Assembly: GCA_030040915.1 (NCBI GenBank)
Contig: JASHSI010000153.1
Location: 1 to 32,999 of the forward strand
Length of the DNA stretch: 32,999 bases
Source: Thermoplasmata archaeon
GTDB lineage: Archaea; Thermoplasmatota; Thermoplasmata; Lutacidiplasmatales; UBA184
Reading direction: 5' to 3'
Below the pieces are notes generated by a model, which was not told where the DNA came from, did not search any database, and saw only the letters and a list, made by a program, of their open reading frames with translations. Numbering within the stretch: the first letter of the stretch is position 1; the number at the start of each line of letters is the position of its first letter. Position numbers and translations under genes: made by a program. This document shows, in pieces, positions 1 through 32,999 of the stretch.

Positions 1-2
1 AC

Positions 3-1415
3 ACCTTCGGAGGGCACCCCTACGACCAGTGGTCGTTCAAGGTCTGGATCGACGCGCTGCAAGAGGGGGGGATCCGGGGGCTGTACGTCCAGCCGCAGTT
101 CGTGGGGGACGGGGTGATCCGCACGGTGCCCGTCCCCTGGTCGACGACAGGGTTCGCCTACGGGCCGCTCTGCGCGGTCCTCTTCGCGGGATTGGCCCGG
201 ATCGTCCCGCCGCTCGCGGGGTTCCCGAGCGCCGCCGCGCTGAACGGCTCGGTGGCGGTCCAGGCGGAGATCAAGTTCCTCCTCGGGTCGTTCACGGTCG
301 CGGCCGGCGGGGTCCTCTACCTCGCCATCCGCCGCGCGACCGGTCGGACGGGGTGGGGCGCGGTGGCGCTCGCCCTCTTCGTGCTGAACCCGGCCATCGT
401 CTTCGACAGCGTCGTCTGGGGGGAGACGGACTCCATCCTCTACCTCGTGTTCGTCCTGTTCGCCGTGGCGGCGGCGTACCGGCCCGAGTGGGCGATGGCC
501 CTGGCCGCGGTCGCGATGGCGTTCAAGGAGACCGGGCCGATCCTGCTGTTCCCGGCCGCCCTCCTCGTCCTGGCACCCGGGCTCCCGCTGCTGGCCCGGG
601 TCCGCCGGGTGACGATCGCGGTCGTGGTCCTCTTCCTCGCGACCCTCCCGGTCGTCTGGTCCGGCCTCCTCCCCTCGGTCGTCCTGACCCCCTACTCGAG
701 CCTGTTCGGGGTGTTCGTCGTCGGGAGCCATCTTTCGCAGCCGTTCGTCTCGCCGGAGACGTACACCGTCTGGACCCTGTTCACGGGCTTCGCCGGCGGG
801 AACGGACTGACACGACTCTTGTTGCCGTCGTCGAGGGTCCTCCTTGCGGGGATCTCGTTCTCCACGCTGGCGGTCGGCCTCTTCGCGCTCACGTGGGTCG
901 CCGCCCTGGCCCTCGCCCGACGCGCCGCGGCCACTCGGGACCTCACTTTCTGGTTCCTGACCACCGCCTTCGGGGCCGTCACGTTCACCGCGCTCCTCAC
1001 CGGGACCGGGTCGCGCTACTACACGCTCGCGCTCCCCGGGCTCGCCGGCGCCACCGTCCTCGCCTGGGACCGGTGGGTGGGCGGGCCGCGGTGGGCCGCG
1101 GTCGCGACGTACGTGGGGGTCTCCGCCATCTCCTTCTGGACGATGATCGGCCTCTTCACCGTCATCATGCGGACGGGGTATCTGACCATCCGGGGGCTCG
1201 GCGGCTCGTACAACCCCGTGAGCGGCTTCGTCTCCGAGTGGTACGCGAACAACTGGGTCATCACCCTCGGGTCGGCAGGGGCCGTGGCGCTCGTGCTCGG
1301 GACCGCGCTCCTTCTCCGCAAGACGGCCCGGGGCGCGACGGTCCCTCCGCCGGGCCGGGACGCGTCCGCGGCCCCCGCGGCGCTGGGGCCGGGAGGCCGG
1401 GGGGAGGAGGGGTGA
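3..1415 (+). CDS. GT-C type membrane glycosyltransferase (5' end outside window)
   Basis: The reading frame is open from the first codon in the window. The residues before the ORF-track Met at 102 look genuine (GHPYDQWSFKVW), so the true start lies upstream and this entry is partial. The protein is polytopic, with about ten hydrophobic segments. An Asp in the first extracytoplasmic loop (HPYDQW) and the later motif NPAIVFDSVVWGETDSI resemble GT-C mannosyltransferase families, which use lipid-linked sugars on the outer membrane face; FKETGPILLFP follows as in that family. The acceptor cannot be told. Its stop overlaps the GTG of the downstream methyltransferase (GTGA), which suggests a co-transcribed surface-polysaccharide or protein-glycosylation unit. 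The family call is from motif pattern; the specific substrate is unknown. Confidence 0.75.
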   Translation, partial: TFGGHPYDQWSFKVWIDALQEGGIRGLYVQPQFVGDGVIRTVPVPWSTTGFAYGPLCAVLFAGLARIVPPLAGFPSAAALNGSVAVQAEIKFLLGSFTVAAGGVLYLAIRRATGRTGWGAVALALFVLNPAIVFDSVVWGETDSILYLVFVLFAVAAAYRPEWAMALAAVAMAFKETGPILLFPAALLVLAPGLPLLARVRRVTIAVVVLFLATLPVVWSGLLPSVVLTPYSSLFGVFVVGSHLSQPFVSPETYTVWTLFTGFAGGNGLTRLLLPSSRVLLAGISFSTLAVGLFALTWVAALALARRAAATRDLTFWFLTTAFGAVTFTALLTGTGSRYYTLALPGLAGATVLAWDRWVGGPRWAAVATYVGVSAISFWTMIGLFTVIMRTGYLTIRGLGGSYNPVSGFVSEWYANNWVITLGSAGAVALVLGTALLLRKTARGATVPPPGRDASAAPAALGPGGRGEEG

Positions 1416-2224
1416 CGTCGACCGACCCCGCCCGGTCGCCGGCTCCCGATCTGCCGGGGGCGGCCCGGGGACTCCTGGGCGCCCTCGCCATGGAAGAGGC
1501 GACGACCGAGGAGGCCGGGCCGTACATCGCCTGGCATCGGGAGCGGATCCGCCGCACCGCCGAGCTCGTCCGGGCGTGCACCGCCGAGAGGGCCCGGATC
1601 CTCGACGTGGGGGCGGGTCCGCTGACCTCCGAGCTCGTCGGGCGGTTGAGACCCCGCGAGGTGCACGTCCTCGATCCGGCCGCCCGGTGGTCGGAGGAGG
1701 GGGCCGTCCCAGGGGCGCGATTCCACGTGGGGTCGCTCGCGGACCCGGAACTTCCGTTCGCTCCGGAGACGTTCGACGCCGTCCTCGCCGCCGAGGTGTT
1801 CGAGCATCTCACCGAATGCCCCCGCCACATCGTGCCGAGGATCGCCCGCATCGTCCGTCCGGGCGGGGTGCTGATCGTGACGACGCCGAACCAGGCCCGC
1901 TGGCTGAACCGGGTACGCCTGCTCCTCGGCGTCAACATCCAGGAGCTCCCGGAGAACCTCTTCCACAAGGGCTGGATGGGGTACGGGCACATCCGCGAGT
2001 TCACGATCGCCGAGTACCCCGGCGAGTTCGGCGTGTCGGGCCTGCGGGCCGAGCGGGTCGGCGGCTGGAGCCCCCACCCCATGCCCCGCGGGGACCTCGT
2101 CCGCCGGATCGTGGATCGGGTGGGTCCTCCCTCGCTCGACCAGGTCCTCTACGGCGTGTTCCGCAAGCCGGGTCCCCCCGATCGAGCGGCGGATGCTCCC
2201 GACGCCCCGGTCCGGGTCGGATAA
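1412..2224 (+). CDS. SAM-dependent methyltransferase (class I)
   Basis: This is a soluble protein of about 270 residues with the class I methyltransferase signature: motif I ILDVGAGPLTSEL, the acidic end of strand 2 in HVLDP, motif FDAVLAAEVFEHL, and RPGGVLIVTTPN. These support SAM binding; the methyl acceptor is not identifiable. I chose the GTG at 1412, which overlaps the TGA of the glycosyltransferase (GTGA) and has a purine-rich GGGGAGGAGG stretch directly upstream. An in-frame ATG at 1490 is the alternative and would still keep the whole fold. Linkage to a GT-C and a GT4 enzyme makes methylation of a glycan or lipid-linked sugar plausible, but that is inference. The stop codon sits inside a 15-bp perfect inverted repeat. 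Confidence 0.8.
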   Translation: MTSTDPARSPAPDLPGAARGLLGALAMEEATTEEAGPYIAWHRERIRRTAELVRACTAERARILDVGAGPLTSELVGRLRPREVHVLDPAARWSEEGAVPGARFHVGSLADPELPFAPETFDAVLAAEVFEHLTECPRHIVPRIARIVRPGGVLIVTTPNQARWLNRVRLLLGVNIQELPENLFHKGWMGYGHIREFTIAEYPGEFGVSGLRAERVGGWSPHPMPRGDLVRRIVDRVGPPSLDQVLYGVFRKPGPPDRAADAPDAPVRVG

Positions 2225-2230
2225 TCCGAC
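2216..2230. repeat. 15-bp palindrome spanning the methyltransferase stop codon
   Basis: GTCGGAT-A-ATCCGAC has two perfect 7-base arms around one base and contains the TAA stop at 2222-2224. It lies just before the convergent glycosyltransferase gene ends at 2292. It may act as a transcript-end structure for either strand, but the 1-nt loop cannot form a simple hairpin without opening at least one arm pair. Confidence 0.5.
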
Positions 2231-2291
2231 GGTCCCGGACCGGCTCGGTGTCCGGGGCAGCGACGGCCGATCCACCCTCGGGGGGGACCCG

Positions 2292-3479
2292 CTACGGAGA
2301 GCCCGCCGCCGTCGCGGGGGGCTCCCCCGGCCGGGCAGCGCGATGGGGGCGTTCCGACCCGGCCCGGGGGATCGACTCGACCCAACGGCGAAGCCCGGGG
2401 TCCGACCCGGCCCGGGTGAACCGGCCAGCGACGGCACGGGCCCCGTCCGATAACCGGGTCCATTCGTCCCGGTCCGTCAGCAGGCGGCGGATCGCCTCGG
2501 CGTACCCGTCGAGGTCCCCGATGGGGAGTCGGCGGCCGTTCCGCCCCTCGACCACGACCTCCTCGGGGACTCCGACGTTGGCGACCGCCGGGACCCCGAA
2601 CGCCCCCGCCTCGATCACCGTCCAGGCGAGCCCCTCGATCGGGCTGTGGACCGTCACCACCTTCGCGAGCGCGAGGATCTCGTGCTTCTCCGACTCGGGG
2701 ACGTCCCGGCGGATCTCGACCGCGTCCCGGACGTCCGGGGCCTGGGACCGCTCCTCGAGCCGTCGGGCGTACGCCGGGTCCGAGGCGCGTCCCACGATCA
2801 GCAGTTCGACATCCGGCACGGAGCCGCGCAACCGGGCGAGGACCTCGATCGATTCGTGGACCCGCTTCAACGGGCGCAGATTGCCGATGCACACGATCCG
2901 GTTCCGGCGTCCGTCGAACGGTCGGAGGCCCGCCCCCGGGAACGGGATCGGTTCGCGGCGGGGATAGACGACGACCCGGGACGGATCCATCCCCTCGGCG
3001 ACCACCCAAGCTCGGGTCGCCTCCGAGGGGACGAACGCCCATCCGTCCCGGTAGATCCGCAGGAGCCCGGCCTGGACCGCCCCCGCGAGGCGGGCGAGCG
3101 GCTCTCGGTAGGTCTCCCGGAACAGCGGGCGGTTGTCCTGGAACCACATTCCCGCGTGGGGCCGGCGAGCGAGGATCGCGGCGCCGAACGGGAGCCGTGC
3201 CCCACCGACGAGGTCCTCGATCACGAGGTCGTACCGACGCGCCCCCCCGGTCAGGAAGTGACCCCAGACGGCGGGTGCGAGGAGCGGTAACGGCGCCACG
3301 CGCCGGACGAGGATCCCCTCGTAGCGCTCCTCCCTCGGAAGGGACGGGCGCGACGAGCACCAGAGCGTCACCTCGTGGCCCCAGCTCGCGATCTCCTGGG
3401 CGAGCAGCGTCAGGTGCTGGTCGCCGCCCGCGGACGTCGGGTTCCGCCCGTCGCGGGCGACCACCACGAGGACCTTCAT
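2292..3479 (-). CDS. GT4-family glycosyltransferase
   Basis: The protein has 395 residues from ATG 3479. The ORF track extends 74 residues further upstream, but that part is Pro/Arg/Gly-rich and the fold begins with MKVLVVVARDG, the usual N-terminal strand of a GT-B enzyme, so I trimmed it. An early GGDQHL stretch, a nucleotide-sugar half with IVCIGNLRPLKRV and VELLIVGRA, and the PIEGLAWTVIEAGAFGVPAVA segment match the GT4 (glycosyl transferases group 1) C-terminal domain with its E-x7-E retaining motif. It is a cytoplasmic enzyme that likely transfers an activated sugar to a glycan or lipid. It converges on the GT-C/methyltransferase pair. Donor and acceptor are unknown. The last ~25 residues are low-complexity. 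Confidence 0.85.
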   Translation of the reverse strand: MKVLVVVARDGRNPTSAGGDQHLTLLAQEIASWGHEVTLWCSSRPSLPREERYEGILVRRVAPLPLLAPAVWGHFLTGGARRYDLVIEDLVGGARLPFGAAILARRPHAGMWFQDNRPLFRETYREPLARLAGAVQAGLLRIYRDGWAFVPSEATRAWVVAEGMDPSRVVVYPRREPIPFPGAGLRPFDGRRNRIVCIGNLRPLKRVHESIEVLARLRGSVPDVELLIVGRASDPAYARRLEERSQAPDVRDAVEIRRDVPESEKHEILALAKVVTVHSPIEGLAWTVIEAGAFGVPAVANVGVPEEVVVEGRNGRRLPIGDLDGYAEAIRRLLTDRDEWTRLSDGARAVAGRFTRAGSDPGLRRWVESIPRAGSERPHRAARPGEPPATAAGSP

Positions 3480-3573
3480 CCGACGGGGTCCCGGGGCGGT
3501 CGGTCGTTCGGGGGCGTCCGGTGCGGCCGGTCCAGGGGGCCCGGCCGGGGGGTTCACGGGCCTCCGTATCTCG

Positions 3574-3588
3574 GTCTCGTATAATGGT
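3574..3588. promoter_or_regulatory. candidate TATA box in the divergent intergenic region
   Basis: CGTATAATGG is an AT-rich island in very GC-rich DNA between the GT4 gene (minus, start 3479) and the small hypothetical gene (plus, start near 3756). It could serve either strand, with a leader of roughly 70-150 nt. The 277-bp gap holds no other gene I can support. Confidence 0.35.
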
Positions 3589-3755
3589 CGGGGGCCCGGC
3601 GCGGAGGCGGGGACGATTGCCCGGGCCCGCCTCCGTTCCCCTTTTGCCCATGGCCGATTGCCCCCTCCCGAATGCCGTCGCTCGGCACCTCCAAGGCGCA
3701 CTGGCCGGTCGTGGCCTGGATCCGGTTGAGGGTCCCGCCTCCGGCGGCGCCGGTG

Positions 3756-4052
3756 ATGCTGACCGGCGGGCCCCCTCCACCCCCGGACCCGCCCCTCGAC
3801 ACGCTCAGCCCGAACCCGGTCCCGACCGACCCACGACGTCGGATCTACGCCTCGGAAGAGGACGTCGCGGACGGCGTCCTTCGTCTCGTGTGGGACTCCG
3901 ACGACCCGGAGTTCCTGGAAGCGGAGCTCCGCGCCCCGTTCTACGGCGGTCGCCTCCCGCCCGACCGGGTGCGGGAGTTCTGGAGGGAGGTGAAGGAACG
4001 TACCCGACCGCTCGGACCGCTCCCGGTCGACGGGGCGGACCCCGCCCCGTGA
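3756..4052 (+). CDS. small hypothetical protein
   Basis: This is an unrecognised protein of 98 residues from ATG 3756. The ORF track starts at 3672, adding 28 residues without obvious conservation. A Pro-rich N-terminus is followed by a compact charged part: RRRIYASEEDVADGVLRLV, then ELRAPFYGGRLPPDRVREFW. No membrane segment and no metal-binding cluster is visible. It ends 20 bp before the RNase H-like exonuclease gene, so the two are probably co-transcribed. Amino-acid composition and high GC at third positions support real coding in this frame. The function is unknown. Confidence 0.55.
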   Translation: MLTGGPPPPPDPPLDTLSPNPVPTDPRRRIYASEEDVADGVLRLVWDSDDPEFLEAELRAPFYGGRLPPDRVREFWREVKERTRPLGPLPVDGADPAP

Positions 4053-4072
4053 GGGGCCCGGAAACCCCCCCG

Positions 4073-4876
4073 ATGATCCGCTCCACCTTCCTCCATCTCC
4101 CGGGGATCGGCCCCGCCACCGAGACCGCGCTCTGGGCCCGCGGGGTCCTCGATTGGGAGGAGCTGAGGGCCCTCGCGACGACGGGGACCGCCCGCCCCGG
4201 GACCGCGACGCCCGGGCTCGCTCGGGAGCTCGAGGAGAGCGAAGCGTCGCTCCGCGCGGAGCGCGTCGACTGGTTCGCCCGACGACTTCCCGCGTCCGAG
4301 GCGTGGCGCCTCTACCCCGCCTTCCGGCGCCACGCGGCGTTCCTCGACATCGAGACGACCGGCCTCTCTCCGTACGAAGGGATCGTCACGGCGGTGACGA
4401 TCCACGGGGGCGGGGGAACGCGCACGTTCGTGGCGGACGACGACCTCGAAGAACTCCCGGCCTACCTGCAGCGCTTCGGCCTTCTCGTCACGTTCAACGG
4501 CTCGCGCTTCGACGTCCCGTTCCTTGAGTTCCGCTTCCCGGGCCTCGTCGTACCTCCCGCGCACATCGATCTCCGCTACCTGTTCTACCGGATCGGCTAC
4601 GCGGGGGGCCTGAAGCGGATCGAGCAGACGCTGGGGATCGGGGACCGCCAGGGGGTGGAGGGGATCCACGGGCTCGATGCGGTCCGCCTCTGGGAGGCCC
4701 ATCGGCGCGGGGACGCCGGAGCGCTCGACCGCCTCGTCCGGTACAACCGGGCCGACACCGTCAACCTCGAGCCGCTCCTCGAGTTCGCGGTCGCGGAGAT
4801 CACCCGGCGCCTCCTTCCGGAGCGCCGGCGGGAACGGGCGGGCCAGGGAACCCGGCCTCCCGCCCCCCCGGCCTGA
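4073..4876 (+). CDS. RNase H-like DEDD exonuclease with N-terminal HhH-like segment
   Basis: The protein has 267 residues from ATG 4073; the longer ORF-track version upstream is a shadow of the preceding gene. The N-terminus HLPGIGPATETALWARG resembles a helix-hairpin-helix DNA/RNA-binding turn. The core belongs to the RNase_H_2 (YprB-like) type: FLDIETTGLS (first acidic pair, around residues 90-97), TFNGSRFDVPFL (around 141-152) and YNRADTVNLEPLL (around 224-233), which together give the D-E-D-D metal-binding set with a Tyr before the last Asp. Such enzymes trim nucleic acids 3' to 5' using two metal ions. The real substrate cannot be decided here. It lies behind the small hypothetical gene and ahead of the transhydrogenase promoter. 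Confidence 0.8.
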   Translation: MIRSTFLHLPGIGPATETALWARGVLDWEELRALATTGTARPGTATPGLARELEESEASLRAERVDWFARRLPASEAWRLYPAFRRHAAFLDIETTGLSPYEGIVTAVTIHGGGGTRTFVADDDLEELPAYLQRFGLLVTFNGSRFDVPFLEFRFPGLVVPPAHIDLRYLFYRIGYAGGLKRIEQTLGIGDRQGVEGIHGLDAVRLWEAHRRGDAGALDRLVRYNRADTVNLEPLLEFAVAEITRRLLPERRRERAGQGTRPPAPPA

Positions 4877-4937
4877 CCGGCCCCGGTGGTCCTTCCCGGC
4901 CCGGGAGGCCGCCACGGCGGGCGCTGAAAAAGCACCC

Positions 4938-4972
4938 AAACGGTTTATTCCCCGCCCGGTGGACGGGGGCCA
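4938..4972 (+). promoter_or_regulatory. archaeal promoter of the transhydrogenase operon
   Basis: AAAAAGCACCCAAACGGTTTATTCC precedes ATG 4972. The TTTATT core (4944-4949) is about 25 bp before the start codon, the distance expected for a leaderless archaeal transcript. The purine-rich bases ahead of it could be the BRE. No Shine-Dalgarno sequence is present. Confidence 0.65.
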
Positions 4973-6108
4973 TGCCCATCCGTCTCGCCGTGCCGAGGGA
5001 GACCGCTCCCGGCGAGCGCCGGGTCGCGATCGTCCCCGAGGTGGCCCAGAAGCTCGGAAAACAGGGCTTCGAGATCGTTGTCGAGACCGGGGCGGGGGAG
5101 CGGGCCGGCTACCCCGATTCGGCCTACGAGGCCGTGGGAGTGCGAATCGCCCCGGACGCCTCCGCGCTGGTCGCCGCGTCCATCCTCGTCGGCGTTCAGC
5201 CGCCGGAGCCGGCGGCCCTCCGACGCTTCGCCGCCGGGACGACCACCATCTCCCTCCTCTACCCGTCCCGCCGCCCGGCGACCGTCCAGGCGCTCGCCTC
5301 GGGCCGCTTCCGGTCGTTCGCTCTCGAGCTCCTCCCGAGGATCTCCCGGGCCCAGAGCATGGACGTCCTCTCCTCGCAGGCGACGCTCGCCGGCTACGCC
5401 GCCGTCATCCTCGGCGCCGAGCTCACCCCCCGGATCTTCCCGATGCTGACGACCGCCGCCGGGACGATCCGGCCGGGAAACGTCCTCGTCCTCGGGGCCG
5501 GCGTCGCCGGCCTGATGGCGATCGCCACCGCCCGCCGGCTCGGGGCCGTCGTCGAAGGCTACGACGTCCGGCGGGCGGCGGGCGAGCAGGTCCGCAGCCT
5601 GGGGGCGAAGTTCCTCGAGCTCAGCATCAACGCGGAGGGGAGCGGGGGGTACGCCCGCGAGCTCACCGCGGAGGAGAAGGTCCAGGAGCAGGCGATGGTC
5701 GGGGAGGCGCTCGCCCGCTCGGACGTGGTGATCACGACCGCGAACGTGCCGGGGAAGAAGGCCCCGATCCTCGTCGCCAAGGAGGTCGTCGCCCGGATGA
5801 AGCCCGGCGCGGTGATCGTGGACCTCGCGGCCGAGTCGGGCGGGAACTGCGAGCTCACCCAGCCGGACCAGACGATCGTCTCGGGCGGGGTCACGATCGC
5901 CGGCCCGACGAACCTACCGAGCCGGGTCGCCTTCCACGCGAGCCAGATGTACGCCCGGAACGTCCAGGCGTTCCTGGGGATCCTCGTGAAGCCGGACGGG
6001 TCGTACGCCGAGGAGGCGACCGACGAGATCCTGCAGGCGACGATGGTGACGAAGGACGGGTCGATCGTGCACGGGCCGACCCGCGAGCTCCTCGGGGCGA
6101 AGGCATGA
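4972..6108 (+). CDS. pntAA: NAD(P) transhydrogenase subunit alpha part 1 (NAD-binding domain I)
   Basis: 378 residues, the usual length for the separate domain I subunit of three-gene transhydrogenases. It starts IRLAVPRETAPGERRVAIVP, as in the alanine dehydrogenase/PNT N-terminal domain. It carries the diagnostic RAQSMD motif (about residues 126-131) and a Rossmann loop VLGAGVAGLMA (about 174-184) for NAD(H). The soluble domain hands hydride between NADH and the NADP-binding domain of PntB while protons cross the membrane. Its TGA overlaps the ATG of pntAB (ATGA). Complete proton-translocating transhydrogenases are uncommon in Archaea, so bacterial acquisition is possible, although base composition matches the neighbours. 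Confidence 0.95.
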   Translation: MPIRLAVPRETAPGERRVAIVPEVAQKLGKQGFEIVVETGAGERAGYPDSAYEAVGVRIAPDASALVAASILVGVQPPEPAALRRFAAGTTTISLLYPSRRPATVQALASGRFRSFALELLPRISRAQSMDVLSSQATLAGYAAVILGAELTPRIFPMLTTAAGTIRPGNVLVLGAGVAGLMAIATARRLGAVVEGYDVRRAAGEQVRSLGAKFLELSINAEGSGGYARELTAEEKVQEQAMVGEALARSDVVITTANVPGKKAPILVAKEVVARMKPGAVIVDLAAESGGNCELTQPDQTIVSGGVTIAGPTNLPSRVAFHASQMYARNVQAFLGILVKPDGSYAEEATDEILQATMVTKDGSIVHGPTRELLGAKA

Positions 6109-6401
6109 TCGCCGAGGTCTGGGCGGCGCTGTACATCGTCCTCCTCGCGGCGTTCGTCGGCTACGAGGTGATCCGGAGGATCCCGGTCCTCCTCCACACG
6201 CCGCTCATGAGCGGTTCGAACTTCATCCACGGGATCGTCCTCATCGGGGCGATGGTGGCGCTCGGCTTCGCCACCACGGTGCCGGAGGAGGTCCTCGGCT
6301 TCCTCGCGGTGGTGATGGGCGCGATGAACGTCACCGGCGGCTACGTCGTCACCGACCGCATCCTCCAGATGTTCGACCGCTCGAAGTCGAAGGGGCCGTA
6401 G
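6105..6401 (+). CDS. pntAB: NAD(P) transhydrogenase subunit alpha part 2 (membrane domain)
   Basis: 98 residues with three hydrophobic helices, matching the short second alpha subunit of three-gene transhydrogenases. The ATG overlaps the pntAA stop (ATGA), and the TAG abuts the pntB ATG with no spacer, so translation is coupled. The third helix carries His42 in SNFIHGIVL. From memory, the Thermus thermophilus subunit has a histidine at this place that serves the proton path, whereas the E. coli enzyme uses a histidine in the beta subunit. The ORF track shows this gene only as the tail of a larger shadow ORF; the true start is at 6105. Confidence 0.93.
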   Translation: MIAEVWAALYIVLLAAFVGYEVIRRIPVLLHTPLMSGSNFIHGIVLIGAMVALGFATTVPEEVLGFLAVVMGAMNVTGGYVVTDRILQMFDRSKSKGP

Positions 6402-7778
6402 ATGGTCGATCTCAACGACCCGATCTACGTCCTGACGATCCTGTTCTTCGTCCTCGCGCTCCAGCGGATGAGCGATCCGAAGACCGCCCGCTCGGGGATC
6501 GTCTACGCGGGGGGCGCGATGCTCGTCGCCGTCCTCGTCACGTTCCTGGTCCCGGGCCTCGGCAACCTCCTCTGGATCGTGATCGGGGCGCTGATCGGGG
6601 GCTTCCTCGGCTACTACTCGGCGAAGCGGGTCAAGATGACCGACATGCCCCAGATGGTGGCGATCTTCAACGGGATGGGCGGCGGGGCCGCCGCCGGGAT
6701 CGCCGCCGTCGAGCTCGTCGCCTACGCGGAGGCCCCGCAGTACCTCGGCCTCGCCCTCGCCGGGGCGCTCATCGGCGCGACCTCGTTCGCGGGGAGCGTC
6801 ATCGCCTTCCTGAAGCTCCAAGGGTGGATGACCCAGAAGCCGGTCACCTTCCCCGGTCAGCAGCCGCTGAACCTCGCCGTGCTCGCCGGGGCGGTGATCT
6901 TCGCCGGCGCGACGCTCTACCTCGCGACGAACGCCTGGCTCGCGGTGTTCTTCGCGCTCGCGCTCGCCTACGGGCTCCTCATGACGCTCCCGATCGGCGG
7001 GGCGGACATGCCGGTCGTCATCTCGATGTACAACGCCCTCACGGGCGTGGCGGTCGCGCTCGACGGGTTCGCCCTCATCGACTCCTCCGCGGGGGCGGCC
7101 GCGTACGCGATGATCATCGCGGGGACGCTCGTCGGCGCGGCCGGGTCGATCCTCACGATCGTCATGGCGCGGGCGATGAACCGGTCGATCGGGAACGTCC
7201 TCTTCGGCGCGTTCGGGGCGACGACCGAGACGGGCGCCCAGGTGAGCGGCACGATGCGCACGATCGAACCGGACGACGCGGCGGTGCTCCTTGCCTATGC
7301 CGCGCGGGTCGTGATCACCCCGGGCTACGGGCTCGCCGTGGCCCAGGCGCAGCACAAGGTCAAGGAGCTCATGGACGTCCTCGAGTCGAAGGGGGTCATC
7401 GTCCGGTTCGGAATCCATCCGGTCGCGGGCCGTATGCCCGGGCACATGAACGTGCTCCTCGCCGAGGCCGGCGTGCCCTACGACCACCTCCTCGACCGGG
7501 ACGAGGTGAACCCCGAGTTCGCCAGCACCGACGTGGTGCTCGTGATCGGCGCGAACGACGTGGTGAACCCGGCGGCCCGCCGCGCGGGAAGCCCGCTCCA
7601 GGGCATGCCGATCCTCGACGTCGACCAGGCGAAGAACGTGATCGTCCTCAAGCGCGGCCAGGGCAAGGGGTTCGCGGGGATCGAGAACGACCTCTTCTAC
7701 AAGGACAACGCGCGGATGCTCTACGGCGACGCCCAGGAGAGCGTTTCGAAGCTCGTCCAAGCCATCAAGAAGCTCTGA
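6402..7778 (+). CDS. pntB: NAD(P) transhydrogenase subunit beta
   Basis: 458 residues: an N-terminal membrane domain of about nine helices and a C-terminal NADP(H)-binding domain III. In the membrane part, DMPQMVAIFN and DMPVVISMYN are the two family repeats. Asn90 stands where the E. coli enzyme has the proton-path His91. Domain III shows GYGLAVAQAQ, VAGRMPGHMNVLLAEA, and GANDVVNPAA with the family Asp at about residue 386. It also has VLKRGQGKGFAGIEN, which differs from the common KRSM...GYAG form but keeps the Lys-Arg that contacts the NADP phosphate. With PntAA and PntAB it would make NADPH from NADH at the expense of the proton gradient. Confidence 0.95.
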   Translation: MVDLNDPIYVLTILFFVLALQRMSDPKTARSGIVYAGGAMLVAVLVTFLVPGLGNLLWIVIGALIGGFLGYYSAKRVKMTDMPQMVAIFNGMGGGAAAGIAAVELVAYAEAPQYLGLALAGALIGATSFAGSVIAFLKLQGWMTQKPVTFPGQQPLNLAVLAGAVIFAGATLYLATNAWLAVFFALALAYGLLMTLPIGGADMPVVISMYNALTGVAVALDGFALIDSSAGAAAYAMIIAGTLVGAAGSILTIVMARAMNRSIGNVLFGAFGATTETGAQVSGTMRTIEPDDAAVLLAYAARVVITPGYGLAVAQAQHKVKELMDVLESKGVIVRFGIHPVAGRMPGHMNVLLAEAGVPYDHLLDRDEVNPEFASTDVVLVIGANDVVNPAARRAGSPLQGMPILDVDQAKNVIVLKRGQGKGFAGIENDLFYKDNARMLYGDAQESVSKLVQAIKKL

Positions 7779-7810
7779 GCGGGGGCCGCGGGCCGAGCCA
7801 CGGAATCGCA

Positions 7811-7830
7811 TACCCTTAGCTATTTGACCG
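7811..7830 (+). promoter_or_regulatory. TATA-like element of the thermopsin-like gene
   Basis: CCCTTAGCTATTTGACC is an AT-rich patch centred about 30 bp before ATG 7854. That distance favours the ATG over the TTG at 7824 used in the ORF track, since the TTG lies within the element. Confidence 0.5.
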
Positions 7831-7853
7831 ACGGACGCGCACGGGCGCTCCAG

Positions 7854-10028
7854 ATGCGCGGTTTCCGGACCCGGACGCTTCCGGTGGCGCTCGCGATCGC
7901 CCTGCTCCTCTTGGGCACCGGCCTCTCCCTCTCGAGCCCGACGACCCGCTCGGCCGCGGGGGCTCCGGTGTCCGGCGCCGCCCCGATCGCCGCCGGCTTC
8001 CCCCCCTCGGCGCGGCCGGCGGTCCCGGCGTCGGAGCTCGGGCCGCTCCCGGCCGTCCTCGTCGACCACGGCGCGCCCCCGCTCGGCGCGATCCGGGGCG
8101 CGTCCACGCGGGCCGCCTGGGGGATCACCGACGCCGGCGTCACCGACAACGAGACCGCGAGCTACAGCTACTCGACGTCGGCGTTCATGGGAACGCTCGA
8201 CATCCAGGCGATGGACGCGGAGTACCTCTACACCTACCACAACACGACCTACGACTACGCGGGCAACACGATCCAGCTGAACGCCGTCCTCGTCCTCTCC
8301 AACGGGACGAACCTGACCGCGTTCTGGATCCAGGACGTGCCGTTCTTCGAGCCCCCGGACGACGGGATCGCCCTCGAGGACAACATCTGGAACCTGTCGA
8401 GCTCGGACACGCTGCAGGCGAACTCGGTCGTCGGGTACGGCGGCGAGGAGTCGGCCGGCGGGGGCGTCACGATCTACGCCGACTCGGCGAACACGACCCT
8501 CCCGGGGAACGACCTCGATCTCGGCTTCCCCGCGAACGTCTCCGCGCTCGTCGTCACCGGGACGGCCTCCGGGGTCCCGTACGTCGACTTCGAGTACAAC
8601 GACGGGTACGGTTGGCAGACCTACGACAACGCGACGTTCCCGTGGGCCGCGAACGGCTGGACGAACGACGGGTTCGTCGTCGACGGGTCGATGACGACGC
8701 CGCTCGGCCTCTACTACGACGCCGAGTGGGTGTACGGGGGGCCGGGCGGAGGGCTCGACTCCACCAACGTCCAGGCGAACTTCACGATGACCCTGCAGTA
8801 CTGGAACGGGCACAACTTCCAGGCGGTCCCGAACGCGATCAACGTCGCGCTCGACACCGGCGAGGCGATGCAGGACGTCCTCGACTCCCCCGGCATCGGG
8901 GAGGGCGCGGGGATGCCCTCCGCCACGATCACCGTCGGGACGTCCACCCCGGGCTTCCTCTACCAGCGCTCCCAGATCGCGCTCGTCAACATCACGAGCT
9001 ACCTTCCGGACGCCACGATCACCGTCGGGGGGGCGAGCTACCCGTTCCAGGGGACCGACGCGAACGTGACCCTCGCCCCGGGTACCTACTCGTTCACCCT
9101 CTGGGCGGACGGGAAGGCCGTGGAATCCCAGAACGCCTCGCTCACCGCCGGGGAGTACCTCGCCCTCGAATTCGCCACCCCCCCGAAGCCGAGCGCGGTC
9201 GCGTTCGACGCGTCCGGGTTGCCCGTCGGGGTGGAGTGGCATGTCGTCGTCGGGAACACGACCTACACCTCGTCCAACGCCTCGATCTCCCTCGAGCTCC
9301 TGAACGGAACCTACGCCTATGCGGTCGTGCCGGTCCCCGGCTACTACCTCTCGAGCTACGCAGGGACGTTCCGGGTCGCCGGACGGAGCGTGACGCTCTC
9401 CGTCCACTGGTCGGTCTACGTCCTTCCCGTGTCGATTCAGGCCGTCGGGCTGCCGGACGGGATCGCCTGGTCGGTCGACCTGACCCCCCTCGGGGCCTCG
9501 GTCGGGGCGGAGGAGTATGGGAACGGCTCCGGCACGCTATCGGCCGAGCTCGCGAACGGCTCGTACGCCGTCTCGGTCTCGGTGCCGTACCTCTACGAAG
9601 CGGTCCTCGGCGACGATTCGATCACCGTCCAGGGGGCGGCGGTGGAGGTGGAGGTCCAGTTCGGCGTCCGCGAATCCTACCTCGTAGGGACGGTCGGTCC
9701 GACGGGCGCCGTCTTCACCATCGACGGCACCGTCGTCCCCCTCGGGGCGAACGGGAGCTACAACGAGACGCTGACGCCCGGCACCTACGACGCCTCGGCG
9801 AGCCGCCCCGGGGACGTCTCCGTGAACGAGACCGTCGTCCTGACGCCCGGGAACGCCACCTCGTTGAACCTCACCCTCCAGCCGGTCGCCCACTCCGGGG
9901 GCGCGCCGTCGAACCCACAATCCCCGTCGAGCCCGTTCTCGACGGAGGTGCTCCTGGGCCTCGGCCTGGCCGTCGCCGTCGCGCTCCTCGGCGCGGCGAT
10001 CCTCGTCCGGCGCCGCCGCCCGACGTAG
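7854..10028 (+). CDS. thermopsin-like (peptidase family A5) secreted, membrane-anchored protease
   Basis: 724 residues from ATG 7854. The N-terminus MRGFRTRTLPVALAIALLLLG is a signal peptide. It is followed by a Ser/Ala/Pro-rich stretch and then a region (about residues 90-370) that matches thermopsin in style: TDAGVTDNETASYSYST, LVLSNGTNLTAFWIQDVPFF, NDGYGWQTYDN. After it come at least two beta-type repeats with ASGLPVGVEWHVVVGNTTY and AVGLPDGIAWSVDL. The C-terminus has a single membrane helix and ends RRRRPT, so the enzyme is likely held on the cell surface. Many NxS/T sequons suggest N-glycosylation. Thermopsins are acid proteases typical of Thermoplasmata and Sulfolobales, probably for extracellular peptide breakdown; substrate and catalytic residues are not established here. 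Confidence 0.8.
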   Translation: MRGFRTRTLPVALAIALLLLGTGLSLSSPTTRSAAGAPVSGAAPIAAGFPPSARPAVPASELGPLPAVLVDHGAPPLGAIRGASTRAAWGITDAGVTDNETASYSYSTSAFMGTLDIQAMDAEYLYTYHNTTYDYAGNTIQLNAVLVLSNGTNLTAFWIQDVPFFEPPDDGIALEDNIWNLSSSDTLQANSVVGYGGEESAGGGVTIYADSANTTLPGNDLDLGFPANVSALVVTGTASGVPYVDFEYNDGYGWQTYDNATFPWAANGWTNDGFVVDGSMTTPLGLYYDAEWVYGGPGGGLDSTNVQANFTMTLQYWNGHNFQAVPNAINVALDTGEAMQDVLDSPGIGEGAGMPSATITVGTSTPGFLYQRSQIALVNITSYLPDATITVGGASYPFQGTDANVTLAPGTYSFTLWADGKAVESQNASLTAGEYLALEFATPPKPSAVAFDASGLPVGVEWHVVVGNTTYTSSNASISLELLNGTYAYAVVPVPGYYLSSYAGTFRVAGRSVTLSVHWSVYVLPVSIQAVGLPDGIAWSVDLTPLGASVGAEEYGNGSGTLSAELANGSYAVSVSVPYLYEAVLGDDSITVQGAAVEVEVQFGVRESYLVGTVGPTGAVFTIDGTVVPLGANGSYNETLTPGTYDASASRPGDVSVNETVVLTPGNATSLNLTLQPVAHSGGAPSNPQSPSSPFSTEVLLGLGLAVAVALLGAAILVRRRRPT

Positions 10029-10068
10029 TCCGGACGATCCGACCGCCGGCCGGGCCCGTCCGGCCCCA

Positions 10069-10107
10069 ACCTACTACAGCCGATGTAGGTACGACGGGCC
10101 TATCAAT
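10069..10107 (+). promoter_or_regulatory. dyad element and TATA-like box before the Cys-Cys membrane protein gene
   Basis: ACCTAC-N10-GTAGGT (10069-10090) is an inverted repeat that also contains TACA-N5-TGTA. It sits just upstream of CCTATCAATC (10099-10108), a TATA-like element about 35 bp before ATG 10140. The dyad's position upstream of the TATA box would suit an activator, or a repressor blocking TBP/TFB. The regulator is unknown. Confidence 0.4.
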
Positions 10108-10139
10108 CCCCGCCGGACACCCCGGGGGGTCCCTGGGCC

Positions 10140-11414
10140 ATGCCGGAGGGCGGAGGACCGGCCGATCCGACGACCGGAGCCGAGGTCTGGTTCGACCGCG
10201 TCGTGGCGCTCGCGAGCCTTCGCCGGACCCGGGGCCAGTTCCGCCGGCCCCGCGAGACCCTGCTCGCGGTCGCGATCGGCGGCGTCTACGCGATCGCCGC
10301 CCTCCTGGTCGGCCAGATGCTGGAGATCGGCCCGACCGGGTCGACCACGACCTACTTCCAGGTCCTCCGCGACCCGAACTCCCTCCAGTGGTGGAACTAT
10401 CCGGCGCTCGTCGTCGTCACCCCGCACTGGCTCCTGGCCCTGCCGTTCCTGGCCACCCTCGCGATGGGGATCGTCTCCGCCGGGGTCGGGCTCGGAATGG
10501 GAGCGGGGCTCCTCCTGGGGATCCGGGTGCTCCGCGCCCGGCGCCCCGCCCTCGGTCGTGCCGGCGCGCTGAGCTCGCTCGCGGGACTCACGCCCGGCCT
10601 CCTCGTCCTCCTGACCCTCGGGGCCTGCTGCTCCACGACCGCGGCGGCCGTCGCCGGCATCGGCGCGATCGCCCAATCTGGGGGGACGACCGTCAACAAC
10701 CTCCTCCTCAACACGTGGTACCTCAACGCCTTCCAGATCGGGGTGCTGTGGGTGGCGCTCCTCGCGCAGGAGCAGTTGATCGGGGTCTACCAGGGCCTCC
10801 TCTCGGAACCGGCGAGCGCGCCGGGGACCGGGCCGCGTCCGTGGCCGGAGCGGCTCCCCGGACTGGCTGCTCGGGTCTTTCTCCTGTCGGCCGGGACGCT
10901 CTGGGGCCTCGCCGGCCTCCTCGAGCTCTCGACCCCGACCGGGGCCGGCCCCTCCGCCGGCACGCTCGTCGGGGTCCTCCTCCAGCACGGGCTCGTGGGG
11001 GCCGCCGCGATCGGGGCGGGTCTCTTCCCCGCCGAACTGCGCACCCTCGGGGGCCCGGCGCTGCGCCCCGTCCGGACGGGGGCGCGCGTGCTCCTCGCCG
11101 TCCTCGCGCTCACGCTCGCGCTCGGGACCCCGCCCCCGCTCCCCGCCCTCGGGGTGTCCGGGTTCGGGAACCTGTTCGCCGGGCTCGCGCACGTGCCCCT
11201 CTCGGGCGGTGGCGTGGCCCCTCCGGCCGGTGATCCGACCGCCCTATTCCTCGGATGGGGGGCGGTCTACGCCCTCCTCGGCGCCGTCCTCCTGGTTGGC
11301 GCGGTCCGGCCAGCGTGGCTCCTCGACCGCCTCGCGGGGGGCGCCCCGCTCCGCGTCCGTTCGACCGGCTCCCCGTCCGACCCCGCGATCCGGGAAGAAG
11401 GCCTCCCCGCCTGA
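10140..11414 (+). CDS. polytopic membrane protein with intramembrane Cys-Cys pair, unknown function
   Basis: 424 residues; I do not recognise the family. A short soluble N-terminus is followed by about nine hydrophobic segments. One helix carries LTLGACCSTTAAAVAGIGA, a vicinal cysteine pair followed by a Gly-Ile-Gly turn. That arrangement recalls the metal-binding Cys pairs of MerT-type transporters, but overall length and sequence are different. NNLLLNTWYLNAFQIGVLWVALLAQEQ follows and looks conserved in style. It lies 9 bp before the iron-sulfur membrane protein gene on the same strand, so the two probably form an operon behind the promoter at 10069-10107. A role in metal or electron transfer across the membrane is my inference only. 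Confidence 0.7.
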   Translation: MPEGGGPADPTTGAEVWFDRVVALASLRRTRGQFRRPRETLLAVAIGGVYAIAALLVGQMLEIGPTGSTTTYFQVLRDPNSLQWWNYPALVVVTPHWLLALPFLATLAMGIVSAGVGLGMGAGLLLGIRVLRARRPALGRAGALSSLAGLTPGLLVLLTLGACCSTTAAAVAGIGAIAQSGGTTVNNLLLNTWYLNAFQIGVLWVALLAQEQLIGVYQGLLSEPASAPGTGPRPWPERLPGLAARVFLLSAGTLWGLAGLLELSTPTGAGPSAGTLVGVLLQHGLVGAAAIGAGLFPAELRTLGGPALRPVRTGARVLLAVLALTLALGTPPPLPALGVSGFGNLFAGLAHVPLSGGGVAPPAGDPTALFLGWGAVYALLGAVLLVGAVRPAWLLDRLAGGAPLRVRSTGSPSDPAIREEGLPA

Positions 11415-11423
11415 CCCTGGATC

Positions 11424-13547
11424 ATGCTCGACCCCGCCCCGGCCTTCCTCCTCCTCGCGTCGCTCGCCGCCGGGATGGCGGCGATCACCGCCTACCTCGT
11501 CCGATGGGCGGCCGAGGCGCGGACGGTCTCGGCCGGCGCGGTCGTGCTCTTCCTCATCGGCATGATGATTGCGATGCTCGCCGGGGCGCTCCTCTACTAT
11601 CGAAGCCCGGGACGGACCGGGCTCGTCGACGGGCTCTGGCTCGCGAGCGGCGTGATGTCGCTGAGCGTCTTCCCGGTCGTGACGATCTTCCTGAAGGAGA
11701 CGACGGCCCGTGTGCGCGCCGGGGCCGCCTACGTGGCCCCCGTCCTCCGGCGCCGCTGGGCGTTCGCGCTCGCCGTCGTCGGCCTCGTGCTCCTCAACGA
11801 GCTCCTCATGGGCTACACGTTCGGGCGCGCCGCCGGCGCGATCCCCGCGGTCTCGGGAGGCACGCTCCTCGGCAACCTCGCGCTCGCGGTCAACTCGCCG
11901 TGGTTCCTCCTCCCGATGGCCCTCGAAATGGGACTGTCCGTCCTCCTCCTCCGCGACCTTCTCCCCGCCTCCCTGCGCGGGCTCCTCCTCGCGCAGGCGG
12001 GGCTCATGGCGCTCGCCCCCACCGCGTTCTCGGGCACGGGGGCGGTCCGGGCGGCGACCGTCCTCGGGAGCGCGGTCATGATCGTCGTCGTCATCGTGGT
12101 GATGGAGCACCTCTACCGGCACCCCGCGATCGAGACGGCCCGGGCGGCGTACATCGCGGGCCTGTTCGGCGCCTACGCCGCCATGATGGCCGGCCTCTAC
12201 GTGTGGCTCACCGGCGGGGGTGGGTTCCTCTTCGCCGGGTCGGTCCTCCTCGAGATGGCGCTCTTCTTCGAGGTCGCCCTCCTGCCGGAGCGGTTCGGCC
12301 GGGAGGAGCGGTTCACCTGGCAGCTCGAGCCGGAGTGGACGTTCGCGCTCCTCTCCGGGATCTTCCTCGCCGAGCTCTTCATGGGCGCGGTCCTCGACCT
12401 CGCCGTCGAGCCAGCGGCCTACGCGGGCGTCTTCCCGGCCCTCCCGCTCACGGGCTCGCTCGCCACGGCGCTCTCGAACGCGGCCTCGAACGGGTTCTGG
12501 TTCCTGGCGGACGTGACCGGATCGACCTGGTTCCTCGCGATGATGGGGGTCGAGATGGGAGCCCTCGTCGCGTTCAAGATGCGCGAGGTCCGCCAACGGG
12601 AGACGAAGGTCCGGATGGGCCTCATGCTCGCCTGCTACGCCGCCTTCGCGGTCTTCTTTCCGAGCCTGTACTACTCGACGCTCTTCCCGAACGCGCCGAC
12701 GGGCACCGCGGTGCCGTTCCTCGGCTGGAGCATGGGGATCGGATCCGCCCCTCTCGCCCCCTCGGTGTTCACCGTCTTGATCGTGACCTACGCCGTCACC
12801 GGGGCGCTCGCGCTGCTCTTCGGACGCCGTGCGATCTGCTCGGTGTTCTGCACGGCCGCGGTCATGTACCAGGGGACGACGATCGACCGGATGAAGTCGT
12901 TCAACCGGACCTCGCGGATCGGGCACAAGTACCTCGGGAGCCGATTCTCCCGGGCGTACTCGGTGACGACCGGCGCGGTGATGGCCGGGCTGATCGGCGC
13001 CTCGGGCCTCTCCTACCTCGACTCGATCGGGCGCCTGAACGTCACCGTGGGCGGGACCGACCCGACCGTCTTCCTCTTCGCCCTATCCTTCGGGGTCCTC
13101 TGGTACGTGACGTTCGTCTCGATCCCGTACGTCGGGAACTACAACTGCGTCACGCTCGGCTACTGCTACACCGGTACGATCGCCTCGGCGTTCCAGAAGA
13201 TCGGCTTCTTCTCGCTGAAGGTCCGGGACAAGAAGATCTGCCAAGCGTGCACGACGATCGATTGCGCGAAGTCCTGCCCGGTCGGGCTCGTCGACATGCC
13301 CGGGCACTTCCGCACGAAGGGGGTCTTCCGGAGCACGAAGTGCTGCGGGGTGGGAAGCTGCGCGGACGCCTGCCCGTACGGGAACCTCTACCTCTTCGAT
13401 GTCCGCCACTGGATCGCCGAGCGCGTGGGCCTCCGGCGGGGACCATCCACCGCGAACCGGCTCACGGTCTTGCCGAACCCCGGCGCGCGGTCCGCTCCGA
13501 CCAACCCGCCGCCGGCGATCGCCGCGTCCCCCGGTCCGGCGAAGTAG
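11424..13547 (+). CDS. polytopic membrane iron-sulfur (polyferredoxin-like) protein
   Basis: 707 residues. About twelve hydrophobic segments fill the first ~580 residues, far more than in NapH. A cytoplasmic-type loop then holds RRAICSVFCTAAVMYQG (cysteines near residues 472 and 476), reminiscent of the NapH/NosR/CcoG motif. The C-terminus has two ferredoxin-like clusters: CQACTTIDCAKSCPVG (from about residue 606) and CCGVGSCADACPYG (from about residue 639). This supports two [4Fe-4S] clusters plus a possible extra cysteine site, so it likely passes electrons to or from a membrane partner. The adjacent Cys-Cys membrane protein is the best partner candidate. A CcoG-like metal reductase or a respiratory electron module are both possible; neither is shown. 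A low-complexity tail follows the clusters. Confidence 0.8.
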   Translation: MLDPAPAFLLLASLAAGMAAITAYLVRWAAEARTVSAGAVVLFLIGMMIAMLAGALLYYRSPGRTGLVDGLWLASGVMSLSVFPVVTIFLKETTARVRAGAAYVAPVLRRRWAFALAVVGLVLLNELLMGYTFGRAAGAIPAVSGGTLLGNLALAVNSPWFLLPMALEMGLSVLLLRDLLPASLRGLLLAQAGLMALAPTAFSGTGAVRAATVLGSAVMIVVVIVVMEHLYRHPAIETARAAYIAGLFGAYAAMMAGLYVWLTGGGGFLFAGSVLLEMALFFEVALLPERFGREERFTWQLEPEWTFALLSGIFLAELFMGAVLDLAVEPAAYAGVFPALPLTGSLATALSNAASNGFWFLADVTGSTWFLAMMGVEMGALVAFKMREVRQRETKVRMGLMLACYAAFAVFFPSLYYSTLFPNAPTGTAVPFLGWSMGIGSAPLAPSVFTVLIVTYAVTGALALLFGRRAICSVFCTAAVMYQGTTIDRMKSFNRTSRIGHKYLGSRFSRAYSVTTGAVMAGLIGASGLSYLDSIGRLNVTVGGTDPTVFLFALSFGVLWYVTFVSIPYVGNYNCVTLGYCYTGTIASAFQKIGFFSLKVRDKKICQACTTIDCAKSCPVGLVDMPGHFRTKGVFRSTKCCGVGSCADACPYGNLYLFDVRHWIAERVGLRRGPSTANRLTVLPNPGARSAPTNPPPAIAASPGPAK

Positions 13548-13618
13548 ACCCCGGGAGCTCCCTCGGCGCTTCGCCGGCCCCCGTTGGTTGAAAGCCCCGG
13601 GAGGCCTCGGGCCGGCCG

Positions 13619-14308
13619 ATGCCTACGCGGTCGAGGACCCACCGGACCACCGAGGAGCCCCCGGGTCCCTCCTCGGCCGGGGAAGGTGCCGTTCGACGGC
13701 ACGCCGTGTTCGTCCGCGGGCTCAACGTCGGGGGGCGGACCGTACGGATGGATCCGTTCGTCCGGTCGCTCGCCCCCCTCGCCGTCGCTAGCGTAGGGGC
13801 GGCCGGTTCCTTCGCGGTCCGGACGGCGTCCGCGCGGAGCACGATCGCCGAGGCATTCGCGCGGGCCCTGCCATCGATCCCGTTCGCGATCCTCTCGGAG
13901 GACGAGCTGGCGGCGATCTTGGAGAGCGGACCGGTGGGCGCCTCCTCCCCCGAGCCCGAAACGCGTTGGTCGGCCTCGCTCCTCGCATCCCGGCCGACGA
14001 AGGCTCCCCGGCTCCCCCTTGAGCGGCCGGAGGGGGCGAGTTGGCAGACCCGTCTCCTTGAGCAGCGCGGATCGGCGGTACTCGGCGTCTACCGGCGCCG
14101 TGCGGATCCCAAGGAACGGCTCGTGTATCCGAACGAGGTGGTCGAACGCGAGTTCGGTTCGCCCGCCACGACGCGCTGGTGGGAGACGCTCCTCGCCGTC
14201 CGGGACGCCTTCGGACCGGCGCCGGTTCCGCGGCGGCCCCCGTCGGCCCTTACGGTCCCGCCCGCCGACGCCCCTCGGGGCCGGCGACGACGGTCGAGTT
14301 CGAGCTGA
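13619..14308 (+). CDS. DUF1697-like protein
   Basis: 229 residues from ATG 13619. After a 27-residue polar leader, the segment HAVFVRGLNVGGRTVRMDPFVRSL matches the N-terminal strand and turn of DUF1697 proteins (usual form: a LRGINVGG motif followed by a Met-containing helix). The end ERLVYPNEVVEREFGSPATTRWWETLLAVRDAF matches their C-terminal part with the conserved Asn-x-x-x-E-x-x-F/W pattern. The middle SGN motif of the family is not clear here. It is soluble and its biochemical role is unknown. The tail after residue ~200 is Pro/Arg/Ser-rich and may be unstructured. A start nearer the domain is possible. TTGGTTGAAAG about 30 bp upstream could be its TATA element. Confidence 0.65.
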   Translation: MPTRSRTHRTTEEPPGPSSAGEGAVRRHAVFVRGLNVGGRTVRMDPFVRSLAPLAVASVGAAGSFAVRTASARSTIAEAFARALPSIPFAILSEDELAAILESGPVGASSPEPETRWSASLLASRPTKAPRLPLERPEGASWQTRLLEQRGSAVLGVYRRRADPKERLVYPNEVVEREFGSPATTRWWETLLAVRDAFGPAPVPRRPPSALTVPPADAPRGRRRRSSSS

Positions 14309-14740
14309 AGCGGGTCGGAGCGAGCCGGGTCAGGACGATCGCGAGCCGGAGCGGCGGGAAGCCGAATGCCCTCCAGGAGGAGTTCGGGGGGTTGGTCGCG
14401 CGGTCCCGCCCGCAGGGCCCGAAGACCGGCCTCTGGTCCTCCCTCAGGTCGAACATGGACCGATGGGTCGCGGCGCCCGAGTTCAAGGGGTCCCGGCCGA
14501 TCGACCGGCCTGGTGAGGGTCCGCCCCCTTCCGGCGACATGGGTCGCGGCTGTCGCGTTCGACCCGAATGTGGCCTCGCCCGAGGTCGTCGACCACCGGC
14601 TCAGCGATCGGTGCCGCCGCCAGAAGAAGGAGAGGAAGATCCGCGGGGTAGCGTCGGCCCGTGAGGTCGACCCGAGCGACCCGCGGCGGGAACGCCGGAA
14701 CGAATCCCGCACGGAGGCCCAGTTCCTGGTTCGCCGTTAG
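14293..14740 (+). pseudogene. probable small gene disrupted by a frameshift near 14510
   Basis: Two consecutive stretches have protein-like composition and GC-rich third positions but lie in different frames. The first (frame of the 14179 ORF) includes VEFELKRVGASRVRTIASR and TGLWSSLRSNMDRWVAAPEF up to about 14505. The second (frame of the 14366 ORF) includes ATWVAAVAFDPNVASPEVVD and ends at the TAG at 14740. Read together they look like one ~145-residue protein with a +1/-2 shift around 14505-14525, where the first frame loses its GC3 bias. No convincing start codon precedes VEFEL. Alternatives are a sequencing error or two small overlapping genes. The product is not recognised. It fills the 480-bp gap between the DUF1697 and TfoX-like genes. 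Confidence 0.4.
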
Positions 14741-14788
14741 CGTCCGACCGTCCCTCCGGCCCGCGGTCGGTGCCAGGCGGCCCGTTTC

Positions 14789-15235
14789 CTATCGAGCGTT
14801 CGACCTCGGTCGGCCGCGGCCGGGGCGCCGTTCCTTGGGGGGGAGGTCCCCCACGAAGCGGATGGCCCGCTCCACCCACGGTCGGAGGGCGGTCGGGTCC
14901 TCGAAGATCGCCGGGGGAAGCGCGATGTACCCGGCCATCGACCGCCCCGCCATCGGGGAGAACGGATGGGCGCCCGGGAGGCGTCCCGCCTCGTCGGCCC
15001 CCTTCGGACCGAGCCGGAGGACGAGCTCGCCCCCGAAGGTCCCGAGGCAGAAGTGGCCGGAGAGGAACGCGCTCGGCTGACCGAACATCCTCCGGACCTC
15101 GAGCCGGGGCTCGGACCGCGCGATCTCCTCGAACCGGGCCACCGCCCCGGCGCTCGCAGCGGGGAGCTTCACCACCCGGGGTGAGAGGGAAGCGGCAGGT
15201 AGCCGTTTCGGCCGGGTCGAGGCCACGCAACTCAT
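14789..15235 (-). CDS. TfoX N-terminal domain protein
   Basis: 148 residues from ATG 15235. RRMFGQPSAFLSGHFCLGTF, ELVLRLG and MAGRSMAGYIALPPAIFEDPTALRPWVERA match the small TfoX/Sxy N-terminal domain, here as a stand-alone protein without the C-terminal domain. In bacteria TfoX influences competence, but stand-alone N-domains are widespread and their role is not known, so competence should not be inferred. The first ~22 residues are extra to the domain; GTG codons near 15177 (VVKLPAASAG) are alternative starts. It is divergently arranged with the ABC exporter genes across about 110 bp. Confidence 0.75.
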   Translation of the reverse strand: MSCVASTRPKRLPAASLSPRVVKLPAASAGAVARFEEIARSEPRLEVRRMFGQPSAFLSGHFCLGTFGGELVLRLGPKGADEAGRLPGAHPFSPMAGRSMAGYIALPPAIFEDPTALRPWVERAIRFVGDLPPKERRPGRGRPRSNAR

Positions 15236-15348
15236 ATGGAGGGCGGCTTGCTCCCTCGCTCGAGCGAGGTCACCCGGGAGCCGCGCGACCCCTCGGTCGG
15301 GGAACGACCGGCGGTCGGCTCGGAGCGCCCCTGGGCGGTCGCACGACG

Positions 15349-16269
15349 ATGATCGAGACGCAGGGGCTCACCCGCCGGTTCGGCGAGCGGACGGCGGTCG
15401 ACGACCTGACTTTCGAGGTGAAGGACGGCGAGGTGTTCGGCCTCCTCGGCCCGAACGGCGCCGGGAAGACCACCACCGTCCGCATGCTCGCCGGCCTCAT
15501 CCGGGCGACGGGGGGAACGGCCCGCGTCGGCGGGTTCGAGGTCGGGTCCCCGGAAGGGGCCCAGCACGTGCGGGAGATCGCCGGGGTCGTCCCCGATAAC
15601 GTCGGCCTCTACGAGCCCCTGAGCGCCTACCGCAACCTCGACTTCTTCGGACGGCTCTACGGCTGCCAAGAGCCCCGCCGGGGGGAGAACATCCGCCGGC
15701 TCCTGGGCCAGCTCGGCCTCTGGGAGGAGCGGGACCGCCCGGTCGCCACCTATTCGAAAGGGATGAAGCAGAAGATCGCGATCGCGCGGGCCCTCGTCCA
15801 CGAACCGAAGGTCCTCTTCCTCGACGAGCCGACGGCGAACCTCGACCCGGAGGCGTCGCTCGCGGTCCGGGAGCTCCTCCTCGAGGTCCGGAAGGAGGGG
15901 CGCACGGTCCTCCTCAACACGCACAACCTCGATGAGGCGCGCCGGATCTGCGATCGGATCGGCATCCTCAAGACGCGGCTCGTCGCCCTCGGCACGCCCG
16001 AGATGCTCTCGGGGACGGTGCACGGCCGCCGTACGGCGATCCGGCTCGAGGCCGTGACCCCGGCGGTCCTCGAGGCGGTCCGGGCCCTCGCTCCCCGCGA
16101 GGTCCGTGCCGAGGGGGACCGGCTCCTCCTCGACCTCGCTGACCCGGCCGCCGAGACCCCGGGGATCGTCGCCGCCATCGCCCGGGCCGGCGGGCGGATC
16201 CGGGAGGTGACCGAGGAGAGCGCGTCGCTCGAGGAGGTCTACCTGAAGTACGTCCGGGAGGGCCGATGA
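15349..16269 (+). CDS. ABC transporter ATP-binding protein
   Basis: 306 residues from ATG 15349; the ORF-track extension upstream is a shadow. Motifs in order: Walker A GPNGAGKTT (34-42), the signature in the form YSKGMKQK, Walker B VLFLDEPTANLDP, and the H-loop LLNTHNLDEA. A C-terminal extension of about 90 residues is typical of ATPases paired with ABC-2 permeases. The TGA overlaps the ATG of the permease gene (ATGA), so the two are translationally coupled. The complex likely exports a lipid, drug or polysaccharide from the cell; the substrate cannot be told. The 79 bases before the ATG hold no clear TATA element; CTCATATGG at 15231-15239 is the nearest. Confidence 0.92.
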   Translation: MIETQGLTRRFGERTAVDDLTFEVKDGEVFGLLGPNGAGKTTTVRMLAGLIRATGGTARVGGFEVGSPEGAQHVREIAGVVPDNVGLYEPLSAYRNLDFFGRLYGCQEPRRGENIRRLLGQLGLWEERDRPVATYSKGMKQKIAIARALVHEPKVLFLDEPTANLDPEASLAVRELLLEVRKEGRTVLLNTHNLDEARRICDRIGILKTRLVALGTPEMLSGTVHGRRTAIRLEAVTPAVLEAVRALAPREVRAEGDRLLLDLADPAAETPGIVAAIARAGGRIREVTEESASLEEVYLKYVREGR

Positions 16270-17000
16270 GGCTCGAGAAGGTCCGCGCAATCGCGGGGAA
16301 GGACCTCGCCGTCCTCCGCCGCCGGCCGAACCTCCTCGTATCGCTCCTCCTCTTTCCGATCGTGGTCGGCATCGGCCTGCCGCTCATCCTCGATATCACG
16401 GTCAGCCGCCACCACACCACGTTCGCGTCCCTCCTCCCCCTGACCGACGCGTTCGGGTTCTTCTTCCTCATCCTCGTCGTCGTCCTGACGACGACCCTCG
16501 CCGCCTACGCCATCGTCGGCGAGAAGGTGGAGCGGAGCCTCGAGCCGCTCCTCGCCACGCCGACCACTGACGGGGAGATCCTCCTCGGCAAAACGCTCGG
16601 CGCGTTCCTCCCTCCGCTTGGGGCCACCTACCTCGGGCTCGGCCTGTTCATGGCCCTCGTCGACGCGTTCAGCCGCGCGAGCCTCGGCTACTACCTCTAC
16701 CCGGACGCGACGATCGCGGTCTTCGCGGGCCTCGGGGCCCCGCTCGCCGGCCTCTTCAGCGTGGAGATCAACGTGATCGTCTCCTCGTGGGCGGCCGACG
16801 TGCGGAGCGCCCAGCAGTTCGGGAGCCTCGTCATCCTCCCGTTCATCGCCCTCTATGTCGCGGGCGAGATCGGGCTCGTCACCCTCGACACCAACGCCGT
16901 CCTCGTGGTGGCGGGCGTGCTCGCCATCCTGGACCTGGTCCTCTTCTTCGTCAGCCGAGGGCTGTTCCGGCGCGAGGAGATCCTGACCCGCTGGCGCTAG
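16266..17000 (+). CDS. ABC-2 type transporter permease
   Basis: 244 residues with six hydrophobic segments. The N-terminal VRAIAGKDLAVLRRRPN is the amphipathic lead-in usual for ABC-2 permeases. GEKVERSLEPLLATPTTDGEILLGKTLGAF is the typical cytoplasmic loop after the second helix. It overlaps the ATPase gene by four bases (ATGA), and the two would form a homodimeric permease with two ATPases. It ends 25 bp before the convergent small CxxC gene. The exported substrate is unknown. Confidence 0.9.
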   Translation: MRLEKVRAIAGKDLAVLRRRPNLLVSLLLFPIVVGIGLPLILDITVSRHHTTFASLLPLTDAFGFFFLILVVVLTTTLAAYAIVGEKVERSLEPLLATPTTDGEILLGKTLGAFLPPLGATYLGLGLFMALVDAFSRASLGYYLYPDATIAVFAGLGAPLAGLFSVEINVIVSSWAADVRSAQQFGSLVILPFIALYVAGEIGLVTLDTNAVLVVAGVLAILDLVLFFVSRGLFRREEILTRWR

Positions 17001-17025
17001 GCCGGGCGACGACGCGGATCCCGCG

Positions 17026-17472
17026 CTAGTGGACCTCGTCCCGGCGGTCGTCCCGGCGCCGAGGTCGTCCGAAGGGGGGGACCGGCTGCGACGGCGCCCC
17101 CCGACCGGCCGCCCCGACGACCTTGGCGACCTCGATCGACCAAGGGGCGGAGAAGCCGAGCCCAGCCGACGGCGGCGCGCCCGGCGTTCGCCGGCCGGGG
17201 GCGTAGGTCCGGCCCCCGCTCCGGCTCGCGGCCCTCGGTTCCTGGGGGTCCTCCGCGTCCGAGTCGACGATCAGCCGACGGGTCCGGCGGACCTCGTGGG
17301 GTTGGTGGCAATAGGCGCATTCGACCGGGCCGGGGCCCGAGTGCTCGGCGGGCTGCTGGGGGTCCGTGGCGGCCGGGATCCGCTGGGCCGGCTGGGCCCA
17401 CGGCGGGATCGGCCAGGGATCGGAGTCCGGCGGAGGGAACCGGCGCTCCCCCCGTTTCTCGGAGGCGCTCAT
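17026..17472 (-). CDS. small hypothetical protein with CxxC motif
   Basis: 148 residues from ATG 17472 (MSASEKRGERRF). The ORF track starts 26 residues earlier, but that part crosses a palindrome and the likely transcription start. The protein is mostly Pro/Arg/Gly-rich and probably disordered, with one compact patch VECAYCHQPHEV that has a single Cys-x2-Cys followed by two His. That might bind one metal ion, alone or as a dimer. The later GLGFSAPWSIEVAKVVGAAGRG could be a short helix. I do not recognise a family. It converges on the ABC permease. Coding is plausible rather than certain. Confidence 0.5.
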   Translation of the reverse strand: MSASEKRGERRFPPPDSDPWPIPPWAQPAQRIPAATDPQQPAEHSGPGPVECAYCHQPHEVRRTRRLIVDSDAEDPQEPRAASRSGGRTYAPGRRTPGAPPSAGLGFSAPWSIEVAKVVGAAGRGAPSQPVPPFGRPRRRDDRRDEVH

Positions 17473-17493
17473 CGGAGGGAATGGGCGGGCTCG

Positions 17494-17540
17494 GGGTTCT
17501 TGAACCCTCGACGGATAGATGCGCGAAGTATTGCATCCCG
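17494..17540 (-). promoter_or_regulatory. candidate promoter with palindrome for the CxxC protein gene
   Basis: On the minus strand GCAATACTTC (about 17527-17536) is TATA-like and lies about 25-30 bp before GGGTTCAAGAACCC (17494-17507), a 6+6 palindrome with two central bases. The palindrome would cover the transcription start, a usual place for a repressor site, leaving a leader of about 30 nt. The remaining sequence up to 17688 holds no gene I can support. Confidence 0.35.
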
Positions 17541-17687
17541 GGCGGACCATCGAGGGGGAGTGGCGGTCGGGGCGCGGGAGCGGCGACCCGTCGCTTGCAC
17601 GTCGACCCGGAGCGATGTGTCGAACCGAGGCCTAGCGGGAGGCGGGGATTCGCTCGGTGGTCGTCCTTGGTCCTGGACCGGCGGTGC

Positions 17688-18878
17688 TCAGAACCTCGGA
17701 TCCGGGCCTTCGTCGAGCGTGAACCCCGGCCGTATCGGGAACGGACCGAGCTCGCCCCGGAATCGGCTGGGGAGGACCGGGGCGAGCGCGGCGAGCTCCT
17801 TCGTCCCGCTCCCCCCGGACGCGATGAGGTCGGCAAGGCGCGCCGCGGCGGCGCCCGCCCGCATGACCCCGAACCCGTTGAATCCCCCGAGAAGGTACGC
17901 TCCCTCGGCGCCCGGGAGCGGGCCGATCAGGGGGCGCCGGTCCGGCGTCGCGAGGCAGAGGCCCGCCCAGCTCCCCTCAAGGCGCGCCTCCTTCCATACC
18001 GGGAGCCGGCGGTCGAACACCTCGGCGAGGTGGGCCTCGAAGGAGGCGTCCGCGGCCCACCGGGCCCGTTCTGGGTCGACTGCCACGAGCTCAGTCCCGT
18101 CGCCCGCGAGGACGCGGCCCCGGCTGTCCGGGCGCGCGTAGACATCCTCATCAAGGTCGTGGAAGGAGGGGAACACGTCGGCCCCTGGTTCGGGGCGGAG
18201 AACGGCCGCCTGGGTGCGATACGGGACCATCGGCACCATGCGGTGAATCCGGCGCAGGATCCCTAGGCTCCAGGCCCCGGCGGCGACCACCACGTGGCGG
18301 GTCCGGATACGGGTCGAACCGGCCCCCACCTCCCAGCGCTCCCCCCCGGAGGCCAAGCTGGTCATCGCAGACCCGGCCTCGAGCGATACCCCCGATGCCC
18401 GGGCGAGGTCGAGGTAGATGGTCGCGATCGAGCTGGGGGTGACGATCGCATCCCCCGGCGAGTAGAGGCCACGATGTTCCGCCTCGAACCGCGCGTACGG
18501 GGCGACCCGGGAGAGCTCCCCAAGGTCGATGGGCCTCGCGTCGACCGACCAGCAACGGAGGCGTTCGGCGGCCGCATCGAGCGAGCGCAGCGCGTCCGGT
18601 CCGCTCGCCCACCGGACGAACCCGTTCACGGCGTACGCGCTCGGATCCCGGCTCGCCGAGAGCGAACGATACTCCTCCTTCGTCTCCCGGACGAGCTCGA
18701 TGTCCCATGGGTCCCACAACTGCTCGGTGAGGATCCCAGCGGCCCGGCCGGTCGCGCCGGAGAGCGGCTGCGGGTCGAAGATGACCACCGGGCCGACTCC
18801 CCGTCGCGCGAGGTGGTAGGCGAGGGCGCTCCCCGCGACGCCCGCGCCGAGGACCACCACCTCGGGCGTCTCCAGCAC
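17688..18878 (-). CDS. FAD-dependent oxidoreductase (DAO / glycine-sarcosine oxidase family)
   Basis: 396 residues with a GTG start at 18878. The N-terminus VVVLGAGVAGSALAYHLARRG is the FAD dinucleotide-binding fold, then FDPQPLSGATGRAAGIL, the usual region contacting FAD in D-amino-acid oxidase-like (DAO) proteins. TRHVVVAAGAWS and, near the end, RRPLIGPLPGAEGAYLLGGFNGFGVMRAGAAA are also characteristic. The enzyme probably oxidises a secondary amine or amino acid and passes electrons to oxygen or an acceptor; the substrate is unknown. It is divergent from the GvpD-like gene across about 56 bp containing one AT-rich patch (CGCTAATG), which may hold a shared bidirectional promoter. Confidence 0.88.
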   Translation of the reverse strand: MLETPEVVVLGAGVAGSALAYHLARRGVGPVVIFDPQPLSGATGRAAGILTEQLWDPWDIELVRETKEEYRSLSASRDPSAYAVNGFVRWASGPDALRSLDAAAERLRCWSVDARPIDLGELSRVAPYARFEAEHRGLYSPGDAIVTPSSIATIYLDLARASGVSLEAGSAMTSLASGGERWEVGAGSTRIRTRHVVVAAGAWSLGILRRIHRMVPMVPYRTQAAVLRPEPGADVFPSFHDLDEDVYARPDSRGRVLAGDGTELVAVDPERARWAADASFEAHLAEVFDRRLPVWKEARLEGSWAGLCLATPDRRPLIGPLPGAEGAYLLGGFNGFGVMRAGAAAARLADLIASGGSGTKELAALAPVLPSRFRGELGPFPIRPGFTLDEGPDPRF

Positions 18879-18909
18879 GGTCGGGGGATGTCGGTCCCCC
18901 CGATGAACA

Positions 18910-18928
18910 GAACGCTAATGGGGGAGGA
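18910..18928. promoter_or_regulatory. AT patch and Shine-Dalgarno between divergent genes
   Basis: ACGCTAATGG (18911-18920) is the only AT-rich patch between the oxidoreductase and the GvpD-like gene and is TATA-like on both strands (CATTAGCG in reverse). GGGGAGGAA (18921-18929) directly follows, with GGAGG seven bases before ATG 18935. This decides in favour of that start if translation is leadered. Confidence 0.35.
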
Positions 18929-18934
18929 ACCGTC

Positions 18935-20491
18935 ATGGTCCGTCCCGGAGCGCGTCGAGCAGCTTCGATGAGCAACGGAGCGAGCCGAACTTCGGGCCAG
19001 GACGATCTGACGGGCTTCCTCGTCCAGCTTCTCGAGAGGTCCGGGCCGCGGCTCCTCCTGCTCCACGGACCCGCCGGCGCGGGAAAGAGCTCGCTCCTCC
19101 ACGCGCTCGCCTCTCGGCTGTCGACCCCGTGGGTCTACACGCTCTACCTGCAGCCGGCGGTCGAGGCGTCCGAGGCGGACGCTCGCCCGAAGATCGGCGG
19201 TGCCACGACGATCCTCTGGATGAACCCCCGTCGAGGGGCGGAGGGCGCCGCTCCCGCTCCTCCGATGGCGCGGGGCCACCTGCCCAATGGCGTCGAGGAC
19301 CTCCCACCCGAGTTCATCGAGGAGGTGGGACGGCTCCAGGCGACCCCGTCCGCCACCACGCTCGTCGATTCATGGGACCGAGACTCCGAGCGGTTCGTCC
19401 GCGACCTTGCCCCGGGTCCGTCGGCGATCCTGACCGCCGATATACCCGCGTCCGGCTTCGCCGGTCTCCAGTCGACGCTCCTCTCGCTCCGGGTCAACGC
19501 GGTCCTCGCGGTCGTCCCCGAGCTCGCAGCGCCGCTCCAATCGCTCGCCGACAGCGTGGTCGAGCTGCGGGAGGAATCGAAGGACGGGGCACGGCTGCGG
19601 GTGGCCCATATCACGAAGCTCCGCGGGGCGTCCCAAGGTCCCCGCGACCAGCTCTACACGCTCGTGGACGGATATTTCCGCTGCTTTCCGGACCTTCCGA
19701 AGGGGTTCCTCCCGCCTCCCGCGACCCCGGACCCGGATCCCGCCGGGGACCCGGTCTCGTCGCTGTGGCCCGGGTCGGCCGATTTCGCCCGGGCCTTCGG
19801 ACGCCTGCGCTTCGGCGGGTTCACCGGCCTCTCGATCTCCGCCGGCGTGACAGAGGCGTTCGCCACGGCAATCGCCCAACCGATCGCGGCCCACGTCATT
19901 CGGAGCCACGGACGGGTCGTCTGGGCCCCCCCGCCCGCGCTGCGGCCGTCCCGGGTCCTGGCGCTCCTCAAGGAAGGCGTACCCCCCGACTGGCTCCGCG
20001 AGCGGTTGCGGATCGTCTCGCCGCTCGGGGTCGAACCGGGGCTCGGCGACCTGGGCGAGGTGGTCCTGCCGCTCCGGCGGGAGCTAGGGACCGGCGGCGA
20101 CCTGCGGACCGCCACGGCCCCCGGGGTCGGGCCCGTCTTTCCCGACGCCTACCATTTCCTCCAGCGGGCCCCCGACGGAGCCCCGGCGCTCTACATCCTC
20201 TCGGTCGAGGGGCTCAAGGCGAGCGCCGCCGTCGTGGGCCTTCCGCTGAACCCGTCCACCCTTCCCGCGGTGCTCGCTTCGTACACCAAGCTCCCCCGCT
20301 TCCATGGGTTCGGATACGGCCAGATCGATGACCCGCTGTCGACCGCGTTGCTCCCCGCCGTCGACTCCCACCTCGATCTGAGGATGCAGTACGGCCGCGC
20401 GGTCCTCACCGGCCAGCGACCGCGGACGACGACCTACGTCCTCGATTGGCCCGGGAGCGAACGACGCTACCAACTGGTGCCCTGCTCGTAG
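18935..20491 (+). CDS. GvpD-like P-loop ATPase
   Basis: 518 residues from ATG 18935, which has GGAGG at a good distance; ATG 18968 is the alternative. Walker A GPAGAGKSS is at about residues 45-53. The middle shows PSAILTADIPASG, then a VVELREE...RVAHITKLRGASQGPRDQLYTLVDGYFRCF block that resembles archaeal GvpD and RAD55/KaiC-like proteins. The C-terminal half is not recognised. GvpD in haloarchaea represses gas-vesicle genes, but no gvp structural gene is visible here. GvpD-like ATPases without gas vesicles are frequent in Thermoplasmata as I recall, so a general regulatory or sensory ATPase role is more likely. It stands alone between a divergent oxidoreductase and a small surface-protein gene. 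Confidence 0.65.
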   Translation: MVRPGARRAASMSNGASRTSGQDDLTGFLVQLLERSGPRLLLLHGPAGAGKSSLLHALASRLSTPWVYTLYLQPAVEASEADARPKIGGATTILWMNPRRGAEGAAPAPPMARGHLPNGVEDLPPEFIEEVGRLQATPSATTLVDSWDRDSERFVRDLAPGPSAILTADIPASGFAGLQSTLLSLRVNAVLAVVPELAAPLQSLADSVVELREESKDGARLRVAHITKLRGASQGPRDQLYTLVDGYFRCFPDLPKGFLPPPATPDPDPAGDPVSSLWPGSADFARAFGRLRFGGFTGLSISAGVTEAFATAIAQPIAAHVIRSHGRVVWAPPPALRPSRVLALLKEGVPPDWLRERLRIVSPLGVEPGLGDLGEVVLPLRRELGTGGDLRTATAPGVGPVFPDAYHFLQRAPDGAPALYILSVEGLKASAAVVGLPLNPSTLPAVLASYTKLPRFHGFGYGQIDDPLSTALLPAVDSHLDLRMQYGRAVLTGQRPRTTTYVLDWPGSERRYQLVPCS

Positions 20492-20614
20492 AGGGTCGGC
20501 TCGGACCGTAGCGCCTCGCCCGGTCCGTCGAAATCCTCCCGAGCCGGCGCGCCATAGGACCCGCGAGGGCGGCCGTCCGCGCCGTCGGCCGCCCGTTCGT
20601 TCCGAAGAATGCGC

Positions 20615-20651
20615 GAATATGTATAACTCCCATGACATACCGTAGGTCATG
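20615..20651 (+). promoter_or_regulatory. TATA box plus 21-bp operator-like near-palindrome
   Basis: ATATGTATAAC (20618-20628) is a good TATA box about 25 bp before ATG 20649. Between them CATGACATAC-C-GTAGGTCATG (20631-20651) pairs in nine of ten positions. It covers the predicted transcription start and runs into the start codon. This is a typical layout for a repressor operator on a leaderless archaeal gene. Confidence 0.6.
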
Positions 20652-21083
20652 TATGACTCAGGAGGGACCAAACACCTACGGGGTTTATGGTCCCATCTCC
20701 TGCCCTTGGCGATCGGCGTCCTGGCCGTCCTCGTGGCGGTCGCGGCGCTCGGCTTCCTCAACGACATGCGGCCGGGCGGCCCCCTCAACCCGGGGCCGGT
20801 CGTCCGCGTCTCCCTGATCGGGTGGACGAGCTCCGGTCAGGTCCTCTCGTCGGGGCCCGGGGCTCGGCTCGCTCCTGCCTCGCACACGACGTTCACGCTC
20901 GTCCTCACCAACGCCGCGGGCGGAACGATCGAATTCGGCTCGGCGACGACGAACGCGACCGGATTCTACGTGGTCTCGACCGACCTGCCAGCGGTGCCGT
21001 CCGGGGCCAGCGAGAACCTGACCGTCACGCTGTCGACGCCGTCGACGGCCTACTCGGGCCCGCTGTGGATCAATCTCGAGTAG
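20649..21083 (+). CDS. small membrane-anchored surface protein
   Basis: 144 residues. A polar N-terminus is followed by one hydrophobic helix (about residues 15-38, LLPLAIGVLAVLVAVAALGFL). An outside domain of about 100 residues follows, rich in Thr/Ser/Val, with HTTFTLVLTNAAGGTIEFGSATTNATG and ENLTVTLSTPS. The alternating pattern suggests a single Ig-like beta sandwich on the cell surface, with N-glycosylation sequons. No family is recognised. The start at 20649 is set by the TATA box about 25 bp upstream. The gene ends 61 bp before the moaD ATG on the same strand, so it might precede moaDE in one transcript, although the functions look unrelated. Confidence 0.65.
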   Translation: MYDSGGTKHLRGLWSHLLPLAIGVLAVLVAVAALGFLNDMRPGGPLNPGPVVRVSLIGWTSSGQVLSSGPGARLAPASHTTFTLVLTNAAGGTIEFGSATTNATGFYVVSTDLPAVPSGASENLTVTLSTPSTAYSGPLWINLE

Positions 21084-21144
21084 GGCCCCCGCCTCGCGAC
21101 AGTTGATGAGCGGGGGAGCCTACCTCCCCCTCCGAGCCCCGTTC

Positions 21145-21402
21145 ATGGTCCGATCGGTGCACGTGCTCCTCTTCGCCTCCGCCCGGGAGGCGGTGGGCCG
21201 GCCCCGCCTCGAGCGAGCGGTCCCCCCGGGGGGCGTCCCCCTGCGGGAGCTTCTCGAGGGACTCGGGAGGGAGTACCCCGCGCTCCGCGCCCTGCTCGGT
21301 TCGTGCCGGGAGGCGTTGAACGGTCGGTACGTCCACGGTCGGTCGGTCCGGGTGCGGCCCGGTGATGAGCTCGCGATCCATCCACCGTTCAGCGGGGGAT
21401 AG
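21145..21402 (+). CDS. moaD: MoaD-type molybdopterin synthase small subunit
   Basis: 85 residues from ATG 21145, giving the normal MoaD length. The ORF track starts at TTG 21103, and an ATG at 21106 is also in frame, but the ubiquitin-like fold begins at VRSVHVLLFASAREAVG. It ends with PPFSGG; the C-terminal Gly-Gly is the site that is adenylated and turned into a thiocarboxylate, which donates sulfur to precursor Z. The stop lies four bases before moaE. The pair makes molybdopterin for molybdenum or tungsten enzymes. A homologous role in other sulfur-carrier pathways is possible, but the adjacent moaE makes MoaD the best call. Confidence 0.9.
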   Translation: MVRSVHVLLFASAREAVGRPRLERAVPPGGVPLRELLEGLGREYPALRALLGSCREALNGRYVHGRSVRVRPGDELAIHPPFSGG

Positions 21403-21406
21403 GCCG

Positions 21407-21805
21407 ATGAGCGTCCGTCTCAGCCGGCGGCCCCTCTCCGTCCCGGCGGCGTACCGGGAGCTCGGACAGGGCCCGGCGGGAGGGATCGCGATCTTCCTGG
21501 GGCGCGTCCGACCCGACCGGGTTGGCGCCCGGATCGTACGAGCGCTCGACTACGAGGCGGACGAAGGGATCGCCCTGGCCGCGATGCACCGGATCGAACG
21601 GGGCGCCCGGGCGCGTTGGGGGGCCGACGAGATCGTGCTCCACCACCGGATCGGACGGCTCCGCGTCGGCGAGATCAGCGTCATCGCCGGCGCCGCGGCC
21701 GCGCACCGCGCCGATGCGTTCCGCTCGGCCCGCTGGATCATCGAGCGCTTGAAGTCCGACGTCCCGATCTGGAAGCAGAACGTCCTGTCGGGCGATCCCC
21801 GGTAG
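21407..21805 (+). CDS. moaE: molybdopterin synthase catalytic subunit MoaE
   Basis: 132 residues from ATG 21407, four bases after the moaD stop; the ORF-track start at 21362 lies inside moaD. Family marks: GIAIFLGRVRPD (strand with conserved Gly and Arg), ALDYEAD, the EISVIAGAAAAHRADAF segment, and KSDVPIWKQ with the two lysines expected at the active site. Two MoaE and two MoaD subunits form the enzyme that inserts the dithiolene sulfurs into cyclic pyranopterin monophosphate. Its TAG stop sits in TCCCC-GGTA-GGGGA, a short inverted repeat. Confidence 0.92.
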   Translation: MSVRLSRRPLSVPAAYRELGQGPAGGIAIFLGRVRPDRVGARIVRALDYEADEGIALAAMHRIERGARARWGADEIVLHHRIGRLRVGEISVIAGAAAAHRADAFRSARWIIERLKSDVPIWKQNVLSGDPR

Positions 21806-21900
21806 GGGAGCGCGCCCGAAGAGCGTCGGGCCCGCCGAACCACCGGCTCCCGCGCGGGAATCCCCGGTCCGCCCCCCACTGCCTCCGTCGGGAAACGGCG

Positions 21901-21970
21901 CGTTACGCCATAACTATGTAGTTATGTCAATAATTATATTGTTATGGTCAATATATCGTTAAATCCCAAT
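21901..21970 (+). promoter_or_regulatory. AT-rich promoter with 18-bp palindrome and repeated GTTATG half-sites
   Basis: This ~60-bp AT-rich island lies before the secreted phosphoesterase gene. CATAACTA-TG-TAGTTATG (21909-21926) is a palindrome with perfect 8-base arms. The unit GTTATG(G)TCAATA occurs twice in direct orientation (21921-21931 and 21941-21952). CAATAATTATATTG between them is itself partly symmetric. AATATATCG and GTTAAATC (21950-21965) are the candidate TATA boxes for ATG 21998. The bases from 21806 to 21900 hold nothing I can support. Confidence 0.6.
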
Positions 21971-21997
21971 GAAAGGCATAGCCCATGAGGTCCCCCA

Positions 21998-23470
21998 ATG
22001 GGCGAACCAAATCGAACGAGGAGCCATCGGACGAGCGGCGTGATCCTGGCGACGGCGGCGATCGCGGTCATGGCGCTGGCGGGGCTCGCCAGCGCGCAGG
22101 CCCCCGGGGGATCCAACACCCTGACGGCGTTCTCGAGCCATCCGTACAGCTCGGGACCGGCCCTGCCGACCCCGATCAAGCATGTCTTCCTGATCGTGAT
22201 GGAGAACGAGGGCACCGACCAGATCTACGGGGTCGAGCCATACGAGACCCAGCTCGCGAACACCTACGCCTTCGCCGGGGACGCCAACAGCAACCCCGAC
22301 GGGGTGGGCTACTACGCGATCTGCCACCCGTCGGCCCCGAACTACCTCGCCCTGACCTCCGGGCAGACGCTGCAGTGCGGCTCGGACAACTACAACAGCT
22401 ACTCGGCGAACAATCTCGGCAACCTGCTCCAGACGAAGGGAGAGTCGTGGGTTGCCTACTCCGAGAGCGCGACGGTCCCCTGCCAGACCACGAGCGTCGG
22501 CGAGTTCGCGGTCAAGCACCAACCGTTCCCCTACTACAGCGACCTCGGCGGCCGAACGAACGGGTCGGTGTGCATGACCCACGTGCTCCCGATCGCGAAC
22601 CTGACGAACGACTACCCGTACAATGCGACGCCCCCGGCGTTCACCTACATCGCGCCGAACCTGCTCGATGACGGCCACGACACGTCCGCGACCTACGCCG
22701 ACAACTGGCTCAAGGGGTTCATCCCGAAGCTGATCGCCTCGCCGTGGTTCTCGAGCTCGGTGATCTTCATCACCTACGACGAGTCCTACGGCGCGAACCC
22801 CGACAGCGGCTACGATGGCCTCGCCGGCGGCCCGGTCTACACGGTGGCGGTGAGCCCCTACACGAAGGGCATGGGCTCGCTCGACACGAACTCGAGCCAC
22901 TACAACACCCTGACCACGATCGAGTGGCTCCTCGGCCTCCCGGGAACGGGGACCGGGAACGACTCGACCGCGGCGTTCCCCGCGATGACGAAGCTGTTCC
23001 AGCCGCGCGTGTTCGGACCATCGGTGAGCCTGCCGTACACCGATCTCCTGGCGGCGAACCTCTCGCGCGAGGACCTGCGGGGGGACCAGCTATCGTACGC
23101 GAACCTCGGACTGACGAACCTCTCCGGGGCGGATCTCGCCGGCGCGGACCTCCAGTACGCGAACCTCTCGGGCTCTGATCTCGCGGGGGCCGACCTCCGG
23201 GGGGCGAACCTTCAGTACGCGGACCTCGCCGGGGCGGACCTGCAGGCAGCCAGCCTCGCGGGGGCGAATCTCGAGTACGCCGACCTCGCCGGCGCGACGC
23301 TCACGGGGCTCGGGGCGAGCTACGGGCAGGCGACGGTCTTCGACAGGGCCAACCTGTACGAGGCGAACCTCGCTGGCGCGGTCTGCGGCAGCCCGAACTA
23401 CATCGAGGCATCCGGCGCGCACGTCGCCTTCGTGAACGCCGTTCCCTCGGGGTGCGCTCCGCCGCTGTAG
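21998..23470 (+). CDS. secreted phosphoesterase fused to C-terminal pentapeptide repeats
   Basis: 490 residues. A signal peptide (about residues 14-37, ILATAAIAVMALAGLASAQA) is followed by a phosphoesterase domain of the acid phosphatase / phospholipase C family (PF04185 type), about residues 50-345. Marks are HVFLIVMENEGTDQIYG with its metal-binding Glu-Asn, CHPSAPNYLALTSG and VIFITYDESYG. Such enzymes cleave phosphate monoesters or phospholipids outside the cell. Residues about 348-445 are pentapeptide repeats A(D/N)LxX, arranged in four 20-residue units that each carry QYAN/EYAD. A Cys-containing tail follows. Repeats of this type form a right-handed beta helix and may anchor or scaffold the enzyme. 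The promoter suggests tight regulation; a response to phosphate shortage is a guess. Confidence 0.85.
   Translation: MGEPNRTRSHRTSGVILATAAIAVMALAGLASAQAPGGSNTLTAFSSHPYSSGPALPTPIKHVFLIVMENEGTDQIYGVEPYETQLANTYAFAGDANSNPDGVGYYAICHPSAPNYLALTSGQTLQCGSDNYNSYSANNLGNLLQTKGESWVAYSESATVPCQTTSVGEFAVKHQPFPYYSDLGGRTNGSVCMTHVLPIANLTNDYPYNATPPAFTYIAPNLLDDGHDTSATYADNWLKGFIPKLIASPWFSSSVIFITYDESYGANPDSGYDGLAGGPVYTVAVSPYTKGMGSLDTNSSHYNTLTTIEWLLGLPGTGTGNDSTAAFPAMTKLFQPRVFGPSVSLPYTDLLAANLSREDLRGDQLSYANLGLTNLSGADLAGADLQYANLSGSDLAGADLRGANLQYADLAGADLQAASLAGANLEYADLAGATLTGLGASYGQATVFDRANLYEANLAGAVCGSPNYIEASGAHVAFVNAVPSGCAPPL
23095..23320 (+). repeat. 60-bp tandem repeat encoding pentapeptide coils
   Basis: About four tandem units of 60 bp encode 20 residues each, e.g. 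ADLQYANLSGSDLAGADLRG and ANLQYADLAGADLQAASLAG. Each unit equals four pentapeptides, one full turn of the predicted beta helix, with a Tyr-Ala-Asn/Asp-Leu at the same place in each turn. The higher-order period indicates duplication of whole turns. Confidence 0.7.
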
Positions 23471-23589
23471 GGACGAACCACCCGGGCGGCCGGGGTCCCG
23501 ATCGTCCGGGGGCCCCGGTCGCCAACCCATTCCTCCGAAAGACGGGTTCGGCCACGGCGCGCTTGGCGGCCCCGGTGGAACTGGCCCGG

Positions 23590-23622
23590 CGCGTTATACG
23601 GGACGACCCCCGTGGGGAGCGA
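23590..23622 (+). promoter_or_regulatory. promoter of the Mrp ATPase gene
   Basis: GCGTTATACGG (23591-23601) is centred about 26 bp before ATG 23622, as expected for a leaderless archaeal transcript. It supports that start over the internal ATG 23712. The rest of the 151-bp gap after the phosphoesterase gene shows nothing else. Confidence 0.6.
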
Positions 23623-24488
23623 TGGCCGGAACCCCTCCCCCCGGATCCCACGCGACGAGCACGCCCCCCGGAGGGCCACAACGCCGACCGGGCGGGGGGC
23701 TCATCCAGAAGATGGACAAGGGCCAGATCGCCCACGTCCTGGCGATTGGATCGGGGAAGGGCGGCGTGGGGAAGTCGTCGACCACGGTCCTCCTCGCTTC
23801 CGAGCTCCAGCGATCGGGCAAGCGGGTCGGCATCCTCGACGCGGACATCACTGGCCCCTCGATCCCGAAGATGCTCGGTCTCTCCGGACCCCTCGTGGAC
23901 CGGGGGGAGGGGATCGAACCGGCGACGACCGGGAGCGGGATACCGGTCGTCTCCTCCCAGTTCATGGTCGAGGATGAGAAGACGCCCGTGATCTGGCGGG
24001 GCCCGCTCGTCACCCGCCTCATCATCCAGTTCTTCTCCGGCGTCAACTGGGGGAAGCTCGACTACCTCCTGATCGACATGCCCCCGGGGACGAGCGACGT
24101 CCCCCTCACCGTCTTCCAGACGATCCCGATCGACGGGATGGTCTTCGTGCTGACCCCGCAGGACCTCGCCGCGCTGATCGTCAAGAAGGCGATGAACATG
24201 GCCCGCGACCTCCATGTCCCGCTCCTGGGCCTCGTCGAGAACATGGGTTTCCTCGTCTGCCCGCACTGCGGGGAGAGGATCGAGCTGTTCGGACGGGGGC
24301 GCGTGGAGACGATCGCGACGGAGTACGGAGTGCCGTTCCTGGGGCGCGTTCCGGTCGACCCGAAGATGTCCGACCTCGCCGACGCCGGGAACCTCCCGGC
24401 GTTCCACACCCCCGAGACCGAGAGCCTCGCCGCCCGCCTCGAAGAGTCCATCGCGGCCCAGGCGAGGGCGCGCCCGACGACGCTCTGA
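23622..24488 (+). CDS. Mrp/NBP35-family Fe-S cluster carrier ATPase
   Basis: 288 residues. After a flexible Pro/Gly-rich leader of about 30 residues, the deviant Walker A GSGKGGVGKSS marks a MinD/Mrp-type ATPase. ILDADITGPSIPKMLGL, LDYLLIDMPPGTSD and ENMGFLVCPHCGERIELFG follow. The Cys-x2-Cys in the last motif is where Mrp/NBP35 dimers hold a bridging [4Fe-4S] cluster for delivery to target proteins. The protein is cytosolic. Its product could serve the Fe-S proteins of this genome, including the membrane ferredoxin encoded here, but no direct link is visible. The start is supported by the TATA box at 23593-23600. Confidence 0.93.
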   Translation: MAGTPPPGSHATSTPPGGPQRRPGGGLIQKMDKGQIAHVLAIGSGKGGVGKSSTTVLLASELQRSGKRVGILDADITGPSIPKMLGLSGPLVDRGEGIEPATTGSGIPVVSSQFMVEDEKTPVIWRGPLVTRLIIQFFSGVNWGKLDYLLIDMPPGTSDVPLTVFQTIPIDGMVFVLTPQDLAALIVKKAMNMARDLHVPLLGLVENMGFLVCPHCGERIELFGRGRVETIATEYGVPFLGRVPVDPKMSDLADAGNLPAFHTPETESLAARLEESIAAQARARPTTL

Positions 24489-24527
24489 TCCGGCCGTCCC
24501 GGACCCGAGGGACCGGGGCGGGTCGGC

Positions 24528-25724
24528 CTACGGCGGCGCGGGGCGGAGGAGGGCCTGCGCGATCTGGCTCGGTACAGTCGCGAGGTCCGTTCCCGTGGGA
24601 TGGAGCCCCTTGAAGTTCCGGCCGCTCGCCGCCCTCCCGGCCCAGTTCTGCGAGGTGACGCTGCCCGCCCGGATCGTCAGGTTGAACGCCCCGGGGACGG
24701 TCGGGCCGGCGGCCGCCCCCGGCTCGGGGGCCCGGGGAGCGTAGAGCACCCAGACGATGTCGGAGTCGAAGGAGCCGGCGGCCGCCACTGAGGTGAACGC
24801 GTAGCCAAAGAGGAGGCCGGCGGGGAGGGCCAGCAGCCCGAGCTCACTGCCCGCGGCCGCCGCGCCCCACAGGGCGCCCGCGGCGCAGACGGCCCCGGCG
24901 ACAGCCGCTGCGACACCTCTCCCGAGCGCGCGGCGTCGCAGCCCGGCATCGACCCGGAGGTTCCGCTCGCCCACCACGAACCCTTGGTGGGGGTCGACCG
25001 GGCCGGGCTTTGCCGGCTTGGCATCGAAGCGGGGGGGTTGGTCGAGGACCACCTCGAACCCCAGGCCGTAGAGGACCTCGGAAAGGCGAGACTGAAGTCG
25101 CGAGGCGGTAACCCCGACGATCTCGGCCGATGTCCCCACGGGGAACGGCCTGCCGGCCATCCGTCGGTCGGTCCAGCGGTACGGCCTCGGCCCGGTCGGG
25201 GCAGGCGCGCTAGACGGAGGGATCGGCGGTGGGGTCGAGAACGAGGTTGACGGAAGGCTCGGGAGCGCCGAGGAGCGGAGCGGCGGGGTCGACGGGGTAG
25301 GGCTCACCGGCAGGGTGGCCAGGTACCGCTCGAGGGCCCCGAGCAACTCCAATCCCCGCTTCCGGGGGACCCCCGCCACGGCGAGGGTCGTCGATACGAA
25401 GTCGTACTCCTTGCCCGCCCAGCCAATCCCCCGCCCGGTGACGTATCCCTCCGCGTGAGCGGTCGATCCCTCGGCCAAGGCCCGGACCCCGATTTCGAGG
25501 ATGATCTCGGTGTTGCCCCTCGATCCCGACCGGATCGCTAGGAGCTGACCGGGCTGCGGATGGAAGATGAAGTCACCGTCCCACCTCGGAAGGCGCTTCT
25601 CGCTCCCGTCCGTATGGGGATCGAGCACCGTGAACTCGTTCTGGTCGAGCCAAGCCAGGACGACCTTCTCAAGCTCCGCCGGTGACCGACCCGGTACCGG
25701 GAGGTCTCGGACGGTCCGCCCCAT
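24528..25724 (-). CDS. hypothetical protein with two membrane helices and Pro-rich linker
   Basis: 398 residues from ATG 25724, chosen because GGAGGA lies just before it; the ORF-track start is a TTG at 25736. Layout: an N-terminal soluble domain of about 130 residues (VVLAWLDQNEFTVLDPHTDG, WDGDFIFHPQPGQLLAIRSG, IILEIGVRALAEGSTAHAEG), a Pro/Ser/Thr linker (about 140-185), a second soluble domain (TASRLQSRLSEVLYGLGFEVVLDQPP), then two close hydrophobic helices (GVAAAVAGAVCAAGALWG and LGLLALPAGLLFGYAFTSV) and a C-terminal tail. I do not recognise the family. The duplicated theme of a winged-helix-sized piece and 'nEFtVLD / GFEVVLD' strands may reflect an internal repeat. Reverse-strand CGTTATTCTCC at 25770-25780 could be its TATA box. 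Confidence 0.65.
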   Translation of the reverse strand: MGRTVRDLPVPGRSPAELEKVVLAWLDQNEFTVLDPHTDGSEKRLPRWDGDFIFHPQPGQLLAIRSGSRGNTEIILEIGVRALAEGSTAHAEGYVTGRGIGWAGKEYDFVSTTLAVAGVPRKRGLELLGALERYLATLPVSPTPSTPPLRSSALPSLPSTSFSTPPPIPPSSAPAPTGPRPYRWTDRRMAGRPFPVGTSAEIVGVTASRLQSRLSEVLYGLGFEVVLDQPPRFDAKPAKPGPVDPHQGFVVGERNLRVDAGLRRRALGRGVAAAVAGAVCAAGALWGAAAAGSELGLLALPAGLLFGYAFTSVAAAGSFDSDIVWVLYAPRAPEPGAAAGPTVPGAFNLTIRAGSVTSQNWAGRAASGRNFKGLHPTGTDLATVPSQIAQALLRPAPP

Positions 25725-25797
25725 TCCTTCCTCCAATCGCTACGGCCGATCCGGACCACGTTCGGAGGAGAATAACGGTTCCTCGGCGCGGCCATCC

Positions 25798-26031
25798 TCA
25801 CCCCCGACGGGCCGGCCAGCCGCGGGGCAGGTGCGCGTCGACGACGAGGCGGCCTCCCGGGGGCCGGCGGTGTCCTTCGCGCCGCGCTCCCCGTGGAACC
25901 TCCCGGGTGACCTCCGCCCAGGTCAGTCGCGTCGCTCCGACCTGCCGAACGGCCTCGGTCAACCCGCGAGGGGCTCCGGGCCCCGCGCCCCATCCGAACG
26001 GCGATGCGCGTGGCCCCCGGGAGCCGCTCAT
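25798..26031 (-). CDS. small hypothetical protein translationally coupled to TraB gene
   Basis: 77 residues. Its ATG (26029-26031) overlaps the TGA of the upstream traB-like gene (ATGA). This coupling is the main argument that it is real, since composition alone (Arg/Gly/Pro-rich) is not decisive. The middle LTEAVRQVGATRLTWAEVTREV looks like two helices and the end GGRLVVDAHLPRGW like a strand. No known domain is seen. It stops 74 bp before the start of the next gene on the same strand, and a TATA-like patch lies between, so it likely ends the transcript. Confidence 0.45.
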   Translation of the reverse strand: MSGSRGPRASPFGWGAGPGAPRGLTEAVRQVGATRLTWAEVTREVPRGARREGHRRPPGGRLVVDAHLPRGWPARRG

Positions 26032-26774
26032 GCCGGCGGGGCCCCAGCTCCGGCGGGCGCCTCGCGTCCCGGGCCTCCGACCGCCCCCCGCAGGACCCCG
26101 AGCGCGACGGTCTCCACCGGGATCCCACGCCGCCGCAGGGACTCCGCGAGGCCCGGGACGTGCGCGTCGCCGACCACCACGGCGAGGCGGCCGTATCCCC
26201 GAGTCCGGAGCTCCTTGAGCCGGTTCGCCATGTGGTCGTTCCGTTCATCGAGGAGGACGCGGGCGACCCCCGGATACGCGCGGCGGAGCTCGTCCACGTA
26301 CTGGGAGGGGTCCTCGGTGTACGCGTCGATCTGTCGCTCGACCATCCGGGCCGGGATGACGAGTCCCAGGATCCCTCCGAAGACGAGGAGAATCCGCTCC
26401 TTGCCGCTCATCGACCGAAGGAGGCGCTGGAGGGTCTCTCGGATCGGGTCATCGATGAGGAAGAGCGGAAGCGAGCGCTCCTTGGAGATCGCGGCCGCCG
26501 TCCGCATCTCCGCGCCGGCGACCCCCCCACCCATCTCCTCGCCGAGCCGACGTTGCAGAAGGCCCCAGAGACGGACGAAGATCGGGACCCCGGGGCCCGG
26601 CCGGCCCGCCGTGGGTTGGTCGGAGAGGAGGGCCCGCGCCCGCTCCGCGTCGAGCTCGACCGCGATGCCGTCGAGCTCCCGCGGACCGAGCACGGCCCGC
26701 AGCGGCGCTTCGAGGTCGACCACGTGGGCCGAACCGATGAGCAGGATGGGGGATTCGAGCGTGCTCGCGTACAT
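26028..26774 (-). CDS. TraB/PrgY family membrane protein
   Basis: 248 residues from ATG 26774. Family motifs are all present: an N-terminal GSAHVVDLEAPLRAV followed by AVELDAERA, the middle GAEMRTAAAISKE, and DERNDHMANRL near VVVGDAHVPGL. One hydrophobic stretch (RILLVFGGILGLVIPARMVE) may sit in the membrane; full-length archaeal relatives have more helices after the conserved domain, which are missing here. The family (with PrgY/TraB and the eukaryotic TRABD) is thought to be peptidase-like or to bind signals, but a firm archaeal function is not known. Reverse-strand CGATAACC (26797-26804) lies about 25 bp before the ATG, fitting a leaderless transcript. Confidence 0.85.
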   Translation of the reverse strand: MYASTLESPILLIGSAHVVDLEAPLRAVLGPRELDGIAVELDAERARALLSDQPTAGRPGPGVPIFVRLWGLLQRRLGEEMGGGVAGAEMRTAAAISKERSLPLFLIDDPIRETLQRLLRSMSGKERILLVFGGILGLVIPARMVERQIDAYTEDPSQYVDELRRAYPGVARVLLDERNDHMANRLKELRTRGYGRLAVVVGDAHVPGLAESLRRRGIPVETVALGVLRGAVGGPGREAPAGAGAPPA

Positions 26775-26796
26775 TCGAGGGTCCGAGCCCGCGGGA

Positions 26797-26870
26797 GGTT
26801 ATCGGGCTGCGGGCCGGGGCCCGGACGGTCCCTCGGGCTCCTTCGGATGGTCCGGGGCAATCCTATTAGC
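26797..26870. promoter_or_regulatory. divergent promoters between TraB and the 100-residue hypothetical gene
   Basis: The minus strand has CGATAACC (26797-26804), 25 bp from ATG 26774. The plus strand has TCCTATTAGC (26861-26870), about 26 bp from ATG 26892. Both distances fit leaderless transcripts and the two promoters do not overlap. Confidence 0.5.
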
Positions 26871-26891
26871 GGCTCGCCCGTGCGAGCGGCC

Positions 26892-27194
26892 ATGCCCACG
26901 ACCCTATTCCTCATCCCGACCACGAAGCGCGGCGAGCTCGACCAGGCGCTCAACGAGGACATGGTCGCCCGCCAGAGCCGCAAGATCCGGGAGGCGCCGG
27001 CGATGGGCGGGCCCGCGGGCCAGCTCTACGTGATGATCGAGGGGTCGGTCGACGCGATCGCCAAGGCCGACGCGCTGCTCGGCCCCCTCGGGAAGAAGCT
27101 CCCGGCGAACGAGGCCGCCGATCTCGAGCGGCGCTTCCGCGAGGAGGACGACTCCGCCTCCGCCGGGATGGGACTGTTCTTCACCGAAGGGTAG
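26892..27194 (+). CDS. conserved-looking hypothetical protein
   Basis: 100 residues from ATG 26892, set by the TATA element 26 bp upstream; the ORF-track start inside the TraB gene is a shadow. The sequence has a clear alpha/beta pattern: MPTTLFLIPTTKRGELDQAL, then QLYVMIEGSVDAIAKADALLGPLGKKLP, which looks like two strands each followed by a helix, and an acidic end. A small ligand- or protein-binding fold is possible, but I do not recognise the family. It converges on the GPN-loop GTPase gene, with only 11 bases between the two stop codons, which form a hairpin. Confidence 0.7.
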   Translation: MPTTLFLIPTTKRGELDQALNEDMVARQSRKIREAPAMGGPAGQLYVMIEGSVDAIAKADALLGPLGKKLPANEAADLERRFREEDDSASAGMGLFFTEG

Positions 27195-27208
27195 CGCGAC
27201 CCGCGCTA
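27192..27208. terminator. hairpin spanning both convergent stop codons
   Basis: TAGCGCG-ACC-CGCGCTA has perfect 7-base arms and a 3-base loop. The TAG at its left end is the stop of the plus-strand gene, and the CTA at its right end is the stop of the minus-strand GTPase gene. It could end both transcripts or block read-through, although archaeal terminators usually depend on T-tracts, which are absent. Confidence 0.4.
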
Positions 27209-28000
27209 GCCCTCGTCGGGCGGGGCCTGGGAGACCTCGAGGTCCTCCCCCCCGCCGAACAGGAGCTGGATGTGCCGGTAGAGCGGCTCGAGCCCGGACG
27301 CGTCCCGGCTCGAGGTGGGAAGGAGGGTCATCATCGGAGCGATCGTCTCCAGGGCCCGGAAGATCCCGGTCGAGAGCTGGACGTCCGGCGTCGGGCCTTC
27401 CGACTCGACGGCGTCCCCGAGGCGGTCCGGGTCGGCCCCCCAGCCGACGACCTCCTCGAGGGCGCCGGGCGCGAGGAGGTCCGTCTTCGTCAGCAGGTTG
27501 ACCGTGGGCAGCCGAAAGCGGAACTCGACGAGCGCCGAGAGCATGAGGAGCGAGACGAACCCGTTCGCGCTCTTCGCGAGCGCGGGGTCGAAGAGGAAGG
27601 CGATCAGCGAGCGGTCCCCGCCCAGGGCGTCGACGATCGCCTTCGACGACTCGCGGAAGGCGAACAGCTCGACCTGGCCGGGCGTGTCGACGAGGACGTA
27701 ATCCGAGCGCAGCTCGGAGAGCGCCTGCTTCACGTCGAAGACCTTGAGGGCGATGAGGTCCGCCGCGGCGATCTGGGCCCCGTTCGGCCCGAGCCTGTGC
27801 TCCTCCATCACGTCCGGGAGCCGCACCCATTCACGGATGTCGACGTCCGGCTCGAGCTCGGTCGACTCGCCGCCGGGGTCGAGGTTCACCACCGAAGCCG
27901 AGTAGCCGGCCGAGGAGAGCCAGGCGTGGAAGGCGGCGACGAGGCTCGTCTTGCCCGCCCCGGCGGTCCCGGTGAAGAAAATCGTCGCCGGTTCGTCCAT
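27206..28000 (-). CDS. GPN-loop GTPase (XAB1/GPN family)
   Basis: 264 residues. P-loop GTAGAGKTSL near residues 10-19, an early NLDPGGE segment, the family-defining Gly-Pro-Asn insertion in HRLGPNGAQ (about residue 72), VDTPGQVELF as the Walker B/G3 region, and NLLTKTDLL as the base-recognition element. GPN GTPases are conserved from Archaea to eukaryotes, act as homodimers in Archaea, and in eukaryotes help assemble RNA polymerase II; the archaeal role is not settled. Its ATG abuts the SRP19 stop, so it is the last gene of an eS8-SRP19-GPN operon. The C-terminal tail is acidic. Confidence 0.92.
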   Translation of the reverse strand: MDEPATIFFTGTAGAGKTSLVAAFHAWLSSAGYSASVVNLDPGGESTELEPDVDIREWVRLPDVMEEHRLGPNGAQIAAADLIALKVFDVKQALSELRSDYVLVDTPGQVELFAFRESSKAIVDALGGDRSLIAFLFDPALAKSANGFVSLLMLSALVEFRFRLPTVNLLTKTDLLAPGALEEVVGWGADPDRLGDAVESEGPTPDVQLSTGIFRALETIAPMMTLLPTSSRDASGLEPLYRHIQLLFGGGEDLEVSQAPPDEG

Positions 28001-28300
28001 CTACTTCTTCCGCTTGCCCGGATGGGACTTCGATAGCTCTTCGGCGAGGCGGCGCAGGAACGCCGCCTTGGTGGTCCCCGACCGCTTCTGGACCTTCACG
28101 CGCCCCGCGTAGCGGTGGAACTCGCGGGGGTAATGCTTCTCGGGCTCGGTCTCCGCCTGGAAGCCGAGGACGCGGGCGGCGTGGACAATCTCCTCGAGCG
28201 TCACCGGCCCGAGGGCGATCGCGTCCGGGACGCGCCGACCGAGGGAGCGGGACGTCTCGCTCGATAGGTAGGAGGGGTAGACGTAGAAGTAGTCGGCCAT
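28001..28300 (-). CDS. srp19: signal recognition particle 19 kDa protein
   Basis: 99 residues, typical archaeal SRP19 length. YFYVYPSYLSSETSRSLGRRVP, LEEIVHAARVLGFQAETEPEKHYPRE and GRVKVQKRSGTTKAAFLRRLAEEL match the RNA-binding fold that clamps helices 6 and 8 of the 7S RNA and lets SRP54 bind for co-translational membrane targeting. The C-terminus is Lys/Arg-rich. It lies 20 bp behind the eS8 gene, and its stop abuts the GPN GTPase start. Confidence 0.93.
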   Translation of the reverse strand: MADYFYVYPSYLSSETSRSLGRRVPDAIALGPVTLEEIVHAARVLGFQAETEPEKHYPREFHRYAGRVKVQKRSGTTKAAFLRRLAEELSKSHPGKRKK

Positions 28301-28320
28301 CCGACCGCCCTAGGGGGCCG

Positions 28321-28719
28321 CTACGTCGAGGCCGGGCTCTCGGCGATCCGGACCGCGTTGATCACGCCGTCCTGGCCCGGGCGAGAGCGGACCCGGACGA
28401 GGCCGACCTCGGTGGAGAGGATGGCCCCCTTGGTGATGACGTTCCGTTGAACGTAGTTCGGGTTCGCCGGGTTCTCCCGTACGGTGATGATCTTTGCGAC
28501 CGAGCTCTTCCGGGTCGCTGGATCGAACACGTTGACGCTCGTGGCGGTCAGGATGCGCTCCTTGCGGTTCCCGCCCCGCACCCGGTAGGTCTTGACGGTC
28601 CCCGCGCCAATGGTGGCGTGCTGGAGCTCCCGCCCGATCTCGAACCGGCGCTTCTTGCGGATGGGCCGGAGCCGGCCGCCTGTTCGCTTGCGTCGGGAGC
28701 GCGCTTGCCAGATCCCCAT
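28321..28719 (-). CDS. rps8e: 30S ribosomal protein eS8
   Basis: 132 residues. GIWQARSRRKRTGGRLRPIRKKRRFEIGRE and TYRVRGGNRKERIL are diagnostic of the archaeal/eukaryotic small-subunit protein S8e, and ENPANPNYVQRNVITKGAI matches its second half. It is a primary rRNA-binding, strongly basic protein. It leads an operon with SRP19 and the GPN GTPase. A TATA box (CTTATAGAG on the minus strand, about 28752-28760) lies some 35 bp upstream. Confidence 0.96.
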   Translation of the reverse strand: MGIWQARSRRKRTGGRLRPIRKKRRFEIGRELQHATIGAGTVKTYRVRGGNRKERILTATSVNVFDPATRKSSVAKIITVRENPANPNYVQRNVITKGAILSTEVGLVRVRSRPGQDGVINAVRIAESPAST

Positions 28720-28751
28720 GGTCGTCGGTGAGGGAGCCGTCGATGAAGGGG

Positions 28752-28762
28752 TCTCTATAAGA
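28752..28762 (-). promoter_or_regulatory. promoter of the eS8-SRP19-GPN operon
   Basis: On the minus strand TCTTATAGAGA is a strong TATA-like box about 35 bp before ATG 28719, which predicts a leader of about 10 nt. A second AT patch, TACTATAG at 28805-28812, lies between this operon and the kinase gene end and has no gene it clearly serves. Confidence 0.55.
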
Positions 28763-28862
28763 CGTTAGCCCGCCCCTTCGTCGACGGGAAACGGCGGCGG
28801 GTCGTACTATAGCCGGGAACGCCCCCGCCGCGGGCGACGGGAGTCGAGGAAACCGGACCGCA

Positions 28863-29867
28863 TCAGCCCGCGTGGATGATCTGGCTGCCGTCGATCCCGA
28901 TCTCGATGGGCTTCGGGCGGAGCCCCATCCGTTCGAGGGTCCGGGCGAGGCCCGCCCGTCGTTCCGGCGGCACGACGAAGAACAGGAACCCCCCGCCCCC
29001 CGCGCCGAGGAGCTTCCCGCCGAGCGCCCCCGCCTTCTTGGCGGCCTCGTACCACCGCTCGACCCGGTCGTCGGTGACGCCCTCGGCCAGGGTCTTCTTG
29101 AGCTCCCAGTTCTCGTCCATCAGGCGGCCGATCTCAGGGTAGTTGAGGCGCTCGATGGCCCGCGCGACCTCTACGGCGATCGCCCGCATCCGGTCGTAGT
29201 CCGCGAGGTGCTCGTCCATCGCGTCGGCCTGCCGGGCGTGGATGGCGGCCGAGGAGCGTTCCACGCCCGTGAAGAAGAGCATCAGATGATCGTTCAACGC
29301 CGCGAGGGCGTCGTGGTCAAGGTTCAGGCTCTGGACCGATACGGTGTCGTCCTTCTCGACCCGGATGAGGTTGAGCCCGCCGTAGGCGGCCGTGTACTGG
29401 TCTTGGATCCCGCCGGCCTCCTTGAGGATCTCCCGCTCGACCCGGACGGCCTCCCGGGCGAGCTGGTGGGGGCCGACCCGATCGCCCCGCCAGGCGTGCA
29501 AGGCGTTGAGGACGCCGACGGCGCAGCTGCTGCTGGAGCCGATGCCCGTCCCCCGCGACGGCATCTGGGTCGCGGTGATGACCTGGATCCCGCTCGGGAT
29601 GTTCAGCATCCGCATCGACTCCCGGATCGTCCCGTGGGCGATCTCGTCGAGGCTCCGCTTCGCGTCCTCGGTGATCCGGTAGCTCACCCGGATCTCCTCG
29701 GAGCTGAAGTTATCCACGACCATGACGAAGATCCCCTTGTTGATCGCGCCAGCGACGCACGCACCGGGTCCGTGGCGGCGGTAGAAGGCCGGGAGGTCGG
29801 TCCCGCCGCCCGCGAACGTGACGCGGAAGGGCGTCCGGGAGACCACGGCGTCGGATCGGGTCATCAT
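28863..29867 (-). CDS. GHMP-family sugar kinase (heptose-7-phosphate kinase-like)
   Basis: 334 residues from ATG 29867; GTG 29879 (ORF track) and ATG 29864 are alternatives. The N-terminus SRTPFRVTFAGGGTDLPAF is the GHMP sugar-binding start. SRGTGIGSSSSCAVGVLNAL is the phosphate-binding loop, and GALGGKLLGAGGGGFLFF is the third GHMP motif. The combination with GGGTDLP and EREILKEAGGIQDQYTAAYGG matches kinases such as D-glycero-D-manno-heptose 7-phosphate kinase and related archaeal sugar kinases, rather than mevalonate kinase. It probably feeds nucleotide-sugar synthesis for surface glycans, in line with the glycosyltransferases at the window start; the real sugar is not known. A minus-strand TATA-like CTTGAATAG lies at 29911-29919. 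Confidence 0.85.
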   Translation of the reverse strand: MMTRSDAVVSRTPFRVTFAGGGTDLPAFYRRHGPGACVAGAINKGIFVMVVDNFSSEEIRVSYRITEDAKRSLDEIAHGTIRESMRMLNIPSGIQVITATQMPSRGTGIGSSSSCAVGVLNALHAWRGDRVGPHQLAREAVRVEREILKEAGGIQDQYTAAYGGLNLIRVEKDDTVSVQSLNLDHDALAALNDHLMLFFTGVERSSAAIHARQADAMDEHLADYDRMRAIAVEVARAIERLNYPEIGRLMDENWELKKTLAEGVTDDRVERWYEAAKKAGALGGKLLGAGGGGFLFFVVPPERRAGLARTLERMGLRPKPIEIGIDGSQIIHAG

Positions 29868-30012
29868 CGGACGGTTCACCGCACGGGACGACCTCGTCTC
29901 GCTCGCGGCCTATTCAAGAGTTGTGGAGGACGGGCCGCGGGACCCGTTGGCGCGCCGCCGCGGCGTTGCCGTTAAGCCCGGGGACGGGCTCGCCGGGCCG
30001 GCGCGGCCGGGG

Positions 30013-30693
30013 ATGGCGGACGGATCCCGAGGTGCGGAGGTGCTCGGGCTCGACGAGGCCGGCCGGGGGAGCCTCCTCGGACCCCTCGTGGTCGGCGGCT
30101 TCCGCTGTCCGGCCGATCGGATCGGCGAGCTCTCCGACTGGGGGGTCCGGGATTCCAAGTTGCTCAGCCCGTCCCGTCGGGAGGAGGTCTACCGTCGACT
30201 TCGCCGGGAGGGGCTCTGCCTGAGCGCCGTGGTGAGCCCCCGGACCGTGGACCGGTTCGTCCTCCGGCACGGCCTCAATGAGCTCGAGGCCCGGACCTTC
30301 GCACACCTGATCCGGCGCGCCGAGGATCCCGGCGAGGTGTTCGTCGATGCCTGCGACGTCGACGCGGGACGGTTCGGCGAGCGGGTCCGTTGCCTCGCCG
30401 GCCGCGCACCGCCGGTCGACGCCCGCCACAAGGCGGACCGGGACAACCCCGTCGTGGGCGCCGCGTCGATCGTCGCCAAGGTCGTCCGGGACGCGGCAAT
30501 CCGGCGTCTCGAGACCGATCTCGGCGAAGCGATCGGCAGCGGGTACCCGAGCGACCCGATCACCGTCGAGTTCGTTCGTTCGTTCCTCGGGCGTGGCGGG
30601 CCGATGCCCGCGTGGCTCCGCGCGTCGTGGGCGACCACGCGAAGGCTTATCCAGCGCCGGACGCAGCCTCCCCTCGAGGCGTTCGGCCCATGA
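30013..30693 (+). CDS. rnhB: ribonuclease HII
   Basis: 226 residues from ATG 30013; the ORF-track extension of 65 residues crosses the divergent promoter region and is dropped. GLDEAGRGSLLGPLVVGG carries the first two acidic catalytic residues, VRDSKLLS follows, and FVDACDVD plus HKADRDNPVVGAASIVAKVVRD complete the type 2 RNase H pattern. The enzyme cuts RNA in RNA-DNA hybrids, for primer and ribonucleotide removal. The TGA overlaps the ATG of the SCP2-like gene (ATGA). CCGTTAAGCC (29969-29978) about 40 bp upstream may be the TATA box. Confidence 0.92.
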   Translation: MADGSRGAEVLGLDEAGRGSLLGPLVVGGFRCPADRIGELSDWGVRDSKLLSPSRREEVYRRLRREGLCLSAVVSPRTVDRFVLRHGLNELEARTFAHLIRRAEDPGEVFVDACDVDAGRFGERVRCLAGRAPPVDARHKADRDNPVVGAASIVAKVVRDAAIRRLETDLGEAIGSGYPSDPITVEFVRSFLGRGGPMPAWLRASWATTRRLIQRRTQPPLEAFGP

Positions 30694-31022
30694 TCGAGGA
30701 GGCGCTCGCCCGGCTCGTGGGCCGCTTCAACCAGAAGGTCGACGCGAGCCCGAAGCTCCAAGAGGAGCTCTCCGGCCTCGACAAGACAATCGCCGTCCAC
30801 CTGACCGACGGACCGACGTACGCGGCCGACCTACGGCAGGCTCACCTCGTCAACCTCCGGCCCGAGGCGACACCGAAGGCGGACCTCACGATCACCACCG
30901 ACTCGGAGACGTTCACTCGCCTCGTCGCGAAGGAGATGGGCCCGATGAAGGCCCTCGCGCTGCGCAAGCTCGTCCTCGAGGGGAGCCTCGAAGACAAGCT
31001 CACGCTCCGCAAGCTGCTCTGA
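30690..31022 (+). CDS. SCP2 sterol-carrier-domain protein
   Basis: 110 residues from ATG 30690, overlapping the RNase HII stop by ATGA. LVGRFNQKVDASPKLQEELSGL, TIAVHLTDGPTYAADL, ADLTITTDSETFTRLVAKEMGPMKALALRKLVLEGSLEDKLTLRKLL match the SCP2 lipid-binding fold as a stand-alone protein. The family binds acyl chains or sterol-like lipids in a hydrophobic tunnel; in Archaea the ligand is not known. Coupling to RNase HII seems to be a matter of shared expression, not shared function. Visible to the ORF track only as part of a longer shadow ORF. Confidence 0.82.
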   Translation: MIEEALARLVGRFNQKVDASPKLQEELSGLDKTIAVHLTDGPTYAADLRQAHLVNLRPEATPKADLTITTDSETFTRLVAKEMGPMKALALRKLVLEGSLEDKLTLRKLL

Positions 31023-31048
31023 AGCCGGTACGGCGGCGGGAGACGCCC

Positions 31049-31546
31049 CTACGGCAGGAAGACGCACGCGGCGATGCAGACGCCGTAGTGGTCCATCGGG
31101 ATGGCGAGCTCCTCGGTGCGGTAGTGCACTCGGCGGAGCTCGACGCCCCGGAAGTGCGCGATCTCCTGCATGCGCCAGCGCAGGAACTCCTTGAGCGACT
31201 TCTGGGTCCCGTGAAGATGGCCCTCCGCGACGTACCCACCCTGGCCGTCCGTGCGGAATCCGTAGGCGATCCCGGCGCTGATCACCTCGCCCTCGCCCCC
31301 GCCGTGGCGGGCGAGGACGCAGTGGGTGATCGCCCCGCGGGGGAGCTTCATCCGGTCGACCTGGCGGATCCCGATGGGGAGCACGGAGGATACCGAGACC
31401 AGGTTCTGTTCGCCGATGCCGGCGGTCAGGAGCGCGAGGTCGAACGCGTTGAGGTCGCTCGTCTTGTTGATCCCCTTGCCGCTCGTGACGAAGAAGCGCG
31501 TCGGGACGGGGACGAGCGTCCCCGACGCCTCCGGCTTAGGGGCCAC
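31049..31546 (-). CDS. pdaD: pyruvoyl-dependent arginine decarboxylase
   Basis: 165 residues with a GTG start at 31546. RFFVTSGKGINKTSDLNAFDLAL and AGIGEQNLVSVSSVLP hold the family signature. Self-cleavage between Ser53 and Ser54 would give the beta chain and the pyruvoyl-capped alpha chain. CVLARHGGGEGEVISAGIAYG and VAEGHLHGTQKSLKEFL follow as expected. The enzyme turns arginine into agmatine, which archaea need for polyamines and for agmatidine in tRNA-Ile. The minus-strand TATA box GCTTAAATGG (31569-31579) is about 28 bp before the GTG, so the transcript is leaderless with a GTG start. It is convergent with the SCP2 gene. Confidence 0.95.
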   Translation of the reverse strand: MAPKPEASGTLVPVPTRFFVTSGKGINKTSDLNAFDLALLTAGIGEQNLVSVSSVLPIGIRQVDRMKLPRGAITHCVLARHGGGEGEVISAGIAYGFRTDGQGGYVAEGHLHGTQKSLKEFLRWRMQEIAHFRGVELRRVHYRTEELAIPMDHYGVCIAACVFLP

Positions 31547-31568
31547 GAAGCCGTGGGAACTTACTCGC

Positions 31569-31579
31569 CATTTAAGCTT
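31569..31579 (-). promoter_or_regulatory. promoter of the arginine decarboxylase gene
   Basis: AGCTTAAATGG on the minus strand is a well-formed TATA box about 28 bp before the GTG start at 31546. It confirms the GTG as the true start because no ATG lies nearby in frame. Confidence 0.6.
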
Positions 31580-31596
31580 GGCCCGAGCGGATCGAT

Positions 31597-32169
31597 CTAG
31601 ACCATGATCGCATGACGCCGACGCATCGAATCCTCGGTCTCGCCGCGCCGCTCCATCACCGCGGCGACGAGCGCGTCGGTCAGCCGAAGGCTCGCGGACT
31701 CGAAGAGCGTGCCGAGCGGTGCGTAGCGCGGCCGATCGGCGTCCTCGGGGAAGTCAAGCGGGACGAGGACGCTCGCCGCGTGGGCGAGCTTCGAGGCCGG
31801 CCGCGCGGTGACAACGACGAGCTCGGCCCCCTCGCGCCGGACGATGTTCGCCGTCTGGATCGACGAGTTGCTCTCGCCGCGACCGGAAAGGATGAAGACG
31901 GCGTCCCCCTTGCGCACGATCGGGGTCACGCTCTCGCCGATCACATAGGCGGTGAGCCCGGCCTGGACGAGCCGCATCGCGAACGCCCGACCGACGATGC
32001 CGCTGCGGCCGGCGCCGTAGACGAACGTCGCCGGGGCGGTGCGCAGGAGCTCGACCGTTCGGTCGACGAGGGCGGGGTCGATCGACCGGAGGCTCTCGGA
32101 GACGCGCTCGCCGATGTAGGCCTGGGCCCGGTGGAACGTCGACGCGCTAGTGGCGGCGCGCTCGGCCAT
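31597..32169 (-). CDS. hxlB: 6-phospho-3-hexuloisomerase (SIS domain)
   Basis: 190 residues. FVYGAGRSGIVGRAFAMRLVQAG and YVIGESVTPIVRKGDAVFILSGRGESNSS are the SIS sugar-phosphate-binding motifs in the form typical of PHI. ADRPRYAPLGTLFESASLRLTDAL closes the fold. The enzyme interconverts fructose 6-phosphate and hexulose 6-phosphate in the ribulose monophosphate pathway. Many archaea run this pathway in reverse to make pentoses, with HPS as the partner; no HPS gene is in the window. Its first 23 bases overlap the 3' end of the upstream TIM-barrel gene, so the two are co-transcribed. Confidence 0.9.
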   Translation of the reverse strand: MAERAATSASTFHRAQAYIGERVSESLRSIDPALVDRTVELLRTAPATFVYGAGRSGIVGRAFAMRLVQAGLTAYVIGESVTPIVRKGDAVFILSGRGESNSSIQTANIVRREGAELVVVTARPASKLAHAASVLVPLDFPEDADRPRYAPLGTLFESASLRLTDALVAAVMERRGETEDSMRRRHAIMV

Positions 32170-32998
32170 GGTCCTTTCCCTTCGTCCTCTTCGGCGGCGG
32201 CTGGCGGGGGGGCTTCGCGGCCGGCGGTGGGGCCTTCCCCGGTCTCGCCGCGGGGGCCTTCTTCGCCGCGGCGGCCGCGGGCGGCGTGGGCGGGTGGCGC
32301 TTCACCCACCGTCGGGTGAGCGCCCGCTCGTAGAGGAGCTTCATGTACATCGCGTCGTGCTCGAGGAGCGGCGAGCTCGAGATCACCGTGACGTCGTAGT
32401 CCCGGTCGGCGAGGAGCTCGGCGATCGGATCGAACTTCAACTGGCCGCGCTTGATCGGGGTGAGGCGGAACTCCCCGGGCCCGTAGAACTCCGTGCCGGA
32501 GAAGTTCGCGTACAGCTCCCCGCCGCTCGCCTTCACGAAGTCGGTGACGAGCGGGGCGAGCACCTCGGGCTTGTCGAGGTCGATCTTCTCGCGCGCCGCG
32601 AGATGGGGGATGTTGAGGACCGGGACGACGCCCTTGACCTTCCGGGCGAGCTCGAGGACCTCCTCGGCGGAGCCGAAGACGTCGGGGTGTCCGCTCGGCT
32701 CGACGCCGAGCCGCACGCCCCCCTTCGTGAACTTCTTGAGCCAGTCGGCGAGGTCGCGCGTGATCTGGGTCAGCACCTCGACGCTGTCCGCGCGCTCGCC
32801 GGAACCGTAGAAGCCGAGGTGCGTGAGGGTCAGGCGGGCGCCCAGGCCGTCCGCGAGCGAGCTCGCCCACTGGATCTGGCGGATCGAGCGGTCCCGCGCT
32901 TCCTCGCTCCCGAAGAAGTCGACGTAGTAGGGCGCGTGCAGCGTGAGGTCGACGTCGAGCGCCTTCGCGAGCGCCCGCGTCTGCGCGAGGTCGGCGCG
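32147..32998 (-). CDS. endonuclease IV-like TIM-barrel protein (5' end outside window)
   Basis: The frame is open to the window edge, past the GTG at 32776 used in the ORF track. The residues beyond that GTG are convincing: DLTLHAPYYVDFFGSEEARDRSI and LTLTHLGFYGSG. The visible 283 residues include GVRLGVEPSGHPDVFGSAEEVLELA, VPVLNIPHLAAREK, LYANFSGTEFYGPGEFRLTPIK and a last YDVTVISSSPLLEHDAMYMK, which fit the AP endonuclease 2 (xylose isomerase-like) barrel with metal-binding His and Glu residues. Archaeal members act on abasic DNA or are uncharacterised. After the barrel, about 45 residues are Ala/Pro/Lys/Arg-rich and basic. This tail overlaps the start of the hexuloisomerase gene. Confidence 0.82.
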   Translation of the reverse strand, partial: RADLAQTRALAKALDVDLTLHAPYYVDFFGSEEARDRSIRQIQWASSLADGLGARLTLTHLGFYGSGERADSVEVLTQITRDLADWLKKFTKGGVRLGVEPSGHPDVFGSAEEVLELARKVKGVVPVLNIPHLAAREKIDLDKPEVLAPLVTDFVKASGGELYANFSGTEFYGPGEFRLTPIKRGQLKFDPIAELLADRDYDVTVISSSPLLEHDAMYMKLLYERALTRRWVKRHPPTPPAAAAAKKAPAARPGKAPPPAAKPPRQPPPKRTKGKDHGRARRH

Positions 32999-32999
32999 G

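Follow-up and report, generated by a model that had tools for sequence, protein, structure and literature searches.

In a Thermoplasmata archaeon, the promoter of a gene for a secreted phosphoesterase contains two tandem 18-bp dyads 20 bp apart, which, with a probability of about 0.6, would constitute a cooperative operator for a homodimeric regulator of the winged-helix or Lrp type. The window analyzed here, 32,999 nucleotides in length, is contig C109 of a draft genome of 1.81 Mb (181 contigs, 85% complete), and the nearest named relatives of the phosphoesterase are found in metagenome-assembled genomes of Thermoplasmata archaea. Because the host is an archaeon, its promoter logic must be archaeal (TBP, TFB and a TATA box), and sigma-factor logic is inapplicable; the single match of a sigma-70 scan, to the consensus on the minus strand, was dismissed for this reason. 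In addition to its catalytic domain, the encoded protein has a signal-like segment at the N-terminus, as read from the sequence, and pentapeptide repeats at the C-terminus (PF00805, E 5.9e-22), and NCBIfam gave only sub-threshold matches. The features of the promoter and the related sites are listed in the table.

Inspection of the sequence and a repeat finder confirmed an 18-bp palindrome (P1) and two direct copies of GTTATG(G)TCAATA, in sequence and position as given in a preliminary description of this DNA. The same description counted three GTTATG half-sites at intervals of about 20 bp. Those at 21921 and 21941 are indeed direct and 20 bp apart, but the spacing is not even, as the third, CATAAC at 21909, is inverted and lies 12 bp from the GTTATG at 21921. 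The fuller description is that of two tandem dyads, the second of which (P2) had been overlooked and differs from the half-site pattern of P1 by 2 mismatches. The repeat finder reported 82% identity between 21930-21946 and 21910-21926 at a spacing of 20, and an inverted repeat with 18-nt arms, 83% complementary, formed by 21908-21925 and 21930-21947; the region can thus alternatively be described as one 40-bp imperfect dyad, 21908-21947. An imperfect dyad of this length in AT-rich DNA might also mark the terminus of a mobile element, an element of a replication origin or a structured RNA. Any of these readings is very unlikely, since the sequence occurs once in the genome and, for RNA, Rfam gave no match and the 2-nt loop of P1 is too tight for a hairpin.

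Features of the phosphoesterase promoter and sites of the pst element in the same genome (positions in the window unless a locus is given)
Feature	Position	Strand	Basis or remark
moaE, upstream gene, same strand as phosphoesterase	21362..21805	+	PF02391, E 6.7e-29
Distal palindrome P1, CATAACTA-TG-TAGTTATG, proposed dimer site	21909..21926	.	8 of 9 pairs
Direct repeat copy 1, GTTATGTCAATA	21921..21932	+	sequence reading, motif search
Proximal weaker palindrome P2, AATAATTATATTGTTATG, proposed second dimer site	21929..21946	.	offset of 20 bp downstream from P1
Direct repeat copy 2, GTTATGGTCAATA	21941..21953	+	end overlaps proposed TATA box
Proposed archaeal TATA box, CAATATATC	21949..21957	+	inferred from sequence reading
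GAGGT, possible ribosome-binding site	21986..21990	+	inferred by reading; 7 nt before ATG 21998
Secreted phosphoesterase (PF04185), 490 aa	21998..23470	+	PF04185, E 2.8e-24
pst operon site	L113 2773-2842 (C141)		PWM, 40.7 bits
PhoU-family gene site	L083 7182-7233 (C63)		PWM, 52.8 bits
Third pst-element site	L188 about 1500-1554 (C98:16007-16042)	minus	profile search

The symmetry was evaluated with dinucleotide-preserving shuffles of 21905-21970 (66 bp), all p-values being post hoc. A palindrome with arms of at least 8 was obtained with p = 0.0245, a gapped direct repeat of at least 12 with p = 0.007 and tandem 18-mer dyads with p = 0.006, and palindrome and repeat occurred jointly in 1 of 4000 shuffles. 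The contrast in AT content with the surroundings, pointed out previously, is also real. Of the genome, about 578 kb including the window were covered; in this sequence the numbers of patches with at least 60%, 70% and 80% AT over 40 bp were 64, 8 and 3, respectively, and the phosphoesterase promoter is among the last three. Nevertheless, there is a substantial, though smaller, chance that this is a plain AT-rich core promoter whose flanks melt easily, and that its dyads arose by chance from the composition of a patch that was picked because it was striking. The motif is unique and not conserved, as this explanation would have it, and per-feature values of 0.006-0.025, obtained post hoc, are modest when about 15 patches were considered. 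On the other hand, the joint occurrence of palindrome and repeat in a single one of the shuffles is not readily accounted for in this way, and composition demands neither a two-turn register nor a position adjacent to the TATA box.

For the base rate of symmetry, 15 AT-rich patches were used, 12 from the same genome and 3 from upstream of phosphoesterase homologs. Tandem dyads reached p ≤ 0.01 in only three of them, the phosphoesterase promoter, L080 and L076, and the patches of the pst operon, the PhoU-family gene (L083), L033, L034 and L020 did not reach this value. Strong symmetry therefore appears to be a minority trait of AT-rich patches, found mainly where self-regulation is plausible. 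The patch at L076 1081-1153 is highly symmetric (CCGATATCG-TAATTT-CGATATCGG) and precedes an ORF that, judged by eye, is PadR-like; it is likely a self-regulated promoter. The patch at L080 13031-13123 contains a palindrome with 9-base arms, TTATTTTGTACAAAATAA, and precedes an ORF whose start resembles a helix-turn-helix by eye. The window has a second AT-rich patch at 20594-20665, with an imperfect dyad (GTCATGTATGAC) whose symmetry is not above chance, preceding a small, membrane-anchored-looking ORF at 20649.

Conservation of the motif in close relatives, on which the preliminary description had made its guess depend, was not found. No second GTTATG(0-1)TCAATA site is present in the same assembly, and none in the 60 other genomes of the genus. 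When CATAAC-N6-GTTATG was searched with at most one mismatch, P1 was the sole match in the whole assembly and three scattered matches appeared in the other 60 genomes; with 2 mismatches, the number of matches equaled that of the reversed control. Two orthologs of about 64% identity (L033 and L034) have AT-rich patches at the corresponding position, with no comparable dyads, and the orthologs in genomes G029 and G035 have no AT patch within the upstream stretches read. The 255 bp upstream of the gene were compared with the genus, and only short GC-rich matches at query positions 12-70 were returned, which by appearance arise from composition within coding sequence rather than from conserved regulation. 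Within the available stretches, some of them short, the neighboring window genes tested did not lie beside the orthologs.

The element at 21949-21957 is a probable TATA box. It resembles TTCAATATATTC of the pst promoter at L142, and the end of P2 lies 3 bp from it. In L033 and L034, CATTATAATCG and CATTATGTTCG, respectively, are found 42-46 bp before the start codon, compared with 49 in the window, although this correspondence was recognized by eye and the elements were not stacked by MAFFT. P2 itself includes another TATA-like sequence, AATTATATTG (about 21930-21940), and if this were the true box, a bound repressor would occlude TBP. This variant of the operator explanation, with which its probability overlaps, is unlikely: it entails a longer leader, by arithmetic about 37 nt instead of 18, and the element at 21949 fits the position in L033 and L034 better.

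Secreted phosphoesterases in bacteria are often under phosphate control, and the preliminary description guessed at a phosphate-dependent regulator from the product of the downstream gene. The phosphate promoters of the genus were defined as follows. Among the 61 genomes, pstS was located in 39, upstream DNA was taken from 30 pstS loci, and 23 of these, excluding the genome under study, were used for a position weight matrix (PWM). The 23 promoters align without gaps over 54 bp, GCATAnAnnnAnCTATTGnnnnnTATAnAGTCTAAATTGAnTTTCTATATATCC, with the pattern CTATTG-N5-TATANAGTCTAAATTGANTTTCTATATAT; at six pstS loci, the 360 bp inspected contained no AT patch. The PWM recovered the held-out pst operon of the genome under study, and it also picked up, without prompting, a gene on contig C63 that encodes a PhoU-domain protein (E 1.3e-10 for PhoU; the N-terminus gives a weak match, MazE/AbrB-like). 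In a profile search, the element was present in 49 of 61 genomes, usually once or twice per genome, and the two second-site loci that were checked with Pfam both precede PhoU-domain proteins. The 54-bp element, noted at loci L131-L157 as well as at the sites in the table, is thus a candidate archaeal phosphate box common to pstS and PhoU-family genes. The third site in the genome under study directly precedes an ORF of 134 aa containing several cysteines, which may also belong to the phosphate regulon. A limited literature search yielded nothing on point about this element or about archaeal phosphate promoters.

At the phosphoesterase promoter, the PWM scored -3.7 bits at best, against 40.7 and 52.8 bits at the two other sites of the genome, and cmsearch, run to E ≤ 10, recovered both of these and found no match within the window or any of 18 loci of phosphoesterase homologs. 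The genome-wide search for GTTATG-(0-1)-TCAATA returned a single site, that of the phosphoesterase promoter, and the motif therefore precedes no phosphate gene. The preliminary description had named absence of the motif before phosphate-related genes, or from close relatives, as evidence against its guess; since both were observed, the guess fails on its own terms. An operator for a phosphate-responsive regulator is accordingly very unlikely, despite the nature of the downstream gene. Judged by these matches, control by the phosphate regulon that the pst element marks is excluded, as far as the element defines this regulon, and the phosphoesterase may be under a different phosphate sensor. Because it contains no phosphate-control sequence present elsewhere in its genome, the promoter is a fairly ordinary, lineage-private archaeal promoter. 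Alone it matters little, being one regulated promoter of an uncultured archaeon; the genus-wide pst element, a by-product of testing the phosphate idea, is of more use, as it allows a phosphate regulon to be defined in concrete and checkable terms for an uncultured Thermoplasmata genus with little experimental data on regulation.

The proposal of a site for a cooperative dimeric regulator fared better than that of phosphate control, since symmetry beyond chance, two-turn spacing and a position adjoining the probable TATA box support such a putative site. In the operator model, TBP and TFB would bind the TATA box at about 21949-21957 and transcription would start near 21980. P1 and P2, two helical turns apart and upstream of the box, would form the cooperative operator, and the bound homodimeric regulator would act on TBP/TFB recruitment. 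Repression by occlusion would be slightly less likely than activation through this recruitment, because the proximal site adjoins the core promoter from upstream. The binding sites of archaeal Lrp regulators are clustered, imperfect semi-palindromes spaced by two or three turns, and for Lrp activators one dimer site is located a few bp upstream of the BRE (PMC2995911); the present dyads agree with the semi-palindromic dimer sites at two-turn spacing described there. This layout, together with five AsnC/Lrp-family domain matches in the genome, none of them tied to this site, favors a cooperative dimeric operator. The operator reading also gains support from symmetry exceeding that of the shuffles, from the AT-rich upstream patches in L033 and L034, and from the other symmetric AT patches, as these include two before PadR-type-like or HTH-type-like ORFs where self-binding operators would be expected. 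Against it, real operators are usually common to several genes or kept in orthologs, and P1 and P2 appear to be neither; the upstream stretches in G029 and G035 are without an AT patch, and no regulator gene was recognized among the window ORFs scanned. That the paired palindromes are the dedicated operator of a regulator with the phosphoesterase as its single target, independent of the pst/PhoU phosphate regulon, is rather improbable. If true, the enzyme would have some use other than supplying phosphate, for example obtaining carbon from phospholipids.

The bacterial Pho box consists of direct repeats with 11-bp spacing. The phosphoesterase promoter is similar in having repeats upstream of a gene for a phosphate-handling enzyme, but the host is an archaeon and repeats with this spacing were not seen in it. 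With the pst element of the genus it shares an AT-rich patch including a TATA-like box, whereas sequence, spacing and symmetry are unlike and the element does not score there. Archaeal Lrp/AsnC-type operators (Ptr2, LysM and Ss-LrpB; PMC2995911) differ in that the phosphoesterase site is unique in its genome, and the likeness is one of layout: in both, clustered imperfect semi-palindromes are placed two turns apart from center to center, with the proximal one a few bp upstream of the core promoter, as far as the proposed TATA box marks it in the window.
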